From NCBI RefSeq assembly GCF_003194585.1, contig NZ_QHKZ01000002.1, positions 434,001 through 498,000 of the forward strand: a DNA stretch of 64,000 nt, given 5' to 3'. The notes beneath the pieces are model-generated. The model did no database searches. It was not told the DNA's origin and was given only the letters and a program-made list of their open reading frames with translations. The DNA is from Nocardioides daejeonensis. GTDB lineage: Bacteria; Actinomycetota; Actinomycetes; Propionibacteriales; Nocardioidaceae. Numbering within the stretch: position 1 is the first letter of the stretch; every line of letters starts with the position of its first letter. Both the position numbers and the translations under genes were made by a program. This document shows positions 1-64,000 of this stretch, piece after piece.

Positions 1-263
1 GCGGTGCCCAGGCCGACCTGGGGAGCGCTCGAGGCCGTGTTGTCGATCTTGGCCACCAGCACCGGCCGGGTCAGGCTGGAGGACTTGCCGTCCGCGACCT
101 CGAGACCGGTCAGCGGCCAGGTGCTGTTCAGCACCTGCTCGGTGCCCTGACCCTTCGGGTTGCTCTTGTCACCGGAGTCGCCGCCCCCGTCCTCTCCCCC
201 GCAACCGGCCAGCACGAGGCTGGCAAGGGCAACGGCAGCGATGGTGGGGCGCAAGGCACGCAC
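1..263 (-). CDS. DUF3048-type (YerB-like) lipoprotein, N-terminal part
   Basis: Only the first 87 codons are in the window; the gene runs off the left edge. The GTG start has AGGAG six bases upstream. The N-terminus is a lipoprotein signal: a short basic start, a hydrophobic stretch and the lipobox LVLAGC with Cys21 as the lipidation site. A Gly/Asp-rich linker follows, then WPLTGL and RPVLVAKIDN, which resemble the opening of the DUF3048 N-terminal domain (PLTG...RPV.V.IDN). The protein should be anchored on the outer face of the membrane. Family function is not settled. It follows the NlpC/P60 gene on the same strand but a strong hairpin separates the two. Family assignment rests on about 60 residues, so it is tentative. 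Confidence 0.7.
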   Translation of the reverse strand, partial: MRALRPTIAAVALASLVLAGCGGEDGGGDSGDKSNPKGQGTEQVLNSTWPLTGLEVADGKSSSLTRPVLVAKIDNTASSAPQVGLGT

Positions 264-312
264 GGGATCTCCTCAGGAGTTCTCGGGGGAAGTTTCGCCT
301 AGAAGTGTGCAG

Positions 313-342
313 GCGCGACCTCCCCTGCCGGGGGAGGCGCGC
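313..342 (-). terminator. Hairpin terminator after the NlpC/P60 gene
   Basis: Arms GCGCG-A-CCTCCCC and GGGGAGG-CGCGC pair with one bulged base and a 5-base loop. It lies 28 bases past the NlpC/P60 stop codon and 50 bases before the next start, so it probably ends that transcript. There is no clear T-run, as is common in actinobacteria. Confidence 0.6.
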
Positions 343-369
343 CCTACACACTCGAGCGTGAGCGTGGCC

Positions 370-951
370 TCAGCGCTTGCGCAGCGTCGCAGCGAACCAG
401 GAGTTCGTCCACGGCACCGCGTAGGAGACGCGCTTGCCGGTGCTGGGCGCATGCAGCATCACGACCTTGCCCGCCTTGCGGCCCGCGAAGATGCCGGCGT
501 GGTAGACGCCGCCGCTGCCGTAGAAGAACATCAGGTCACCCGGTCGCATCGCGGAGCGCGGGATGCGGCGCGCGAACGAGGCCTGCGCTCCCGAGGTGCG
601 CGGGATCGCCCGGAATCCCGCCGCACGGAAGCTGAAGTAGAGCAGGCCCGAGCAGTCGAAAGCGTGCGGGCCGGCCGCGCCGTACCGATAGGGGTCGCCG
701 ACCTGCTTGCGGGCGACGCCGAGAGCCCGGACGGTGGGCGATGCGGGTGGCCGGATGCCGAGCTGGCCGGGCTTGGCGGCACCGGCCTCGTGTCCCTTGC
801 GGGTAGCCAGGTCGGTCTCGAGCGAGGACGAGGAGTCGTCGGAAGCCGGAGCCGCCTTGGCCGGAGCGACCGAGACGAAGGTCAGGCCGATGAGCAGGAT
901 GGTGAGCAGCACCCGAGCAGGCAGCAGCAGAAGTCGCGAGGACGCGAGCAT
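370..951 (-). CDS. NlpC/P60 family cell-wall endopeptidase
   Basis: Exported peptidase of 193 aa, predicted to cut peptide stems of peptidoglycan. Residues 1-34 form a signal peptide (long hydrophobic core ending AKA). The C-terminal half is an NlpC/P60 domain with catalytic Cys100 in FDCSGL, His151 in VYHAGIF and a likely third residue at His167. RPGDLMFFYG before the His is typical of the family. The open frame extends upstream to 1164, but the start was placed at ATG 951 because AAGGAA lies about 8 bases before it, a signal peptide begins there, and the upstream part is occupied by a riboswitch. Control by c-di-AMP through that RNA fits known NlpC/P60 and Rpf genes in actinobacteria. Compared with larger family members it has only a short linker and no extra wall-binding domain. 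Confidence 0.92.
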   Translation of the reverse strand: MLASSRLLLLPARVLLTILLIGLTFVSVAPAKAAPASDDSSSSLETDLATRKGHEAGAAKPGQLGIRPPASPTVRALGVARKQVGDPYRYGAAGPHAFDCSGLLYFSFRAAGFRAIPRTSGAQASFARRIPRSAMRPGDLMFFYGSGGVYHAGIFAGRKAGKVVMLHAPSTGKRVSYAVPWTNSWFAATLRKR

Positions 952-957
952 GAGGAG

Positions 958-1160
958 TTCCTTTCCCACGCCTGTGAGGTGAGCTGTCGGGTTAGGGCCG
1001 GAAAGTGCCCTGCCGTCCCCGCTGGCGCGAGTACCGGCTTCACCCCGAGCGGCCGCGGTCCGTGGACCTGGCCGCGTGGAACCTGTGGGTCCCCCACTCC
1101 TGCCCGTGATGTCGATGGCTTGGACGTGACCGTGGCGGGCAGGACTCGGCGGAACCGCGG
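958..1160 (-). promoter_or_regulatory. c-di-AMP (ydaO-yuaA type) riboswitch
   Basis: The leader of the NlpC/P60 gene carries the conserved blocks of the actinobacterial ydaO riboswitch in order on the minus strand: GCCGAGTCCTGCC near 1145, CAGGAGTGGGGGACCCA near 1095, GGGGTGAAGCCG near 1040, then ACCCGACAGCTCACCTC and AGGCGTGGGAAAGG just before the start codon. The two CCTGCC/GGCAGG elements can pair. Riboswitches of this class bind cyclic di-AMP and usually switch off wall hydrolase genes when the ligand is high. The final block overlaps the ribosome-binding region, so control may be at termination or translation. The exact ends were judged by eye. Confidence 0.9.
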
Positions 1161-1256
1161 TCACGTTGTTCAGTTGTAGAGGGCACCCACTCGGGAGCGG
1201 CGCCGCTGCGGGACGCTAGGTGGATCCGGGGCCGGATTTCAAACCAGAACAAGCGA

Positions 1257-1289
1257 AAACGGGTGTGACGTACGCCGTCACACCCGTTT
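1257..1289 (-). terminator. Perfect 14-bp hairpin downstream of the SDR gene
   Basis: AAACGGGTGTGACG and its exact complement CGTCACACCCGTTT flank a 5-base loop. It lies 44 bases past the SDR stop codon. On the minus strand the second arm ends in GTTT, a short T tail. A second small palindrome (TCACGCTCGGAGCGTGA, 1302-1318) lies between it and the gene. Most likely the terminator of the SDR transcript. Confidence 0.75.
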
Positions 1290-1332
1290 CCACGGTGCGG
1301 ATCACGCTCGGAGCGTGACCCGTCTCACGCCC

Positions 1333-2103
1333 TCAGCCGAGCGTCACTCCGCCGTCGACATAGAGCGTCTGCCCGGTGATGTACGACGCCTCGTCACTCG
1401 CCAGGAAGGTCACCGCGGCCGCGATGTCGGCCGGGAAGCCCACCCGCCGCACCGGGTTCTGCTCGGCGCTGAGCCGGCGGAACTCCTCCACGTCGAGCTT
1501 CAACCGCGCGGCAGTCGCATCGGTCATCTCGGTGGCGATGAAGCCCGGCGCAACCGCGTTGGCGTTGATGCCGAAGGGGCCGAGCTCGATGCCGAGCGTC
1601 CGGGTGAAACCCTGGACGCCCATCTTGGCCGCGGAGTAGTTGGCCTGGCCACGGTTGCCCAGCGCCGAGATGCTGGAGATGTTGACGATCTTGCCGTACT
1701 TCTGCTCGACGAAGTGCTTCTGAGCGGCCTTCGTCATCAGGAAGGCGCCCTTGAGGTGGACGCCCATGACCAGGTCCCAGTCGAGCTCGGTCATCTTGAA
1801 GAGCAGGTTGTCGCGGGTGATGCCGGCGTTGTTCACCAGGATGTGGATGCCACCCAGGTCGCTGACCACGCGAGCGATCGCAGCATCGACGGAGTCGGCG
1901 TTCGCGACGTCGGCACCGACGCCGATCGCCTTGGCGCCGGGCACCGAGCCCTCCAGGCGGGACGCGGCCTCGGTCGCCGCCGCCTCATCGAGGTCGATGA
2001 TCGCGACTGCGGCCCCCTCCTGGGCGAACCGCTCGGCGGTGCCGAACCCGATACCTCGCGCAGCACCGGTGATCACCGCTACTCGTCCGTCGAAACGACC
2101 CAT
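1333..2103 (-). CDS. fabG: 3-oxoacyl-ACP reductase-like SDR (FabG family)
   Basis: Classical short-chain dehydrogenase of 256 aa. The Rossmann motif TGAARGIG (residues 12-19), DVAN near 65, NNAG (91-94), the catalytic Ser143, Tyr156 and Lys160 (YSAAK) and the PGFIATEM segment are all present. GQTLYVDGG near the C-terminus is typical of FabG-type enzymes. The family reduces 3-oxoacyl-ACP or 3-oxoacyl-CoA with NAD(P)H, or acts on similar ketones. ATG 2103 has AGGAG eight bases upstream. It is not in a fatty-acid synthesis operon here, and many actinobacteria hold dozens of such paralogs, so the true substrate is open. A HIT protein gene lies 38 bases upstream on the same strand, and a strong hairpin follows the gene. 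Confidence 0.85.
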   Translation of the reverse strand: MGRFDGRVAVITGAARGIGFGTAERFAQEGAAVAIIDLDEAAATEAASRLEGSVPGAKAIGVGADVANADSVDAAIARVVSDLGGIHILVNNAGITRDNLLFKMTELDWDLVMGVHLKGAFLMTKAAQKHFVEQKYGKIVNISSISALGNRGQANYSAAKMGVQGFTRTLGIELGPFGINANAVAPGFIATEMTDATAARLKLDVEEFRRLSAEQNPVRRVGFPADIAAAVTFLASDEASYITGQTLYVDGGVTLG

Positions 2104-2141
2104 CTCGTGTCTCCTCAGCTCTCATCCGCTATGTGGTGACA

Positions 2142-2549
2142 TCAAACCAAAGCCGCTCGGATCCGCTCCGCGTAGGTCGCCGCTTCACCGTCGTCGTACG
2201 AGTGGCGCGGCCAGAAGAAACCCCGCAGGCCATCGCCCTTCGTGCGTGGCACCACATGAAGATGGAGATGAGGGACGGACTGCGAGACCACGTTGTTCAT
2301 CGCCACGAAGGAGCCTTGGGCGCCAAGGCCGGAGACGACCGCGGACGCCAGCCGCTGGGCGGCCTCCAGGAACGGCTCGCGCAGGGCGGCGGGCAGGTCG
2401 GGCAGCGTCACGACATGCGTCCTGGGCACCAGCAGGACGTGCCCCTTGAAGACCGGGCGACGGTCGAGGAAGGCCAGCAGCTCGGGCTCGTCGAGCACCA
2501 CCTCGGCATCGGCCTCACCGTGGATGATCGAACAGAAGACGCAGTCCAT
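2142..2549 (-). CDS. HIT family protein (histidine triad nucleotide hydrolase)
   Basis: 135 aa with the HIT signature VPHLHLHVVPR (H-x-H-x-H) near residues 92-103 and the N-terminal CVFCSII motif that often binds zinc in this family. HIT proteins hydrolyse nucleotidyl phosphoramidates or Ap4A-like dinucleotides. The start ATG 2549 seems to be leaderless: TAACGT at 2556-2561 on the minus strand ends six bases before it, leaving no room for a Shine-Dalgarno sequence. That promoter falls at the very end of the upstream membrane-protein gene, so the two may be transcribed both together and apart. The length is normal for the family. Confidence 0.88.
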   Translation of the reverse strand: MDCVFCSIIHGEADAEVVLDEPELLAFLDRRPVFKGHVLLVPRTHVVTLPDLPAALREPFLEAAQRLASAVVSGLGAQGSFVAMNNVVSQSVPHLHLHVVPRTKGDGLRGFFWPRHSYDDGEAATYAERIRAALV

Positions 2550-2553
2550 CCGC

Positions 2554-3066
2554 TCACGTTAGAGCGTGCGCGGGCGGTGCGTCGCGCGATGCGTCGGTCC
2601 CTCGCGAGACGAGAGCGCAGTGCATCGCGATGCCGGTGACCGCGAAGAAGGTCCACTGCAGCCAGTCCGACCTCGACCAGGCGACGGCAGGGAACGCCAC
2701 CTGGGCGCCCGCTCCGAGGACGAAGCCGAAGCCGAGGCAGAGCAGGCTCGCGCCGCGCGCGTACCAGCGCGCAACTCCCTCGGGGTGCGCCATCGTGTGG
2801 AAGAGGACGAGGAAGGCCAGCGCGACCAGTTGCACGGCCCCGCCGACCTCGTGTGCCCGATCGACGAGGGCTGAGCGTGTCGCCTCTCCTGCCATGACGA
2901 GCCAGAGGCCCAGCGTCGCGATCAGCAGGCCGACGGCGAGCACGGTCCCGGTCCAGCGCACGGGAGCACGGTGCACCGGGAGGCTGTCGGCGTACCAGAG
3001 CACCGCCGTTCCTCCGGTCAGTGCTGCGAGGCAGCCGAGCCACTGCGCGAGGTACAGGAGATCCAC
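2554..3066 (-). CDS. Multi-pass membrane protein, unknown function
   Basis: About 170 aa with five likely membrane helices (LLYLAQWLGCLAALTGGTAVLW, TVLAVGLLIATLGLWLVM, VQLVALAFLVLFHTM, LLCLGFGFVLGAGAQVAF, WTFFAVTGIAMHCAL). No family was recognised. The start is uncertain. GTG 3066 was chosen because the first helix begins there; the same frame stays open to 3144, but that would overlap the DUF4235 gene by more than 50 bases. No strong ribosome-binding site is visible. The conserved-looking His in FHTMAH and the Trp-rich loops are the only notable residues. Confidence 0.6.
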   Translation of the reverse strand: MDLLYLAQWLGCLAALTGGTAVLWYADSLPVHRAPVRWTGTVLAVGLLIATLGLWLVMAGEATRSALVDRAHEVGGAVQLVALAFLVLFHTMAHPEGVARWYARGASLLCLGFGFVLGAGAQVAFPAVAWSRSDWLQWTFFAVTGIAMHCALVSRGTDASRDAPPAHALT

Positions 3067-3091
3067 GAGGGCATCGTTCCACCCCGCCGCC

Positions 3092-3391
3092 TCAGTCGCC
3101 GGGCCACTCCCCCGTCCAGCGCTCGAACGCGCGGGCACCGCCACGGTCGACCAGCGCCTTGACGGCAGCGAAGATCGCGCCCTGCACTGCCGCGGCGACG
3201 ATCACCTCACGTAGCGCGTACTCCGACTCCAGCGCCCGAGGTGGGTCACTGGTCTCCCCGGGCGAGGCGCGCTTCCAGACCTGCTTGAAGACCTGACCGG
3301 CCACGACACCTGCCAGCACACTGCTGGCCAGGCCGACCGGCTTGTAGAGCACCTTCGCGCTCGTACTGGTGGACTGTTCGTGTCGAGACAT
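3092..3391 (-). CDS. DUF4235 domain membrane protein
   Basis: 99 aa. The segment YKPVGLASSVLAGVVAGQVFKQVWKR followed by a second hydrophobic stretch VIVAAAVQGAIFAAVKALVDR matches the general pattern of DUF4235, a small membrane protein family of actinobacteria with unknown role. ATG 3391 has GGGGAG six bases upstream; the upstream in-frame ATG at 3430 lacks such a site. It lies 23 bases after the DUF3618 gene. DUF4235, DUF3618 and a holin-X protein are often found together in this phylum, which suggests a shared envelope role, but this is unproven. Confidence 0.82.
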   Translation of the reverse strand: MSRHEQSTSTSAKVLYKPVGLASSVLAGVVAGQVFKQVWKRASPGETSDPPRALESEYALREVIVAAAVQGAIFAAVKALVDRGGARAFERWTGEWPGD

Positions 3392-3414
3392 CGTTCTCCC
3401 CTCACCGCGCGCGT

Positions 3415-3669
3415 TCACCGACGACGCCACCAGACGAGCAGGCCGATCACCGCAAGCACGCCCACCGCGACCGCCCCTGTCACTCCTGGCCGCTCGGCTG
3501 CCGTGCTCCGGACGTCGGCTGCGGCGTCGACGGCAGCACCACGCACCTCGTCGGCCTTCTCCCGGGCGCGCTGGGGCACGTCCAGCTTGGCGGCCAGGGC
3601 GTCGACGGTCTCGGCCATCTGCTCGCGCTGCCTCTCGATCCCTGCCTGGATCTCTTCGGGGGTGCTCAC
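3415..3669 (-). CDS. DUF3618 domain membrane protein
   Basis: 84 aa. The start SxPEEIQAGIERQREQMAETVDALAAKLDVP is the usual DUF3618 signature, a short amphipathic helix that probably forms a coiled coil. A single C-terminal membrane helix (AVAVGVLAVIGLLVWW) ends in basic RRR, which suggests that the helical part faces the cytoplasm. Function is unknown. Its ATG overlaps the stop of the upstream holin-X gene (ATGA), so the two should be translationally coupled. Confidence 0.85.
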   Translation of the reverse strand: MSTPEEIQAGIERQREQMAETVDALAAKLDVPQRAREKADEVRGAAVDAAADVRSTAAERPGVTGAVAVGVLAVIGLLVWWRRR

Positions 3670-4070
3670 TGCTGCCTCCTCAGGGTGGCGACGTCCTCCT
3701 GGACGTTGCTGATGGTCCGTTCGGGTGTGGGCGGGACCGCCTCGGTGATCCGGGACTTCCCGATCAAGGCGGCGATGCCTGCGACGGCGAGCAGCACGGC
3801 ACCCACGATGAGCGCAGCCAGCCAGCCGGGCATCGCCGTGGCAAGACCGAGCACAGCCGCTGCGAGCAGCACCCCGATCCCGTAGACGGCCAGCGCTCCC
3901 GAGCCGCCGAGCATCCCGATGCCCGCCCCCAGCCCCCTGCCCTTCTGCTTCATCTCCGCCTGGGCGAGACGCAGCTCTTGGCGCACCAGCTCGCCGGCTT
4001 GCTCGCTGAACGCGGCCAGCAGCTCCCCGGTGCTCGGGTCCGAGGCCGTTGTGGTCGTCTTCGCGCTCAT
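3666..4070 (-). CDS. Phage holin family / Holin-X (DUF1469-like) membrane protein
   Basis: 134 aa. An N-terminal soluble helix with the pattern GELLAAFSEQAGELVRQELRLAQAEMKQK precedes two hydrophobic segments (GIGVLLAAAVLGLATAMPGWLAALIVGAVLLAVAGIAALIG). This is the standard layout of the actinobacterial 'putative holin superfamily'. Despite the name these chromosomal proteins are not tied to phage and their role is unknown. It is the first gene of a three-gene set with DUF3618 (4-base overlap) and DUF4235. The start ATG 4070 follows GGAGAG. The longer open frame upstream is a shadow of the divergent lipoprotein gene. Confidence 0.82.
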   Translation of the reverse strand: MSAKTTTTASDPSTGELLAAFSEQAGELVRQELRLAQAEMKQKGRGLGAGIGMLGGSGALAVYGIGVLLAAAVLGLATAMPGWLAALIVGAVLLAVAGIAALIGKSRITEAVPPTPERTISNVQEDVATLRRQQ

Positions 4071-4241
4071 CTCTCCTCCGTCCTCAGGTTCTCCGTCCAT
4101 CCCGGGATCCATCGAGCACACCCCGGTCTGCGTCGCGGTACCCGTCGAGCCACAGCCCATGAGAGAAGCGCGCCGGCCGAGTACGTTCCGGCCCCGCCGA
4201 GCGCCCTCGACGCAGCTGAACAATTCGGGCATACTTCCGCG

Positions 4242-4802
4242 ATGCGCTCGCTCTCCACTGCTCTTGCCGTGCTTCTCATCCCGGTCCTGGCCGGTTGCGA
4301 CGATGAGGACCGGCGCTCCGAAGACGCCCAGGCCGCCCCCACGGAGGCGGTCGCCTGCGCGACCGACCTGACCCTCACCACGGTCGGCTCCGAGCCAGTC
4401 GTCCTGAAGGAGGCCGGCGCCGTCTCGCTCGGCGGCGGCAGCGCCTACACGCTGTGGGCCGCCGACTCTCCGATCGACATGGCGCCCGTAGGACTCGTGA
4501 CGGGGCCGGAGTTCGCCCCAGACGCGACCACCGCCACCATCGCCATCACTGTCTTCAACGCCGACTCCGTGCCTCCGCCGATCGCCGCGGGTGCCATCGT
4601 GCCTGCAAGCAACGAGTTCGGGGACCTCGTCTACGTCGCGTCCGCCCGCCAGGAGGGCTCGGACCTCACCGACGCAACCGGGATGGCCGGCACCCTGACC
4701 GTGCGCGACGTCGGCGAGCAGCTCTGCGTGGAGGTGGACTATCGCGACGACCAGAAACATCTGTCCGGCGTGGTAGGCGCCGCCGCCGTGAGTCTGTCTT
4801 GA
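4242..4802 (+). CDS. Exported lipoprotein, unknown function
   Basis: 186 aa. The first 19 residues are a clean lipoprotein signal (MRSLSTALAVLLIPVLAGC, Cys19 the lipidation site), followed by an acidic linker and a probably beta-rich domain with two Cys (CATD, LCVE) that could form a disulfide. No family was recognised. No Shine-Dalgarno is visible; CATACT lies just before the ATG, so a short-leader or leaderless transcript is possible. It is divergent from the holin-X gene, with about 170 bases between them. Confidence 0.8.
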   Translation: MRSLSTALAVLLIPVLAGCDDEDRRSEDAQAAPTEAVACATDLTLTTVGSEPVVLKEAGAVSLGGGSAYTLWAADSPIDMAPVGLVTGPEFAPDATTATIAITVFNADSVPPPIAAGAIVPASNEFGDLVYVASARQEGSDLTDATGMAGTLTVRDVGEQLCVEVDYRDDQKHLSGVVGAAAVSLS

Positions 4803-4904
4803 ATCGTGAGGGGTTCTTGAGCTGATGCAACCTCCCTCAGCCAGTTCGCGTCCAGTGAGTGTGCGCGCGGCAGTCGCCGCCCGACCGCGACGAAGGAGTC
4901 GAAG

Positions 4905-5474
4905 ATGAGCGCAACGATCCGCCGTACGGTGGCCCTGCTGGCCACCACCGCCCTCCTGTGGGGAGGGACGACGCCCGCCGAAGCACTGCCCGGTGACGCC
5001 ATCGCGAGCGCCAAGGACAGGCGGCACGACGTGAAGCTGCTCGGCTCGACGCAGAAGGGCCCGTCCCGGGCCGTCCGCAAGCAGATCGACATCCGCAACG
5101 CGAAGCTCGTGGTGCTCTACGACTACTACCGCATCGACATCAGGGTGAAGAAGCTCGCTGCGAGCAGGAGCACGTACGACCAGATCTTCGCCGTGTCGTT
5201 CAGAGACGACACCGGTCAGGAACTCGGGGCCGCGCACTTCACCCACAAACCACGCCTAGGCTCGTTCGTCACCATGGCCGGCAAGGACGATGTGTGCGAG
5301 GTCTCCGCCTTCAAGCTCAAGCGCGCCACCAACACCATCAGCGTCAAGGTGCCGCACCAGTGCACACCGCTTCCCGGCGCCACCCGCTTCAAGGTGACGA
5401 CGGCAGTCGGCCTGTGGGGCACCGAGGACCGGCTCTGGGCGCGGGACCGGGCCAGCGCGCGGATCGTCGGCTAG
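4905..5474 (+). CDS. Secreted protein, unknown function
   Basis: 189 aa with a signal peptide (residues 1 to about 27, ending PAEALPG). The start has GAAGGAG at a good distance. The mature part is rich in Lys/Arg and beta strands (KLVVLYDYYRIDIRVKKL, IFAVSFRDDTGQELGAAHF) and has two Cys (DVCEV, HQCTP) that could pair. The style recalls small secreted actinobacterial proteins of beta-sandwich type, but no named domain was recognised. It lies 100 bases after the preceding lipoprotein gene and 28 bases before a leaderless TetR gene. Confidence 0.78.
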   Translation: MSATIRRTVALLATTALLWGGTTPAEALPGDAIASAKDRRHDVKLLGSTQKGPSRAVRKQIDIRNAKLVVLYDYYRIDIRVKKLAASRSTYDQIFAVSFRDDTGQELGAAHFTHKPRLGSFVTMAGKDDVCEVSAFKLKRATNTISVKVPHQCTPLPGATRFKVTTAVGLWGTEDRLWARDRASARIVG

Positions 5475-5502
5475 GTGGAAGTACGCGGCTAGAGTTCGGC
5501 GG

Positions 5503-6156
5503 GTGAGCACGGAACCCGTTGCCAGCACCAGCCGTGGCGCGCGCCGGAAGGCCCGGACCGCCTCCGCGATCCTGGACGCCGCCGAGGGGCTGTTTCGCGA
5601 CCGAGGTGTCCAGGCAACGACGATCGAGGAGATCGCAGAGATCGCCGACGTCTCCGTCGGCTCGGTCTACTCCCACTTCAAGAGCAAGGCGGGTCTCTAT
5701 CTGGCCTTGGTCGAGAGGGCACTCGACCTCAACGAGCAGGCGATGGCGCGGGTCGCCGAACAGCGGCTCTCGAGCCCACTCGAGCGGGTGCTCGCCGCCG
5801 GCGAGGCGTACCTGCGGTTCCACCTCGAGGAGCCGGGCGCTTTCCAGATGATCGCGCTGCGCGTTCTCGAACCAGGATCCGGACAGGCCGAACCGGAGGT
5901 GGAGGCTCGGATCGCAGACCGCGTCGAGGCACTTGTCGGCGCGGTCCAAGCCGACCTTGCCGCAGGCGTCGCTGCCGGGGAGATCAGGGCCGACCTCGAT
6001 CTCTCCCGGCTGACCCGCTTCCTCTGGGGGTCGTGGAACGGCGTGATCGCCCTCTCCTTGCGCGAGGACCGGCTCCGCATCGACAACGAGGAGCTCGAGC
6101 AGACGCTCGCGCTCGGACGCCGGCTGCTCAGCGACGCGTTGCGCGTCGACGGCTGA
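5503..6156 (+). CDS. TetR/AcrR family transcriptional regulator
   Basis: 217 aa. The N-terminal helix-turn-helix spans about residues 20-65 (AILDAAEGLFRDRG, TTIEEIAEIADVSVGSVYSHFKSK). The C-terminal part is helical, as in ligand-binding TetR proteins. The start GTG 5503 is probably leaderless: TAGAGT at 5490-5495 is followed by exactly seven bases and then GTG. Its 3' end overlaps the convergent membrane protein gene by 29 bases. The target is unknown; there is no obvious divergent partner, so the regulated gene may be elsewhere or the preceding secreted protein gene. Confidence 0.9.
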   Translation: MSTEPVASTSRGARRKARTASAILDAAEGLFRDRGVQATTIEEIAEIADVSVGSVYSHFKSKAGLYLALVERALDLNEQAMARVAEQRLSSPLERVLAAGEAYLRFHLEEPGAFQMIALRVLEPGSGQAEPEVEARIADRVEALVGAVQADLAAGVAAGEIRADLDLSRLTRFLWGSWNGVIALSLREDRLRIDNEELEQTLALGRRLLSDALRVDG

Positions 6157-6544
6157 GTGCCATGGTCGCGTAGCCCACGAATCCGACCGACGTCGTGACG
6201 AACGACCCGACCGCCACAGCGCGATAACGCGGGTCGTCGGCCCACTCCGGGCGAAACGCAAGGGGCAGGAACATCATCGCGTTGCTCCAGGCTCCAGCAG
6301 CCAAGACCGTCTGCAAGGGCCGCGGCGCGTCGGGCACCGCAGCACCCATCGCCACCGTGGCCGTGCCGAGAGCCGCGAGATCCAGGTGCCACTGCCGGAC
6401 CCGTGGCCCGCTGACGATGCCGAGCGCTCGCGCACGCTCCTTGTCCGCGATCACGAGGCTGTAGAGCCAGCCTGAAAGTGCGCTCACCGCCAACTCGGTC
6501 AGCCCGGAGGCCACCAGCGCCGACGGCACCTTCCGCTCTGTCAC
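6128..6544 (-). CDS. Small membrane protein with four predicted helices
   Basis: 138 aa, hydrophobic, with helices near residues 8-32, 55-72, 76-98 and 108-132. The C-terminus is basic (SRRRATRR). The start GTG overlaps the TGA stop of the nitrilase gene by four bases (GTGA), so the two are likely translated together from one transcript that begins at the TetR gene at 8100. No family was recognised. A role linked to the nitrilase (uptake or export of its substrate or product) is only a guess from the operon. Confidence 0.75.
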   Translation of the reverse strand: MTERKVPSALVASGLTELAVSALSGWLYSLVIADKERARALGIVSGPRVRQWHLDLAALGTATVAMGAAVPDAPRPLQTVLAAGAWSNAMMFLPLAFRPEWADDPRYRAVAVGSFVTTSVGFVGYATMALSRRRATRR

Positions 6545-7503
6545 CGCTGCACCTCGGCGAGCCGGGCGCGATGCGCGCGCTCGTAGAAGCGGCGGCCGAC
6601 CCGGTTGTGGTAGACCCAGGCAGCAGCAGCGATGGCCCCGCGCTTCTGGAGCCAGAAGCGGTCGCTGGCGAAGGTGGGTGGGCGGCGTACCAGAGGCACG
6701 TCGGCCGTGACGATCCCGGCCCCGTCGTCACGGCCCCGGAAGGCGAGCACGCGACCGTCTGCATCGCAGACCTGCGTGCCGCCCTCGAGTCGACCGCGAT
6801 AGCGGAACGGCGTGCCGAGGAAGTCGCACTCGACGCGTCCCGCGTGCGCCGCATGGACCACCGGCGCACCGACGTGGCGGGCGAACGCGGCCGGGGCGGC
6901 GTTCGCCCGGGCCAGGTTGCGCCGTTCGACGCCGCTCAGCAGGGGCCAGTCGGGCATGCTCCACCAGCCCGAGCCACCGAGGACCAGGTCGACCTGGCCG
7001 CCGAGCCGCGCGACCGTCTGTGACCGCATCAGCTCCCAGCAGAGCGCCACCCCGATGCTGAGGCCCGCGGCGTCGAACCTGCCCGGATCGGTGCCGCCCA
7101 CATAGAGGGCGCTCTCCCACATCGTCGGCAGGTCCTTGTCGTGACGGCCCAGCAGGCCATCGGGCCCGAAGAGGAAGAAGGCATTGCGCACGTGCCCGTC
7201 GGCATCGCGTACCAGCGCGGAGCCGCCGATGTGGATGCCGTGCGCGGCCGCCAGCCGGGCCAGCAACACCGCCGGCTCACCCTCCGCAGGGGGCGCGGAT
7301 CGGGAGATTCGAGGCTCGAAGCCCATGCCCGTCGTGAAGAACTCCGGGAGCACGACCCAGGCGGCGCCCTCCGAGGCGGCTGCCGTCGCGAGGCGTTCGG
7401 AGTCGGCCAGGAACCGGTCGCTGTCTCCGAGCGCGGCGTCCAGCTGGATGGCTGCCACCCGCACCTTGTTTGAAGTCTCGTTCATAATTGAACGGTACTT
7501 CAT
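6541..7503 (-). CDS. Carbon-nitrogen hydrolase (nitrilase superfamily amidohydrolase)
   Basis: 320 aa. The catalytic triad of the superfamily is visible: Glu54 in VVLPEFFTTG, Lys123 in HDKDLPTMWE and Cys155 in GVALCWELMR. The enzyme should hydrolyse a nitrile, amide or N-carbamoyl compound in the cytoplasm; the branch cannot be told from sequence alone. The ATG at 7503 directly follows the TAA of the upstream TetR gene. A second ATG at 7485 (MNETSNKVRVAAIQ) is also possible, and neither has a strong ribosome-binding site. The C-terminal 60 residues (from about FASDRFWLQKRG) extend past the core domain. The order TetR, hydrolase, membrane protein forms a tight operon. Confidence 0.85.
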   Translation of the reverse strand: MKYRSIMNETSNKVRVAAIQLDAALGDSDRFLADSERLATAAASEGAAWVVLPEFFTTGMGFEPRISRSAPPAEGEPAVLLARLAAAHGIHIGGSALVRDADGHVRNAFFLFGPDGLLGRHDKDLPTMWESALYVGGTDPGRFDAAGLSIGVALCWELMRSQTVARLGGQVDLVLGGSGWWSMPDWPLLSGVERRNLARANAAPAAFARHVGAPVVHAAHAGRVECDFLGTPFRYRGRLEGGTQVCDADGRVLAFRGRDDGAGIVTADVPLVRRPPTFASDRFWLQKRGAIAAAAWVYHNRVGRRFYERAHRARLAEVQR

Positions 7504-8100
7504 TTATGAGGAGTGCGGTACCCCCGTCACGGCACGCGGGAAGAGTCGCTGGACCGCTTCGGCGATGGCCTCCCGACGGGCCGCCAGGAAGGCGTCGCGC
7601 CCGCGACCCTCCGGGACGGCGTCGCGCTGGTCCGCCCAGGCTGTCGCCAGTTGACTGACGAACACGAGGACGTCCCACGGCTCCCACTCCGCCGCCAGAA
7701 GACCGGACTCCTGCGCCTGCCGGATCTGCTCGACCTTGCCGGCAACGACCACTTGGAACGGATCTTCCGCCGTCGCGCCCGCCGCATCGAGCTCGAGCTG
7801 ACCCCAACGCATCAGCCGCAGGCGGTGGGGATGCTGCACGACGTGGTCATGCACGCGGGCTGCGTAGCCGGGCAGGTCCGCCGGGTCCAGCGGGACCGCG
7901 TCGGCCATCGCCGTCAGCTCGCGCGCCGCAACGAAGCGATAGAGCTCCGCCTTGCTGCGGAAGTGGGCATAGACCCGCTCCTTGCTCGTCCGGGCCGCCT
8001 TGGCGATCTGCTCCACACGGGCACCTGCGATGCCATGCTGCGCGAACTGCGTCGTCGCGGCGGCGATGATCCGGTCACGGGTCGAGCCTGCCTCTGCCAT
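7504..8100 (-). CDS. TetR/AcrR family transcriptional regulator
   Basis: 198 aa with the start placed at ATG 8100. The frame is open upstream to 8148, but MAEAGSTRDRIIAAATTQFAQHG is where TetR homology begins, and TATCCT at 8107-8112 (minus strand) ends six bases before this ATG, a leaderless promoter. The helix-turn-helix covers about residues 27-47 (ARVEQIAKAARTSKERVYAHFRSK). It is divergent from the aldo/keto reductase gene and first in an operon with a nitrilase and a membrane protein. The shared spacer has two related 15-bp sites (see the spacer entry), so it probably controls both sides. Confidence 0.9.
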   Translation of the reverse strand: MAEAGSTRDRIIAAATTQFAQHGIAGARVEQIAKAARTSKERVYAHFRSKAELYRFVAARELTAMADAVPLDPADLPGYAARVHDHVVQHPHRLRLMRWGQLELDAAGATAEDPFQVVVAGKVEQIRQAQESGLLAAEWEPWDVLVFVSQLATAWADQRDAVPEGRGRDAFLAARREAIAEAVQRLFPRAVTGVPHSS

Positions 8101-8196
8101 GACGCGAGGATAGGAACCGAACCGGACTGTTTGGAAATCCCCGAACATGCCGTACGGTCAAACCGAACCGTTTGGTATGAGCAAGGGAGCAGGACG
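8101..8196. promoter_or_regulatory. Divergent promoter region with two related operator-like repeats
   Basis: Two direct copies, AACCGGACTGTTTGG (8120-8134) and AACCGAACCGTTTGG (8161-8175), agree at 13 of 15 bases. The first is next to the leaderless minus-strand promoter TATCCT (8107-8112); the second is just upstream of the reductase ribosome-binding site. One site per promoter fits binding by the adjacent TetR protein. The second copy is part of a loosely symmetrical stretch, GGTCAAACCGAACCGTTTGG. Confidence 0.55.
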
Positions 8197-9135
8197 ATGC
8201 ACCAACGCACACTGGGGCAGGGACTCACCGTCTCGGCGATCGGCTACGGCGCCATGGGCACCGCCATCGGCTACGGCCCGACCGACGACGCCGAGTCGAT
8301 CTCCGCCGTTCGCCGCGCGCACGAGCTCGGGGTCACCCATTTCGACACCGCAGAGATGTACGGCTGGGGCACCGGGGAGAGACTGCTGGGCACAGCTCTG
8401 GCGCCGGTCCGGGACGAGGTCACGATCGCGACGAAGTTCGGCTTCACCCCCCGGTTCGCTCCGAACTCGCACCCCGAACACATCCGCGAGGTGGTCGAAA
8501 CCAGCCTCCGGAACCTCGGCGTCGACTCGATCGACCTGCTCTACCAGCACACGCACGACCCCAGCGTGCCCGTCGAGGAGGTGGTGGGGACGATGCAGGA
8601 GTACGTCACGGCGGGCAAGGTGAGGTACCTGGGTCTCTCGAACACCAGTGTCGAGAATCTTCGCAGGGCACACGCCGTCCACCCGATCTCGGCCCTGCAA
8701 GCCGAGTACTCCCTCTTCGCCCGCGAAGCGGAGTCGCTGCTGCCCGTGCTCACGGAACTTGGGATCGGGCTGGTTGCCTACTCACCGCTGGCGCGCGGCT
8801 TCCTCTCCGGCGCCGTACGGCCGCGCAGTGAGTACGCCGACGACGACTTCCGCCAGCACGTCGGCTGGTGGGCTCCGGAGAACTATGACGACAACGTGCA
8901 CGTGGTGGCAGAGCTGACCGCGATCGCGAGCGAGAGGGGCATCACGCTCGCCCAACTGGCCCTCGCCTGGCTCCTCGCCCAGCACGAGACCGTCGTCCCG
9001 ATCCCCGGATCACGCAATCCCGGCCGAGTCGAGCAGAACGTTGCCGCCGCCGACATCGTCCTGACCGACGTGGAGTTGGCCCGCATCGACGCACTCGTGC
9101 CCGCTGGCAGGCCCGGGCGCGGAGCCATCGCCTGA
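8197..9135 (+). CDS. Aldo/keto reductase
   Basis: 312 aa, single AKR barrel. The catalytic tetrad is present: Asp50 and Tyr55 in FDTAEMYG, Lys80 in IATKFGF and His118 in LYQHTHD. The C-terminal PIPGSRNPGRVEQN segment is the NADPH-binding part. The enzyme should reduce carbonyl compounds with NADPH; AKR subfamilies of this sort (YakC/IolS-like) are broad. The ATG has AAGGGAGCAGG at a suitable distance. The frame is open far upstream, but the N-terminus MHQRTLGQGLTVSAIGYGAMG is standard for the family. It is divergent from a TetR regulator that probably represses it. A hairpin follows the stop. Confidence 0.9.
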   Translation: MHQRTLGQGLTVSAIGYGAMGTAIGYGPTDDAESISAVRRAHELGVTHFDTAEMYGWGTGERLLGTALAPVRDEVTIATKFGFTPRFAPNSHPEHIREVVETSLRNLGVDSIDLLYQHTHDPSVPVEEVVGTMQEYVTAGKVRYLGLSNTSVENLRRAHAVHPISALQAEYSLFAREAESLLPVLTELGIGLVAYSPLARGFLSGAVRPRSEYADDDFRQHVGWWAPENYDDNVHVVAELTAIASERGITLAQLALAWLLAQHETVVPIPGSRNPGRVEQNVAAADIVLTDVELARIDALVPAGRPGRGAIA

Positions 9136-9157
9136 CTCAGGGCGCCAGGAAAGCAGA

Positions 9158-9187
9158 AGGCCCGGCTCGGAAGACCGAGCCGGGCCT
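9158..9187. terminator. Bidirectional hairpin between the reductase gene and tmRNA
   Basis: AGGCCCGGCTCGG and its exact complement flank an AAGA tetraloop. It lies 22 bases after the aldo/keto reductase stop and 8 bases past the 3' end of tmRNA on the other strand. The minus-strand side runs into TTCTGCTTTCC. It probably ends both transcripts. Confidence 0.8.
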
Positions 9188-9195
9188 GAGCCACG

Positions 9196-9564
9196 TGGAG
9201 CTGGCGGGAATCGAACCCGCGTCCTAAAGCGCAGTGCCAGGTCTTCTCCGGGTGCAGTCAGTGCTGTCGTTTTCTCGGCCCCGGCGCTCGCACTGACACG
9301 TCGCCGACAGGCCCAGTCACGGAAAAGTCCCGTTCACCCTCCGTGACGCGGAGTGAACAGCAAGTCCCCTAAATGAGGCCTGGGTCCGGGACGGAGACGG
9401 ATGCCCGGTCAGACCCTTCGATCACCGCAATCAGGCGGCGAGAGCGAAGTCAGTGCGCTTAGCGTTGGCACTTATTGGTTTCCAGCGATCGTTTACGAGA
9501 TGACGCTGGCTTCTCGACCCGCTTCCCCTGGGACGTACGTCCCCAGTCGAAACCGATCAGCCCC
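9196..9564 (-). ncRNA. ssrA: Transfer-messenger RNA (tmRNA)
   Basis: About 369 nt. The 5' end GGGGCUGAUCGGUUUCGACU and the 3' end GGUUCGAUUCCCGCCAGCUCC form the tRNA-like domain: GGGGCU pairs with AGCUCC and GGUUCGAUUCC is the T arm. The terminal CCA is not encoded. The tag reading frame runs from 9469 to 9431 and encodes ANAKRTDFALAA followed by a stop, ending in the FALAA degron typical of actinobacteria. tmRNA rescues ribosomes stalled on broken messages, with SmpB, whose gene lies 5 kb away. Ends were placed by base pairing and may be off by one or two bases. Confidence 0.96.
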
Positions 9565-9671
9565 TCTTGAGTTTTCAACGTGAACTGCGCCTGCAGTCTA
9601 CGGGGTCCAACGCACGGGGCGCGACCGGTATTCCGGCCCCGCCCCGTGTGTCGCCTGGCTCGAGCCGCGCC

Positions 9672-10073
9672 TCAGCGCATCACGATCGTGCGGCTCTTCT
9701 TCGCCTTCGTGCCGACCTGCTTGACCGTCAGCTTGAAGCGGTCCTGGCCCCGGGTGTTGGAACGGTTGCGGTCGATGTCGACGACGTCGCCGTCACGGTC
9801 GGCGCGCCAGGTGCCGTGGGCGATCTTCTTGCCGTTGTGGCGCAGCACGACCTTCCAGCGGCTGCCGGGCCTGGCGTCGTCCACGTCCACGTCCACGTCG
9901 TAGCGGCCGTGGTCGAGGTCGACGCTGAAGTCGACATCGGCGCCACCTACCCGGAAGTCGCGCGACTTCTCGGGACCGTCGGCGTGGGCGAGGCTCGTGG
10001 ACATGCTCACGACTCCAGCGGTGAGCGCTCCGGTGGCGGCGAGGGCGGTGGCGGCCTTGCGCATGCGGGACAT
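9672..10073 (-). CDS. Small secreted protein, unknown function
   Basis: 133 aa. Signal peptide of about 32 residues (RKAATALAATGALTAGVVSMSTSLAHA). The mature part is acidic in the middle, with DVDVDVDDARPGSR and beta-rich segments (DFRVGGADVDFSVDLDHGRYDV, RWKVVLRHNGKKIAHGTW), and basic at the end. A beta-sandwich with Ca-like acidic loops is plausible, but no family was recognised. The start ATG 10073 has GGAGGAG seven bases upstream; the longer open frame to 10271 lacks a site. It stands alone between tmRNA and the acyl-CoA ligase gene. Confidence 0.8.
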   Translation of the reverse strand: MSRMRKAATALAATGALTAGVVSMSTSLAHADGPEKSRDFRVGGADVDFSVDLDHGRYDVDVDVDDARPGSRWKVVLRHNGKKIAHGTWRADRDGDVVDIDRNRSNTRGQDRFKLTVKQVGTKAKKSRTIVMR

Positions 10074-10395
10074 CTGTTCTCCTCCGAGTTGGTGGTCTTC
10101 CGTGCCCCCACCGTGGTACCCGGCGGTGAGAGCACGGTGACAGCCAGATGAGAAGGCTCTTAGCCGGCACGGCACACCTGGCCGGACGGAGGTGGACACC
10201 TGTCCGCGCGCCTCTGGTGCGGCGGCGTGTGGTCGCCCCATGACCCCTGGGCTCACCGCGGAAGCGACCACGACCCCGCGTTACGACGAGGGAGGCACGG
10301 ACTCCCGCCCACTGGGAGCCGGGCCCGCGTCACTGCCGACTACTGGCGGAATACAACCATCTGCCGTGTCCTGGCTCACAGACGAGGAAGACTTC
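10074..10395. other. Intergenic region between divergent genes
   Basis: 322 bases between the secreted protein gene and the acyl-CoA ligase. Open frames cross it, but codon use and lack of conserved-looking residues argue against coding. It should hold promoters for both sides. GAGGAAG at the right edge is the ribosome-binding site that decides the ligase start at GTG 10396. No convincing palindrome or hairpin was seen. Confidence 0.5.
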
Positions 10396-11997
10396 GTGGC
10401 GCTGACCATTGCTGACCTGTTCGAGCACGTCGTGGACGTGTGTCCCGACCGCACCGCGCTGATCATCGGCGGCGACCGGCTCACCTACGCCGACATCGAG
10501 GCGCGGGCCAACGCGTTCGGGCACCACCTGAGCAGCCAGGGAGTCGCGGCCGGAGATCACGTCGGGCTGATGGCCCGCAACGTCACCGACCACGTCGTCG
10601 CGATGCTGGGCATGTTCAAGATCCGCGCCGTGCCGATCAACATCAACTACCGCTACACCGCCTCCGAGCTGGACTACCTGATCGATAACTCCGGGATGGT
10701 CGCCCTGGTCCACGAGCGGCAGTACGCACCGGTCCTTGCTGAGGCACTCGGCGAGCGACGTCTGCTCGGGGTCACCGTCATCGAGGACGGCAGCACGCAC
10801 GAGACGACGTACCCGAGCGTGGCGTGGGCGGCAGCGCTGGCCGGCCAGCCCACCGCGCGCGACTTCGCGGAGCGCTCCCCCGACGACCTCTACATCGTCT
10901 ACACCGGCGGCACCACCGGCTACCCCAAGGGCGTCATGTGGCGTCAGGAGGACGTGTGGCGCACGCTCGGCGGCGGGATCGACTTCGCCACCGGCGAGCG
11001 GATCGAGGAGTTCACGCAGTCGCAGGTCGCCGCGGCGACCACGCAGCCGCTCGTCTGCCTGCACCTGGGGCCGATCATGCACGCGAACGGCCAGTGGGGC
11101 CTCCTGCTACGGCTCTTCACCGGCCAGACGAGCGTGCTTCTCCCCCACTTCGATCCGACCGAGATCTGGCAGGCGATCGACCGTGAGCAGGTGCGGACCA
11201 TCTCGATGATCGGCGACGCCATGGCACGTCCCCTGATCGAGGAGCTCGAGCGCGGCGGTCACGACGGCAGCACCCTGATCACCGTCACCAGCTCCTCCGC
11301 GATCCTCTCCGCGGAGGTGAAGGACCGCTGGCTCGCCGCCTTCCCGGACCTGAACCTGGTCGACGTCATCGGTGCCTCCGAGACCGGGTTCACCGGCAAC
11401 GGCAAGGTCGACGCCGGAAAGCCCGACCAGGGCACCGTGGTGAAGCTCGGCCCGGAGACCGCGGTTCTCGACGAGGAGAACCGGCTCCTCGACCCTGACA
11501 CGGAGGTCGGCGCCGTCGGTCTGATGGCGCGCTGCGGCAGCATTCCACTCGGCTACCTCGGCGACCCGGAGAAGACGGCGCGCACGTTCGTGACAGTCGA
11601 CGGCATCCGGTACGCCGTCCCCGGCGACTGGGTGCGCATCGAGCCGGACCGCCATCTCACCCTTCTCGGTCGAGGTTCCAACTGCATCAACACCGGCGGC
11701 GAGAAGGTCTATCCGGAGGAGGTGGAGATCGCCCTGAAGTCGCACCCCGGCGTCTTCGACACTCTGGTCTTCAGCCTCCCCGACGCACGCTTCGGCCAGC
11801 AGGTCGCCGCGCTGGTGCAGACCCGTCCCGGACTGGACCTCGATCTCGACGAGGTGCGCACGCACCTGCGCGCCTCACTCTCCGGCTACAAGATCCCGCG
11901 CACCATGTTCGTCGTCGAGCGGGTCCCGCGGCATGTCACCGGCAAGGCCGACTATCGTGCCGCCCGCGAGCTCGCCGAGCAGCGGGCCACCGCCTGA
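10396..11997 (+). CDS. Acyl-CoA synthetase (FadD, AMP-forming)
   Basis: 533 aa member of the adenylate-forming family. The AMP motif is YTGGTTGYPKGVMWRQED, a variant with GVMW seen in FadD19-like steroid or long-chain ligases of actinobacteria; ASETGF, GDWVRIEPD and NTGGEKVYPEEVE (core 8-10) follow, and a Lys in VTGKADYRA is the catalytic lysine. It should activate a fatty or steroid side-chain acid to its CoA ester. GTG 10396 was chosen over the earlier in-frame starts because GAGGAAG precedes it by eight bases and VALTIADLFEHVVDVCPDRTALI is a normal family N-terminus. Two crotonase genes follow on the same strand at 24 and 18 bases, so the three are a probable catabolic operon. Substrate is inferred, not shown. 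Confidence 0.9.
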   Translation: MALTIADLFEHVVDVCPDRTALIIGGDRLTYADIEARANAFGHHLSSQGVAAGDHVGLMARNVTDHVVAMLGMFKIRAVPININYRYTASELDYLIDNSGMVALVHERQYAPVLAEALGERRLLGVTVIEDGSTHETTYPSVAWAAALAGQPTARDFAERSPDDLYIVYTGGTTGYPKGVMWRQEDVWRTLGGGIDFATGERIEEFTQSQVAAATTQPLVCLHLGPIMHANGQWGLLLRLFTGQTSVLLPHFDPTEIWQAIDREQVRTISMIGDAMARPLIEELERGGHDGSTLITVTSSSAILSAEVKDRWLAAFPDLNLVDVIGASETGFTGNGKVDAGKPDQGTVVKLGPETAVLDEENRLLDPDTEVGAVGLMARCGSIPLGYLGDPEKTARTFVTVDGIRYAVPGDWVRIEPDRHLTLLGRGSNCINTGGEKVYPEEVEIALKSHPGVFDTLVFSLPDARFGQQVAALVQTRPGLDLDLDEVRTHLRASLSGYKIPRTMFVVERVPRHVTGKADYRAARELAEQRATA

Positions 11998-12021
11998 CCC
12001 CACCAGGACAGGAGTAGAGAG

Positions 12022-12825
12022 ATGGAGTTCGTCAAGGTCGAGCGGCCGGTGCCCACCGTCGCCGTGGTGACCATGAACCGGCCGGAGCGGATGAACGCGA
12101 TGGCCTTCGACGTCATGGTGCCGGTCCGCGACCAGCTGCGCGAGATCGGGAACGACAACGCGGTCCGCGCGGTCGTGCTCACCGGTGCAGGCTCCGGCTT
12201 CAGCGCCGGGGCCGACCAGAAGTCGGCCGGCCGGCCGCCGCACGTCGACGGGCTCACCCGCCCCACGTACGCACTACGCAGCCTGGAGGTGCTGGAGGAC
12301 GTCATCCTCACCCTGCGCCGGCTGCACCAGCCGGTGATCGCCGCCGTCAACGGAGCCGCGATCGGCGGCGGCCTGTGCCTGGCTCTTGCCTGCGACGTGC
12401 GGATCGCCTCGACCACCGCGTACTTCCGAGCCGCCGGCATCAACAACGGGCTCACCGCCAGCGAGCTCGGCCTGAGCTACCTGCTGCCTCGCACGGTCGG
12501 GCTGAGTCATGCCGCCGACATCATGCTGACCGGCCGCGACGTCGATGCCGAGGAGGCCCTGCGGATCGGGTTGGTCTCGCGCGTCTCCGACCCGGTGCTC
12601 GACCAGGCGATCGCGATCGGCGAGCGCATGGCCGAGCTCTCCCGCCCCGGCGTCGAGCTGACCAAGCGCTCCCTCCAGGCTGGGACCGCCGCCACCTCAC
12701 TGGAGAACTACATGCCGTCGGAGGGGCTCGGCCAGCTCTACCTGCGCCTGCTCACCGACAACTTCGAGGAGGCTACGCTGGCGCGGCGCGAAGGCAGGGC
12801 ACCGGTCTTCCGCGACGAGCGGTGA
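12022..12825 (+). CDS. Enoyl-CoA hydratase/isomerase family protein
   Basis: 267 aa crotonase-fold protein. Oxyanion-hole segments are visible (GSGFSAGADQKS and NGAAIGGGLCLALACDVRIAS). At the usual first catalytic Glu site the protein has FRAAGINNG instead of the typical F.xPE, while a Glu appears later in TASELGLSYLLPR; the exact chemistry (hydratase or isomerase) is therefore open. The ATG follows GGAGTAGAGAG. It lies 24 bases after the acyl-CoA ligase and 18 bases before a second crotonase gene, which suggests successive steps in breakdown of the same CoA ester. Confidence 0.88.
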   Translation: MEFVKVERPVPTVAVVTMNRPERMNAMAFDVMVPVRDQLREIGNDNAVRAVVLTGAGSGFSAGADQKSAGRPPHVDGLTRPTYALRSLEVLEDVILTLRRLHQPVIAAVNGAAIGGGLCLALACDVRIASTTAYFRAAGINNGLTASELGLSYLLPRTVGLSHAADIMLTGRDVDAEEALRIGLVSRVSDPVLDQAIAIGERMAELSRPGVELTKRSLQAGTAATSLENYMPSEGLGQLYLRLLTDNFEEATLARREGRAPVFRDER

Positions 12826-12843
12826 CCCGGCAGGCTGTCCTCC

Positions 12844-13623
12844 ATGACGATCACCGAACCGGCCCAGCACGGCGTCCGCTTGCAGGTGAGTGATGAGGGC
12901 ATCGCCACGGTCCTCCTCGATCGCCCCGCCAAGAAGAACGCCCTCGACGGCGTCATGTTCGCCGGACTCGAGGCGGTCCTCGCCGAGCTGCGGGAGCGCA
13001 CCGACCTCAAGGCGGTCGTCCTTTCCGGTGCCGGAGGCTCCTTCAGCGCGGGCATCGACCTGGGCTTCCTGGCGACCTCCGACGGCCTCTCCGAGCTGAC
13101 CACCCGCACCCACGGCCCCGCCAACCTCTTCCAGCATGTCTGCTGGGGATGGCGTGACATTCCCGTGCCGGTCATCGCCGCTATCGAGGGCGTCTGCTTC
13201 GGCGGAGGGATCCAGATCGCGCTCGGCGCCGACTTCCGCATCGCCGCCCCGACCGCACGGATGGCCGTGCTGGAGGCGCGCTGGGGGCTGGTGCCCGACA
13301 TGGCCGGCTTCCCCCTGCTCCGCGGCCTGGTGCGCGCCGACGTCATGCGCGAGCTCGTCTACACCGGACGCCAGCTGAGCGGCGAGGAGGCGCAGCAGGT
13401 CGGCCTGGTGACGCGTCTCGCCGACGACCCGCTCGACGAGGCCATGGCTCTCGCACGGCAGATCTCCACCGCCAGCTCCGCGGCGCTCCGGGCCGGCAAG
13501 CGCCTGTTGGGGGCAGCGCTCGACGACTACGCGGACGCTCCGGACCTGCTCATGGCGGAGTCGGTCGCACAGCAGGCGCTGCTTGCATCACCGGAGTTCC
13601 TCACGCGTATCAACGGCGGCTGA
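12844..13623 (+). CDS. Crotonase-family protein, dienoyl-CoA isomerase-like
   Basis: 259 aa. Oxyanion-hole motifs GGSFSAGIDLGFL and EGVCFGGGIQIALGADFRIA are clear. In VLEARWGLVPDMAG a Glu and an Asp are eight residues apart, the same spacing as the catalytic Glu/Asp pair of delta3,5-delta2,4-dienoyl-CoA isomerases (EVDVGLAAD). The preferred call is therefore an isomerase of that type, with an ordinary enoyl-CoA hydratase as the alternative. It is third in the ligase-crotonase-crotonase row. The convergent amidohydrolase gene ends 20 bases past the stop. Confidence 0.82.
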   Translation: MTITEPAQHGVRLQVSDEGIATVLLDRPAKKNALDGVMFAGLEAVLAELRERTDLKAVVLSGAGGSFSAGIDLGFLATSDGLSELTTRTHGPANLFQHVCWGWRDIPVPVIAAIEGVCFGGGIQIALGADFRIAAPTARMAVLEARWGLVPDMAGFPLLRGLVRADVMRELVYTGRQLSGEEAQQVGLVTRLADDPLDEAMALARQISTASSAALRAGKRLLGAALDDYADAPDLLMAESVAQQALLASPEFLTRINGG

Positions 13624-13643
13624 CGGCGCTGCCGACGAGTCCC

Positions 13644-14534
13644 CTACTCCCCGAAGAGGGACGCCGCGTTGTGCCACAACACCGCGCGGAGCCAGCCGTC
13701 GTCGAGGCCCGGGTGCTGCTCGCGGAGCCGGCGGAGCGCGTCGATCTGGTCGGCGTACGGGTAGGGGATGTTGGGGAAGTCGGAGCCCAGCAGCACCTTG
13801 TCGCCCAGCGCGGCCAGGCGGGGCAGCAGAGTGCGCGGGAAGGCCCCGCCCATCTCGTCGAAGAACGCGGTGAAGGCCATCGTCGTGTCGAGGCGAACCC
13901 GCTCATAGAGCTCGGCCAGCTCGAGGAACTCGGCGTACTCGGGCGCACCGAGGTGGGCGATCACCAGCGGGAGCGCCGGATGCCGGCGGAGCAGCTCCGC
14001 CACCGGCTCCGGCCCCGTGTACGCCGTAGGCACCGGCCCGGAGCCGGCGTGCAGGATCACCGGCGTCCCGGCCTCGGCGATCAGGCCCCACACATCGTCG
14101 AGGAGCGGGTCGGTCACGTGGAACGCACCGACTTGGACGTGCACCTTCCAGAGCTCCACCCCCTCCGCCAACCGCTTCGCCACGTACGCCGCCGACTCCG
14201 GCTCCGGGAAGAACGTGCCGCAGCGCAGGGCACGGGGAAACCGCTCCGCGAAGCCCACCGACCACTCGTTGAGGAACTCGGCCATCCCGGGCTTGTGGGC
14301 GTAGGTGAGCTGGGAGAAGCGACGTACCCCGAAGCCCGTCAGCCTCTCCACCAACTCCTCGTCGGTGCCGCGGTAGCGGATCGGCCACGGACGACCGATC
14401 AGCGGACCGGCGGTCTCGAAGACCGCGCGCACCTTCGTGCCCATCGGCTCGGGGTAGAAATGGGTGTGGATGTCGAAGAGGCCGGGGAGTCCGAGGGACT
14501 CGACAAGCTCGGCCAGCGGAGCAGGGTCGGTCAT
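13644..14534 (-). CDS. Amidohydrolase family protein (amidohydrolase-2 type)
   Basis: 296 aa TIM-barrel metal hydrolase. The N-terminal [13 protein letters not shown] gives the H-x-H metal site, VILHAGSGP and [10 protein letters not shown] give further metal His residues, and [12 protein letters not shown] supplies the conserved Asp near the end. The group includes decarboxylases and hydrolases of small carboxylic acids (for example the ACMSD branch), so the reaction cannot be fixed. Its ATG overlaps the smpB stop codon (ATGA), so it may be translated from the smpB message. Whether it serves the convergent acyl-CoA operon is unknown. Confidence 0.85.
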
Positions 14535-15007
14535 CGGATGCCCTTGAGACGGCGGCCGAGCTCCTGCTCCTTCTCCCGGTTCGCCTGTCGCTCGGCGATG
14601 CTGTGCCGCTTGTCCCACTGCTTCTTGCCTCGGGCGAGAGCGATCTCGACCTTGGCGCGGCCGTCCTTGAAGTAGAGGGAGAGCGGGACCAGCGTGTAGC
14701 CCTTCTCTCCGAGCTTCTTCTCGATCTTGTTGATCTCGGCCCGGTTGAGCAGGAGCTTCCTCTTGCGCCGCGACATGTGGTTCGTCCACGTGCCCTGGGT
14801 GTACTCGGGGATGTGCACGTTGTGCAGCCATGCCTCGCCGCCGTCGATGTCGGCGAACCCGTCGACCAGGTTGGCACGGCCCTCGCGCAACGACTTCACC
14901 TCGGTGCCGACCAACACCAGCCCGGCTTCCCACGTGTCGTCGATGTGGTAGTCGTGTCGCGCCTTCTTGTTCTGCGCGATCAGTTTCGTGCCCTGCTCCC
15001 TGACCAT
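14531..15007 (-). CDS. smpB: SsrA-binding protein SmpB
   Basis: 158 aa, normal length. SmpB binds the tRNA-like end of tmRNA and places it in the A site of stalled ribosomes. Family marks include [48 protein letters not shown] and the basic C-terminal tail ([26 protein letters not shown]) that reads the empty mRNA channel. The usual neighbours ftsX and ftsE lie just upstream, with an M23 hydrolase gene in between. The tmRNA gene is 5 kb downstream, so both parts of the rescue system are in this window. Confidence 0.98.
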
Positions 15008-15062
15008 GGCTCGATTCTCTCAGGCAGGAGCAATCGGTTTCTCGGAGCCCAGCCGAACCGAG

Positions 15063-16334
15063 TCAGAGCCAGTTCATCGGGTTGACCGGCGACCCGTTGA
15101 CCATCACGGTGTAGTGCAGATGGCAGCCGGTCGACCATCCGGTGTTGCCCATGTAGCCGATCACCTGACCGCGCTTCACCCGCTGCCCGACGCTCACCGT
15201 GTAGTTGCTGGCGTGGTTGTAGATGCTGGCGAGTCCGACGCCGCGCACGCTGCCGTGATCGAGGATCAGGCGATTGCCGTAGGCGGTCTGGAAGTAGCTA
15301 GAGATCACCGTGCCGTCGGCGGCGGCAAGCAACGGAGCGCCACAACCGCCAGCACCGAAGTCGGTGCCGTCGTGCAGCGACCGGTAGCCGTAGATCGGGT
15401 GCGTGCGCCACCCGAACGGCGAGGTCACGTAGCCGTTGCGTACCGGATTGCTCAGGTAGCCACCCGGGTTGCTGGTCGGGGTGGGGCTGTTGCTCTTGGT
15501 CTGCTTGCGGGCGCGGTCGCGCAGCATCTGCTCGATGCGACGCTGGTCGGCCTCCAAGCGCTTGAGCGTCTTCAGATCGCGAGCCTTGATCCGGCTGGCC
15601 TTGTCGGCCGCGGACCGGCGGTCGGAGACCAGCTCCGCGACGGCCGCACGCTCCGCCACCGCCTTCTTCTCCAGGCGCTTCATCCGGGCCAGGTTCGCGG
15701 CCGCCTCCTTGCGGCGCCGCTCGACGTCGTCGCGACGCTCCTCGACCTTGTCGCGGCGTACGCCGAGGAGCACTTCGGCAGCCTCGAGCTCGGCGAGCTG
15801 GGTGTCTTGCTCCTGCAGGGAGTCGCGGGTGGCGGCGCGGACCCGGGCGACATCGCCGAGGTCCTCGGCGTTCAGCAGGGCGGCGAAGCCCTCCAGCGTC
15901 GGGTCCCCTCCCTCGTAGGCGTCGGCGAACATGCGGTCGACGGTGCCCTGCTGGTCACGGACGTCCTGCTGGCCTGCCTTCAACTCCTCGATGGCCGTGT
16001 CGAGATCCGCCTCGGCCTGGGTCAGCTCTGCCTGCATCTTGGCATCGAGCACCCGCGCGGTCTCGAGCTTGCCACGGGTGGCGGCCAGTGTCGTACGCGC
16101 GGCATCGAGCTGCGCCTGCGACTGCTGCAGCCGGGCCGTGGCCTTGCGCAATGCGGCACTGGAATGCTCCAGGTCGTCGTGGGCGTGGGCCAACTGCTTC
16201 TTGACCTCACGCTGCTTGTCCTTGAGGTCGTCGGCGAACGCGAGCGGGGCGAGGGCGACGCCGAGGACCGTCAGGAAGGCCGCGATGAGGGCCGTCAAGC
16301 GGTACCGACGCTCGCTGGGGAAGAGGCGAGCCAC
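15063..16334 (-). CDS. M23 peptidase with coiled coil (EnvC-like), FtsEX-linked
   Basis: 423 aa. A signal peptide or N-terminal anchor (residues about 13-34) is followed by two long coiled-coil stretches (about 36-115 and 160-275, rich in Glu/Arg/Ala heptads), a Ser/Thr/Pro linker and a LytM/M23 domain. The zinc site is visible: His-x3-Asp in LHDGTDFGAGG and His-x-His in CHLHYTV. The protein should cut peptidoglycan cross-links outside the membrane. The same coiled-coil plus LytM plan is found in EnvC, which FtsEX activates in proteobacteria. The gene lies 51 bases downstream of ftsX on the same strand, so FtsEX control is likely. Unlike some EnvC proteins, all zinc ligands are present here, so it may be catalytic itself. 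Confidence 0.93.
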   Translation of the reverse strand: MARLFPSERRYRLTALIAAFLTVLGVALAPLAFADDLKDKQREVKKQLAHAHDDLEHSSAALRKATARLQQSQAQLDAARTTLAATRGKLETARVLDAKMQAELTQAEADLDTAIEELKAGQQDVRDQQGTVDRMFADAYEGGDPTLEGFAALLNAEDLGDVARVRAATRDSLQEQDTQLAELEAAEVLLGVRRDKVEERRDDVERRRKEAAANLARMKRLEKKAVAERAAVAELVSDRRSAADKASRIKARDLKTLKRLEADQRRIEQMLRDRARKQTKSNSPTPTSNPGGYLSNPVRNGYVTSPFGWRTHPIYGYRSLHDGTDFGAGGCGAPLLAAADGTVISSYFQTAYGNRLILDHGSVRGVGLASIYNHASNYTVSVGQRVKRGQVIGYMGNTGWSTGCHLHYTVMVNGSPVNPMNWL

Positions 16335-16385
16335 GGGTGAACCTTTGTCCGGGGAAGTGAACGCCTCGACGTTAGACCACGGCGA

Positions 16386-17282
16386 TCAGACTTTGAGGTA
16401 TTTCCTCGTCAACACGAGTGTCGGAAGCACCGTGAGCAGCGGCCCGATCACAGCGAGCCACGCAACAGCCTGCAGATAGTCCGGGAAGTCCACCCACGGC
16501 ATGAAGACCAGCGACTCGCGGAGCTTCTCGTGGATGCCGAACCACATGAACGCGCCGAGCGCCCCGGAGGCGAGCGCGACCCCGATGATCGCGGTCACCA
16601 ACGCCTCGAGCAGGAAGGGCAGCGAGATGTAGAGACTGGAGGCGCCGACCAGACGCATGATGCCGATCTCGCGACGCCGTGCGAAGGCCGCCAACCGGAT
16701 GGTGTTGGCGACGAGGAGCAGCGCCGCCAGGATCAGGAACGCACCGATGCCGAGCGAGCCGTACTTGAAGGCGTCGATGGTGGAGTAGATCGGGTCGAGG
16801 ATGTCCTTGGCGGTGAAGACCGAGTGCACACCGGGCAGTGTCTGGACCGAGCTGACGACACGCTCGTAGTCCCGGGGATCCTTCATGGTCACCCAGATCG
16901 ATGAGTGCATCGCCTCCGGCGAGGAGATCCGGAAGTTGTCACCCATCAGCTCCTTCGAGCGGTCGTACGCGACCTGCTGGGACTCCTCGTACCAGTCCTT
17001 GACGTACTTGTTGCCTTCGATGGCCTTGATGACCGCCTGCTTCTCTGCGTCCGAGACCGGACCGACGCAGCCGACTTCGCCGCGCTGGCCGTTGCACAGA
17101 TAGATCGTCGCCTGAAGCTGGCTGCCGAAGTACTCCTCGGTCTTCTGCGCCTGCGAGTTGAGCAGGATGCCGAGACCGACGAGGGTGAGGGAGACGAAGA
17201 GGGTCAGCACCACCGCGACGTGCATCGAGAGGTTGCGACGCAACCCCTGGCGGAGCTCGGAAAAGACGTGTCGAAGCTGCAT
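16386..17282 (-). CDS. ftsX: Cell division protein FtsX
   Basis: 298 aa membrane partner of FtsE. One N-terminal helix (HVAVVLTLFVSLTLVGLGILL) precedes a large outer loop of about 130 residues that holds two Cys (LCNG, VGCVG), then three more helices near 170-195, 218-245 and 268-290, the standard FtsX topology. The outer loop is the part that contacts wall hydrolases. The ATG lies five bases after the ftsE stop, and the M23 hydrolase gene follows at 51 bases. Confidence 0.97.
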   Translation of the reverse strand: MQLRHVFSELRQGLRRNLSMHVAVVLTLFVSLTLVGLGILLNSQAQKTEEYFGSQLQATIYLCNGQRGEVGCVGPVSDAEKQAVIKAIEGNKYVKDWYEESQQVAYDRSKELMGDNFRISSPEAMHSSIWVTMKDPRDYERVVSSVQTLPGVHSVFTAKDILDPIYSTIDAFKYGSLGIGAFLILAALLLVANTIRLAAFARRREIGIMRLVGASSLYISLPFLLEALVTAIIGVALASGALGAFMWFGIHEKLRESLVFMPWVDFPDYLQAVAWLAVIGPLLTVLPTLVLTRKYLKV

Positions 17283-17287
17283 GTCTC

Positions 17288-17977
17288 TCAGTTCTGGTTG
17301 CCGTAGATGCCGCGGGACTCGTCTCGGACGACCCGCCCGTCCTCGAGCTCGATGACCCGCTTGCGCATCTGGTCGACGATGCTCGCGTCGTGGGTGGCCA
17401 TGAGCACCGTGGTGCCGGTCCGGTTGATCCGGTCCAGCAGCTTCATGATGCCGATGGACGAGGTCGGGTCCAGGTTGCCGGTGGGCTCGTCGGCGATCAG
17501 GATCATCGGCCGGTTGACGAACGCCCGCGCGATCGCCACCCGCTGCTGCTCGCCGCCGGAGAGCTCGTCGGGCAGCCGGTCCGCCTTGCCCTCGAGCCCG
17601 ACCAGCTCCAGCGTCTCGGGGACCAGCCGGTTGATCTGCGAGCGGGACTTGCCGATCACCTGCAGCGCGAAGCCGACGTTCTCGGCGACCGTCTTGTTCT
17701 GCAGCAGCCGGAAGTCCTGGAAGACGGTGCCGATCTGGCGCCGGAGCCGCGGCACCTTCCACGACGCCAGCCGATTGATCTCCTTGCCCGCGACATGCAC
17801 CTTGCCCGAGGTGGGCCGGTACTCGCGGAGGATGAGCCGCAGGAACGTCGACTTGCCCGACCCCGACTGGCCGACAAGGAAGACGAACTCGCCCTTCTCG
17901 ATGTCGACCGACACCTGCTCAAGGGCCGCGCGGGTCTGTCCCGGGTAGGTCTTGACGACCTTTTCGAAGCGGATCAC
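17288..17977 (-). CDS. ftsE: Cell division ATP-binding protein FtsE
   Basis: 229 aa, the normal length. Walker [10 protein letters not shown] (36-44), signature [14 protein letters not shown], Walker [13 protein letters not shown] and the switch His in MATHDASI are all intact. ATP hydrolysis drives FtsX and through it a peptidoglycan hydrolase at the division site. The start GTG 17977 appears leaderless: TAGACT (17985-17990, minus strand) ends seven bases before it. It heads the operon ftsE-ftsX-M23 hydrolase-smpB-amidohydrolase. Confidence 0.98.
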
Positions 17978-18026
17978 TGGACGGAGTCTAGATGCTGGGC
18001 CAAGCCGGATCTCGTAGGCTGCCCGG
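17978..18026. promoter_or_regulatory. Back-to-back leaderless promoters (ftsE and lipoprotein gene)
   Basis: A 49-base spacer holds two -10 elements of the TANNNT type facing opposite ways: TAGACT on the minus strand at 17985-17990, seven bases before the ftsE GTG, and TAGGCT on the plus strand at 18015-18020, six bases before the lipoprotein GTG. Neither gene has room for a Shine-Dalgarno sequence. Confidence 0.65.
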
Positions 18027-18626
18027 GTGCGCCGGTCGCTTCTCCTCCCCCTCTCCCTGCTCACGACCCTCGCCCTCACGGGTTGCTCGGGCGACGAGGA
18101 GGCACCCCAGGAGCGGCCGCTGCCGACGATCGAGGCAGCGCGCAACCCGGAGCTCCCGGTCCGCCCCGGCGACTTCTGCGACCGCATCGACGCACGAGCC
18201 GTGGCCGCCGCGGTGGGCGAGGAGCCCACGACCGCGCACTACGGCAACGGCGAGCGTGCCGAGCTCGCCGACGGGGTCGTCGACGTGGCCCACGAGTTCG
18301 GCTGCGTCTTCACCGCCGAGGACGGCATCCGGGCTCGAGCCTGGGTCGCGGTGCCCCCGATCACCCCGGAGCAGGCGGCACGCCTCTCCCCCGGCACGGG
18401 TTGCCACGACGAGGGCGACGGCCTCGGCGAGCACGGCTTCGCCGCCACCTGTACGACGAAGCGCGGCACCACCGCCACGCTTGCCGGCCTCTACACCGAC
18501 ACCTGGTTCGGCTGCTCGCTCACCGAGCCCGAGGGTGCGGCGAGCGACTCACCGGAGCAGGAGGCCCTCCAGGAGCGGTTGGGAGCGTGGTGCGCGAGCG
18601 CCGTACAGGCTGCGGCGACGAGCTGA
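18027..18626 (+). CDS. Exported lipoprotein (DUF3558-like), unknown function
   Basis: 199 aa. Lipoprotein signal with lipobox ALTGC (Cys20), then an acidic linker. The mature domain has several Cys (FCDRID, EFGCVF, TGCHD, TCTTK, GCSLT, WCASA), probably paired outside the cell. Its pattern (PGDFCDRID near the start, a C near the middle and a final C) recalls DUF3558-type actinobacterial lipoproteins, but the match is loose. The gene is divergent from ftsE and leaderless. The stop codon lies inside the first copy of a short tandem repeat. Confidence 0.75.
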
Positions 18627-18663
18627 AACTGGCGTCTCGACACTCTGAAGCTGGCGTCTCGAC
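18623..18663. repeat. Tandem pair of 19-base repeats
   Basis: CTGAAACTGGCGTCTCGAC (18623-18641) and CTGAAGCTGGCGTCTCGAC (18645-18663) differ at one base and sit 22 bases apart, between the convergent lipoprotein and prfB genes. The first copy contains the lipoprotein stop codon. Possibly a copy of a scattered extragenic repeat. Confidence 0.7.
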
Positions 18664-18666
18664 GGC

Positions 18667-19785
18667 TCAGGTGGCGTCGGCCTTCTCGGCGCCACGGCGC
18701 CAGCGGATGCCGGCCTCGAGGAATCCGTCGAGCTCGCCGTCGAAGATCGCCTGGGGGTTGCCGGACTCGTAGGAGGTCCGCAGGTCCTTGACGATCTGGT
18801 AGGGGTTGAGCACGTAGTTGCGCATCTGGTCGCCCCAGCTGGCGGCGACGTCGCCCTTGAGCTCCTTGAGCTGCGCGGCCTCCTCGGCCTTCTTGAGAGC
18901 GAGGAGCTTCGCCTTGAGGACGATCATCGCGGCAGCCTTGTTCTGCAGCTGCGACTTCTCGTTCTGGCACGACACCACGGTGCCAGTGGGGAGGTGGGTG
19001 AGCCGCACTGCGGAGTCGGTGGTGTTGACCGACTGACCGCCGGGGCCCGAGGAGCGGTAGACGTCGACCTTGATGTCGTTCTCGTCGACCTCGATCTCGT
19101 CGGTCTGCTCCAGCACCGGCACCACCTCTACGGCGGCGAAGCTGGTCTGGCGGCGGCCCTGGTTGTCGAAGGGGCTGATCCGCACCAGCCGATGGGTACC
19201 GGCCTCGACCGAGAGCGTGCCGTAGGCATAGGGGGCCTTGACCGCGAAGGTCGCCGACTTGATGCCGGCCTCTTCGGCGTAGGAGGTGTCGTAGACCTCG
19301 ACCGCGTAGTTGTTGTGCTCGGCCCATCGGGTGTACATCCGCAGCAGCATCTCGGCGAAGTCCGCGGCGTCCACACCTCCGGCACCCGAGCGGATGGTCA
19401 CGAGCGCCTCGCGGGCGTCGTACTCGCCGGAGAGCAGGGTGCGCACCTCCAGTGCCTCCACCGACTTGCCGATGCGCTCGAGCTCGGCCTCCGCCTCGGC
19501 CAGGGTGTCCGCGTCGCCCTCCTCCTGAGCAAGCTCGACGAGGACCTCGAGGTCGTCGACCCGATCGGCGAGGGAGGTGAACCGCTCCAGCTCGCCGTTG
19601 AGGGCGGAGAGCCGGCCGGTGATCCGTTGCGCGTTCTCCTGGTCGTCCCAGAGGTCGGGCGCAGCCACCTGCTCCTCGAGCCCGGCAATCTCGACGCGCA
19701 TCGCATCGACGTCGAGCACCTTCTCGATCGTGCTCATCGTCGCGCGGAGTTGCTTGAGTTCTTGGTCGAAGTCTGGGCCAGCCAC
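18667..19785 (-). CDS. prfB: Peptide chain release factor 2
   Basis: 372 aa. RF2 recognises UGA/UAA stop codons and releases the peptide. The codon-reading segment [12 protein letters not shown] contains the SPF motif and [14 protein letters not shown] the catalytic GGQ. GTG 19785 begins [27 protein letters not shown], the usual actinobacterial N-terminus. No internal stop or programmed frameshift site is seen, unlike the E. coli gene. TAGCCT lies eight bases before the GTG on the minus strand, so the message is probably leaderless. Confidence 0.97.
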
Positions 19786-19856
19786 AAGAGGCAAGGCTAC
19801 CGCTCGACACGAACTGCTCCACCAGAGGTTTGCCTGGCCTTGCTTGAATCCGAGAT

Positions 19857-20630
19857 GTGACCACTCCCCCCGACGCCGCCAGGCGCACGCCGCGACCGCC
19901 ACGTCCCTTGATCGAGCTGACGGTGCAGAGCGCCCAGCAACTCACTCCGCACCTGGTGCGCGTGGTCGCCGGCGGCCCCGGCATCAGCGCCTTCGCAGAC
20001 AATGGCACGACCGACAAGTACGTCAAGATCCGCTTCCCCGAGCACGACGTCACCCGCACCTACACGGTCCGCGAATTCGATCCCCAGGCCGGCACCCTGA
20101 CCATCGACTTCGTCGTGCACGGTGACGAGGGGATCGCCGGCCCCTGGGCCGCGCGCACGAAGCCCGGCGACCCCCTCACCTGCGTTGGACCGGGTGGCGC
20201 CTACACCCCCGACCCGGCGGCCGACTGGCACCTCTTCGCCGGCGACGCCTCCGCCCTGCCGGCGATCGGCGCCGCTCTGGAGGCGCTGCCGACCGACGCC
20301 CGAGGCGCCGCCTACCTGCTCGTCGAGGACATCACGGAGAGACTCGACCTCCAAGCTCCCGCAGGCGTGGAGCTGAACTGGCTCTTCCACTCCCCCTCCG
20401 GGAGCGACCCCACGCTCCTGGCCGACGCCGTGGCGGCTGCGCCCTGGCCGGCGGGCCGCGTCCAGGTGTTCGCCCACGGTGAACGCGAGTCGATGAAGGC
20501 CCTGCGCGCCGTGCTCAAGGGACGTGACGTGGCCCGCGAGGACCTCTCCCTCTCCGGCTACTGGGCCTTCGGGCGCACCGAGGACCGCTTCCAGGCGGAG
20601 AAGAAGGAACCCATCGGCCAGATCGACTGA
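19857..20630 (+). CDS. Siderophore-interacting protein (FAD-dependent reductase)
   Basis: 257 aa. The N-terminal FAD-binding barrel includes the R-T-Y-T-V-R motif (RTYTVREFD) and the C-terminal NAD(P)H-binding half includes [20 protein letters not shown], a standard SIP feature. These proteins reduce Fe(III) in siderophores to release iron in the cytoplasm. The acidic HGERESMK and [18 protein letters not shown] end fit the ViuB family. The start is GTG 19857; an overlapping ATG at 19855 is out of frame. No transporter or siderophore gene is near, and no iron box was recognised. Confidence 0.92.
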
Positions 20631-20648
20631 CGGTTCGCCGCAGGATCC

Positions 20649-21536
20649 TCAGGATGCGCTCGCCGATCGGTGCGCGTGCGGCACCGGACATCCCTGCGGG
20701 AAGGTGCCGAGCTCGTCGATGCGGTAGCCGTCCGGATAGCTGCGGATCCGCGGGTCCTCGATCAGCGGACGAGGGGTACGTCGCGGTGGCAGCAGGCCGA
20801 CGAGGCGGCCGCGCAGGCGCAGCCCCGCCCGGCTCAGCCGCACCACCCACGCCGGGGGCCTGCGGTAGCCGAAGGCCTCGAGAAGCGGGTCGTCCATCAG
20901 CGCACGGCTGAACACCTCGACAAGCGGCCGAAGCGGCCGCGGATAGAAGCTGAGCAGCAGGCGCAGCGTGGCGTCGGCCACCCGGCGCCCGCCAGCGTCG
21001 AGCGCGAAGTGCTCGGCCTCGTAGGCATCCATGAGGTCGGCGAAGCCGGCGTAGGTCTCCGGGATGTCGCGAATCCCCATGTGACGCCCCAGCTCACGGT
21101 AATAGGCGACGCTGGCACGCACCTCACCCTCGGTGAACGGACGCTTGGCGTAGTCGTCCATCCAGCGCTTCGGGACCACGACGAAGGTAGCCAGCACGTA
21201 GAGCATCTCGTGGTCGGGAATGTCATAGCTCCGGTGCATCTGGTTGATCCGGCGGATCGCAGCGCGCGCCTCAGGGTGGTCGAAGCCCAGCATGCTCGGC
21301 GGCTCCAGCAGCAGCGCGGTGTCGTCGTACCTCTTCTGGGCGTGATCGCCGAACTGGCGGGTCTCGTCGAGGAGCGCACCGATGCCCGGTACGGCATAGG
21401 TGCGGAAGAGCGCGAAGCTGAGCGCCTGGAGCGTGTCCCACGGGAACTCCAGGGTGGACAGGTTGCGGTAGATCGCGACGTAGTCACGCTCGGGGTCCAG
21501 GCCTGCGTTGACTCGACGCCAGTGGTCTCGCTTCAT
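20649..21536 (-). CDS. MpaB-type oxygenase (DUF2236)
   Basis: 295 aa. FALFRTYAVPGIGALLDETRQFGDHAQKRYDDTALLL and MHRSYDIPDHEMLYVLATFVV match the conserved helices of the DUF2236 (latex-clearing/MpaB) family, with His residues positioned to bind a b-type haem. Latex-clearing members cleave rubber, and MpaB is linked to mycophenolate modification, so oxidation of a hydrophobic substrate is likely here; the substrate is unknown. The gene is divergent from a leaderless TetR gene and a near-perfect 22-base palindrome lies just upstream of its ATG. Confidence 0.85.
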   Translation of the reverse strand: MKRDHWRRVNAGLDPERDYVAIYRNLSTLEFPWDTLQALSFALFRTYAVPGIGALLDETRQFGDHAQKRYDDTALLLEPPSMLGFDHPEARAAIRRINQMHRSYDIPDHEMLYVLATFVVVPKRWMDDYAKRPFTEGEVRASVAYYRELGRHMGIRDIPETYAGFADLMDAYEAEHFALDAGGRRVADATLRLLLSFYPRPLRPLVEVFSRALMDDPLLEAFGYRRPPAWVVRLSRAGLRLRGRLVGLLPPRRTPRPLIEDPRIRSYPDGYRIDELGTFPQGCPVPHAHRSASAS

Positions 21537-21543
21537 GGTCCGA

Positions 21544-21565
21544 GATTAGAGCGTGCACTCCAATC
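21544..21565. promoter_or_regulatory. Palindromic operator between the oxygenase and TetR genes
   Basis: GATTAGAG-CGTGCA-CTCCAATC reads almost the same on both strands (one arm mismatch), with an inner GAGCG/CACTC core. It ends two bases before the TAAAGT leaderless -10 (21568-21573) of the TetR gene and starts seven bases from the oxygenase ATG. That placement fits binding by the TetR protein to shut both promoters. Confidence 0.6.
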
Positions 21566-21580
21566 TGTAAAGTGTTCTCC

Positions 21581-22204
21581 GTGCGCACCCCTGCCCAGAG
21601 CCGCAGCAGCGCCTCCGCCGACCGCATGCTGGAGGCCACCCAGACCCTGCTTCGCGAGGGCGGCCTCGGAGCAGTGACCATCGCCGCCGTCGCCTCCCGA
21701 GCCGGCACCTCGAACGGCTCGCTCTACCACCGCTTCGGCGATCGCACGGGACTCCTGCTGGCGACACAGGAACGCTCCTTCGCCGAGATCACCACCGAGA
21801 CTGCCGAGGCGTTCGCCCGGGCCGACGCAGCCCTGGCCGCCGGGCACGAGCGCGGAGAGGCGGCCCGCCTGCTCGCGGCCGCCGCCCTGGAGATCTTCAC
21901 CCGCCACCACGGGACCCTGCGAGCCTTCATGGTGGAGACCCAGGGGCAGCCGGAGTTCGAGGAGCAGTCGGAGCCACACCTGCACGCCATCGCCGCCCTG
22001 GTCACCTCCTGGCTGAGCCGCAACCTCGGCGCCAGCCCTGCTGCGGCCGAGGCTGCCTGGCGGATCCTCTTCTCGATCGGCGCAGCGCAGGCACTGGTGG
22101 AGGAACGCCGGATCTCCCCCGCAACCCTCGACCGCGACGAGTTCGCCGAAGCCGTGGCCCGCGCGATCCTCGCCGTCACAACGACGTCGCCCGCATCTCA
22201 CTGA
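21581..22204 (+). CDS. TetR/AcrR family transcriptional regulator
   Basis: 207 aa with the start at GTG 21581, chosen because TAAAGT ends exactly seven bases before it (leaderless). An in-frame GTG at 21572 would overlap that promoter. The helix-turn-helix covers about residues 33-60 (TIAAVASRAGTSNGSLYHRFGDR). The C-terminal half is helical. It is divergent from the MpaB-type oxygenase gene and most likely represses it through the palindrome between them. Confidence 0.9.
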   Translation: MRTPAQSRSSASADRMLEATQTLLREGGLGAVTIAAVASRAGTSNGSLYHRFGDRTGLLLATQERSFAEITTETAEAFARADAALAAGHERGEAARLLAAAALEIFTRHHGTLRAFMVETQGQPEFEEQSEPHLHAIAALVTSWLSRNLGASPAAAEAAWRILFSIGAAQALVEERRISPATLDRDEFAEAVARAILAVTTTSPASH

Positions 22205-22257
22205 GACGAGCGACCCACAAGGCGTGACCCCCGCCACGCTCTCTCGTTGAGGGGTTC

Positions 22258-23676
22258 ATGCGACGCATGACGATCGGACTGTCCGCCCTGGCCACGGCCG
22301 CCCTGCTCGCGACGGGCCTGGTGGCGGGCGAAGAGCTCCTGCCCGGCGACGAGGCGCGCGCGGCCGTACGGATCGATGTGCCGGCCAAGGCACCGGCACA
22401 GACGGCAGCCAAGAAGGCGACGTTCACGAAGCGGGACGTGATGGTGATCGGCTCCAACTGGGGAGGCACGGCGCAGGTCGTCGACGCCCGCAGCTACCAG
22501 GTGCTGAAGCAGATCGACATGGTGCCCGACAAAGCGCAGGAGATGCGCGACATCTACACCAACCCGCTGAAGCTCGCCCTCTACCTGGCGATCCAGCAGG
22601 TGGTCGGCGAAGGCCACGACCAGTTGGTCGACGACCTCTTCACCACCCCGGACGGCAACCTGATCGCGGTCTCGCGGCCGAGCCTGGGCGACGTCGTGTG
22701 GATCGACCTCGCCACGAACAAGATCGTGGCGGAGCAGGAGATGGAGGGCTTCCGCACCGACCACATGCAGGTCTCCCCCGACGGCAAGCGACTGCTCGTC
22801 TCGGACTCGACCAAGAAGAAGGTTCACGAGTACGTGCTCGGCGGCCGGGGCATCGCCGAGACCGGCAAGCACCTGCGCACGTTCCCCTCCGGCGAGACGC
22901 CGCACGAGTCCAACTACATCGACCGGGGCCGCAAGATCGTGCACGCGAGCATCGGCCGCGTCTACACACCCCTGGACGCCGGCGAGCTCGGTCCGCTGGG
23001 CGATCTGATCAAGGCGGACCGCTGGCTGCAGGTCGTGCGCAACTCGGACTTCAAGATCCTCCAGCGCTGGGACATGGGCAAGGAGCTGAAGGAGGCCGGC
23101 TACCCGCACATGAGCTCCGCAGTGCGGCCGATGGCGATCTCGAAGGACGAGCGCTACATCTTCCTCCAGGTCTCCTTCTTCCACGGGATCGTCGTCTTCG
23201 ACACCCAGGCACCCGACCTCAACAACAAGGTCGACTACACGCTCGGCGGCGTGCCGGAGCCCCGCACCGGCCGGGTGCTCCGCCTGGTCGACCTGCCGAT
23301 CGCACCCGCCGTACGGAAGATGCCGCGGGAGAAGTACGTGCTCGACTCGGCCCACCACGGCATGGCGATCAACAAGCGCGGCACCAAGCTCTGCGTCGCC
23401 GGCACGATGTCCGACTACGGCGCGATCGTGCGGATCGGCGGCCTGAAGACGGGCGCTTGGAAGCAGAAGATCTTCCCCGTCGGCCTGAAGCCCTACTGGG
23501 CCACCACGAGCCCTTACTCCAACACCTGCTGGATGTCGATGAGCGGCACGGACGAGGCGATCGTCTACTCCTACGCCAAGGAGAAGGTGATCGCGAAGAT
23601 CCCCACCGGCGACCACCCACAGCGCATCCGGGAGGGCCACGTCAGCAAGCGCGTCCAGAAGGCGTGGGCTCGCTGA
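22258..23676 (+). CDS. Secreted beta-propeller protein (YVTN-like)
   Basis: 472 aa with a signal peptide (MTIGLSALATAALLATGLVAG). The mature part contains repeated strand-turn units such as VMVIGSNWGGTAQVVDARSYQVLKQI, DGNLIAVSRPSLGDVVWIDLATNKIVAEQ and MQVSPDGKRLLVSDSTKKKVHEYVL, the pattern of seven-bladed YVTN/WD-like propellers. Two HGM/HxH-type stretches (SAHHGMAI) occur but no catalytic site was recognised. The function outside the cell is unknown. The start has GAGGGG eight bases upstream. It lies alone, 53 bases past the TetR gene. Confidence 0.82.
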   Translation: MRRMTIGLSALATAALLATGLVAGEELLPGDEARAAVRIDVPAKAPAQTAAKKATFTKRDVMVIGSNWGGTAQVVDARSYQVLKQIDMVPDKAQEMRDIYTNPLKLALYLAIQQVVGEGHDQLVDDLFTTPDGNLIAVSRPSLGDVVWIDLATNKIVAEQEMEGFRTDHMQVSPDGKRLLVSDSTKKKVHEYVLGGRGIAETGKHLRTFPSGETPHESNYIDRGRKIVHASIGRVYTPLDAGELGPLGDLIKADRWLQVVRNSDFKILQRWDMGKELKEAGYPHMSSAVRPMAISKDERYIFLQVSFFHGIVVFDTQAPDLNNKVDYTLGGVPEPRTGRVLRLVDLPIAPAVRKMPREKYVLDSAHHGMAINKRGTKLCVAGTMSDYGAIVRIGGLKTGAWKQKIFPVGLKPYWATTSPYSNTCWMSMSGTDEAIVYSYAKEKVIAKIPTGDHPQRIREGHVSKRVQKAWAR

Positions 23677-23702
23677 TCGGGGCATTCCCGGCAAGCTGAG
23701 GC

Positions 23703-24407
23703 TCACTCCGGACCGAAGAGCTCGGCCTCACGTCGCGCGAACCCGCGGCGTGCGCTTGCCAACAGCAGGCGCATGCCCGGGCCGCCGATGGCAGCGACCC
23801 GCTCCGCGGCCTCCGCACTCAGTCCCTTGAAGATCCACGGGAGGAAGCGGCGCGCATGACCGACCGACGGCCTCCCCCGGAACTTCTCCCGCTCCACCAC
23901 CTCCCACTCCTCGCCCGGAACGTAGCGCTGCACGATCGGAACCGCTTCCGACTCCTCGTGCCCGAGATGGCGCCCCAGTGCCGCCTCGAGCTCGGCAAGG
24001 TCGTCACGCAGGTCGTTGCGGACGTCTTCGTCCGCGCCCCCGGCAAGTGCGGCGAAGCCCGCATCGCACGAGGTGAGGAGCGGGTCCAGCACCGCATGCT
24101 CGTCCTCCATCTCCTGGAGCACCCGCAGGCTCTCGACGTCGTCTGCCGCGCGGGCACGCTCGGTCAGCAGCGGCCAGAGGATCTCGTCCTCCTTGGTGTG
24201 GTGGAGGTGGAGCTCCGTGGTGAAGAGCTGCCAGCGATCCCGCAGCCGCCTCCAAGCGTTGCCGTCCTCGGGTGATGTCCCCTCGGCTGCCCTTCGAAAG
24301 TCACGCAGGTCGCGGCGGAAGGCATGGTGCAGCACGTACATCATGGTCAGGTCAGCGGGCCCCGGCGGCGCGGCAGCCTGGCCGGGCAGCAGGATCTGGT
24401 CGGTCAT
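23703..24407 (-). CDS. Hemerythrin-domain protein
   Basis: 234 aa. A four-helix hemerythrin-like domain is shown by the His/Glu series HHAFRRDLRDF, HLHHTKEDEILWP, EMEDEHAVLDP and LGRHLGHEESEAVP, which can bind a di-iron centre. Such proteins store or sense oxygen, iron or nitric oxide. The C-terminal 65 residues (from PGEEWEVVEREKF) form an extra helical part seen in actinobacterial relatives. The start ATG 24407 has AAGGAG before it. It is convergent with the propeller gene and divergent from the acyl-CoA synthetase gene. Confidence 0.88.
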   Translation of the reverse strand: MTDQILLPGQAAAPPGPADLTMMYVLHHAFRRDLRDFRRAAEGTSPEDGNAWRRLRDRWQLFTTELHLHHTKEDEILWPLLTERARAADDVESLRVLQEMEDEHAVLDPLLTSCDAGFAALAGGADEDVRNDLRDDLAELEAALGRHLGHEESEAVPIVQRYVPGEEWEVVEREKFRGRPSVGHARRFLPWIFKGLSAEAAERVAAIGGPGMRLLLASARRGFARREAELFGPE

Positions 24408-24542
24408 CGGTGGACTCCTTCTGGTCGTTCTCCAGGTTGCTTCTCACGGCACCGTCGCAGCAGGCACTGGAGGGCCGCTGGCGCCCCACTGGACGCCGTC
24501 GGCCGGCGCCGGCCCCGACGCGACCCGGGCTACCCTCCGAAC

Positions 24543-26063
24543 ATGACGAACCCTCGGAGCAACACCGTCGACTCGATCCTTCGCCGCAGTGCCGCACGTC
24601 AGCCCGACCGGGTCGCGCTGACCTTCGCGGACCGCGCCTGGACCTACGCGGAGTTGGACGCCGCGGCCAGCCGGGCGGCGGCGTACCTCCTCGGCCTGGG
24701 GCTGGCCAAGGGCGACCGGGTCGCGACCGTGGGGGCCAACTCCGACGCCTACCTGCTGGCATTCCTCGGCTGTGCCCGGGCCGGGCTGGTGCATGTGCCC
24801 GTCAACTACGCCCTCACCGGGCGGGAGCTCAGCTATCTGATCGGCGACGCCGGAGCTCGCGTGGCGCTCGTCGACCCAGAGCTGGAGGGTGCCGTCGAAG
24901 CAGTACGGGCCGACACCGCCCTCGAACAGGTCCTGCTGCTCCAGGGCGGCCCGGAGGCGGCGTTGGAGTCCTGGCGCTCCGGGGAGCTCCCGGTGCTCGA
25001 CGTCGAGGTCGCGGACACCGACCTGGTGCAGCTGCTCTACACCTCGGGCACCACGTCGGCCCCCAAGGGCGCCATGATGACCCACCGGGCACTGATGCAC
25101 GAGTACGTCTCCTCGGTGATCGCCCTCGACTTCGACGCCGACGACGCGCCGCTGCACTGCATGCCGCTCTACCACTCGGCGCAGATGCACGTCTTCCTCG
25201 TGCCCTACCTGATGGTGGGAGCGACGAACCACCTGCTCCCCCGCCCCGACGTGCCCGAGCTGCTCCGCCTGGTGGAGCAGAACCAGCACCGCGCGCTGTT
25301 CCTCGCGCCGACGGTCTGGGTGCCGTTGGCCAACCACCCGTCGTACCGACCCGAGGGGCTGGCGTCGCTGCGCAAGGCGTACTACGGGGCGTCGATCATG
25401 CCCGTGCCGGTGCGGGAACGGCTGGCGAAGGAGCTGCCCGACCTCGGCTTCTACAACTGCTTCGGACAGTCCGAGATCGGCCCGCTCGCGACGGTCCTGC
25501 GGCCCGAGGAGCACCAGGAGCGCCCGGACTCCTGCGGTCGCGCGGTGACCTTCGTGGAGATGCGTGTCGTCGACGAGCATGGCGCCGATGCCGAGGTGGG
25601 TACGCCGGGCGAGGTGCTCTATCGCTCGCCGCAGCTCTGCCTGGGCTACTGGAACAAGCCCGAGGCGACGGACGAGGCCTTCCGGGACGGTTGGTTCCAC
25701 TCCGGCGACATGGTGGTGCGCGACGCGGCCGGCTACATCACCGTCGTCGACCGGATCAAGGACGTCATCAACACCGGCGGTGTGCTGGTCGCCTCCCGCG
25801 AGGTCGAGGACGTGCTCTACACCCACGACGCGGTTGCCGAGGTCGCGGTGATCGCGACCCCCGACGAGAAGTGGATCGAGGCAGTCACCGCCGTGGTCGT
25901 GCTCAAGGAGGGAGCCGCGGCCACCGAGGAGGAGCTGATCGCCCACGCCCGCCAGTCGCTGGCGCCGTTCAAGCTGCCCAAGCGGGTGATCGCCGTCGCC
26001 GACCTCCCGCGCAACCAGAGCGGCAAGCTGCTGAAGCGCGAGCTCCGAGACCGCTTCAGCTAG
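24543..26063 (+). CDS. Acyl-CoA synthetase (FadD, AMP-forming)
   Basis: 506 aa adenylate-forming enzyme. The AMP motif is LLYTSGTTSAPKGAMMTHRAL, followed by NCFGQSEIGP, GWFHSGDMVVRDAAGYITVVDRIKD and the catalytic Lys in RNQSGKLLKREL. It should activate a medium or long-chain acid to acyl-CoA. ATG 24543 was chosen because TACCCT (24531-24536) ends six bases before it, a leaderless promoter. The longer frames upstream are shadows. It is only loosely similar to the ligase at 10.4 kb, so the two are likely for different substrates. Its 3' end overlaps the convergent kinase gene by 8 bases. Confidence 0.93.
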   Translation: MTNPRSNTVDSILRRSAARQPDRVALTFADRAWTYAELDAAASRAAAYLLGLGLAKGDRVATVGANSDAYLLAFLGCARAGLVHVPVNYALTGRELSYLIGDAGARVALVDPELEGAVEAVRADTALEQVLLLQGGPEAALESWRSGELPVLDVEVADTDLVQLLYTSGTTSAPKGAMMTHRALMHEYVSSVIALDFDADDAPLHCMPLYHSAQMHVFLVPYLMVGATNHLLPRPDVPELLRLVEQNQHRALFLAPTVWVPLANHPSYRPEGLASLRKAYYGASIMPVPVRERLAKELPDLGFYNCFGQSEIGPLATVLRPEEHQERPDSCGRAVTFVEMRVVDEHGADAEVGTPGEVLYRSPQLCLGYWNKPEATDEAFRDGWFHSGDMVVRDAAGYITVVDRIKDVINTGGVLVASREVEDVLYTHDAVAEVAVIATPDEKWIEAVTAVVVLKEGAAATEEELIAHARQSLAPFKLPKRVIAVADLPRNQSGKLLKRELRDRFS

Positions 26064-28065
26064 GAGCGCCGGGCGGCGGCAGCCGGAGCTCGAGGCGGCT
26101 GCCATTCCCGGAGTCGCCCGGGCCCCGCCGGAGCGAACCACCCAGCTCCTCGGCGCGCTCGCGCATGGAACGCAGGCCGATGCCCTCCGAGGTCTCCGCG
26201 GCGAAGCCGACGCCGTCGTCGGTCACCGTGAAGGTCGCGCCACCGTCGGCCCGCCGTCGCACCACGATCTCGCAATGGCGTGCCTGGGCGTGCCGGGTCA
26301 CGTTGAGCAGCGCCTCGCTTGCCATCTGGTAGATCGCCACCTGCGTGGCGGGCGCAAGATCCACCTGCGGCGCGGCGGAGACCGTCACCTCCAACTCCGC
26401 GCTGCGGAAGCGCCCCGCGAGAGCGGTGAGCGCGCTCTCCAGGTCGCCGTCGTCGAGCGCCAGTGGGAGCAGCGAGCGACTCAGCCGCCGTACCTCCTCC
26501 CCCTGGTGCAACAGTTCGCGCTCCAAGGCATCCAGCATCTCCTCGGAGGCCCTCGGATCGCGCTCCCGCAGCCCCCGGGCTCCGATCAGTCCGAGGCGGA
26601 TGCCGGCGAGCGCGGGGCCGAGGCCGTCGTGCAGGTCACGGCGCAGCATGCGCCGCTCCTCGTGACGCACACTCGCCACCCGACTCCGGGCACGTGTCAG
26701 CGCGGCCACCGACTGCTGCAGATCGATGGTCATCCCGACCAGCCCCGCCACCTCGGTCAGCATCCGCGTCGTGCGCTGATCGAGTTGCTCACCGGGACGG
26801 GGCCGGGCTACCAGCAGACCCACCTCGTGGCCCCGGCTGGTCAGCGTCACGACGACATCGTCTCCTTGGACCTCTGACCGTTCCTCCGGGCCGGACGGGT
26901 GGATCTGCACCTCCGCCAGCCGCAGGCTCCGGCACAGCGCCTCGGCGAGCCCCTCGATGTCGTAGTCATCGCCGGCCTCGGCGCTCCTCAGGAGCCGACC
27001 CGGGTCCGCGCCCGCTCCGTAGACGAGGCGGTCGACGCGACGTTGGACCAGGCGCCGCAGCGGCGTGGCCCCGAGGCCGACCAGACCGACGGCGAAGGCC
27101 AGCGTGACCTCCGACCGATCGGGCACCACCGCGGCAGCGAAGGCGATCAGCATCAGATAGGCGAGCGCGACCGTCACCGTCATCACGGCCCAGACGACGC
27201 CACGGTTGACCCGGGCGTCGACGCCCCACAACTGCTGGCCCAGGACGAGAACCAGCAGAGCCGCCGGCAGAAAGAGCTGAGCCAGCAGCAACAACGTGCC
27301 ACTGATCTCCGCGGCCGGGGCCGACCAGCCCTCCGGCACCGGCACCAGGAAGGCCGCCAGCGCGACCACCATCGCCGTATGACCGGCCAGCAGCCACCGG
27401 AGCCCGCGCTGCTGCGCCTTCGGCGCGCGACGCGTCCGGAGCAGCAGCCAGACTCCTTCAGCCACACCGAGCAGGGCGATCACACGGTCCGGCCAGTAGC
27501 CGAGCCGGACCCGTGCCGTCTGCCACCACTCCAGGTCAACGCCGAGCGGGTTGTGCGGCAGGCCCGCGACCACGGCCGTCAGGCCCTGCAAAGTGCCGAG
27601 CAGGATCGCAACGGCGGCCACGGTCACGACCGGCCAGCGGCGGCGCGCTCCGGGAAGCACCAGCAACGGGATGACGGCGATCGTGGCGTAGACCCCCGGC
27701 ACCCAGGCCCAGTACGGCAGGTAGAAGGCGAGTCCGTGTCCCGGCCATGCGAGGGCGGCGTACCCGGTGGCGAAGCCGGCAGCGCCACAGCCGAGCGCGG
27801 TCAGTGCCAGCAGCCAGACCACCGGGTGACGCGTGCGCGGCAGCATCATCACGACGACGATCCCGTAGACCACCGCGGTCACGACATCCATCACCCAGTT
27901 GGCGAGCTCCTCGGGAACGGTGCCGGCGATGAGGAGCCCGAGGACCGCGCCGGCAGCGAGCAGCCACGAGAGACCACCGATCAGCCAGGCCAGCGACCGC
28001 CAGGGTCGCCGCAGTCGCGAGTACGTCGGCGCGCTCGGCATGCTCACGACGTAGGAGCCACTCAC
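26056..28065 (-). CDS. Membrane sensor histidine kinase (NarL/DesK type, HisKA_3)
   Basis: 669 aa. The N-terminal half has about eight to nine membrane helices (residues about 25-335). A GAF-like linker (about 340-455) leads to the HisKA_3 helix SVRHEERRMLRRDLHDGLGPALAG, with the phosphorylated His near 480, and the HATPase domain (NVTRHAQA N-box, DDGVGF, GIGLRSMRERA). The signal is unknown. GTG 28065 overlaps the stop of the upstream SARP-receiver gene (GTGA), so kinase and partner are translated as a unit. The cytoplasmic half is closely similar to the kinase at 38.6 kb, which argues for an old duplication. Confidence 0.93.
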   Translation of the reverse strand: MSGSYVVSMPSAPTYSRLRRPWRSLAWLIGGLSWLLAAGAVLGLLIAGTVPEELANWVMDVVTAVVYGIVVVMMLPRTRHPVVWLLALTALGCGAAGFATGYAALAWPGHGLAFYLPYWAWVPGVYATIAVIPLLVLPGARRRWPVVTVAAVAILLGTLQGLTAVVAGLPHNPLGVDLEWWQTARVRLGYWPDRVIALLGVAEGVWLLLRTRRAPKAQQRGLRWLLAGHTAMVVALAAFLVPVPEGWSAPAAEISGTLLLLAQLFLPAALLVLVLGQQLWGVDARVNRGVVWAVMTVTVALAYLMLIAFAAAVVPDRSEVTLAFAVGLVGLGATPLRRLVQRRVDRLVYGAGADPGRLLRSAEAGDDYDIEGLAEALCRSLRLAEVQIHPSGPEERSEVQGDDVVVTLTSRGHEVGLLVARPRPGEQLDQRTTRMLTEVAGLVGMTIDLQQSVAALTRARSRVASVRHEERRMLRRDLHDGLGPALAGIRLGLIGARGLRERDPRASEEMLDALERELLHQGEEVRRLSRSLLPLALDDGDLESALTALAGRFRSAELEVTVSAAPQVDLAPATQVAIYQMASEALLNVTRHAQARHCEIVVRRRADGGATFTVTDDGVGFAAETSEGIGLRSMRERAEELGGSLRRGPGDSGNGSRLELRLPPPGAPS

Positions 28066-29306
28066 GGCGGCCCGGCCAGTCGGGAGCGTGCGGCGCGGGC
28101 GACGGCGGGGCCGATGATGAGCTCCCCGCGCGCCACCCCACGGATGGCGCGCAGCACGTCGTCGGCGTCTGCCGACTTCAGGAGGTAGCCGGAGGCGCCT
28201 GCGCTCAGCGCACCGGCCACGTGGCCGTCGTCCTCGTGCATCGTCATCACCAGAACCTTGAGCTCAGGGTGCGCCTCCAGCAGTTCACGGGTCAGGTCGA
28301 TTCCCGACTCCCCCGCCAGGTCGAGATCCATCAGGACGACCCCCACACCCCGTCCGACCAGCTCGCGGGCTGCGGCAGCGTCGCCGGCGGAGCCGACCAG
28401 CTCCAGGCCGTCGAGGGCACCGATCAAGCCAGCCATGCCCATCCGAAAGACTGGATGGTCGTCGACGATGCCGACCCGGAGCACACCGACGGCGCCGCCG
28501 CCGTGGGCGCTGACGAGCTGCTGCTGGAGGATGGCTGTCTCCAGCCCGCCCACCGCCGCACTCGCGTCGACGCCGAGCTCCTCGCGCAGCGTCTCGCGGA
28601 GCCGCCGCAGCGCGGCGAGGCCGTCGACCTGGCGCTCAGCACGCACCAGGGCGGCGGCGTAGAGCATCCACAGGCGTTCCCGGTGCGGATGCTCGGCGCA
28701 CTCCGCCTCAAGTCGTCGGGCGGCCTCCGCGGGGTCTCCGTCGTGCATGCGGATCAGCTCCCGCAGCTCGACCGCAGCCGTACGTACCTCCTTCAGCCGA
28801 ACTCGCTCCGCCATGACGCCCGGGTCGTCGCCCAGGTCGAGATAGGGCTCGTCGCGCCACGAGCCGATCGCCTCGTCGAGCCGGTCGGCGACCTCGCGCA
28901 GCGCGGGCTGCTCGGCCGCGGAGGCCAGCAGCCATGGGCGTTCCAGGTCCGAGCGGACAACGGTCGCCGCAGCGACCGCGGCCTCCAGACGACCGGCGTC
29001 GATCGCCTCCTCGGGTAGCCGCAACGTATACCCCAGCGCGGAGGTCTGGATCACCGTGCCTGCCCCGCGCGAGGGCCGGTCCGGCTCGAGCACCTTGCGC
29101 AGGCTGGAGACGTAGCCCTGCAGGGTCACCGCGTAGCTGGCAGGAGGCTGGTCGCCCCACAGCGCGTCGACCAGCCTCTCCAGGCTGACCGGCCGGCCCC
29201 GGTGCAGCGCGAGCGTTGCGAGGAGCCGGCGCGGCTTGGGCGCACCGACGTCGAGGAGCTGCTCCCCGACCTCGACCTCGAGCGGGCCGAGCACACGGAA
29301 TCTCAC
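28062..29306 (-). CDS. SARP-type DNA-binding/BTAD protein fused to a C-terminal receiver domain
   Basis: 414 aa. Residues 1-95 are an OmpR-like winged helix (VRFRVLGPLEVEVGEQLLDVG, GYVSSLRKVLE) and about 100-250 a BTAD helical domain (EPYLDLGDDP, RERLWMLYAAALVRAERQVDGLAALRRLRETLREELGVD), the two parts of a SARP regulator. From residue 275 a receiver domain follows, with acidic Asp282/283, phospho-acceptor Asp327 (LMDLDLAG), Thr355 and Lys377 all intact. It ends about 20 residues after the receiver with no LuxR helix-turn-helix. DNA binding must therefore come from the N-terminal winged helix and be switched by the C-terminal receiver. GTG 29306 was chosen over ATG 29330 because TAGCCT (29314-29319) ends seven bases before it and it matches the SARP N-terminus. 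It overlaps the kinase gene by four bases. Confidence 0.9.
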   Translation of the reverse strand: MRFRVLGPLEVEVGEQLLDVGAPKPRRLLATLALHRGRPVSLERLVDALWGDQPPASYAVTLQGYVSSLRKVLEPDRPSRGAGTVIQTSALGYTLRLPEEAIDAGRLEAAVAAATVVRSDLERPWLLASAAEQPALREVADRLDEAIGSWRDEPYLDLGDDPGVMAERVRLKEVRTAAVELRELIRMHDGDPAEAARRLEAECAEHPHRERLWMLYAAALVRAERQVDGLAALRRLRETLREELGVDASAAVGGLETAILQQQLVSAHGGGAVGVLRVGIVDDHPVFRMGMAGLIGALDGLELVGSAGDAAAARELVGRGVGVVLMDLDLAGESGIDLTRELLEAHPELKVLVMTMHEDDGHVAGALSAGASGYLLKSADADDVLRAIRGVARGELIIGPAVARAARSRLAGPP

Positions 29307-29405
29307 CCGCGCAAGGCTACTCAGATCCATGTCTGCACATCGTGAAGTTTGCAGAGATCCTGGGGCCGCTGCGCCTGGCACGAGATCCCCGTCGGGCTCC
29401 GCGGC

Positions 29406-30695
29406 TCAGTGCCCGATGACATCGGCCGGGTCGTAGGTCTCACGCACGCTTCGCAGAAGCCCGGCCGTCTCCTCAGGCCACGCTGTCGCGAAGGCGCTCG
29501 GCTGGTTGAGGGCGCCGACGAAGTTCGGCTGGAACCCTCCGCTCGCCCACGGCGCCATCGCCTTCGCCAGCCCTCCGACCGCGGCGGGCACCGCGTCGGC
29601 GAAGAGCTCGGGTACCGGCGCGCTGACCACGAAGAGCCCGTACGCCGCATCGCGACCGACGACAGCATCGGGACGTTTCGGCGGCTCGGCGAGACGGCCG
29701 CCGAGGCGGCGTACCTCGATCATCGCGAGCGGCGCCGCGGTCTGCGGCCCGGCCACCGCAAGCATCTTCCGGGCGGCCGTCGGGTCGAAGTCGCGCAGAA
29801 GCGCACCTGCCTCGAGCACCGGCATCGGGCGGACGGGATCGGCGTGGACCGCGCCGATCCCGGAGGCCGGGAGGACGCCGAGGGTGTCCAGCAGCGGTGA
29901 CGCGAGCGAGCGCAGCGGCGCGACGAGGGTGGCTGCCTCGTCCGCCCCGACGAGATCCAGCGGCACGGCGATCCGCAGATGCACGACGAAGCGGCCGCGC
30001 AGCGGTACCGGAACCGAGTCGAGGTCGGGCATGCGCACCAGCGCCGCGGAGGTGTTGACGTGCTCCGGGACCTGCGCGGACCAGGTCGCCCACGTGGTGA
30101 GGACTGTCTCCGCATCGCCGGCGTCGAAGAAGAGGCCACCGCCGTAGAAGGTGCTCAACGGCAGGAGGTCGATCTCGACGGCGGTCACCACGCCGGGCAC
30201 GTGCTTGCCACCGAGCAGGGCCCGGAACAGCTCCGGGTGCTCGGCCTCCGAGGCCGTCACGATCTCGCCGGTGCCGGTGACCACCTCGGCGGATCGCACA
30301 TAGTCCGTGGCCCAGCCGTAGCTGCGGCCGAGGGGGCTCAACCCGCCGCCAAGCAGGAAGCCGATCACTCCGACCGCAGGGGCGGAGCCCGCCAGCGGTG
30401 TCAGCCCGTGCGGCGCCACAGCGACGATCACCTCCTGGAAGCGGCAGCCCGCCCCGATGCGGGCACTCGACCGCTCGCCATCGATCGTGACCGTGTCCAG
30501 GCCACAGGTGAGGAGGGCGGTGCCGCCCTCGATGGCGTGCGTCCAGCCGTGGCCGGTGCCGACAGGGTGAAGACGACGGCCGGCGGCTGCGGCAGCGCGG
30601 ACTGCGCGGACGACCTCCGCAGAGGTACGCGGCTCGAGCACCTCGTCGGGTCGGTGCTGGTGGGCGAGGTTGAAGACGGGAAGTGTCGTGGACAT
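29406..30695 (-). CDS. FAD-dependent oxidoreductase (BBE-like, FAD_binding_4)
   Basis: 429 aa. The PCMH-type FAD domain fills the N-terminal half: LHPVGTGHGWTHA carries the His that is often linked to FAD, and VGVIGFLLGGGLSPLGRSYGWATDYVRSAEVVTGTGEIVTA is the classic second FAD segment. The C-terminal NPSAF and YDPADVIGH are close to the berberine-bridge end (YDP.N.F). It should oxidise an alcohol, sugar or alkaloid-like substrate with oxygen. No signal peptide, so it is cytoplasmic. The start has AAAGGAG seven bases upstream. The usual BBE Cys for a second covalent bond is replaced (GWATDYV), so only a single covalent bond to FAD is likely. Confidence 0.88.
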   Translation of the reverse strand: MSTTLPVFNLAHQHRPDEVLEPRTSAEVVRAVRAAAAAGRRLHPVGTGHGWTHAIEGGTALLTCGLDTVTIDGERSSARIGAGCRFQEVIVAVAPHGLTPLAGSAPAVGVIGFLLGGGLSPLGRSYGWATDYVRSAEVVTGTGEIVTASEAEHPELFRALLGGKHVPGVVTAVEIDLLPLSTFYGGGLFFDAGDAETVLTTWATWSAQVPEHVNTSAALVRMPDLDSVPVPLRGRFVVHLRIAVPLDLVGADEAATLVAPLRSLASPLLDTLGVLPASGIGAVHADPVRPMPVLEAGALLRDFDPTAARKMLAVAGPQTAAPLAMIEVRRLGGRLAEPPKRPDAVVGRDAAYGLFVVSAPVPELFADAVPAAVGGLAKAMAPWASGGFQPNFVGALNQPSAFATAWPEETAGLLRSVRETYDPADVIGH

Positions 30696-30900
30696 CAGGC
30701 TCCTTTGGGGTTCGCCGCCAGCATCAACTCCTCCGCTGGAGCCGGGTTGGGGACCGACTGGAGGCCGTGCCTCTCCTGACGCACCGACCTCGCACCAGTG
30801 CTCTCCCAGTGACGGTCCAGCGCCTCCCCAGCGCGACGCGGCAGGTTCGGGTGAGCCCGGCGAGACCCGCGGGGCTGCGCATCACGAGAGGGGAAGCACC

Positions 30901-31954
30901 ATGCATCGACCCAGCGACGCCCGTCGCCGACATCTCGGACGCCTGGCGGTCTGCGGCGCACTCGTCGCCATGCTCACGCCGCTGACCGCAGCAAGCGGTC
31001 CGGCGGCGACGGCGGCGACGACGACGACGGCGACCAGCAGCCAGGCCGGCGATCCACCCGGCACGACCTACCGCTACCGAGGCACCTTCACCGCGAAGGT
31101 GAGCCACGCCGTCTATGTCAGCTGGGGCGGCGGCGACAGTGAGGACCGGATCGTCGAGGCGACGATCGCCGGCACGATCCCCGATATCCGGATGAGCGGG
31201 CGAGACATGATCGCGATGGGCCCCACAGGCGCCCGGACGAGCGTTACCTCGGCCAGCGGCGAGGGCATGACGCGCACGAACTCTGGTCGCTACATCGAGA
31301 CCTGCGAGGGCTCCAGCGGCACCGCTTCCGGCAAGCCGATGCTGCTGCCCTACGGGCCCGATGGGCGCAACGCCCTCACCCCGTTCGCCCTGCTGACCGT
31401 GCCGGCTTCCTGTGTCGACAGCGACGGCCGGTCGGGGACGCGGAAGTACCGGTACGGACCGCTGTCGGTCTCGATCTGGGACGAGCGGGTGGGCACCGAA
31501 CGACTGGAGATCCCCTTCCATGAGGCGCGCGGTGTGCCACCCCTCCAGGGCGCGGACACCTGCCCCGGCTACATCGAGGGGCAGACCCCCGTCTGCGAAT
31601 ACGTCATCGAGGGCACCCTGGCCCTGGAGCTGGTCAAGAAGGAGCCACCGGCTTCGACGAAGGCGCCGCGGAGCAGGGCCAAGGTGGGGCGCGGCGCGAG
31701 GAAGGCGACGGCTCGGGTCACCTGCCCGACCGGCTGCTCGGTCACCATCCGCCTTACGCCGCTCACCGGCGGTCCCTCGCTCGCCGTCCCCTCGCGTCGC
31801 CGCCGTGGCTCCGGGGCGGACGACCACGCTCCGCGTGCCGATCCAGCCGGGCAAGCGTCGCCTCGCCAAAGCGGCGGGAGGAGTCCGCATGACGCTCGGA
31901 TTCCGGCTCCCGGACGGCAGCACCTACTCCCACACGAAGAAGGCACGCCTGTGA
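30901..31954 (+). CDS. Secreted protein with an apparent +1 frameshift near 31787-31790
   Basis: Signal peptide (residues 10-40), then a mature beta-rich domain with Cys pairs (ETCEGSS, ASCVDSD, DTCPGYI, PVCEYV) and a C-terminal basic module: PRSRAKVGRGARKATARVTCPTGCSVTIRLTPL. In the first frame the sequence turns to Arg/Ser/Gly-rich nonsense after GGPSLAVPS. In the next frame it continues sensibly as RVAAVAPGRTTTLRVPIQPGKR and ends LPDGSTYSHTKKARL-stop. Dropping one C from the CCCC run at 31787-31790 joins them into about 350 aa. The stop then overlaps the next GTG (GTGA), a normal coupling, which supports the shifted frame. Function unknown. The ATG has GAGGGG upstream. The shift could be a sequencing error or a real mutation. 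Confidence 0.72.
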
Positions 31955-33258
31955 AGACCTCGTCGATCCCCGGTCTGCCCCGCGTGGCGACCCGGCTGCT
32001 GACCGCAACCACCCTGGTGGCCACCTTGCTCACCGCTGGCGCCGCTGCGTCCGACACCACCGCGCCCATCACCGCGCCCATCACCGCGCAGGCAGGCGCC
32101 GACGGCACCATCACCTATGTCAAGGGAGACGACGTCTGGGTGGCACGAGCCGACGGCAGCCAGCCGCGCCGGGTCACGACCGACGGCACCGCGGCCCGCC
32201 CGTGGCGCTCTCCGACGGAGGCTGACAACGGGACGATCGTGGCCGGCCGAGGCAACCTGATCTACCGGATGGACCAGTGGGGCACCGTGCTCACCACCCT
32301 GGATCCCCCGGACATCGCGAACTCCGCCGGTGAGCTGCTGGGGGGCGCACCGGCCCACCTCGCGGTCTCACCCGACGGCAGGACCATTGCCTACACCTAC
32401 GAGAGGTACAGCTGCCCGCTCAACGCCCCCTGCCGGGTGCGCCATGTCACGGCCTTCACCTCCGCCACCACGATGATCAATCCGGATGTCTGGGGGGTGA
32501 CCTACTACGACAACCCCTCGTGGATCACCAACACCCGGGTGGCGGTCAATGCGGACCTGATCGACAACATCAACCTCTTCGACCTCGGGCGCGGCCTCAC
32601 CCACTGGTTCGACGAGGACGACTACACGACCGACGACCAACCGCTCTTCGACTTCGAGGTCGCCCGCCATGCGGCGTACGCGACCGCCATCCGCAACAGC
32701 GCCGACCGCGCCCACGTCGTCTTCTACCGCGTCAGGGGAAACTACCGGTCCGGCGGACGACCGCCGATTCCGGAGGGCTTCTGCGCCACCACGCCGGTGA
32801 ACGGCATCTCCTCACCCACGTTGTCGGCAGACGGCGAGCTGGGCGCCTGGCAGGAGCCGGACGGGATCTGGATGATCCAGCTGGGTGTCACCGCACCCTG
32901 CACGATCGAGCCCGCCCTGGTGGTCGCCGGCGGCTCGCAGCCGTCCTACTCACCCGCCGCGCTCCAGACTAGCCGACCCGAGACGCGGAGCTTCGTGGTC
33001 CGGAAGACGCCGAGGATCACTGGTCGCGTGAAGGTGGGGGCCAAGCTTCGCGTCACCGCGCCCGTCATGGCACCGGCGCCTACGAGCCTGACCTACCAGT
33101 GGCTCCGCGGCACCGCTGCGATCAAGGGCGCCACAGGGAGCACCTACAAGGTGACGGCCCGGGACCGTGGGAAGGCGATCCGGGTGCGGGTGACCGCCCG
33201 CCGCCCCCAGTACGCCGCCAAGGCGGTCGTCTCGCCGGCCGTGCGCATCAGGCGTTGA
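31951..33258 (+). CDS. Secreted WD40/TolB-like propeller protein with C-terminal Ig-like module
   Basis: 435 aa. Signal peptide at residues 10-35 (ATRLLTATTLVATLLTAGAAAS). Propeller units such as GTITYVKGDDVWVARADGSQPRRVT, LAVSPDGRTIAYTYE and SPTLSADGELGAWQEPDGIWMI are PD40/TolB-like. The C-terminal 90 residues (PRITGRVKVGAKLRVTAP...TYQWLRGTAAIKGATGSTYKVTARDRGKAIRVRVTA) are a wall-surface module common in secreted actinobacterial proteins. GTG 31951 overlaps the stop of the preceding gene. The TAPITAPITA repeat after the signal peptide is coded by tandem CGCCCATCACCG units. The same frame is open from 30670, but an upstream start would make a fusion with two signal peptides, which is unlikely. 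Confidence 0.8.
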   Translation: MKTSSIPGLPRVATRLLTATTLVATLLTAGAAASDTTAPITAPITAQAGADGTITYVKGDDVWVARADGSQPRRVTTDGTAARPWRSPTEADNGTIVAGRGNLIYRMDQWGTVLTTLDPPDIANSAGELLGGAPAHLAVSPDGRTIAYTYERYSCPLNAPCRVRHVTAFTSATTMINPDVWGVTYYDNPSWITNTRVAVNADLIDNINLFDLGRGLTHWFDEDDYTTDDQPLFDFEVARHAAYATAIRNSADRAHVVFYRVRGNYRSGGRPPIPEGFCATTPVNGISSPTLSADGELGAWQEPDGIWMIQLGVTAPCTIEPALVVAGGSQPSYSPAALQTSRPETRSFVVRKTPRITGRVKVGAKLRVTAPVMAPAPTSLTYQWLRGTAAIKGATGSTYKVTARDRGKAIRVRVTARRPQYAAKAVVSPAVRIRR

Positions 33259-33265
33259 CCTTGGT

Positions 33266-33305
33266 CGGCTGAGGCACCGTGCACACCACGCGGGCGCCTC
33301 AGCCG
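33266..33305. terminator. Hairpin between convergent genes
   Basis: CGGCTGAGGC (33266-33275) pairs exactly with GCCTCAGCCG (33296-33305) across a 20-base loop. It sits between the propeller stop and the last Tad gene, whose stop codon lies within the second arm, so it could end both transcripts. Confidence 0.6.
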
Positions 33306-33760
33306 GCGACCCGGACCTCGGCGGCGCCGGTCGCCCCGACCTGCCCGCTCGTCAGGCCGCCGACGGTGACGGGCAGGTCGAGCGGCGCCCGGAGCGCGAC
33401 GTTCACGGCGTCGCCATGCACCGAGACCCGCACCCGTAGCCCGGGGTAGCGCTCCATCGCGCCAGTGGCGCGCAGGTACTCGTGTACGGCGGCCACCGCC
33501 AGGTCGGTCGCCAACGGGACGACCCCGTCGCCGACACCGTGCTCGAAGACCGCCGCGCCGCGCACCTCGTTGGCGCCCGCCAGGGCGGCGCCATCCGCGA
33601 GGCTGTCCAGCGACTGCCGCTGCAGGTAGGCCGCCGACGCGTCGACCACCACCCCGCAGAGCAGAAGCAGCACGGCGGCGAACCCGATGATCAACGGCGT
33701 GACCGTGCCGCGCTCACTCGCACGTCGCGGTGGCGCGCCGAACCGACCGGTGCTGCTCAT
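33299..33760 (-). CDS. Tad pilus minor protein (TadG/Rv3655c-like, pilus assembly)
   Basis: 153 aa. ERGTVTPLIIGFAAVLLLLCGVVVDASAAYLQRQSLDSLADGAALAGA is the TadG/TadE_like (DUF2134-like) membrane segment with the Flp-type ERG motif at its start. The rest is outside the membrane. Its ATG overlaps the stop of the TadE gene before it (ATGA). It is the last gene of the Tad operon. Tad machines build thin adhesive pili; such proteins are thought to be minor pilins or assembly parts. Confidence 0.82.
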   Translation of the reverse strand: MSSTGRFGAPPRRASERGTVTPLIIGFAAVLLLLCGVVVDASAAYLQRQSLDSLADGAALAGANEVRGAAVFEHGVGDGVVPLATDLAVAAVHEYLRATGAMERYPGLRVRVSVHGDAVNVALRAPLDLPVTVGGLTSGQVGATGAAEVRVAG

Positions 33761-34200
33761 CGGCGCGCCTCGACGTAACGGCCGGTGGGGACGCGGTGCA
33801 CCGACTCGACGCGGAGGCTCGAACGACCACCGCCGAGCACCTCGGGCATCAACGGCAGCGCAACCTGGGTGCTGATGCGGACCGTGGCGACCGAACCGGG
33901 CGAGAGGCAGGGATGCGGAGCGCAGTCGATGGTGAGCTCGAACGGACCCTCGATCCCCTGGTCGCTGAGAGCGACGCGTGCTGCCTGCTGCGCGCGCTCG
34001 CGGCCCTGCGCCTCGTCCTCGGCCAACGTGAAGGCCCGACCGGCGGCCCGCGCCGCCGCGCTTGCCCCGAACGCGCCGCGCTGCACGTCGAAGACAGAGA
34101 TCAACAGGTAGACCAGCGGCACGAGCAGCAGGACGCCGAGCCACACGAACTCCAGGACGGCGTTGCCGGCCTCGCCCCGTGTCCGACGTTCCCGGCTCAC
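33757..34200 (-). CDS. TadE-like pilus protein
   Basis: 147 aa. RGEAGNAVLEFVWLGVLLLVPLVYLLISVFDVQRGAFGASAAARAAGRAF is the TadE signature: a Glu five or six residues into a single N-terminal helix, which may be processed as a pseudopilin. GTG 34200 overlaps the stop of the preceding gene (GTGA); the longer frame upstream is not supported. Two Cys (DCAPHPC) occur outside the helix. Confidence 0.85.
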   Translation of the reverse strand: MSRERRTRGEAGNAVLEFVWLGVLLLVPLVYLLISVFDVQRGAFGASAAARAAGRAFTLAEDEAQGRERAQQAARVALSDQGIEGPFELTIDCAPHPCLSPGSVATVRISTQVALPLMPEVLGGGRSSLRVESVHRVPTGRYVEARR

Positions 34201-34592
34201 GGGCGCTCCCGGATCGCGTGGCCCGTGACCACCAGCTCGACGTCCGGACCCCACAGGCCGAGGGTCGGCACCTCCGCACGGATGGTGACCTCGACGGCCG
34301 GTGCGCCCTCGATCCGCGCGAGCCGCGCTCGTACGTCCCGCGCGAACCGAGCGCTCAGCGCGCCACGGATCTGGTCGCGGGCATAGCGCTCACCGACCCC
34401 GGGCGTCGCGTCCGCCACCGCTGCCCGACGGGCTGCCTCGGAAGCGGCCGCCGTCAAGGTGTTGCGCACATGGAGGACCAGCGCCAGCTGCATCACGCCC
34501 AGCACCAGCGGCACCAGGATCACGACCACCAGGACGAAGTCGACGATCGCCGCGCCGCCCTCCGGATCAGCCCGTGACCTTCGCCAGTGCAT
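34197..34592 (-). CDS. TadE-like pilus protein
   Basis: 131 aa. PEGGAAIVDFVLVVVILVPLVLGVMQLALVLHVRNTLTAAASEAARRAA is a TadE-type membrane segment with an Asp in place of the more usual Glu after the cleavage-like Gly. ATG 34592 lies inside the end of the small pilin-like gene upstream (26-base overlap in another frame). It is followed by a second, different TadE-like gene, so the operon codes for two TadE-type minor pilins. Confidence 0.83.
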   Translation of the reverse strand: MHWRRSRADPEGGAAIVDFVLVVVILVPLVLGVMQLALVLHVRNTLTAAASEAARRAAVADATPGVGERYARDQIRGALSARFARDVRARLARIEGAPAVEVTIRAEVPTLGLWGPDVELVVTGHAIRERP

Positions 34593-34752
34593 CGCTGAGC
34601 AACGCCGTGAGCCGGCCGTCGGCGAACTCCCAGAGGCCACCGACCAGACCCGCGGTCATGACCGTGACCAGCACCCATCCTGGGACGTCGCCCCGCTCGT
34701 CGTCGGGCGGCGAGGAGAACCTCCACCAGACCGTCGCTATCTTGCGCATCAT
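34567..34752 (-). CDS. Short Flp-pilin-like protein (DUF4244 type)
   Basis: 61 aa. DERGDVPGWVLVTVMTAGLVGGLWEFADGRL fits the small pilin-like protein usually found between tadC and tadE in actinobacteria. The Gly before DVPGW could be a prepilin cleavage site. ATG 34752 (or ATG 34749) has AAGGAAG upstream. It is the best candidate in this operon for the major Tad/Flp pilin, though the Glu at position 5 of the mature protein, usual in Flp, is not clear. Confidence 0.78.
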   Translation of the reverse strand: MMRKIATVWWRFSSPPDDERGDVPGWVLVTVMTAGLVGGLWEFADGRLTALLSDALAKVTG

Positions 34753-34786
34753 CCCGAGACTTCCTTTCCCCGTCTGCCCGTCACGC

Positions 34787-35698
34787 TCATGCGGTGACGA
34801 ACGAAAGCCCCACCACGCCCGGCCAGAAGGCGACCAGGACGGTGGCAGGGAGAACCAGAAAGACGACCGGCACCATCATCAGCACCTCACGACGTGCCCC
34901 GGACTCGATCAGCTGGCGCCTCATCGCGTCGCGCACATCGCCCGCCTGCGCATGGAGCACGTCGGCCAAGGGGGTGCCACGCTCGACAGCCACGGCGATG
35001 GCGTCAGCGAACCGGCGGACCTCGGGCACACCGGTGCGCGCGGCAAGCGCGTCGAACGCCTGCGCCACCGGGGTCCCGGTGCGCACCTGCGCCAGCACCG
35101 CTGCCAGTTCGACGGCGAGCTCGCCGCGACTGCACCGCACCACACGGTCGAGAGCAGCGGTGGTGCCCTCACCTGCAGCGACGCTCAGTGCCAACAGTTC
35201 CGAGATCGCCGGCAGCTCCGCCAGGATGCGGCGTTCGCGGCGACGCACCTGGGCGGTGAGGCGGTTGTCGCGCAGCAACACCCCGAACACGAACGCCGCG
35301 CTGCAGAGGAACAGTGCTCCCAGCACGGAGGCCTCGCCCGTGGTTGCGCGCAGGATCGAGAGCGCCGCGACCGACGCGAACGCCACGAGTCCCCACGCGA
35401 CCTGCTCCACCCGGAGGTCGTGCACGCTTCGTTCTCCCCCCAACCGGGCGAGGCGGCGGCGTACCGAGACGGAGCCACCCACCATCCGGTCCACGACGTC
35501 GGCCGCGCGGCGCAGCAGGTCGGCTCGCGCGTCGGACGGAGCGCCTGGTGCGCCTCCCCACCCAGGAAGGTCGCGCAAGTAGGGCAGCACCCGCGTCGCC
35601 GGGTCGAGCCGGCGGGAGGACCCGAGCGACCGAACAGCCAGCAACAGTCCGGTCGCGCAGAGCCCACCGACCGCGCCGCCCACCAGTGCCGCGCTCAC
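34787..35698 (-). CDS. Tad secretion inner-membrane protein TadC
   Basis: 303 aa GspF-family platform protein. The T2SSF domain lies at about 140-290 (RRILAELPAISELLALSVAAGEGTTAALDRV and TPVAQAFDALAARTGVPEVRRFADAIAVAVERGTPLADVL), with a C-terminal pair of helices (VLMMVPVVFLVLPATVLVAFWPGVVGLS). It partners TadB to form the membrane platform for pilus assembly. GTG 35698 overlaps the TadB stop codon (GTGA). Confidence 0.88.
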   Translation of the reverse strand: MSAALVGGAVGGLCATGLLLAVRSLGSSRRLDPATRVLPYLRDLPGWGGAPGAPSDARADLLRRAADVVDRMVGGSVSVRRRLARLGGERSVHDLRVEQVAWGLVAFASVAALSILRATTGEASVLGALFLCSAAFVFGVLLRDNRLTAQVRRRERRILAELPAISELLALSVAAGEGTTAALDRVVRCSRGELAVELAAVLAQVRTGTPVAQAFDALAARTGVPEVRRFADAIAVAVERGTPLADVLHAQAGDVRDAMRRQLIESGARREVLMMVPVVFLVLPATVLVAFWPGVVGLSFVTA

Positions 35699-36549
35699 CC
35701 GAGCACCCGTCGCTCTGCAGGCAGCCGCCCGATCCGCATCATCACGGCATAGGCGACGACGCAGCAACCGGCCGCCAGGAGCAGCACGACCGCGCCACCA
35801 GGAGTGCCGAATGCTCGCACCGCATCGGTCTGCGCGCTCATCATCAGCAGGATCGCCCAGGGCGCGGAGACGGCCAGCCGAGCAGCGTTCACCGCCCATG
35901 CCTGGCGGGACTCCAGCTCCGCACGGATCCGCTCGTCGTCACGCAGGTGGCCCGAGAGGTTGCGGAGCAAGCGACCGAGATCTCCGCCTCCGACTGCTCG
36001 GGCCACCCGCAGGCCCTCGACGACCCGGTCGCCCACCGGGTCCGACAACTGCTCCTTGAGTGCATCGAGCGCCACGTCGAAACGGCCGGTGGTCTGGTAG
36101 TGTCGGGCAAAGCCTGCGAAGACCGGTCGGAGCGACTCCGGACCCCGATCGGCCAACGCAGCAAGGGATTCCGGCAACGAGAGTCCGGCACGGACGCCGG
36201 AGGCGAGGCTGTCGACCACCTCCGGCCAGACCTGCGCGAACTCACGTTGGCGACGTCGAGCCCGGCCTGAGACCAACGCGACCGGCAGGCTCCCGGCGAT
36301 GGCCGCGAAGACAGCGGCTACCGGCGGCGTCGACGTGACCGCCAGCATCACGACGAACGCCAGCAGAGCAAGCACCAGGCAGGCGCATCCCAGGGCCCGC
36401 GGGCTGAACCGCCCGAGGCCCGCACGGGCGAGCAGGTCGGCAGTGCGCGACGGTCGCGGCCCTGCCGAGCGGGACGATCGCGGCACCGAGCAGGAGAGCC
36501 AGATCAGGAGCAGGCCCGCCCCAGCCACCAGACCGACAGCGGCACCCAT
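35695..36549 (-). CDS. Tad secretion inner-membrane protein TadB
   Basis: 284 aa GspF-family protein. Two N-terminal helices, a T2SSF domain (RRRQREFAQVWPEVVDSLASGVRAGLSLPESLAALADRGPE, and DPVGDRVVEGLRVARAVGGGDLGRLLRNLSGHL), then two C-terminal helices. ATG 36549 shares one base with the stop of the ATPase gene (TGATG). TadB and TadC together form the inner-membrane platform moved by the TadA ATPase. Confidence 0.88.
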   Translation of the reverse strand: MGAAVGLVAGAGLLLIWLSCSVPRSSRSAGPRPSRTADLLARAGLGRFSPRALGCACLVLALLAFVVMLAVTSTPPVAAVFAAIAGSLPVALVSGRARRRQREFAQVWPEVVDSLASGVRAGLSLPESLAALADRGPESLRPVFAGFARHYQTTGRFDVALDALKEQLSDPVGDRVVEGLRVARAVGGGDLGRLLRNLSGHLRDDERIRAELESRQAWAVNAARLAVSAPWAILLMMSAQTDAVRAFGTPGGAVVLLLAAGCCVVAYAVMMRIGRLPAERRVLG

Positions 36550-37796
36550 CAACGGCCGCCGTTGAGCAACGCGTGCACGTCGATGCCGACCCGCGAGAAC
36601 TGTTCGAGCCGCGGGGGCAGGCCCGCGCGGCGTACCAGCTCCTCGTGCGGACGTTCGAAGATCGCCTCGGTCTCGACCACTCCTGACTCCGCACGGCCGG
36701 GAACGCCGACGATCTCCATCACGCGCCTCGCGCCCGCCGGGTCGAGCGCCAGATGGACGACAAGGTCCACGCTGGCAGCGACCGTCGGCTGCACGAACGC
36801 GGCCGAGATGTTCTCCCCCGCCAGCAACGGAAGGGTGCACATCTTCACCAGCGCCTCACGGGCGGAGTTGGCATGCAGCGTGCACATGCCCGGCAGTCCG
36901 GCGTTCAGAGCCAACAGCAGGTCAAGACACTCCTCGGAGCGAACCTCTCCGACGATGATCCGGCTCGGCCGCATCCGCAGGCTCTCTTTGACCAGGTCAC
37001 GCAACCGCACCTCGCCAGTGCCCTCCAGGCCCGCCTGCCTGGTCTGGAGTGGAACCCAGTCGGGATGCGAGAACCTCAGCTCGAAGACCTCCTCCGCGGA
37101 GATCACCCGGTCCCCACCGGGGATCGCCGCGGCGAGGCAGTTCAGCATGGTCGTCTTGCCGCTCTGCGTCCCGCCCGTTACGAGGATGTTGAGACCGGCC
37201 CGCACCGAGGCGCTCAGGAAGGACGCCGCCGCCTCGGTCAGCGTGCCGAGCTCGACCAACGTGTCGAGCCGTGCGGCACGCATCGTGTGCTTGCGGATGT
37301 TCACGGCCGTGAAGCCACGGGAGATGCCGGCCAGCGCGACGTGTAACCGGTGCCCCTCCGGCAGGAGAGCATCGACGAACGGCTGCGAGAGATCGACGCG
37401 CCGCCCGCTCGACTTGAGCATCCTCTCGACCAGCTCGTCGACCTCCTCGGCGGTGAGCACCGTGTTGGTGAGCTCGTGCCTGCCTGCGCGGGCGACGAAG
37501 ACGCGGCTCGGCTCGTTGATCCACACCTCCTCCACGGTCGGATCGTCCAGATAGGGCTGCAAGGACCCGAACCCGGCGACTCGGGCCATCAGCTCCACCA
37601 CCATGGCGGCAGGGTCCGACAGCGAGGCGACCTGACCGGTCAGGCTCAGTCGGTCGTGGTCGGCGACCACCTGCTCCACGATGCGGCGTACCGCGTCGAC
37701 CTGCGCCTGGGGGTCGAGCCGCTCGCGGCGTACCTGCTCGCGCACCCGCGCGTCGAGCAGCACCACCTCTGCGGGCGCGCCGACAGACAGCGACAT
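36549..37796 (-). CDS. Tad/CpaF secretion ATPase TadA
   Basis: 415 aa. Walker A is GGTQSGKTTML, the Asp box is around ISAEEVFELRF, Walker B is RIIVGEVRSEECLDLLLALNAG and the His box is GMCTLHANSAREAL. The protein powers assembly of Tad pili. ATG 37796 has AAAGGA nine bases upstream; the longer frame upstream is not coding. It is the first gene of the operon. The usual actinobacterial partner tadZ (cpaE/ssd) is not upstream; a 214-base spacer and a divergent lipoprotein gene come next. Confidence 0.94.
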   Translation of the reverse strand: MSLSVGAPAEVVLLDARVREQVRRERLDPQAQVDAVRRIVEQVVADHDRLSLTGQVASLSDPAAMVVELMARVAGFGSLQPYLDDPTVEEVWINEPSRVFVARAGRHELTNTVLTAEEVDELVERMLKSSGRRVDLSQPFVDALLPEGHRLHVALAGISRGFTAVNIRKHTMRAARLDTLVELGTLTEAAASFLSASVRAGLNILVTGGTQSGKTTMLNCLAAAIPGGDRVISAEEVFELRFSHPDWVPLQTRQAGLEGTGEVRLRDLVKESLRMRPSRIIVGEVRSEECLDLLLALNAGLPGMCTLHANSAREALVKMCTLPLLAGENISAAFVQPTVAASVDLVVHLALDPAGARRVMEIVGVPGRAESGVVETEAIFERPHEELVRRAGLPPRLEQFSRVGIDVHALLNGGR

Positions 37797-38010
37797 GGAC
37801 CGATCCTTTCCCGAGAATGCGGATCCTGCCGTCAGTTGTATGTGGAGTGGGTGCGTTTGTCCATGGTTGCGCCGCCTTCTGTGGACAGACGGGAATCTGC
37901 CCGCGGTCGTCGACGCCCCCTCGCCCGGCCGAATGAGGACACCTGCCCCTGTCTCCCGGGCCGCACGCAGGGCGACGCTGGCGCCTCCGAAACACGAGAG
38001 GACCACTGTC

Positions 38011-38535
38011 ATGAAGTCACTGCGGGTCGTAGCCGCCAGCGCCGTCGTCGTCACGGCGCTCTTCACCGGAGCATGCGACGACGACTCCAAGGACGCCAAG
38101 AAGGACGCTGCCCCGGCCACCACCGACGCGGGCGACGCCGACGATCTGGACGGTCTCGACACCCAGCAGAACAGCGATGAGCGGCTCGAGACCGGACTCC
38201 CCGAGGAATGCTTGGAGCCGTTCCCCTTCGCCTTCGGCGAACCGGACCTGGGCGAGGTCGAGATGCTCCCCGAGGAGTGGCCCGAGCCACCCGTCGAGGC
38301 GGTGCTGTGCAGCACCTCCGGCACCGTCGGCGAGTCGATCGAGACCGCGGACTACGCCACCGACGCCGACCCCGAGGAGGTGCTGGCGGCGTACCTCGAG
38401 GCCCTGGCCGCCTACTCTCCCGAGCGCACCACGGTCGCCGAGCTCGGCCGCGACGTGATCGACGGGCAGGCCGGCGACGTGTGGTTCCGTGTCGACGCCG
38501 AGCCGGGCAGGTTCACCCTCACGTTCAGTCACTGA
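38011..38535 (+). CDS. Exported acidic lipoprotein, unknown function
   Basis: 174 aa. Lipobox LFTGAC with Cys22, then a long Asp/Lys/Ala linker. The mature domain is strongly acidic and has two Cys (EECLEPF, VLCSTSG). No family was recognised. ATG 38011 has AGAGGA nine bases upstream. It is divergent from the Tad operon and 28 bases before the second histidine kinase gene, so it could be part of that sensing unit, but this is a guess. Confidence 0.8.
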   Translation: MKSLRVVAASAVVVTALFTGACDDDSKDAKKDAAPATTDAGDADDLDGLDTQQNSDERLETGLPEECLEPFPFAFGEPDLGEVEMLPEEWPEPPVEAVLCSTSGTVGESIETADYATDADPEEVLAAYLEALAAYSPERTTVAELGRDVIDGQAGDVWFRVDAEPGRFTLTFSH

Positions 38536-38563
38536 TGTCGGCCCTCTCCGACACCATCGCGCC

Positions 38564-40588
38564 ATGGCGAACCCGCACTCCGCAGCGCGACCAGGCTGGG
38601 CTGTCATCGTCGGCAGCCTGGCCTGGGTGCTCTGCCTCGGGGCGCTCGCGCTCCTGCTGCTGAGCGAGGATCCCTTCCCTGCCGACGCGCACTACTACCA
38701 GAGCCGGGAGTACTTCACGCTGCATGTCGTCACCGGAATCACCTCCGGCACCGCGGCCACGATCGTCCTGGCCCGCAGCATCCACCCGGCAGGGGTGGTC
38801 GCGGCGGTCATCGCCCTCTGCTTCGCCACCTCCGCGTTCAGCCTCGGCTGGGCGTTCGTCGCGGCGGAGCGAGGCTGGCCGGGCGTCGGCCTCGCCGTGC
38901 ACGGGTTCGCCGGCGCCTCCCAGCCCGGCGTCTTCGTGGCGATGGCCGTGCTGCCCTGGGTGATCCGGCGCGACCCACCCGCGGACGGGCCGCGACGCGC
39001 GGTGATCGGGATCGGGACGTGCGCCGTGCTGCTCCTCACCCTCGTCGCCGTCACACAGCAGCAGGACGGCGCACCCACCAACCCGTTGGCCGGCATGCCC
39101 GGCAGCCCCGCACCACCGGTGTGGACGATCCTCTCGCTCTTCGTGACCTGTCTGGTGGTCGGTGCTCTCGGCCTCGCCGACCTCGTGCTCGGCTGGCGGC
39201 GCGGGCACCAGGGCGACGGCCGGGCTCTGGCCTTCCTCGTCGCAGGCACCGCGGTGCTGCTCGCCACCATCGGGCTGGTGCAGTTCCTGCCCGCGCACCC
39301 GGTGTGGGCCGTGCTGCCCGTCCCCTTGCTCTTCCTCGGCCAGACGATCGTCTCCCTCTCCGTCGTGGTGCTCACCCTCGGCACCTGGGATCTCGACTCG
39401 GGGCGCGGCGTACCGCGCGCTGCCACGGGGGCGCTGCTGGCCGGCCTCGCCGCTCTGCTCTACCTGCTCCTCGTGACCGCCGCCGAGCACCTCCTCGGCG
39501 TCGACCCCGTTCCGGCCGGCCTGGGCGCCGTCCTCGTACTCACCCTGGTGCTGCATCCACTGCGCCATTCACTGCAGCGCTGGGTCGACCACCTGCTGCT
39601 CGGCGCCGCCGCCGAGCCGACGGCACTCGTGGCCAGCGTCGGCCGCCGACTCAGCGAGCACACCGCCGACGAGGTCCTCCCCCACCTCGCGGACAACCTC
39701 CGGAGCAGCCTGCGCCTGGGCACCGTCGAGATCGCGCCGTACGCCGGAGCCCCGGTCCGCTCCCAGGCCGCGGACAACACGGATCTCCCCGCCACAGGCT
39801 CCGAGGAGCATGCGGTGCCGCTCGTCATCGGCTCCCGCGCCGTCGGCGACCTCCGGATCCGGCCGCGTCCCGGACGGACCGTCGCGCCGGCCACCCTGGA
39901 CGCGTTGGCCCAGAGCGCCGCGCTGGTCGCGGCAGCGGTGGATCTGGCCGCCACCAACCAGCGGCTGCGCGACGCCTCCAGCCGCCTCGTCGAGGTCCGC
40001 CACGAGGAGCGGCGCATGCTGCGCCGCGAGCTCCACGACGGTCTCGGGCCGGCACTCGCCGGCGTCGCCCTCGGCCTGGCGGCTGCCCAACGGCGGATCG
40101 CACACGACCCGGGAGGCACCGCCGGGCTGTTGGAGGAGCTCCGCGAGGAGGTCACCGGACGCATCGACGACGTGCGCACCCTGGCGCGCGCCGTGCTGCC
40201 ACCGGCACTCGACGACGGCGACCTTGCCGCGGCACTCGACACGCTGGCAACGCGCTTCCGCGGCGCAGGCATGAGAGTCGAGGTGCGATGTGGAGCAGCC
40301 GATCTGGCGACGCCCACCCAGGTCGCCCTCTACCAGGTCACTGCCGAGGCCCTGCTCAACGCCCACCGCCACGGTCGGGCGCGAACGGTGGTCGTCGACG
40401 TGGGCCGGTCGCTCGACGGACTGGTGCTGGAGATCACCGACGACGGGGTCGGCATCGACACGAACTCGAGCTCGACCGGCGTCGGCCTGCAATCGATGCG
40501 CGAGCGTGCCGACGCTCTCTCCGCCACCCTGACCGTCGGCCCCAACGCCCCGGGGCCAGGATCCTTCGTGAGGATGCACCTGCCATGA
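38564..40588 (+). CDS. Membrane sensor histidine kinase (NarL/DesK type, HisKA_3)
   Basis: 674 aa. About nine membrane helices fill residues 12-335. A GAF-like linker leads to RHEERRMLRRELHDGLGPALAG with the phosphorylated His near 480, and then the HATPase domain (NAHRHGRA, DDGVGIDT, GVGLQSMRERAD). The cytoplasmic half resembles the kinase at 26-28 kb almost residue by residue around the His, but the membrane half is different, so it should sense another signal. The ATG 38564 has no strong ribosome-binding site. Its stop overlaps the start of the response regulator gene (ATGA). Confidence 0.92.
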   Translation: MANPHSAARPGWAVIVGSLAWVLCLGALALLLLSEDPFPADAHYYQSREYFTLHVVTGITSGTAATIVLARSIHPAGVVAAVIALCFATSAFSLGWAFVAAERGWPGVGLAVHGFAGASQPGVFVAMAVLPWVIRRDPPADGPRRAVIGIGTCAVLLLTLVAVTQQQDGAPTNPLAGMPGSPAPPVWTILSLFVTCLVVGALGLADLVLGWRRGHQGDGRALAFLVAGTAVLLATIGLVQFLPAHPVWAVLPVPLLFLGQTIVSLSVVVLTLGTWDLDSGRGVPRAATGALLAGLAALLYLLLVTAAEHLLGVDPVPAGLGAVLVLTLVLHPLRHSLQRWVDHLLLGAAAEPTALVASVGRRLSEHTADEVLPHLADNLRSSLRLGTVEIAPYAGAPVRSQAADNTDLPATGSEEHAVPLVIGSRAVGDLRIRPRPGRTVAPATLDALAQSAALVAAAVDLAATNQRLRDASSRLVEVRHEERRMLRRELHDGLGPALAGVALGLAAAQRRIAHDPGGTAGLLEELREEVTGRIDDVRTLARAVLPPALDDGDLAAALDTLATRFRGAGMRVEVRCGAADLATPTQVALYQVTAEALLNAHRHGRARTVVVDVGRSLDGLVLEITDDGVGIDTNSSSTGVGLQSMRERADALSATLTVGPNAPGPGSFVRMHLP

Positions 40589-41241
40589 CAGCACCCGAGA
40601 TCCGCGTCGTCGTCGTCGACGACCACCCGGTCTTCCGGATCGGCCTCAGCGCCCTGGTCGACGAGCTGCCCGGCATGCGGGTTGTGGGCCAAGCAAGCAG
40701 CCAGGAGGAGGCGGTCGAGGTCACCCTGGGCCTTGCCCCCGACGTCGTGGTGATGGACCTCGACCTCGGGCCAGGCTCCGGCGCCGACGCCACCCGGGAC
40801 CTGCTGGCCGCCCGGCCCGGGACGGGCGTGCTGGTGCTGACCATGTTCGGCGACGACGACGCGCTCTTCGCTGCTGTTCGCGCAGGCGCTCGGGGCTACC
40901 TGCTCAAGGGCGCTGAGCCGGCGGAGCTGGAGCGCGCCCTGCGCGCCGTCGCCGACGGCGCGGTGATGCTGGGCCCGCAGGTCGCGGCCCGCGCGGTCTC
41001 CTACCTGACCGGCGCGCAGGGGGTGCGGACGGGCCCGTTCGCCGAGCTCACCGACCGGGAGCGGGACGTCCTCGAGCTCTTGGCACGCGGGCACGACAAC
41101 GCCACGATCGCCCGCCGCCTCGTGGTGACCAGCAAGACGGTGCGCAACTACGTCTACGCCATCAGCACCAAGCTGGGCGTGCCGGACCGCTCCGCCCTGA
41201 TCGTCAAGGCCCGGGACGCGGGCATCGGCGTACAGCCTTGA
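40585..41241 (+). CDS. NarL/LuxR-family response regulator
   Basis: 218 aa. Receiver domain with Asp pair in VVVDDHPVF, phospho-acceptor Asp in VVVMDLDLGPGSG, Thr in LVLTMFGDD and Lys in GYLLKGAEP, followed by a LuxR-type helix-turn-helix (LTDRERDVLELLARGHDNATIARRLVVTSKTVRNYVYAISTKLGV). It is the partner of the kinase with which its ATG overlaps. The receiver is alike in sequence to that of the SARP-receiver fusion at 28 kb (VDDHPVFR, GASGYLLK), which supports a shared origin of the two systems. Confidence 0.94.
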   Translation: MTAPEIRVVVVDDHPVFRIGLSALVDELPGMRVVGQASSQEEAVEVTLGLAPDVVVMDLDLGPGSGADATRDLLAARPGTGVLVLTMFGDDDALFAAVRAGARGYLLKGAEPAELERALRAVADGAVMLGPQVAARAVSYLTGAQGVRTGPFAELTDRERDVLELLARGHDNATIARRLVVTSKTVRNYVYAISTKLGVPDRSALIVKARDAGIGVQP

Positions 41242-41320
41242 CCACCTGTTGCAGGTGCCCGGCCAATCGAGGACCAGCGTCCCTGGCACCAGGGACACGC
41301 CGCCCGGAAGGGTGCCGAGC

Positions 41321-42025
41321 ATGAACACTTCTGCACCCCAGCCGGCCGCGACCCGACCGGCCGACACCCAGCCGGCGCGCTCCGGTCCGTGGCCGCTCTG
41401 GGCGGTCGTCGCGGGCGGACTCGGCCTCGCCGCCACCGTCATCTTCGACAGCCGTGCTGACGGCCCCGGCAACGAGCACACCGTGAACGTCTCCGACATG
41501 GCCGGCCTCGACCACGTCCCGTTCCGGATCGGCGGCATGATCGGCTACCTGGCCGTCGCCGCGCTGCTCGTGCTTGCCGCGGTCTGGCACCGCCGGGTCA
41601 CGCAGCGCTTCACCTGGTCCCTCGGCGCTCCGCTGGTCGGCTTCGGGCTGGTCGCCGCGGCAGCGGCCCTGAGCCTGGCCTACGGCTGGAAGGCCGCATT
41701 GGGCAACTACATGCACGGCGGGGTCGAGGAGGGCACCTACGACGACCCCGGCCTCTACGTCTACTACGTCATGAACGACTTCAGCCCCTTCATCGGCTGG
41801 GTCCCGGTCGCAGCCGCCCTGCTCGGTCTGGGCTGGATGGGCATCCGCGAGAAGCTGCTGCCGCGCGGGATGGGCTCCTTCTGCGGCGGCCTCGGCATCC
41901 TGCTCTTCGGGGCCGTCGCCGTCACCGGCGTGCCCGGCCTGCCGTTCGCCGCCGCACTCGGCCTCGCTGTCGCCGGCCTCTGGCTGACCATCGCGCGCTG
42001 CCCGATCACGCGCGAAGGCGACTAG
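41321..42025 (+). CDS. Multi-pass membrane protein, unknown function
   Basis: 234 aa with about six membrane helices (WAVVAGGLGLAATVIF, IGYLAVAALLVLAAVW, LVGFGLVAAAAALSLAYG, FIGWVPVAAALLGLGWMGI, FCGGLGILLFGAVAVTGV, AAALGLAVAGLWLTIA). The HTVNVSDMAGLDHVPFRIGG loop and the YMHGGVEEGTYDDPGLYVYYVMNDF loop are long and acidic. No family was recognised. ATG 41321 follows AAGGGTGCCGAG. It lies 80 bases past the response regulator gene and could be one of its targets. Confidence 0.75.
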   Translation: MNTSAPQPAATRPADTQPARSGPWPLWAVVAGGLGLAATVIFDSRADGPGNEHTVNVSDMAGLDHVPFRIGGMIGYLAVAALLVLAAVWHRRVTQRFTWSLGAPLVGFGLVAAAAALSLAYGWKAALGNYMHGGVEEGTYDDPGLYVYYVMNDFSPFIGWVPVAAALLGLGWMGIREKLLPRGMGSFCGGLGILLFGAVAVTGVPGLPFAAALGLAVAGLWLTIARCPITREGD

Positions 42026-42058
42026 GCCGGGGTGGAAACGGCTTAGCACCACCAGGCT

Positions 42059-42100
42059 CTTCCCGACCGGGGGCGCACGGGGGCGTTACCGGTCGGGAAG
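42059..42100. promoter_or_regulatory. 12-bp hairpin in the leader of the UPF0114 gene
   Basis: CTTCCCGACCGG (42059-42070) pairs exactly with CCGGTCGGGAAG (42089-42100) across 18 bases that contain GGGGGCGCACGGGGGCG. It lies 34 bases after one stop and 40 bases before the next start. With no T-run after it, it may be a terminator for the upstream gene or a leader structure. Confidence 0.55.
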
Positions 42101-42139
42101 AATGCACGGGCACGTGATCCCGCGACTCGAAGGCCCCCG

Positions 42140-42679
42140 ATGACCTCCACCGAGCGACCGCCCACCCCACCGAGCAACACCCTGACCGCCGTGATCGGCT
42201 CCACCATCTTCGTGAGCCGCTGGCTCCAGGCACCGCTGTACCTCGGCCTGATCGTGGCCCAGGCGGTCTATGTCGCCCTCTTCTGGAAGGACCTGATCCA
42301 CCTCATCCAGGAGTTCAACCACCTGGGCGAGGAGGACATCATGCTGATCGTCCTCGGCCTCGTCGACGTGGTGATGATCGCCAACCTGCTGATCATGGTG
42401 ATCATCGGCGGCTACGAGACGTTCGTCTCCCGCATCAACATGCGGGGCCACCGTGACGAGCCGGAGTGGCTCTCCCACGTCAACCCCAACGTGCTCAAGG
42501 TGAAGCTGGCGATGTCGATCATCGGCATCTCCTCGATCCACCTGCTCAAGACCTTCATCGAGGCCCACCACATCGAGCCCGAAGTGATGATGTGGCAGAC
42601 GATCATCCACATGGCCTTCATCGCCTCGGCGATCGGTCTGGCCTGGATCGACAAGATCAGCGGTACCAGCGACCACTGA
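42140..42679 (+). CDS. UPF0114 (YqhA) family membrane protein
   Basis: 179 aa. SRWLQAPLYLGLIVAQAVYVALFWKDL, EEDIMLIVLGLVDVVMIANLLIMVIIGGYETFVS and LKVKLAMSIIGISSIHLLKTFIEAH match the well-kept YqhA/UPF0114 pattern, with four helices. The role is unknown. A strong hairpin lies just upstream of the ATG. The convergent small protein gene ends nine bases past the stop codon. Confidence 0.9.
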   Translation: MTSTERPPTPPSNTLTAVIGSTIFVSRWLQAPLYLGLIVAQAVYVALFWKDLIHLIQEFNHLGEEDIMLIVLGLVDVVMIANLLIMVIIGGYETFVSRINMRGHRDEPEWLSHVNPNVLKVKLAMSIIGISSIHLLKTFIEAHHIEPEVMMWQTIIHMAFIASAIGLAWIDKISGTSDH

Positions 42680-42688
42680 GCCCGGCTG

Positions 42689-42901
42689 TCAGTCCTCGTG
42701 CTCGGCGCGAGCCCGCTTGGCCGCGTCCTGGATCTCGAAGAGCTCCGTGGCGAGGCCGCCGAGGGTGCGGGCGACCTCGCGCACCGCGCCCGTGACGACG
42801 CCGCCGACCTGCGAGACCGCGTTGATCGTGGCCTCGACGGAGTCCTGCACGGCGTCCTTGCGGATCTCGGCGCGGCTGATGCGGTCTCGTTCGATGCTCA
42901 T
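42689..42901 (-). CDS. Small helical protein, unknown function
   Basis: 70 aa: charged N-terminus (MSIERDRISRAEIRKD), a small amphipathic middle (VEATINAVSQVGGVVTGAVREVARTLGGLATELFEIQDAAKRARAE). GGAGG lies four bases before the ATG, which supports expression. No family was recognised; it resembles small actinobacterial proteins of unknown role. It lies 89 bases downstream of the desaturase gene and may be carried on that transcript. Confidence 0.68.
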   Translation of the reverse strand: MSIERDRISRAEIRKDAVQDSVEATINAVSQVGGVVTGAVREVARTLGGLATELFEIQDAAKRARAEHED

Positions 42902-42990
42902 GGTGCCTCCATCCTGAGCCACGCCCCGGTCTCGCGACAAGAGATCCGGGGCGTGGGGCGGCTCACCGCCGTGACGTCGTACGACGTGGC

Positions 42991-44130
42991 TCAGGCGGCC
43001 TGAGCGACGCGGCTCTGCTCGACCGGGGTCTCCGCGCGCTCCCGCTGCCAGGGCAGGCGGTTGGGCAGTGCGAGCCGGAAGATCTTGCGTGCGACCGAGC
43101 CGAGCTGCTTGTGCAGCGGTCCGGTGTTGTAGGGCAGGCCGTAGCGCTCGCAGATCTCCTGCACCTCGGCGGCGATCTCCGGGTAGCGCCGGGCCGGGAT
43201 GTCCGGGAAGAGGTGGTGCTCGATCTGGTGACTCAGGTTGCCGCTCATCACGTGCATCAGCTTCGAGCCACTGATGTTGGCCGAGCCGAGCAGCTGCCGG
43301 TAGTACCAACCGCCGCGGGTCTCGTTCTCGGTCTCCTCGATGGTGAAGCTGGAGACACCGGCCGGGAAGTGGCCGCAGAAGATGATGTTGAACGCCCAGA
43401 TGTTGCGCACCAGGTTGGCCACCGCGTTGCCGGCCAGCGTGGAGACGAAGAACGGCCCGGTGAGCGCCGGGAAGACCAGGTAGTCCTTGAGCGCCTGGTT
43501 GCGGATCTTGCGGATCAGGCCGGCGTGCAGGTGCTTCGTCTCGGCCCAGGTCTTCTCCCCCGACATGATCTTGTCGGCCTCGAGGTCGTGCACCGCCACG
43601 CCCCACTCGAAGAGCGTCATCAGCAGGAACGCGTAGACCGGGTTGCCCAGGTAGTAGGGGTTCCACTTCTGCTCCGGGTCCATCCGCAGGATGCCGTAGC
43701 CGATGTCGCGGTCCTTGTCGAGGATGTTGGTGTAGGTGTGGTGGATGTAGTTGTGGGAGACCTTCCACTGCTCGCTGGGGCAGACGTTGTCCCACTCATA
43801 CATGCGGGAGCTGAGACCGGGGTCGCCCATCCAGTCGTACTGCCCGTGCATGACGTTGTGGCCGATCTCCATGTTGTCGAGGATCTTGGAGACGCTCAGC
43901 GACGCGACGGCCAGCGGCCAGGCCGGCGGCAGGTAGAAGAGCGCCCGGCCGGCAACCTCGAAGCCGCGCTGCGCCTTGACGACGTTGCGGATGTAGCGCG
44001 CGTCCTCCTCGCCGAGATCGGCGATCACACGCTGGCGGATCGCGTCCATCTCGGCACCGAACTGCTCCAGCTGCTCGGCGGTGAGCAGGAACTTCTCAGA
44101 GGTCTCGCTCGTCTTGCTCGTCTTGCTCAT
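42991..44130 (-). CDS. DesA3-like membrane fatty acid/acyl-CoA desaturase
   Basis: 379 aa. The three His boxes of membrane desaturases are present: HNVMHGQYDW, HNYIHHTYTN and HQIEHHLFPD. The layout is that of the mycobacterial stearoyl-CoA delta-9 desaturase DesA3. It should introduce a double bond into acyl chains at the membrane with electrons from the oxidoreductase encoded just upstream (Rv3230c-like). ATG 44130 has AAGGAA seven bases before it. A perfect 23-bp inverted repeat lies between the two genes. A role in membrane fluidity follows from the family. Confidence 0.93.
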   Translation of the reverse strand: MSKTSKTSETSEKFLLTAEQLEQFGAEMDAIRQRVIADLGEEDARYIRNVVKAQRGFEVAGRALFYLPPAWPLAVASLSVSKILDNMEIGHNVMHGQYDWMGDPGLSSRMYEWDNVCPSEQWKVSHNYIHHTYTNILDKDRDIGYGILRMDPEQKWNPYYLGNPVYAFLLMTLFEWGVAVHDLEADKIMSGEKTWAETKHLHAGLIRKIRNQALKDYLVFPALTGPFFVSTLAGNAVANLVRNIWAFNIIFCGHFPAGVSSFTIEETENETRGGWYYRQLLGSANISGSKLMHVMSGNLSHQIEHHLFPDIPARRYPEIAAEVQEICERYGLPYNTGPLHKQLGSVARKIFRLALPNRLPWQRERAETPVEQSRVAQAA

Positions 44131-44146
44131 GTCGATTCCTTTTCCG

Positions 44147-44208
44147 GATCGTCCCTAACAGATTCGTGGTCACAACAGGGAACTGCCACGAATCTGTTAG
44201 GGACGATC
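44147..44208. repeat. Perfect 23-bp inverted repeat between reductase and desaturase genes
   Basis: The arm 44147-44169 (starting GATCGTCCCTAACAGATTCG) is exactly complementary to 44186-44208, with a 16-base loop. In RNA it would be a very stable hairpin ending 17 bases before the desaturase ATG. It may be an extragenic repeat, a processing site or an attenuator. Confidence 0.9.
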
Positions 44209-44226
44209 TCCAAGAGGGGGTGGGGG

Positions 44227-45315
44227 TCAGAGGGTCACGGAGCAGTCGCCGTCGGGGGCGGAGACGCAGATCCGGATCTCTTCGTCGGGCAGGGAGGAGG
44301 TCTCGCCGGTGAGCACGTTGCGCACGGTGCCCTCGGACTTGGTGGCGACGCACGAGAAGCAGATGCCCATCCGGCAGCCGAACTCAGGAGCCAGTCCCAA
44401 CGCCTCGGCCTGTTCGAGCAGGGTCGCCCCCGTGTTGGGTGCTGCCTTGTCGCTGCGAGTGAAGCTCACCTCGCCGCCGGCCTCCCCGGCAGAGGTGCGC
44501 GGGGGCTTGAAGTACTCGACGCGGAGGGCCGGCGACAGCTCGCCCTCGGGCCCCGTGTACGCCGCGCGGACCGCCTCGATCAACGGCGCCGGGCCGCACG
44601 CCCAGGTCGGCACGTCGCGGAACTCCGGCACGACGCGACCGAGCCACGCGGGGCTCAGCGCCGGGTCGCCCAGCTCGGGGTGCAGCAGCCGCACGTCGAC
44701 GCCGTACCCGGAGCGCGCGACCTCGGCGAGCTCCTCGGCGAAGATCTGGTGCTGCGGCGACTGGGCGTAGTGGAGGAAGGTGACCTCACCGCGGTGGGTG
44801 CGCCGCTGCAGGGTGCGCAGCATCGACATCACCGGCGTGATGCCGGAGCCACCTGAGATGAGGAGCAGCCGGTCCGGGACCCGGTCCGGCAGGACGAAGT
44901 CGCCCTGCGCCTGGGAGAGGTGCAGCAGCTGGCCGACACCCGCCTCGGCGAGGAAGCGGGAGACCACGCCGTCGGGGTTGGCCCGCATCGTGATGGTGAA
45001 CCGGTCGCCGGGGCCGGACTCGGCGCTGGAGACCGAGAAGACCCGGGTGGTCCGACGGGAACCGGGGATCTCCACGCCGACCTGCACGTGCTGGCCGGCC
45101 CGGTGGCCGCGCCAGGTGGAGGTGGGCTGAAGGGTCAGGGTGGTGACGGGCGGGTGGCCGTCGACGGCCACCTCGCGGTGCACCTCGACCACGCGAGCGC
45201 GTACCTCGCGGGCCGCCCACATCGGGTTGACCAGTTCGAGGTAGCGGTCCACTCCGTGCGGGGAGGCGAGCGCCTCGACCACGCGGGAGCGGAGCAGAGT
45301 CTGGGTGATGCTCAT
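44227..45315 (-). CDS. Desaturase-linked ferredoxin/FNR-type oxidoreductase (Rv3230c-like)
   Basis: 362 aa. The N-terminal FAD barrel and NAD(P)H domain (RVFSVSS, LLLISGGSGITPVMSMLRTL) are followed by a C-terminal 2Fe-2S ferredoxin domain with Cys at GCRMGICFSCVAT and a last Cys in IRICVSAP. In mycobacteria the counterpart (Rv3230c) supplies electrons to DesA3; the adjacent DesA3-like gene here supports the same role. ATG 45315 has AGAGGA nine bases upstream. An operator-like palindrome lies just upstream of its promoter region. Confidence 0.93.
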   Translation of the reverse strand: MSITQTLLRSRVVEALASPHGVDRYLELVNPMWAAREVRARVVEVHREVAVDGHPPVTTLTLQPTSTWRGHRAGQHVQVGVEIPGSRRTTRVFSVSSAESGPGDRFTITMRANPDGVVSRFLAEAGVGQLLHLSQAQGDFVLPDRVPDRLLLISGGSGITPVMSMLRTLQRRTHRGEVTFLHYAQSPQHQIFAEELAEVARSGYGVDVRLLHPELGDPALSPAWLGRVVPEFRDVPTWACGPAPLIEAVRAAYTGPEGELSPALRVEYFKPPRTSAGEAGGEVSFTRSDKAAPNTGATLLEQAEALGLAPEFGCRMGICFSCVATKSEGTVRNVLTGETSSLPDEEIRICVSAPDGDCSVTL

Positions 45316-45339
45316 CGAGACACGTCCTCTCGGGATTCA

Positions 45340-45355
45340 GTGAACATCTGTACAC
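45340..45355. promoter_or_regulatory. Operator copy 1 upstream of the reductase/desaturase genes
   Basis: GTGAACATCTGTACAC is a near-palindrome (arms GTGAACA/TGTACAC around TC). It lies 25 bases upstream of the reductase ATG. It matches the second copy at 45417-45432 at 14 of 16 bases, and both are in the spacer shared with the TetR gene. Confidence 0.7.
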
Positions 45356-45416
45356 CGAAAATCTGCCGCACCCGGCCACCCCGAGTCAACCAAGGATCGA
45401 CGTGACCTCGCGCACG

Positions 45417-45432
45417 GTGCACATCTGTGCAC
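45417..45432. promoter_or_regulatory. Operator copy 2 upstream of the TetR gene
   Basis: GTGCACATCTGTGCAC has perfect 7-base arms (GTGCACA/TGTGCAC). It lies 13 bases upstream of the leaderless -10 TAGACT (45446-45451), which would place a bound protein over the -35 region. Most likely autoregulation by the TetR protein. Confidence 0.75.
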
Positions 45433-45457
45433 TCAAAACGCTCACTAGACTGCAGCC

Positions 45458-46093
45458 GTGACCCCCACGCCCGAGCCGGAGAGCCGCCAGGAGAAGAAGG
45501 ACCGCACCCGGCGGGCCATCCTCGACGCCGCTCTCGACCTGTTGGCCGAGAGCTCCTTCGCCGCCCTGTCACTGCGCCAGCTCACCAAGGCGGTCGGCAT
45601 CGTGCCCACCGCCTTCTACCGCCACTTCGCCACCCTGGACGAGCTCGGCCTGGCGTTGGTCGACGAGTCCTTCGTGAGCCTGCGCAGCATGCTGTCGGAG
45701 GTACGCCGCGGCGACCCCCGGCCGGAGCAGCTCATCGACGCGTCCGTCGACGTGCTGGCCGCCCACCTCGCCGAGGACGTGCCGCACTTCCGGTTCATCT
45801 CGCGCGAGCGGTACGGCGGGGCTGGAGCCGTCAGCGGGGCGATCCGCCACGAGCTCGACCTCTTCGAGCGCGAGCTGGCCCGCGACCTCGGACGGATGCC
45901 GGAGCTGGGCGCGTGGGGCGCCCGCGACCTCGCTCTCCTCGCCGGGCTCTTCGTCAACCTGATGGTCGCCGCGGCCGGGGAGTTCGTCAGCGCGGACGAT
46001 CCCCGGGCACGGGCGCGGATCACCGAGACGGTCCGCCACCAGGCGCGGATGGCTGTCGTCGGTGCGGCGGGCTGGTCACCGCTGCCCGACTGA
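45458..46093 (+). CDS. TetR/AcrR family regulator of the desaturase genes
   Basis: 211 aa. Helix-turn-helix at about residues 36-60 (LSLRQLTKAVGIVPTAFYRHFATLDELG), then a helical C-terminal domain. This form resembles the actinobacterial TetR proteins that control desaturase or fatty acid genes, including the WGARDLALLAGLFVNLM segment. The start GTG 45458 is leaderless (TAGACT ends six bases before). The divergent desaturase electron-carrier gene and the two matching operator copies point to control of acyl-chain desaturation, probably in response to an acyl-CoA. Confidence 0.9.
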   Translation: MTPTPEPESRQEKKDRTRRAILDAALDLLAESSFAALSLRQLTKAVGIVPTAFYRHFATLDELGLALVDESFVSLRSMLSEVRRGDPRPEQLIDASVDVLAAHLAEDVPHFRFISRERYGGAGAVSGAIRHELDLFERELARDLGRMPELGAWGARDLALLAGLFVNLMVAAAGEFVSADDPRARARITETVRHQARMAVVGAAGWSPLPD

Positions 46094-46125
46094 CCCCCGC
46101 CGGGCAGCGCGACGACGCCGGTGAC

Positions 46126-47886
46126 TCAACGAGCGGTGCCGCGAGCGCCTCCTCCCCGCATCCCGTCCGGAGGCTGGAAGCCGCGCGATCCAGACTCGCG
46201 CAGCTGAGTACCCGCCCCCTCGATCGCCGCATCCAGGTCGGCGAGGACGATCCGGTCCCCCGCAGCCAACCCGTCGATGATCTCGACATAGCGGTCGCCG
46301 ATCCGGCCTACCTGCACCTGGCGGCTCCGCGTCGAGTCACCGGAGCGGAACCGCACCGTCGCCCGCTCCCCGGCGACCGTGACCGCCGAGACCGGCACCC
46401 GCAACGCGTCAGCGACCTCACCGACCACCACCTCGACCTGGGCGCTCGCGCCGCTCGGCAGGGACACCACGGGCTCGGGCACCACCACCGTCGCGGCGTA
46501 CGACGTCACCCCGTCCGCGCTCTCCCCCACTGCGGCGACGGCGCTCACCGTGCCGGTCGCCTGCTCGCTCTGCCCGGGCATCGCGACCCGAGCCTGCTGA
46601 CCGATCTCCACGTCGGCGACCTGCTCCTCCCTGAGGGCCAGCTCGACCGCGACCTGCTTGCCGGCGAAGATCACCAGGGCGGTCTCGCCCGCGGCGAGCA
46701 CGTCGCCCTGCGACACGTCGAGCCTGACGACCCGGCCACCACGGGGCGCGCGGACGACCGTCGCCTTCAGGTCCTGGCGAGCGCGGGCCAGGTCAGCGCG
46801 AGCCTGGTCGATCGCGGCCTGGTCGAGAGCTAGCTGAGCTGCGGTGACTGCGCGCGTCGACGCCGGCTCCGTTGCCGCGTTCCCGGCATCCCGCGACGGG
46901 CCGGTCTCCGACGGACCCGTCGACTGGGAGTCGGCGGACTCCTGGGCGGGCTGTTGCGTCCCCTGGCTTCCGGGTGCGGAAGCGGCGGACCGGACCGCTA
47001 CCCCCGCCTCGCCGAGCGTCGTGGCCAGATCGGTGATCGCGACCTGCAGGGCGTCCTGCGCGACGGCCGCGTCGCTCTGCGCGGACTGCACCTCGACCAG
47101 CGCGGTCGTGCAGGCGGGCGCCAGCTCGGCCGCCTCGGTCACTGCCGCGGCGTCGTCCGGCACCGGCGCACCGTCCGAGGACGTCGCCTCCGTCGAAGGT
47201 GCGCCGTCTGTCGGGGACGCACAAGCCTCGGTCTGCCGGGCGAGCGCCGCACGTGCCGTGGTCAGTGCGGCACTCGCCACACTCTGCGCGCCGCTGACCG
47301 CCTGCTGCTGCTCAGTCATCCGGGCGATCAGCGCCGGAAGGGTCACCGCGTCGGGTTGGCCGCTCTCGCCCGCCTGGGCGCTCTCGCTCGACTGGGGCTC
47401 GGTCGCTGTCGGGTCGGCGGGGGCGGGCGTGCTTGCCGACGTCTCGGTCCGCGCCGCCGCGGCCTCCGTGGCCGAGGCGATCTGGGCCGCCTGGTCCTCG
47501 GCCAAGGTCGCCTGCGCCTGCGCCAGGCCGGCGCGGGCGCGCCGGACCGCGGCGCGCGGCTCGGCGCGTTCGAGGGTCACCAGAACCTGGCCGGCCCGCA
47601 CCCGCTCCTCCTCCGCGATCCGCACGGACGCCACCGTGCCCTCGACTGTGGAGGTCACGTCGGCACGCCTGGCCGCATCGACGGTGCCGGTGAGTGTCAT
47701 CACCTCCTCGACCGCTCCGTGCTCGACGACCACGGTGCGGAAGCGGCCGCCCTCGTCGTCCCCGGCAGCGGCCATCGTCGTGCCTGCCGCCGCGAGCGCG
47801 AGCAACACGGCTCCGAGCACGACCGATCGGCCGCGGGGGCGTCGTACTCGACGGCTCATGCTGGACAGGCTGAACAAGGCAGGCAT
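46126..47886 (-). CDS. HlyD/MacA-type efflux adaptor with long hairpin
   Basis: 586 aa. N-terminal signal anchor ([24 protein letters not shown]). The lipoyl/barrel half-motif [30 protein letters not shown], then a long coiled-coil hairpin (115-375), then [26 protein letters not shown] and the beta-barrel with a C-terminal module. The hairpin has three Ser/Thr/Pro/Gly-rich breaks (about 147-178, 223-245, 301-343), an unusual extension compared with MacA. ATG 47886 follows GGAGGAG. It is the last gene of the adaptor-ATPase-permease-adaptor row. Confidence 0.85.
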
Positions 47887-47905
47887 CTCTCTCCTCCTGG
47901 GTGGG

Positions 47906-49129
47906 TCACTCGCTACGGAGCGCGTCGATGGGCGCCAGGGCAGCGGCCCGGGCCGCCGGGTGCACCCCGAAGCCGATGCCGATCCCGAGCGCGACAAGCA
48001 GGGCGGCCAGGGTCGCCGTGACCGACACGGTGACCGGCTGGTCGATCAGCCGGGGCAGGACTGCGGCGGCGCACCAGCCCGTGGCGATGCCCAGCACGCC
48101 GCCACCGAGCCCGAGGATGCTGGCCTCGGTGAGGAACTGGCGCCGGATCACCGACGGCGTCGCGCCCAGGGCCTTGCGCAGCCCGATCTCCCGGAACCGC
48201 TCGGTGACCGAGACCAGCATGATGTTCATGACCCCGATCCCGCCGACCAGCAACGAGATCGCGGCAACGCCGGCCAGGAGCACGGTCATGGTGCGATTCG
48301 TCTCGTTGGCGGTCGCGACCAGGGACTCCTGGGTGCTGACCGTGAAGTCGGGGGTGTCGACCGCGTGCCGGGTGGCGAGCACGGCGGAGATCTCCTGGTA
48401 GGCGGCGCTGAGCAACTCCGCCGAGCGGGCCTGGACGTAGATCGTGGTCACGGTCTCCGCGGTACTCCCGTTGATCTGGCGCACCGTCGTCATCGGCGCC
48501 AGTGCCTGGTCGTCCTCGCTCTCGGAGACGTCGCCGACTCCGGACTCCCGCAGCACGCCGATGACGGTGAGACCGCGGCCGCTCACCCTGAGCTCCTGCC
48601 CGACCGCCTCTGCGGCGCCGCCGAAGAGCTCGTCCGCCGTGTCAGCGGCCAGCACCACCACGGAGGCGGCCTCGGCGACCTCGGTGTCGGTGAAGAACCG
48701 TCCCTGTGCCAGGGCCCGGTCGCGCACCACCCGCCAGTCCCGGGTGGTTCCGACCAGGCGCGAGGTCCAGTTGACGCTCCCGGCCGTCAGAGACGCGGCG
48801 CCGGAGCTGACCGGTGCGACGGCGGCGATGTCGGGCGCGACAGCGACATCGCCCAGCGCCTCCGCGTCGGTCAGGGTGAGCGTCGTGGCGCTGCCGAAGC
48901 CACCGCGGTTGCCGTCGCTGTCGGTGCTGCTTCCCGGCGAGACGATCAGGAGGTTGGCTCCCAACGCGTCGATCTGCGAGCGCACCTTCTCCTGGGCTCC
49001 CTGACCGAGACCGACGGTGACGATCACCGAGCTGATCCCGATGACGATGCCGAGCATGGTCAGCGCCGAACGCAGTCGGTGCGCCCGCACTGCCTCGACC
49101 GCCGTGCGGAGGTTCTCCAGCCAGCTCAT
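47906..49129 (-). CDS. MacB-type ABC transporter permease
   Basis: 407 aa. Residues 18-45 form the first helix ([28 protein letters not shown]), followed by a large outer domain (MacB_PCD) and three helices with the FtsX-like end ([76 protein letters not shown]). This matches MacB without its fused ATPase. ATG 49129 overlaps the ATPase stop (ATGA). It probably moves a peptide, lipid or antibiotic out of the cell. Confidence 0.92.
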
Positions 49130-49821
49130 CGAGCCACCCCCGCCCCGGCATCCTCGAGCAGCCCATCGCGCAGGGTCAGCACCCGATCCGCCTCCGCCGC
49201 GACCTCCTGCTCGTGGGTGATCAGCACGATGGTGCGCCCCTGGTCGTGCAGCTCCCGGAAGAGCGCCAGCACGTCTGCGGTCGCCCGCGAGTCCAGGTTG
49301 CCCGTGGGCTCGTCGGCGAGGACGAGCGCAGGGTCCGTGACCAGGGCACGTGCAATGGCGACGCGCTGCTGCTGACCGCCGGAGAGCTCGCCAGGCCGAT
49401 GGTCGGCACGGTCGCCGAGCCCCACCCTGGTCAGCGCCACGGTCGCCCGCCGACGACGCTCCAGGGCGGTCACCCCGGCATAGATCAGCGGCAGCTCGAC
49501 GTTGCGCAGCGCCGTCAGCCCCGGGAGCAGGTGGAACTGCTGGAAGACGAACCCGATCTCCCTGTTGCGCACCGCGGCGAGCTGGGCCTCGTCCATCGCG
49601 GCGACGTCCTGGCCGCGCACCAACTGCCGCCCGGAGGTCGGCACGTCGAGGCAGCCGAGGATGTGCATGAGCGTCGACTTCCCGGAGCCGCTGGGTCCGA
49701 CGACGGCGACGTACTCGCCGGCCACCACCACCGCGTCGATGCCACGGACGGCCTCGACCGCACCGGCACCGGTGGAGTAGGTCTTGCGAACCCCTTGCAG
49801 CTCGAGCACCGGGGTGCTCAT
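49126..49821 (-). CDS. ABC transporter ATP-binding protein (MacB/LolD type)
   Basis: 231 aa. Walker [10 protein letters not shown], signature [15 protein letters not shown], Walker [14 protein letters not shown] and the switch His in LITHEQEVA are intact. The [14 protein letters not shown] segment is typical of the MacB/LolD group. It couples ATP to the MacB-type permease with which its stop overlaps. ATG 49821 overlaps the stop of the upstream adaptor (ATGA). Confidence 0.95.
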
Positions 49822-50972
49822 CGCGTGTCGCCCGGCGAAGACTGCGGTACGCCGCCCTCGGGCATGCCGCCCGGCATCTCGGGGAATCCCGCGGGCGGGT
49901 CGCCGGCCGGGAAGCCCCCCGGTTGTTGCCGACCATCGCTACCGCGGCCACCCTGCCGGGAGGCGAGTCGCACCCGCTCTCCCTCACTGAGCCCGTCGAC
50001 GATCTCCGTCTGCGCACCGCGGACCGAACCCGTCTGGACGCTGCGGCGGTCTCCGTCGGCCAGGAGCACGTAGCTGCCGCCGTCGGCGTCCGTGCGGATC
50101 GCCGCGGTCGGCACCGTCAGCGCCTCGCCCTCGTCGCCGACGACGATCGCGACCGCGGCCGACGAACCGACGTAGAGCCCCGTCACGTCCTTCGCGACCC
50201 GGAGCTCGACGCCGTACTGGGCCGCACCCGAGCTGCTGATCGTCGCGACCCGGCCTACCCGGGTCACGGTGGCTTGCACTGCCTCGGACGCGCCGGTCAC
50301 GGTGACCTCGGCCTGCTGCCCTCGCTCGACCTGGTCGATCTGCGCGGCGGCGACGGTCGCACTCACCCGATAGCGGCTCGTGTCGACGACGGTGACGGCT
50401 GCCGACGTCTCGTCGGTGGGTGCCGCTCCGCTGCCCACCTGCTCCCCCGCCGCGAAGCCCACCGAGGTCACCGTGCCGCCGTACGGCGCCCGCAGGACGG
50501 CGCCCTCGAGCGCCGCCGCGGCCGAGGCGCGGTCGGCGCGGGCAGCCACGAGGGCACTCCGGTCGGCGGCAACACGCGTGGCGTCGCCGGAGGCGGAGTC
50601 CGCGACCGTGGCCTCGGCAGCCGCAACGCGCGCCACTGCGGCGTCGTACTCCGCCTGCAACGCCGTCGGGTCGAGCCGCGCGATCACCTGCCCTCGCGTG
50701 ACCTCGTCACCCGCCTCGACGAGCACCGCGCTCACGGTGCCGGAGCCGGCGAAGGCGAGTTCTTCCTGGCGTCTGGCCTCCAGTGTGCCGCTTCCGGTGA
50801 CGGTGGCACGGAGCGAGGAGAGAGTGGCGCTGGCCATCACGGTGGCCGTGCCTTGCTCCTCGTCCCCGACCAGGCGCGTCACGCCGAGACCGGCGACGAG
50901 CACCAACACCGCAGCCGCGATCCACCAGCGGTGGCGCAGACGGGGCAGACGCACTCTCAGACGGGCAGGCAC
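49818..50972 (-). CDS. HlyD/RND-type efflux adaptor protein
   Basis: 384 aa. One N-terminal membrane helix (WWIAAAVLVLVAGLGVTRLV), lipoyl/barrel parts (GTVSAVLVEAGDEVTRGQVIARLDPTAL and VLRAPYGGTVTSVGFAAGEQVGSG), a short hairpin and a C-terminal Pro/Gly-rich tail (GGFPAGDPPAGFPEMPGGMPEGG). AGGAGG touches ATG 50978, too close to use; the GTG at 50972 has the right six-base spacing and was taken as the start. It leads the row adaptor, ATPase, permease, long adaptor, so the exporter has two different adaptor genes. Confidence 0.88.
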   Translation of the reverse strand: MPARLRVRLPRLRHRWWIAAAVLVLVAGLGVTRLVGDEEQGTATVMASATLSSLRATVTGSGTLEARRQEELAFAGSGTVSAVLVEAGDEVTRGQVIARLDPTALQAEYDAAVARVAAAEATVADSASGDATRVAADRSALVAARADRASAAAALEGAVLRAPYGGTVTSVGFAAGEQVGSGAAPTDETSAAVTVVDTSRYRVSATVAAAQIDQVERGQQAEVTVTGASEAVQATVTRVGRVATISSSGAAQYGVELRVAKDVTGLYVGSSAAVAIVVGDEGEALTVPTAAIRTDADGGSYVLLADGDRRSVQTGSVRGAQTEIVDGLSEGERVRLASRQGGRGSDGRQQPGGFPAGDPPAGFPEMPGGMPEGGVPQSSPGDTR

Positions 50973-51083
50973 AGGCATCCTCCTCAGGCGTGGCGGCACC
51001 ACTCGCCGAGAAGCCTGGAGTGCCTGCCTGTGTCGCGGACCTGCCCGACCTGTGCGCAGCCTGTGTGTCCGGGAGCCGCTGGC

Positions 51084-51806
51084 TCAGGCGCGTCTGGCCA
51101 CAGGCTGAAGATCGATCGCCCGCTGCAACAGCGCGACCGCCGCCAGCTGCGAGGGAACGTCCAGCTTGTGCAGCACCGCGCGCACCTGGCTGCGTACCGT
51201 GTCCACCGAGACGCCGGCTGCCTCCGATACCTCGGTGACGGTCATGCCCTGGCGCAGGGACTCCAGCACCTCACCCTCGCGGGGGGTCAACAGCTCCAGG
51301 CGTGCGAGCAGCTGACGGTGACCCTCCGACCAGCTCTCCCACGCCCGAACGAGTCGGCGTCTCTCCCGGGCGGAGTGCAGCGTGCCCTCGCGGCCCACGC
51401 CACGCACCGCCGCCGCCAGCTCCTCCAGACCCACGGTGACCGGCAGCACCCCGGCGGCGCCGGCATCGATCGCGGCCCCCCAGTGCGGCTCCTCCCGCAC
51501 GCCCCACAGCAGCAGCCAGCGGGTCTGCGGGCTGCTGCGGATCAACCGCAGCATCGACGAGACGTGGCCGCGGTCCAGCACCTCGAGAAGCAACACCGCC
51601 TCGTCGCTCCAGGCCGCCACCGCACGACGGAGGCGTCGCACCTCCTCGGGGCGCTGGGTGAGCGGGAAGGCTGCCGTCGCGAACCCGCGCGCCGCCAGCG
51701 CGGCGCTCACGGCCTGCGTGGTGAGCAGCTGGTCGCCCACCACGGCCAGCCGGGGCAACGCATCCCGGGAACGCCCCAGATCAACCGGGGACGGCGACGA
51801 ACACAT
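51084..51806 (-). CDS. LuxR-type regulator with degenerate receiver domain
   Basis: 240 aa. The C-terminal helix-turn-helix is normal (LTPREGEVLESLRQGMTVTEVSEAAGVSVDTVRSQVRAVLHKLDV). The N-terminal half folds like a receiver but the key residues are changed: the phospho-acceptor Asp is Glu in VLLLEVLDRG, the Thr/Ser site is LLLWGV and the Lys site is GVLPVT. It should be unable to take phosphate from a kinase. It lies at the end of the two secreted-protein genes and overlaps the lectin-like gene by 26 bases, so it may be co-transcribed with them. TTG at the DALPRLAVVGD position is another start option. Confidence 0.87.
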   Translation of the reverse strand: MCSSPSPVDLGRSRDALPRLAVVGDQLLTTQAVSAALAARGFATAAFPLTQRPEEVRRLRRAVAAWSDEAVLLLEVLDRGHVSSMLRLIRSSPQTRWLLLWGVREEPHWGAAIDAGAAGVLPVTVGLEELAAAVRGVGREGTLHSARERRRLVRAWESWSEGHRQLLARLELLTPREGEVLESLRQGMTVTEVSEAAGVSVDTVRSQVRAVLHKLDVPSQLAAVALLQRAIDLQPVARRA

Positions 51807-52602
51807 CGTCGATCACCCCGTTGAACTGGTCGGTCGCCGAGGTCGGCAGCGCGCCGCCGGCGAGCACCTTGGCTCCGATCGCGAAGGGGACGTCGGAGGC
51901 GAACTCCACGGTGCCGATGTCGCCACGCTCCTGCCGTTCCTCTCCCTCCGGTGAGCCTGAGACCGGGTCGGTCACCGCCAGGGTCAACAGGCCGCCGACG
52001 CGCGTGCACCGTACGGCGAGCCACCGGCCGCGCTCGATCGGTCCCGGCCACGCCACCACCACCGCTCCGTCGCTGCCCGCCACCCGGCAGGACGGGACCC
52101 CGTGGTCGAGCTGCAGCTTGAGCTGGGCGGTGTCGGCGAAGAGCCCGCGCTGCATCAGGTTGTCGCCGTTGTCGCTCGGATCGCCCTCGGACACCTCGTC
52201 GAGCTGGAAGGTGGCCCCGAAGCTGAAGTCGCGCTCGCCCGGGGAGAGCGCGTCGGCAGTGTCCCAGACCAGGAGCGCCGCTGACGGCGCCTCCGGGCTC
52301 CCGCCGTAGGCGGGCAGCCGAAGCGCACCGCCGTCGCCCGCCCCAGGGGCGAGGCGCACGCGGCCGCCGTTGGCCGTTGTCACCTCTGTCCGCACGCGTG
52401 CCGACCCGGCGTTGCGCACGTCGGGAAGCACGCTGCCGAACTCCGCGGTGACGTGGTCGAAGTCGAGCACGATCTCGGCGCTGCTCCCGGCCGACCCGGT
52501 CGGCGCCTCGGTAGGAGGCGCCGACCGCTCTGGCGAGCCCGCTGTCGCACCGCACGCGGCGAGCGGCAGCAGGGCCATCAGGCACAGGTACGGCGCGCGC
52601 AC
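51781..52602 (-). CDS. Exported lipoprotein with LamG/concanavalin-like domain
   Basis: 273 aa with lipobox LPLAAC (Cys17) and an Ala/Ser/Pro linker. The mature part has a lectin-like beta sandwich (FDHVTAEFGSVLPDV, FSFGATFQLDEVSEGDPSDNGDNLMQRGLFAD, GRWLAVRCTRVGGLLTLAVTD, FNGVIDDVFVA), close to LamG folds that bind sugars. GTG 52602 has GGTGAG upstream and lies seven bases after the stop of the large propeller gene. It is likely to bind a surface polysaccharide, an inference from fold and neighbours. Confidence 0.82.
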   Translation of the reverse strand: MRAPYLCLMALLPLAACGATAGSPERSAPPTEAPTGSAGSSAEIVLDFDHVTAEFGSVLPDVRNAGSARVRTEVTTANGGRVRLAPGAGDGGALRLPAYGGSPEAPSAALLVWDTADALSPGERDFSFGATFQLDEVSEGDPSDNGDNLMQRGLFADTAQLKLQLDHGVPSCRVAGSDGAVVVAWPGPIERGRWLAVRCTRVGGLLTLAVTDPVSGSPEGEERQERGDIGTVEFASDVPFAIGAKVLAGGALPTSATDQFNGVIDDVFVAVPG

Positions 52603-52609
52603 GGCGGAC

Positions 52610-55441
52610 TCACCCCAGCGCCAGGAGCACGCTGAACATGACCACCCGGGTGGCGGCAGGGTCGGTGACCGCCGTCCGGCCGGCAACGGGACCCGCCGGT
52701 TCGTCCGTGGCGCTGTCGGCGGCGACGGCGTAGATGCCGCCGCCACCTGCGCCCTGCGAGGCGCTCCGGCCCGTCATCGAGCCCGGAAGCGCCCAGCTCG
52801 TCTGCTCCGACGACTTGGCCGCCCAGTAGGTGTGCAGCCAGCCCGGCGCCGGCGAGGTCAGCGCCGGGGCGGTGTGCGGCGCCGCACTGGCCGTATCGAT
52901 CGCGGAGCCGTGCGCGGCGACCGTGACCTCCGCCCCCGTCGCCCGGTAGGCGCTGATGCTCAGGTCAGCCTTCGCGATCCCCGAGAGCTGCACCGAGACC
53001 ACCGACCCGGCGTCGGCTGCCGTTGCGCGGCGCGTCCACAGCCGGCCCTGCACGTTGCTGCCGGACTGGGCCTCGACCTGCGTCCAGCCACCGGGATCGG
53101 CGATCGACGGGCCGGTGGTGTTGACCGTCATCTCCAGCAGCAGCAGGTCGCCGGCCTCGACGGCGGCCGGCACGGTGACCCGGTGCACGGTCGCGTTGGC
53201 ATTCGCCGATGCCGCGGCGGCGAACGCGATCGCGGCTGCCGGTGCCGCCTGCACCTGGACCTGGTGGGTGACCTGCGCGACCGCTCCGTCATCGTCCGTG
53301 ACGGTCAGGGTCACCGGATACTGGCCCGCCGCCGCGAACGTGTGACCGACCGTCGTCCCGCTCCCACTGCCGCCGTCCCCGAAGTCCCAGGCGCGGCTGA
53401 CGACCTCGCCATCGGGATCCTCCGTGCCCGCGGAGTCGAAGGTGCAGGCCAGGTGGACGCAGGAGGAGGTGAAGGCGGCCTGAGGCGGCTGGTTGGGACC
53501 CGCGCCGTGGCCGGAGGCGTCCTGGAAGAGCACATGCGCGCGACCACTCCAGACGACGCCGTCGACGCCCGGCCCCGAGCGCACGCTCGCGGTGCCGGCG
53601 ACCGGCCGACCGGACTGCGCGCCTTGCGCCCAGTCGATCCGGCGCAGCGCACCGTCCGGAGTAGCCCAGTAGAGGGCGTCGCCGGTGCCGAACATGCCGC
53701 GCACCTGGGCGAAGTCGATGCCCCCCACGTTGCCGGAGGCGACCAGCCGCTTGGCACCCACCACGCCGCTCTGGGCCGTGAAGTAGCGGTAGTAGAGCTG
53801 GTTGCTTCCGGTGAGGGTGAAGTAGAGCCGGCCGGAGTCGTAGAAGAGGCCCGTCATCCGCGAGACGTCGGAGCGCCAGTCGGTGAACGGCACGACCAGC
53901 TCGCTGCCGTTGACCGCCTCGGCCGCGCCGAAGGTCGTCCCGTCGAAGCTGCGCCGGACGAACTGGCCGTCGGACTGGGCGAGGTAGAGCCAGCCGTTGA
54001 GCATGAACGCCCCGCGCACCGCGTTCCAGTCGATGCCGGCGCCCGGCACCGCCGCTGCCGCACCGACTGTCGTCAGCGTCACCGGGCGGCGTACCACTCC
54101 GGTGGCACCGATCGAGTAGACGTCGTTGGGCAGCTGCGGCGTGCTGGTCGCCGGGAAGACCAGGCCGTCCGGGCGCATCCGGGCGATGCGGCTCTTCAGC
54201 TGGTAGTTGCCGATCCGGTCGGTGTCGGAGGCGACCCACAGGCCCTGCGGGGTGTCGAGGAAGTCGAAGACCCCAACCCCCTTGGTGCGCCCCGGGTTCC
54301 AGGAGAACGGCAGGCCGTTGATCGGGTCGAGAGCAGCGATCCCCTCGCGCGCCACCGCGCCCTGGCCGGCGTTGTCGCCTCGGAACGCGTTGTTCTGCCA
54401 GCGGAAGTGGCCCCCGACGTAGACCACCGCATCGGTGACCTCGACGCCGTACGTGGTGTCGCCACCGGTGTAGTCCACCCAGGAGGGCTGCACCGCGGCG
54501 CCGGAGGCTCCGGTCTCCCAGCGGGCCGTGGTGTCGCAGGGCGCGTTGCTGCCGCCGTAGGCGCCGGTGGTGGAGACCACGAAGAAGGAGCCGTCGGGGG
54601 CGAAGTCGATGTCGCGCATGTAGCTGTCGAACGACTGCGAGCAGGCCTGCGTGTAGAAGCTGGTGCGGAAGTCGGCGGGGGCCGCCGCGGCACCGCCGAC
54701 ATCCAGCATCAGGAGCTGGTGGCTGGTGACGCCCTCCAGCGTGTCGAAGTTGCCGACCGCGACCAGGCGGTCACCAGAGGGGGTGATGTCGAACTTCAAC
54801 ACCTGGGTCACGCCGTCGTTGTGGATGCCGGCGACGGCCAGGCTCATGAACGGTGTGCGTGCACCGGTGGTGGGGTCCAACGTGGCGAGCGCGCGTTGGG
54901 CCTTGCCCCCGACGTGGGTGAAGGCGCCGCCGATCCACAGACGTCCGCGCGACATCCCGAGGTCGCGAATCTGCCCCGAGACGGTGCCCGCGTTGAAGGT
55001 CGACACGACCGATCCGTCGGAGATCCGGATCCGGGCGATCCGGTTGCGCGCGACGCCGCCGATGCTGGTGAAGTTTCCTGCCACGTAGACCGTCTGGCCG
55101 TCCCCTGCGTCGAGCACCTTCTGCACGGTGCCGTTGGGGTCGGGGGTGAACCCGGTGCGGATGACACCGGTGTTGGCGTCGAACGCCAGCAGGTTGCTGC
55201 GCGTCAGCACGGTCTGCGACCCGTCGTTGCGGGCCGTGTCGAACGTGCCGCCCAGGAGCACCGTGTCCCCGACGCGGGTCACGGAGAGCACGCGGCCGTC
55301 GAGGACGTGGGGAGTCCCGCTCGCCGCGACCTCGCTGGCGAGTCGACCGCCGGGAGTCGAGGCAGCGGTCGCCGGCAGCGCTGCGCACACCGGAAGGAAC
55401 AACACGAGGACCGGCAAGATGATGGAGAGAGATCTACGCAT
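52610..55441 (-). CDS. Large secreted propeller protein with PKD domain (paralog 1)
   Basis: 943 aa. Signal peptide 1-26 (RRSLSIILPVLVLFLPVCAALPATA). Residues about 35-640 contain many propeller-like units (LDGRVLSVTRVGDTVLLGGTFDT, AGDGQTVYVAGNFTSIGG, LWIGGAFTHVGGKAQRALATLD, WVDYTGGDTTYGVEVTDAVVYVGGHF). A PKD domain with WDFGDGGSGSGTTVGHTF lies at about 645-726, followed by a C-terminal beta domain (DLLLLEMTVNTTG, WTRRATAADAGS). Its last domain and the propeller part align with the gene at 55.6-58.1 kb, which lacks the PKD. A conserved motif lies 97 bases upstream of the ATG. Function is unknown; a cell-surface or polymer-binding role is an inference. Confidence 0.85.
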   Translation of the reverse strand: MRRSLSIILPVLVLFLPVCAALPATAASTPGGRLASEVAASGTPHVLDGRVLSVTRVGDTVLLGGTFDTARNDGSQTVLTRSNLLAFDANTGVIRTGFTPDPNGTVQKVLDAGDGQTVYVAGNFTSIGGVARNRIARIRISDGSVVSTFNAGTVSGQIRDLGMSRGRLWIGGAFTHVGGKAQRALATLDPTTGARTPFMSLAVAGIHNDGVTQVLKFDITPSGDRLVAVGNFDTLEGVTSHQLLMLDVGGAAAAPADFRTSFYTQACSQSFDSYMRDIDFAPDGSFFVVSTTGAYGGSNAPCDTTARWETGASGAAVQPSWVDYTGGDTTYGVEVTDAVVYVGGHFRWQNNAFRGDNAGQGAVAREGIAALDPINGLPFSWNPGRTKGVGVFDFLDTPQGLWVASDTDRIGNYQLKSRIARMRPDGLVFPATSTPQLPNDVYSIGATGVVRRPVTLTTVGAAAAVPGAGIDWNAVRGAFMLNGWLYLAQSDGQFVRRSFDGTTFGAAEAVNGSELVVPFTDWRSDVSRMTGLFYDSGRLYFTLTGSNQLYYRYFTAQSGVVGAKRLVASGNVGGIDFAQVRGMFGTGDALYWATPDGALRRIDWAQGAQSGRPVAGTASVRSGPGVDGVVWSGRAHVLFQDASGHGAGPNQPPQAAFTSSCVHLACTFDSAGTEDPDGEVVSRAWDFGDGGSGSGTTVGHTFAAAGQYPVTLTVTDDDGAVAQVTHQVQVQAAPAAAIAFAAAASANANATVHRVTVPAAVEAGDLLLLEMTVNTTGPSIADPGGWTQVEAQSGSNVQGRLWTRRATAADAGSVVSVQLSGIAKADLSISAYRATGAEVTVAAHGSAIDTASAAPHTAPALTSPAPGWLHTYWAAKSSEQTSWALPGSMTGRSASQGAGGGGIYAVAADSATDEPAGPVAGRTAVTDPAATRVVMFSVLLALG

Positions 55442-55537
55442 GAGGGGTAACGCACCCTTCGCCGAGTGGACAGCCCGAGGTGGACGACTCGACGCTAGGA
55501 GCCTGTGCTGCCGCTGGTTCCGGGCTGCGGGCGAACT

Positions 55538-55553
55538 TCCCTCATATCGGTGA
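55538..55553 (-). promoter_or_regulatory. Conserved upstream motif of paralog 1
   Basis: On the minus strand this reads TCACCGATATGAGGGA. It starts 97 bases upstream of the paralog 1 start codon. The near-identical TCACCGATTTGGGGGA lies at exactly the same distance upstream of paralog 2. Probably a binding site for a shared regulator. Confidence 0.55.
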
Positions 55554-55563
55554 TCCACGGTGC

Positions 55564-58122
55564 TCACCGGCCGACCACGACAGCCAGGTCGACGGTGCGT
55601 TCGACGCCCCGCACCCGCGCCTTCGGCAGCCGGTAGCGGCCCGCTGCGACCGGCGCTGCCGTGTCGAGCACCTGAACGCCGGGGTTCGCCGTCTGCGCCA
55701 GCCGTCGGCTGAGCAGCCGATCCGGTCTCCCCCACCGCACCTTGGGCCCCCCGGCGGTGGCCACGAAGCGGAGCACCCAGGAGCCGTAGCCCGCAACCGG
55801 CGTCGGCGCACGGGTGCCGCGACGGCCGCCCGACGTCGTGCTGTGCCGGGCCTGGACCCTGAGGTCGCCATCGGCCGAGCGCAGCACGACCAGGGTGAGT
55901 CGCAGGGCGCGACGGCGCGACGTCGTGACGGCGATCCGGCCTCCGACCTCACCGGTCGCCAGTCGGTGCGACCAGAGCCCGACCGCCAGCTGCGGCGTAC
56001 GCACCGCTGCCGCTCGCCGCCAACCGGCGGGCGCAACGAGCCGCGGCTTGCCGGCGCCCGCAGCGTGGAGGAGCACGAGGTCGCCGGGGCGAGCGCTCGC
56101 GGGCACCCGCACGCGGAGTCTCTTGGTGTGCGCGCGGCGTACGGTCAGGGGCCGACCGACCGGGTGAAGCGTGTACGGCGCTGCCCCCGTCACGTCAGGC
56201 CACGGCCCCGCCCCCACCCCCTCCTGGAGCACGAGCTGCACGGCCCCCTCCGACGCAGGAACCGTCGCACCGGGCAGCACCTGCGCCGCCGCAAGATCCG
56301 GACGGGCAGAGGAGGCGGTGCGCCGCCACGGGGCGCTCCACTGCCGACCCGACGCGTCGAGCCAGTGCAGGTGCTCGCCCGCCAGGAACATGCCGCGCAT
56401 CGTGGCGTACGGCGCCCCCTCGCCCCCGAGATCGGCGACGGCCCGTCGGGCACCCACCACGCCGCCGGCCGGCGAGAAGGCCCGGGTCCATAGGCGTGGG
56501 TCGCCGGCCAGGGTGTAGTAGACCCGGCCCGCGTCGTACACCAGTCCGGTGATCCGGCGGAGCTCGTCGCGCCACTGCGACAACGGAACCGTCCCGTCGG
56601 CTGCGGTCGCCGGCTCTGCAGCGCCGAGCCCGTCGCCCTGCCACGGGCTGCGACGCAGTACGGGTGCGTCGACGTCAACGTGGAAGACCTCGCCGTCGAG
56701 CACGAAGCCGGCGCGCATGCCCGTGAACGTAGGGCCGGTGGTGAGCTCACCGGCTGCGTCGGCCCCGACGGTGCGGCGGAACCCGGGAGCACCGCTGCCC
56801 ACCACGTCGGCCGGCAGGGTCGGTTGCCCGACCTGACGGATCGTCCTGCCCGTGGGTCGCATCCGGGCGATCCGACCGCGCAGCTGCCAGTTGATGCGGT
56901 CGGTGTCCGAGGCGACCCAGAGCCCGTCCGGGGTGGGCAGGAGGTCGAAGACCCCCACCCCTCGCGTACGGCCCGGGTTCCACGGCAGGGGCAGTCCGTT
57001 GAGCGGATCCAGCGCGGCGATGCCGGAGCGAGGGACCGCGCCACTGCCCGCGCGGTTGCGTCCCCACGGGTTGTTGAGCCAGCGGAAGTGCCCACCTACG
57101 TAGACAGCCGCGTCGGTCACGACAGCCGCCGTCATCGTGTCGCCGCCCGTCGCCGCCACCCAGGTGGGCGCACGCGTCCCTCCGGCGACCTCGAAGCGCG
57201 CCGCCGAGTCGCACGGACTGTCGGGGCCCTCGGCCCCGCCCGTGGTGACGGCGACGAGCCACTCCCCGGAGGGAGCGAAGGCGACATCGCGGAGATAGGT
57301 GGTGTTGGCGGAGGAGCACTGCGCCGCATAGAAGTCGGTCCGGAAGCCGGAGAGGCGGGCATGGGTGCCGGCGACGTCGAGCACGGCAAGCTGACGACGG
57401 GATGCGCCCTCGACGGTGGTGAAGTTCCCGACCAACGCGACCTGGTCGTCGCGCGCGTCGAGAGCGAGCACCTGGGTCACCCCGCCGTGATGGGTGCCCG
57501 CGATCCGCAGTCCCATCTCCGCGGTGAGCCGACCCGTCCCGGGATCCACGGTGGCCAGCGCGCGCCGGGCGCGGCCCGCGACGTGGGTGAACGCGCCGGC
57601 CACCCAGAGGCGGTCGCGCACCAGCGCGAGATCGCGGACCTGCCCGGTGATCGCACCGGCATCGAAGGAGCGGACCACCCCGCCGTCCTCCACCCGCAGG
57701 CGGGCGAGATTCTGGCGACGGACACCGCTGACGGTGCGGAAGTCGCCGGCGATGTAGACCGTCTGCCCGTCACCGGCAGCGAGCACCGTCGAGACGGGGC
57801 CGTCGACCACGGGCGCGAAGGCCGGCAGGACACGACCGGTCGCGGCATCGAAGGCGACCAGGTTGCGTCGACGCAGCACCCTCCCGGTGACGTGGTCGCG
57901 GACCCGACGGAAGTCGCCGCCGAGCACCATGGTGTCGCCGGCCCGCGTCACCGACTCCACGCGGCCGTCCAGGACGTCCGGGGTGTCACGGACCGCCACC
58001 TCCCCGGCCAGCTGGCCGCCGCCGACCACCGGCGGGTCGGGGGGCGGGTCGGCCACGGCGGGCGGTGGCAGGAGAGTCGCGAGACAGATCGTGGTGAGCA
58101 CGAGAGCGACGCGGCAGCGCAT
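55564..58122 (-). CDS. Large secreted propeller protein (paralog 2)
   Basis: 852 aa. Signal peptide 1-24 (RVALVLTTICLATLLPPPAVA). Propeller units mirror those of paralog 1: LDGRVESVTRAGDTMVLGGDFRR, AGDGQTVYIAGDFRTVSG, LWVAGAFTHVAGRARRALATVD, YVGGHFRWLNNPWG, LDPLNGLPLPWNPGRTRGVGVFDLLPTPDGLWVASDTDRI. It lacks the PKD domain but keeps the C-terminal module (LRVRVPASARPGDLVLLHAAG). The start ATG 58122 follows GGAGG. It is divergent from the polymerase gene across a 141-base spacer that holds the shared motif. Gene order and family likeness suggest both paralogs act on the same polymer outside the cell; not proven. Confidence 0.85.
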   Translation of the reverse strand: MRCRVALVLTTICLATLLPPPAVADPPPDPPVVGGGQLAGEVAVRDTPDVLDGRVESVTRAGDTMVLGGDFRRVRDHVTGRVLRRRNLVAFDAATGRVLPAFAPVVDGPVSTVLAAGDGQTVYIAGDFRTVSGVRRQNLARLRVEDGGVVRSFDAGAITGQVRDLALVRDRLWVAGAFTHVAGRARRALATVDPGTGRLTAEMGLRIAGTHHGGVTQVLALDARDDQVALVGNFTTVEGASRRQLAVLDVAGTHARLSGFRTDFYAAQCSSANTTYLRDVAFAPSGEWLVAVTTGGAEGPDSPCDSAARFEVAGGTRAPTWVAATGGDTMTAAVVTDAAVYVGGHFRWLNNPWGRNRAGSGAVPRSGIAALDPLNGLPLPWNPGRTRGVGVFDLLPTPDGLWVASDTDRINWQLRGRIARMRPTGRTIRQVGQPTLPADVVGSGAPGFRRTVGADAAGELTTGPTFTGMRAGFVLDGEVFHVDVDAPVLRRSPWQGDGLGAAEPATAADGTVPLSQWRDELRRITGLVYDAGRVYYTLAGDPRLWTRAFSPAGGVVGARRAVADLGGEGAPYATMRGMFLAGEHLHWLDASGRQWSAPWRRTASSARPDLAAAQVLPGATVPASEGAVQLVLQEGVGAGPWPDVTGAAPYTLHPVGRPLTVRRAHTKRLRVRVPASARPGDLVLLHAAGAGKPRLVAPAGWRRAAAVRTPQLAVGLWSHRLATGEVGGRIAVTTSRRRALRLTLVVLRSADGDLRVQARHSTTSGGRRGTRAPTPVAGYGSWVLRFVATAGGPKVRWGRPDRLLSRRLAQTANPGVQVLDTAAPVAAGRYRLPKARVRGVERTVDLAVVVGR

Positions 58123-58218
58123 AGTGACCTCCGGAGCCGGTCGGCGTCCCCCCACGGGCGCCGGCGTGCCTCCACGAGACCAGTGATCGCCCGGGTTGGG
58201 CGGTCCGGACAACACAGA

Positions 58219-58234
58219 TCCCCCAAATCGGTGA
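58219..58234. promoter_or_regulatory. Conserved upstream motif of paralog 2
   Basis: On the minus strand this reads TCACCGATTTGGGGGA, matching the site at 55538-55553 at 14 of 16 bases and starting 97 bases upstream of the paralog 2 ATG. It is 30 bases upstream of the polymerase start on the other strand, so one bound protein could control both sides. Confidence 0.55.
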
Positions 58235-58263
58235 CGTGCCGGCGGCCTCGTCGGCGTTGTCTT

Positions 58264-60420
58264 GTGCCTGTGTCGTCGGGGGTTGTGCAGCAGGGTGGTC
58301 GGTGGACAGCGCCGACCCGGCTGCTCGCCGTCCTCTTTCTCGGGTATCCGCTCTGGTGGGTGCTCGGCCTCGCGGCAGTGGTCCCGATCGCGGTGGCCGC
58401 GGCCGCAGCTCTCCGGCTGCACGGACGGCGGCTGGGTCCTGCTACGCAAGTCCGTGGCCCGCTGCGACTGCCAAGGCCTTCGCGACAGGAGCTGGACCTG
58501 CCACCGGGTGCGGTGCCGTGGCTCCTCTTCCTGCTATGCGTCGCGGGTGGCGTCCTGGTGCTCGGCACCGACGCGCCGGGCGCGGTGCCGGGCGGCTTCG
58601 GCTCCGGTCGCCTGCTGGTCTTCGGCTACCGCCTGGCGTGGTACCTCGCCTGCACCGCCCTGCTCCTCTGGTTGGTGAACACCTCCCGATCGCGTCTGCC
58701 GGACCGGACCGTCCACGGCATCGTCGGGAGCCTCTGCCTGGTGGCCACCGTCGGCGGCCTCATCGGCATGGCGTGGCCCCATCTGGCCTTCACCTCGCCG
58801 GTCGAGGCGGTGCTCCCGCACGGCCTGCGCAGCAATGCCTTCGTCGGTTCTCTGGTGCATCCGGAGGTCGCCGATGTGCAGCAGGTGCTGGGACGCGCGG
58901 AGGCACGGCCGAAGGCACCGTTCGCCTTCACCAACACCTGGGGCAGCGTGCTCGCGCTCTCGACCGTGTACGTCGTCGCCTGGGCAGGCGGCCGCGGACG
59001 GGCGGCACGGGTCGGGGTCGCGGCGCTGCTGCTGGTCGCACTGGTGCCCGCTGTGCACTCCCTCAACCGGGGACTCTGGGCCTGCCTGCTGCTCGGCGCA
59101 CTGGCCGGCACTGCGCTGGCCCTGCGCCGCGGACGCGGCCGGCACCTGCTGGTCGGCGCGGTGGTCGTCGGCCTGGTCGGCCTGGTGCTGCTCGGCCCGT
59201 TGGTCAGCATCGTCGGCGAGCGGCTCGCCCACCAACACAGCAACGAACGCCGAGGGAGCCTGGCCGCGACCACGATCTCGTCGGTGACCTCGGGCTCACC
59301 CATCATCGGCTTCGGGAGCACCCGCGACGTGCAGGGCAGCTTCGCCTCGATCGCCGGGGGTTCGCGGCCCGACTGCCCCGCCTGCGGCGTACCACCGCTC
59401 GGCACGCAGGGCCATCTCTGGCTGGTGCTCTTCTCGCAGGGCTGGTTGGGGGTCGCGCTCTTCCTGAGCACGCTGGCGTGCGCCCTGGCCCGCTGTTGGC
59501 GCTGCCGTACCACCAACGAGACGCTCGCCACGGTGGTGCTGGCGATGTTCGCCGTCCAGCTCTTCGTCTACGACACCCTCGGTCTGCCACTCCTGATGGT
59601 CGCGATCGCGGTCGGGCTGGTCGCGCGCGAGCAGCGCGGGAGTCGCCCGCTGGGGGCGTTGCGCACCGGTCGCCAGCTCCGGGAGCGGCTCCGGACGGCG
59701 GCCCCCGCGACCGTCGCCCTGGTCGCGCTCGGGGCCGCTGGTGCGGCCGTTGCCGCCCATCCGGCTGCTCCACGCGATCAGGCCACGCGCGTGCACGTCG
59801 CCCTCACGCTGCCGCCCGATCCGTACTCGGTGCCGGCCGTGACCGATCTGGTCGAGAGCAGGACACTTCCCCGGCGCGAGCTGCGCATGACGCTGGATAC
59901 CGAGGCAGCGCTGCTTCTCTCCGAGCGCACGTTGAGCAACGCCGCTGCCACGCTCGGGACCCAGGATCCCGGCGTCACGGTGCCGCTGCTCCGCGACTCG
60001 ATCGGTCTCGCTGCCGAGCCGCACACCCAGATCCTCCTCGTCACCGCACGGGCGGGGAGCGCCGCAGCGTCGCGGGCCCGCGCGCTCGCCGTCGTGGACT
60101 CCTACCTGGCGACGCGGCGGAGCTACGTCAGCGAGCGCCGCAACGACCTGCTCGCCCGACTCCGGCAGGACCTGCGCCGGGTCCTCCCGTGGGACCAGTC
60201 CAGCCAGGTCCTGATCGGCCGACTCACCAGTGCCGACGCCCGGGTGCGGGCGACGCCGGACGACGTCGGCCGGGTGGTCGCCGTCGACCCGGCCCGCACC
60301 GTGCCCGGCGACCTGGCCGTGCGCACCACCAGCGGAGCGGCGCTCGGCCTGCTGGTCGGAGCGGGCCTCACCGCGGTACGCCGACGCCGGACGCACGCGT
60401 ACGAAGGAGGGTCACGATGA
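58264..60420 (+). CDS. O-antigen ligase/polymerase-like protein fused to a Wzz-like segment
   Basis: 718 aa. The first about 490 residues hold some ten membrane helices with the Wzy_C/O-antigen ligase layout (ALSTVYVVAWAGG, PAVHSLNRGLWACLLLGALAG, a large outer loop GFGSTRDVQGSFASIAGG...HLWLVLFSQGWLGVALFLSTL). From about residue 505 a second part follows: VHVALTLPPDPYSVPAVTDLVESRTLPRREL, LLSERTLSNAAATLGTQDPGV, SRARALAVVDSYLATRRSYVSERRNDLLARLRQDLRRV and a last helix before the basic end, similar to chain-length (Wzz/YveK-like) proteins. A fused polymerase and chain-length control protein is implied. GTG 58264 is the chosen start, with no clear ribosome-binding site. It heads a run of three genes with 4-base overlaps. 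Confidence 0.8.
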   Translation: MPVSSGVVQQGGRWTAPTRLLAVLFLGYPLWWVLGLAAVVPIAVAAAAALRLHGRRLGPATQVRGPLRLPRPSRQELDLPPGAVPWLLFLLCVAGGVLVLGTDAPGAVPGGFGSGRLLVFGYRLAWYLACTALLLWLVNTSRSRLPDRTVHGIVGSLCLVATVGGLIGMAWPHLAFTSPVEAVLPHGLRSNAFVGSLVHPEVADVQQVLGRAEARPKAPFAFTNTWGSVLALSTVYVVAWAGGRGRAARVGVAALLLVALVPAVHSLNRGLWACLLLGALAGTALALRRGRGRHLLVGAVVVGLVGLVLLGPLVSIVGERLAHQHSNERRGSLAATTISSVTSGSPIIGFGSTRDVQGSFASIAGGSRPDCPACGVPPLGTQGHLWLVLFSQGWLGVALFLSTLACALARCWRCRTTNETLATVVLAMFAVQLFVYDTLGLPLLMVAIAVGLVAREQRGSRPLGALRTGRQLRERLRTAAPATVALVALGAAGAAVAAHPAAPRDQATRVHVALTLPPDPYSVPAVTDLVESRTLPRRELRMTLDTEAALLLSERTLSNAAATLGTQDPGVTVPLLRDSIGLAAEPHTQILLVTARAGSAAASRARALAVVDSYLATRRSYVSERRNDLLARLRQDLRRVLPWDQSSQVLIGRLTSADARVRATPDDVGRVVAVDPARTVPGDLAVRTTSGAALGLLVGAGLTAVRRRRTHAYEGGSR

Positions 60421-61130
60421 CGATGACCACCGCAGGACCGCCACGGATGATCTGGGCCCGGCTGGCTGTCGACCCGCTCGCCCGCCCGCTGGCGCACCGC
60501 CTGGCACCGCTCCCGGGCGTCACCCCCAACCGGATCACCGCGATGGCGTTCGGACTCGCCCTCGGTGCGGCCGCCTGCTTCGCGACCGGCTCCTACCGTT
60601 GGGGTGGGCTGCTCTTCCTCGCGCGCTACTTCTTCGACTGCGTCGACGGGATGGTGGCCCGAGAGCAGGGCACCGGTTCGGCGCGCGGCGCCGCCCTCGA
60701 CATCTCCGCCGACGTGGTGGGCACCCACGTGGTGGCGGCCCTGCTCACCTGGCGGCTCCTCACCGACGGCCACCTCGCCCCCGGTCCGGCGCTGGGCCTG
60801 CTCGCCCTGCTCGGCATCCACAACTGGGCGCTGGGGCACCGCAAGCACCTGGCCGAGCGTGCCGGGCTCGGCGACGGCGGCTTCGACCATCGATGGCACC
60901 TGCCCGGCCTGCGTGCCTGGACGGCGTACGCCGACCGGCTCGGCATGGCCGCCTTCCCCTGGGTCCTGGAAGTCGAGATCATCGTCTTCGGTCTCGCCCC
61001 GCTGCTGCTGCCGGCCGACCTGCTGGCCTGGTCCGTCTGGTTCGGCTGTGCCGGCTACGGCGTCGTCGCCCTGGTCACGCTCGGGCGCATCCAGCGGATC
61101 GCCGCACGAGAGCCCCGGGAGCTGCCGTGA
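60417..61130 (+). CDS. CDP-alcohol phosphatidyltransferase family protein
   Basis: 237 aa membrane enzyme. The full motif DG-x2-AR-x8-G-x3-D-x3-D is present in DGMVAREQGTGSARGAALDISAD. Six or so helices surround it. Members transfer a phospho-alcohol head group from CDP-alcohol to another alcohol. ATG 60417 overlaps the polymerase stop (ATGA) and has GGAGG before it. In this setting it may prime or link the polymer via a phosphodiester or make a lipid carrier; the acceptor is unknown. GTGA coupling with the next gene strengthens the operon. Confidence 0.9.
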   Translation: MTMTTAGPPRMIWARLAVDPLARPLAHRLAPLPGVTPNRITAMAFGLALGAAACFATGSYRWGGLLFLARYFFDCVDGMVAREQGTGSARGAALDISADVVGTHVVAALLTWRLLTDGHLAPGPALGLLALLGIHNWALGHRKHLAERAGLGDGGFDHRWHLPGLRAWTAYADRLGMAAFPWVLEVEIIVFGLAPLLLPADLLAWSVWFGCAGYGVVALVTLGRIQRIAAREPRELP

Positions 61131-62029
61131 CCACTCCTGACGTCGACGTCGTCGTCTGCACCCGCAACAGGCCCGCACTGCTGCGGGAGGCGCTGGCCGC
61201 CATCAGGGCCCAGGACTACCCGGGCCGGGTCACCACCTACGTGGTGTTCGACGGCGGGGACCCGGAGCACGCCCTGGAGCGGACGGAGACCCACCGAGCG
61301 GTGCGGGTGCTCGGCAACAGCCACTCCCCCGGCCTGGCTGGCGGTCGCAACACCGGGATCCTGGCCGGCGCCGCCCCCCTGGTCGCCTTCTGCGACGACG
61401 ACGACCTCTGGCTCCCCCGGAAGCTCTCCGCACAGACCGCCAGCCTCGCCCGCGACGCCACCGACACCGCGGTGTCCGGCATCGTGGTCCGCTACGCCGA
61501 CCGGCGGGTGATCCGGGTGCCCCAGTCGAGGGACCTCGAGCTGCGCACGCTGGTACGCCGCCGCGTCATGGAGGCGCATCCCTCCACGGTGCTGGTGCGG
61601 CGCACGGCACTCGCCGGCATCGGCCTGGTGGACGAGGAGATCCCCGGCAGCTACGGCGAGGACTTCGACTGGATCATCCGGGCCGCCCAGCACGGGCCGA
61701 TCACCGTCGTCCCCGAGCCGCTGGTCGAGGTGCGCTGGGGCATGTCGCAGTTCTCCCAGGACTGGGCAGTGATCGCTGCCGCCATCGACTACGGGCTCGC
61801 CAAGCATGCCGTCTTCCACGAGGATCCGGCGGCGCTGGCGCGACTGTTGGGCCGCAAGGCCTTCGCCGAGGCGGCACTGCGGCGCCCCGGCGCACTCCGC
61901 TCAGCGGCCCGCGCACTGCGGACCCGAGCGGCCGAGCCGCGGGCCTACCTCGCCGCCGCCGTGGCTCTGCGGTTGATCTCGGCCCGCCGCCTGATGGATC
62001 TCGCACACCGACGGGGGCATGGCATCTGA
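61127..62029 (+). CDS. GT2 family glycosyltransferase
   Basis: 300 aa. The GT-A fold opens VDVVVCTRNRPALLREALAAIRAQDYPG, with the metal-binding DDDD-type motif in VAFCDDDDLWLPRKL and the acceptor-side EDFDW in GSYGEDFDWIIRAA. GT2 enzymes add a sugar from a nucleotide donor. No membrane helices, so it works at the cytoplasmic face. GTG 61127 overlaps the stop of the phosphotransferase gene. It is the last of the overlapping three. Confidence 0.92.
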   Translation: MTTPDVDVVVCTRNRPALLREALAAIRAQDYPGRVTTYVVFDGGDPEHALERTETHRAVRVLGNSHSPGLAGGRNTGILAGAAPLVAFCDDDDLWLPRKLSAQTASLARDATDTAVSGIVVRYADRRVIRVPQSRDLELRTLVRRRVMEAHPSTVLVRRTALAGIGLVDEEIPGSYGEDFDWIIRAAQHGPITVVPEPLVEVRWGMSQFSQDWAVIAAAIDYGLAKHAVFHEDPAALARLLGRKAFAEAALRRPGALRSAARALRTRAAEPRAYLAAAVALRLISARRLMDLAHRRGHGI

Positions 62030-62063
62030 ACTGATCATGTGACTCAATTCACACGTCGTCGCG

Positions 62064-62079
62064 TACCCAGTATTGGGTA
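62064..62079. promoter_or_regulatory. Palindrome upstream of the GH26-like gene
   Basis: TACCCA-GTAT-TGGGTA has perfect six-base arms. It lies 103 bases upstream of the ATG of the GH26-like gene and 35 bases past the glycosyltransferase stop, and so could be an operator for a separate promoter. TAGCCT near 62111 could be its -10. Confidence 0.5.
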
Positions 62080-62181
62080 GGCGGTGGTGCCACGCCGCCC
62101 TGGCGGCCCCTAGCCTCACGGGCGCTGGGGAGACCACAGGTGCGGCGATCGCGTCGCACCGCGACACGATTGCGACACACC

Positions 62182-63579
62182 ATGACGCTGCACCGGCTGC
62201 GCCCTGCCCTCCTCACTGCCCTGCTCTCCCTGCCCCTGCTCTCCCTGCCCCTCACCGGTGGCGGTGCCCCGGCGGGCGCGACACCACCGGCTCGCGACTG
62301 GGTGACCGCTCCTTCCTCCGTCGGCGATGTCGACCTCACTCCCGGCTCAGGCACCGTGCAGGTGCTGCGGGTGCTCGAGCCGCAGCCCAGGGTGCGGCTG
62401 CGCAGCGCCCGTGCCCACCGGGCCCCGGCCGGCACGCACCGCCTCCGTTGGTCGGTACGGGTGCGCACGGAGCGGGACCGCACCATCAGCCTCGTGCTCC
62501 GTTCGTCCGGCGATGGCGAGCGGCTGCGGCGGCGTACGGTCCGCGTACCGGGCGGTCAGTGGACCACCGTCAGGCTGACCACGGGCACCAAGCGCGCGGG
62601 CTACCGCCCGGTCGTGGTGGCCCGAGGCCTTGCCCGCGGCGAGCGGCTGCGCCTCAAGCCGGTCCGGATCCGGCCGGTGAGCGACACCCAGCAGCCCGGC
62701 AACCCGCCGCGCGAGAACAGCCCAGGCGACGGCTGCCGCTACACGGTGCGAGGCCTGCCGAGCTGCGGCAGCTATCTGGGCATGGCCTACGGCTCCAACA
62801 GCGACCCGGCGCCCCTGGAGCGGGAGCTCGGCACCCCGGTCGGGGTACGCCGCACCTACTACCGCGCCGACCAGGTGGCGAGCGCCGTGCGCACCGCCCG
62901 CGCCGACATCGCACACGGGCGCCTGCCCTGGATCAGCTTCAAGTTCCCGCACTCGTGGGAGGCGATGGCAGCGGGCAAGGGCGACGCCTGGGCGAAGTCG
63001 CTGGCCGCGGAGTTCGACCAGCTGCCGGGACCGGTCTGGCTCGCCTTCCACCACGAGCCCGAGACCGACGGCGACATCCAGGCCTGGCGCCGTGCGCAGG
63101 AGCGCCTGGTGCCCCTGGTGCGCGGGCACGCGGACAACATCGCCTACACGGTGGTGCTCACCGGGTGGCACCAGTTCTACGGCCCGGCGGAGTACTCCCT
63201 CGACGCCATCTGGCCGCGCGGTGTGAAGGTCGACGTGGCCGGCTTCGACGTCTACAACTCGCACGGCGTCGTGAAGGACGGGCGCGAGATGGCGCCGACG
63301 CGGATGGACAGTGCCTACTTCGCCAAGATCTCGGCCTGGGCCAAGCAGCAGGGCGTCGCCTGGGGCATCGCGGAGACCGGCTTCACCGACACCGCGTTCC
63401 GCGAGGACCCGACCTGGATCCAGCGCACCCGGCGTGAGCTCGAGTCCCGCGACGGCGTCGCCATGGCCTACTTCAACTCCGGCCTGAACTCGATCGCCTC
63501 CTGGGAGCTGGGCACCGGCCGCAAGTGGGAGGCCTTCGCGCAGGCAAACCCGAGCGCGGCCCGGCTACCCGCGCAGTGA
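62182..63579 (+). CDS. Secreted GH26-like glycoside hydrolase
   Basis: 465 aa. Signal peptide 1-32 (LRPALLTALLSLPLLSLPLTGG), a carbohydrate-binding-like beta domain (about 50-180) and a TIM-barrel catalytic domain. VWLAFHHEPETDGD holds the acid/base Glu and WGIAETGFTD the nucleophile Glu, at the places expected in clan GH-A family 26. The likely substrate is a mannan, xylan or other beta-linked glucan-type polymer. The ATG 62182 was chosen over the upstream ATG at 62140 because the signal peptide starts there. It could trim or degrade the polymer made by the preceding genes. Confidence 0.85.
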   Translation: MTLHRLRPALLTALLSLPLLSLPLTGGGAPAGATPPARDWVTAPSSVGDVDLTPGSGTVQVLRVLEPQPRVRLRSARAHRAPAGTHRLRWSVRVRTERDRTISLVLRSSGDGERLRRRTVRVPGGQWTTVRLTTGTKRAGYRPVVVARGLARGERLRLKPVRIRPVSDTQQPGNPPRENSPGDGCRYTVRGLPSCGSYLGMAYGSNSDPAPLERELGTPVGVRRTYYRADQVASAVRTARADIAHGRLPWISFKFPHSWEAMAAGKGDAWAKSLAAEFDQLPGPVWLAFHHEPETDGDIQAWRRAQERLVPLVRGHADNIAYTVVLTGWHQFYGPAEYSLDAIWPRGVKVDVAGFDVYNSHGVVKDGREMAPTRMDSAYFAKISAWAKQQGVAWGIAETGFTDTAFREDPTWIQRTRRELESRDGVAMAYFNSGLNSIASWELGTGRKWEAFAQANPSAARLPAQ

Positions 63580-64000
63580 CCACTCCTGCCATGCAGTGAG
63601 GAAGAGCCGGGCACGGTCGGCGATGAGGTCTCCCTCGGAGCCGTCGGCGAGCGGCAGGTACCGGGCCGCCATCTCTGCGAGGTAGAGCCCCGGCATCAGG
63701 CCGGCCGCCGGATCGTCGCCGACGACCGCCCGCCAGGCCGGTTCGGCCCGGCGCAATGCGGCCAGCACCTGTTCCGGCGCCCTCATCGGGGAGACGTTGA
63801 CGGCCCAGTGCAGGACGTCGAGGCCCGCCGGCACGCCGGTGGCGAACCGCTCCCAGTCCCAGAGCCCGAGGCGGCCGCGGCAGCGGGCCATGTTCCAGGG
63901 TGCCCAGTCACCGTGCCAGGCCGAGACCGGAACTGGGCGGTCGGCACGGTGGGCGAGGCTGCCCCAGCAGGCCAGGGCGGAGGCACGGGTCCGGTCGTCC
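63565..64000 (-). CDS. Aminoglycoside phosphotransferase/kinase-like protein, C-terminal part
   Basis: The 5' end lies outside the window; 144 codons are visible. SAWHGDWAPWNMARCRGRLGLWDWERFATGVPAGLDVLHWAVN has the catalytic HGDWxPWN loop and the DWE metal-binding loop of APH-like kinases. The C-terminal helices follow. The family phosphorylates small alcohols or antibiotics; here, next to glycan genes, a sugar-kinase role is as likely. It is convergent with the GH26-like gene, with a 15-base overlap of 3' ends. Confidence 0.85.
   Translation of the reverse strand, partial: DDRTRASALACWGSLAHRADRPVPVSAWHGDWAPWNMARCRGRLGLWDWERFATGVPAGLDVLHWAVNVSPMRAPEQVLAALRRAEPAWRAVVGDDPAAGLMPGLYLAEMAARYLPLADGSEGDLIADRARLFLTAWQEWSLRG

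What the first reader, a model, noticed from the sequence alone, without database searches (positions are those of the whole stretch)
26056..29306. Two-component system with a SARP-type activator fused to a receiver
The protein at 28062-29306 joins a winged-helix plus BTAD (SARP) N-terminus to an intact C-terminal receiver (Asp282/283, Asp327, Thr355, Lys377). Its start codon is leaderless and it overlaps a membrane histidine kinase gene by four bases. SARP proteins normally lack receivers, and NarL-type receivers normally lead to a LuxR helix-turn-helix, which is absent here. The kinase would therefore control a SARP-type DNA-binding domain directly. Seen: domain motifs and overlap. Known: SARP/BTAD and HisKA_3 families. 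Inferred: phosphorylation switches DNA binding.
Basis: partly seen in the sequence, partly recalled or inferred. Interest (0 to 1): 0.78.

Follow-up and report, generated by a model that had tools for sequence, protein, structure and literature searches.

The report
Kinase-controlled SARP activator from domain swap
In a group of soil actinobacteria a standard sensor-kinase pathway has had its usual DNA-binding part replaced by the activator domain of antibiotic-type (SARP) regulators, so a membrane sensor probably switches a SARP directly; similar fusions probably arose three separate times.

Summary
The CDS at 28062-29306 (-) encodes winged helix + BTAD (SARP) + an intact C-terminal NarL-type receiver. 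It overlaps a HisKA_3 membrane kinase gene by four bases, and no LuxR helix-turn-helix follows. It is not an artefact: nine species of one genus carry it, one full-length copy each. Receiver acceptor residues, the GTGA/ATGA overlap and a TANNNT-N7-RTG leaderless-type start are conserved in 9 of 9. Related kinases elsewhere are paired with ordinary receiver-LuxR regulators (46 of 46 paired rows kinase-first; fusions 9 of 9 regulator-first), so this is an output-domain swap inside an existing two-component family. In one species the SARP part differs (AU p = 0.00016) under the same receiver and kinase. Two further kinds of SARP with a receiver behind it exist in other actinobacterial families.

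Most likely mechanism, inferred: phosphorylation dimerises the receiver and so places two SARP domains side by side on 11-bp direct repeats. Phosphotransfer, binding sites and signal are untested. Verdict: a real new variant of a known kind, of moderate interest.

The parts
28062..29306 (-). SARP-receiver fusion CDS (wHTH-BTAD-REC), GTG start, 414 aa
29028..29240 (-). winged-helix DNA-binding domain (Trans_reg_C match, residues 23-93)
   Evidence: model residues 1-270 superpose on AfsR 8k60_I (Z 23.4) and 1-268 on EmbR 2fez (Z 23.4)
28527..28919 (-). BTAD transcriptional activation domain (residues 130-260)
   Evidence: 4.2e-23
28143..28472 (-). receiver domain (residues 279-388); D282, D283, D327, T355, K377
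   Evidence: VraR receiver 7ve6 Z 23.6
28062..28142 (-). end of the receiver and short helix (400-410) that in relatives leads to the LuxR HTH; here the gene stops
28062..28065 (-). GTGA overlap of regulator stop and kinase start
   Evidence: 9 of 9 orthologues GTGA or ATGA
26056..28065 (-). membrane histidine kinase, 669 aa: membrane helices, GAF-like segment (by eye on the model), HisKA_3, HATPase_c
26461..26658 (-). HisKA_3 dimerisation/phosphoacceptor domain (H479)
   Evidence: H479 an invariant column of 32 aligned kinases
26074..26343 (-). HATPase_c ATP-binding domain (N588, D616, G618, G620)
29314..29319 (-). TAGCCT, -10-like element 7 nt upstream of the GTG start (leaderless-type promoter)
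   Evidence: TANNNT-N7-RTG in 9 of 9 orthologues; transcription start not mapped
29406..30695 (-). FAD-dependent oxidase gene upstream, same strand; also a neighbour in at least 4 of the 8 other fusion loci

Best explanation
This is a two-component system whose response regulator had its output part exchanged. Shown by trees and gene layout: kinase and receiver belong to an actinobacterial family whose normal regulator is receiver + LuxR HTH; in one Nocardioides/Pimelobacter group the receiver lost the HTH, came to lie in front of the kinase gene and became the C-terminus of a SARP that groups with AfsR-like proteins, nearly all of the same bacterial family. Inferred: the membrane kinase autophosphorylates at H479 and passes phosphate to D327; the phosphorylated receiver dimerises, as receivers of the VraR/LiaR type do (recalled), and this holds two SARP domains side by side on two 11-bp direct repeats near a -35 region, where BTAD recruits sigma region 4 and the alpha C-terminal domain as in AfsR. 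AfsR's SARP is monomeric in solution and dimerises only on DNA (passage of PMC10936776), so a phospho-switched dimeriser is the simplest use of a receiver here.
For: Intact domains and acceptor residues, invariant in 9 of 9. One full-length fusion per genome in 9 of 9 genomes; at least 9 of 341 family genomes have it. Four-base overlap 9 of 9. Nine fusions form one clade in the kinase tree (100/100) and in the receiver trees (100/98; 98/98), among receiver-LuxR systems. Gene order: fusions regulator-kinase, 46 of 46 same-strand receiver-LuxR rows kinase-regulator. SARP part lies in a clade of AfsR-like proteins, 34 of its 36 other rows from the same family. Model with pLDDT 93.8 matching AfsR/EmbR and VraR/LiaR. 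AfsR RNA-polymerase contacts R173, L243, L247, L263 identical in 15 of 15 aligned SARP-receiver proteins, E246 as E/D (contacts from passages of PMC10936776). Different SARP part in G182 under the same receiver/kinase line.
Against: No phosphotransfer, dimerisation or DNA-binding data. No repeat at exactly 11-bp spacing was found at the promoter of the fusion gene in 8 of 9 orthologues, the window included (with a -10 element); a looser scan gave 6-of-7 pairs at spacings 10, 12, 21 or 22 in four of these eight. Of four AfsR residues whose change weakened activation, only R173 is kept in all: R59 is H or E in the five window-type rows, D71 is D in the window but varies in the others, E76 is D. 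The base-reading residues T88 and R92 differ in the window type, so the target sequence cannot be predicted. pTM of 0.73 does not fix the domain arrangement.
Confidence: 0.62

Rival explanations
1. The receiver works as a lid: unphosphorylated it masks the SARP dimer or RNA-polymerase surface, and phosphorylation releases it, as the C-terminal domains of AfsR inhibit its SARP. Control is by relief of inhibition, not by receiver dimerisation.
For: In AfsR the NOD and TPR domains inhibit the SARP and ATP relieves it (abstract and passages of PMC10936776). The SARP-receiver linker is short in 8 of 9 orthologues, which allows contact.
Against: G182 has a linker about 50 residues longer between the same two kinds of domain (466 against 414-420 aa), which fits a tethered dimeriser better than a precise lid. 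The nearest solved receivers are of the VraR/LiaR/DesR type, which dimerise (recalled).
Confidence: 0.25
2. The receiver is no longer phosphorylated by the neighbouring kinase and serves as a scaffold or ligand-binding part, as in atypical response regulators.
For: None found in the sequence.
Against: D282, D283, D327, T355, K377 invariant in 9 of 9; kinase H479, N588, D616, G618, G620 are invariant columns of 32 aligned kinases; overlap kept in 9 of 9.
Confidence: 0.08
3. An ordinary member of the already known receiver + SARP response regulators (COG3947).
For: Same two modules; that class is known.
Against: COG3947 members have the receiver at the N-terminus and SARP at the C-terminus (passage of PMC3564903); here the order is reversed, and the receiver groups with receiver-LuxR regulators.
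Confidence: 0.05

Closest known systems
COG3947, 'SAPR' response regulators (receiver-wHTH-BTAD)
   Same: receiver plus SARP in one protein
   Different: receiver is N-terminal there, C-terminal here; here the receiver is NarL-type and groups with receiver-LuxR regulators
EmbR of Mycobacterium tuberculosis (wHTH-BTAD-FHA; 2fez)
   Same: same SARP core (252 residues superposed, Z 23.4) followed by one small C-terminal phospho-signalling domain
   Different: EmbR's FHA serves Ser/Thr kinases (recalled); here the C-terminal domain is a receiver next to a histidine kinase
AfsR of Streptomyces coelicolor (wHTH-BTAD-NOD-TPR)
   Same: SARP core, 36% identity over 247 residues, Z 23.4; regulation by C-terminal domains
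   Different: STAND ATPase/TPR and Ser/Thr phosphorylation in AfsR (passages of PMC10936776); receiver and presumed His-Asp relay here
NarL/FixJ-type two-component systems (e.g. the window's own 38489-41241)
   Same: related kinase (40% identity); receiver 61% identical to that of the Mumia receiver-LuxR regulator
   Different: they end in a LuxR HTH and are kinase-first; here SARP replaces it and the order is reversed
SARP-receiver-LuxR proteins of f20 (Nonomuraea and relatives) and SARP-receiver proteins of f21/f16
   Same: SARP first, receiver after it, kinase gene adjacent in the loci examined
   Different: receivers fall outside the window's clade; f20 keeps a LuxR HTH; in f21 the kinase examined (L131) is a hybrid HisKA kinase with Hpt

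Membership tests
SARP (AfsR/SARP) activators | N-terminal OmpR-type winged helix followed by BTAD | tested here: met
   PF00486 1.6e-10 and PF03704 4.2e-23, both over cut-off; AfsR and EmbR structural matches
SARP (AfsR/SARP) activators | RNA-polymerase-contacting residues of AfsR kept | tested here: inconclusive
   R173, L243, L247, L263 identical in 15 of 15, E246 E/D; in the five window-type rows R59 is H or E, D71 varies, E76 is D
SARP (AfsR/SARP) activators | binds 11-bp direct repeats at a -35 region | tested here: inconclusive
   perfect 8-bp repeat at 11-bp spacing in the G182 promoter only; none at that spacing at the other 8 fusion promoters; binding itself not testable
Response regulators | receiver with DD, D, T/S, K | tested here: met
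Response regulators | phosphorylation by a cognate histidine kinase | not testable with these tools
   only adjacency, overlap and joint ancestry
NarL/FixJ (LuxR-type) response regulators | C-terminal LuxR/GerE helix-turn-helix | tested here: not met
   no GerE match, gene ends after receiver
COG3947 SAPR response regulators | receiver at N-terminus, SARP at C-terminus | tested here: not met
   order reversed (against the description in PMC3564903)
EmbR-type SARP | C-terminal FHA domain | tested here: not met
   receiver instead
HisKA_3 histidine kinases | HisKA_3 + HATPase_c with H, N and G boxes | tested here: met

The most novel reading that the evidence does not exclude
Actinobacteria have repeatedly built 'two-component SARPs' by placing a SARP in front of a receiver, and the receiver takes over the job that DNA normally does for SARPs, pairing two protomers. 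The SARP part is exchangeable: in G182 the same kinase-receiver line drives a different SARP, so a fixed signal was re-addressed to a new set of promoters in one step.
Probability: 0.5. Interest if true: 0.68.

Novelty: new variant of a known kind. Interest (0 to 1): 0.52.

Why it matters
[quoted passage not shown] Here a sensor kinase would switch one directly. The nine orthologues, one of them with a different SARP part, form a ready test of how output domains are swapped without losing signalling, and a template for building kinase-controlled SARPs.

Tried and rejected
Assembly or frameshift artefact: rejected, nine genomes have the same single frame. Chance ORF: rejected by domain scores and conservation. 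Plasmid-borne relatives: of 219 plasmid records with a match none covers 80% of the query in one place. One origin for all SARP-receivers: not supported. In a 52-row receiver tree the nine window-type receivers sit with 11 receiver-LuxR rows (100/95), while the f20 and f21/f16 receivers lie outside on long branches; the tree holds no receiver-LuxR relatives of the f20 type, so f20 and f21/f16 being separate from each other is less sure. Holding all nine SARP parts as one clade: rejected, AU p 0.00016; long rows are flagged in that output. Autoregulation of the window gene by SARP repeats: no repeat at 11-bp spacing found (looser pairs at other spacings in four relatives). Operator-like CGACTKGGAGC pairs near the fusion loci and two Mumia-type loci: 23 rows, whose shuffled control used a narrower filter than the observed count; recounted with the same filter, 12 observed against 16, 8, 11, 21 and 11 in shuffles, so the set is at chance level; only the G182 pair is close (0 and 3 mismatches). 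A G182 operator shared with its five nearest SARP relatives: not seen (0 of 5), although 17 of 33 distinct AfsR-like genes have ACT(T/G)(T/G/C)G pairs at 11 bp upstream. All operator results are post hoc. Fold-search rows that are absent are no evidence. The phylum-level search (396 genomes) listed no further full-length fusion, but only about 150 best rows are shown, so others may be missed; the same limit holds.

Rows dropped: before the kinase/receiver trees I left out 16 loci by name (four duplicates L035-L038 and 12 more distant or redundant ones) and kinase pieces under 500 aa; 50 kinases and 45 receivers remained. Of the 46 receiver-LuxR rows, two (L050) are pieces of one kinase; pairing needed the same strand and under 1500 nt. 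L053 had no kinase because its contig begins there. The BTAD tree took 75 rows, 10 identical ones removed, one best row per locus; the f20 locus L124 did not pass its filter. The AfsR contact check used alignment A4, which holds 5 of the 9 window-type fusions.

Mistakes: eight BTAD loci were given on the wrong strand; that alignment (A2) was dropped and redone as A3. My neighbour-gene caller is naive and reports some antisense ORFs; neighbour counts are lower bounds.

Full report
WHAT IS THERE. The frame at 28062-29306 (-) is one gene of 414 codons with a GTG start. Pfam finds Trans_reg_C, BTAD and Response_reg in that order, all above cut-off, and no LuxR HTH. The kinase gene at 26056-28065 starts on the regulator's stop codon (GTGA); GTGA or ATGA is present in 9 of 9. 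The kinase has HisKA_3 and HATPase_c, eight hydropathy peaks, and a model with membrane helices, a GAF-like segment (by eye), a long DHp helix and an ATP-binding domain (mean pLDDT 82.5, pTM 0.58).

START CODON. At the homologous codon all nine genes read TANNNT, 7 nt, RTG. This is the layout of a leaderless actinobacterial promoter (recalled). No transcription start has been mapped. The alternative ATG eight codons upstream is a start codon in 2 of 9.

DISTRIBUTION. In 341 genomes of the family, at least 9 (the window's included) have one frame covering both parts; all are in the same genus (listing limited to E <= 1e-30 and the best rows). Named ones are Pimelobacter simplex ATCC 6946, Nocardioides daeguensis, Nocardioides sp. 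SLBN-35 and J54. Each of the nine genomes has one full-length match. The window's genome has four BTAD matches in all.

ORIGIN. The nearest receivers outside the group (Mumia, Knoellia, Brevibacterium, Oerskovia, Streptomyces, Ilumatobacter) are ordinary receiver-LuxR proteins. All of these but L053, whose contig begins there, lie beside a kinase related to this one, at 31-38% identity where the match is near full length (L044 and L050 matched in part only). Of 70 rows, recounted: 46 of 46 receiver-LuxR pairs are kinase-regulator; 13 of 13 fusion rows (9 distinct loci) are regulator-kinase; six rows belong to the f20 type (four kinase-first, two regulator-first, the regulator being flanked on both sides in two loci); five kinases had no paired receiver. 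In maximum-likelihood trees the nine fusions form one clade among receiver-LuxR systems: kinases 100/100 (50 rows), receivers 100/98 (45 rows), and 98/98 in a wider receiver tree of 52 rows. The fusion's receiver ends about where the relatives go on into the LuxR linker. So the output part was replaced, and the gene order changed with it.

SARP PART. In a tree of 65 SARP domains the eight fusions other than G182 form one clade (100/99), inside a clade of long AfsR-like proteins of which 34 of 36 other rows are from the same family. G182's SARP part lies elsewhere in that clade; forcing all nine together is rejected (AU p 0.00016). Yet its receiver and kinase fall inside the fusion clade, with G217 outside them, and its linker is about 50 residues longer. 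Either the SARP part was exchanged, or the same receiver-kinase line was fused twice.

OTHER KINDS. A class-level profile search of 394 genomes showed SARP-receiver proteins of two more types. In f20, SARP + receiver + a weak but above-cut-off LuxR HTH (GerE 3e-6 in the two scanned) sits beside kinase genes related to the window's, or between two of them in L126 and L127 (HisKA_3 checked in L126). 32 of 120 genomes of that family have it full length, and 2 more have both halves as separate matches. Nonomuraea gerenzanensis has one at 73% identity over 99% of the query. In f21 and f16, SARP + CheY-like receiver + a tail that looks like a coiled coil overlaps by four bases a large downstream gene (4 of 4 loci examined); in L131, the one scanned, this is a kinase with HAMP, GAF, HisKA, HATPase_c, two receivers and Hpt. 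8 of 35 genomes of f21 have it full length, and 1 more partly. In the 52-row receiver tree the three kinds are three clades; the window type sits with receiver-LuxR rows, the other two lie outside.

MECHANISM. The model (mean pLDDT 93.8, pTM 0.73) superposes on AfsR 8k60 (247 residues, Z 23.4) and EmbR 2fez (252 residues, Z 23.4) with its SARP part and on VraR 7ve6 (135 residues, Z 23.6) with its receiver. AfsR's SARP is monomeric in solution, dimerises side by side on two 11-bp direct repeats centred at -29.5, and engages sigma region 4 and the alpha C-terminal domain (abstract and passages of PMC10936776). Mapped onto 15 SARP-receiver proteins (5 window type, 4 f20, 6 f21/f16), AfsR's W74, P79, R94, R173, L243, L247 and L263 are identical in all, R240 in 14 of 15, E246 is E or D. 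R59 is kept only in the six f21/f16 rows; D71 in 11 of 15 (window included); E76 is D in the window type and mixed elsewhere; the base reader R92 is kept only in the four f20 rows and T88 in none. I infer SARP-like activation at a different sequence, with receiver phosphorylation providing the dimer. That last step is not shown.

OPERATOR LEAD. G182 has a perfect 8-bp repeat at 11-bp spacing at -38 to -20 of its putative start (0 of 2000 shuffles; best of the other eight 1 to 4 of 8). Of 222,808 bases scanned on both strands, only this site and one other fit repeat + TANNNT at that spacing. On the other strand it reads CGACTGGGAGC-CGACTGGGGCT, like the repeats upstream of 17 of 33 AfsR-like genes, though not of its five nearest SARP relatives. 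Looser matches to that unit around the fusion loci are at chance level. So it may serve the divergent neighbour as well or instead.

CONTEXT. Around the fusion loci an FAD-dependent oxidase, a secreted propeller-like protein and a hemerythrin-like protein recur (5, 6 and 6 of 9 loci with the naive caller). PD40 is matched in two of the propeller-like proteins scanned, not in the window's own. They are candidate targets only.

LITERATURE. Receiver-first SARP regulators are known (COG3947; one passage of PMC3564903; passages of PMC7046781). A survey of gene clusters counted BTAD among response regulators at 0.6%; the passages I saw do not describe the layout (PMC10663231). Passages of a SARP review list small, medium and large SARPs, and the word receiver does not occur in its text (PMC10972967). 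Passages of PMC12692060 and PMC3018481 added nothing on receivers in SARPs. Full-text searches for such a fusion gave no description (most hits seen as listings only); the library holds open-licence papers only.

VERDICT. Real, conserved and a new variant of a known kind.

Noticed in passing
window 38489-41241 (+): A related two-component system of the ordinary kind lies about 9 kb away: HisKA_3 kinase (40% identical to the fusion's kinase) and receiver-LuxR regulator (about 40585-41241).
   Followed up: yes
L124-L127 (f20 genomes), L159 Nonomuraea gerenzanensis: SARP + receiver + LuxR HTH in one protein, beside or between kinase genes; two DNA-binding domains in one regulator. Full length in 32 of 120 genomes of that family.
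   Followed up: partly
L128-L133 (f21 and f16 genomes): SARP + CheY-like receiver overlapping by four bases a large downstream gene (4 of 4 loci examined); in L131 this is a HAMP/GAF/HisKA hybrid kinase with Hpt. Permease- and urease-like genes lie close in some (by eye).
   Followed up: partly
L014-L034, L098-L123, upstream of AfsR-like SARP genes: 17 of 33 distinct genes carry ACT(T/G)(T/G/C)G pairs at 11-bp spacing within 260 nt upstream, in some three in a row (CGACTTGGAGC): likely operators of these AfsR-like proteins. No shuffled control was run for this count.
   Followed up: partly
window 33299-38324 (-): A run of genes that look like a Tad-type pilus/secretion cluster (TadE-like, membrane proteins, TadA-type ATPase at 36549-38324), judged by eye only.
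   Followed up: no
NZ_LT559118.1: An 11.85 Mb Nonomuraea gerenzanensis record is filed as a plasmid in the plasmid collection; it is of chromosome size.
   Followed up: no
L139 (G212), L153 (G171): Kinases of the same family with no receiver gene of this family found beside them on their strand.
   Followed up: no
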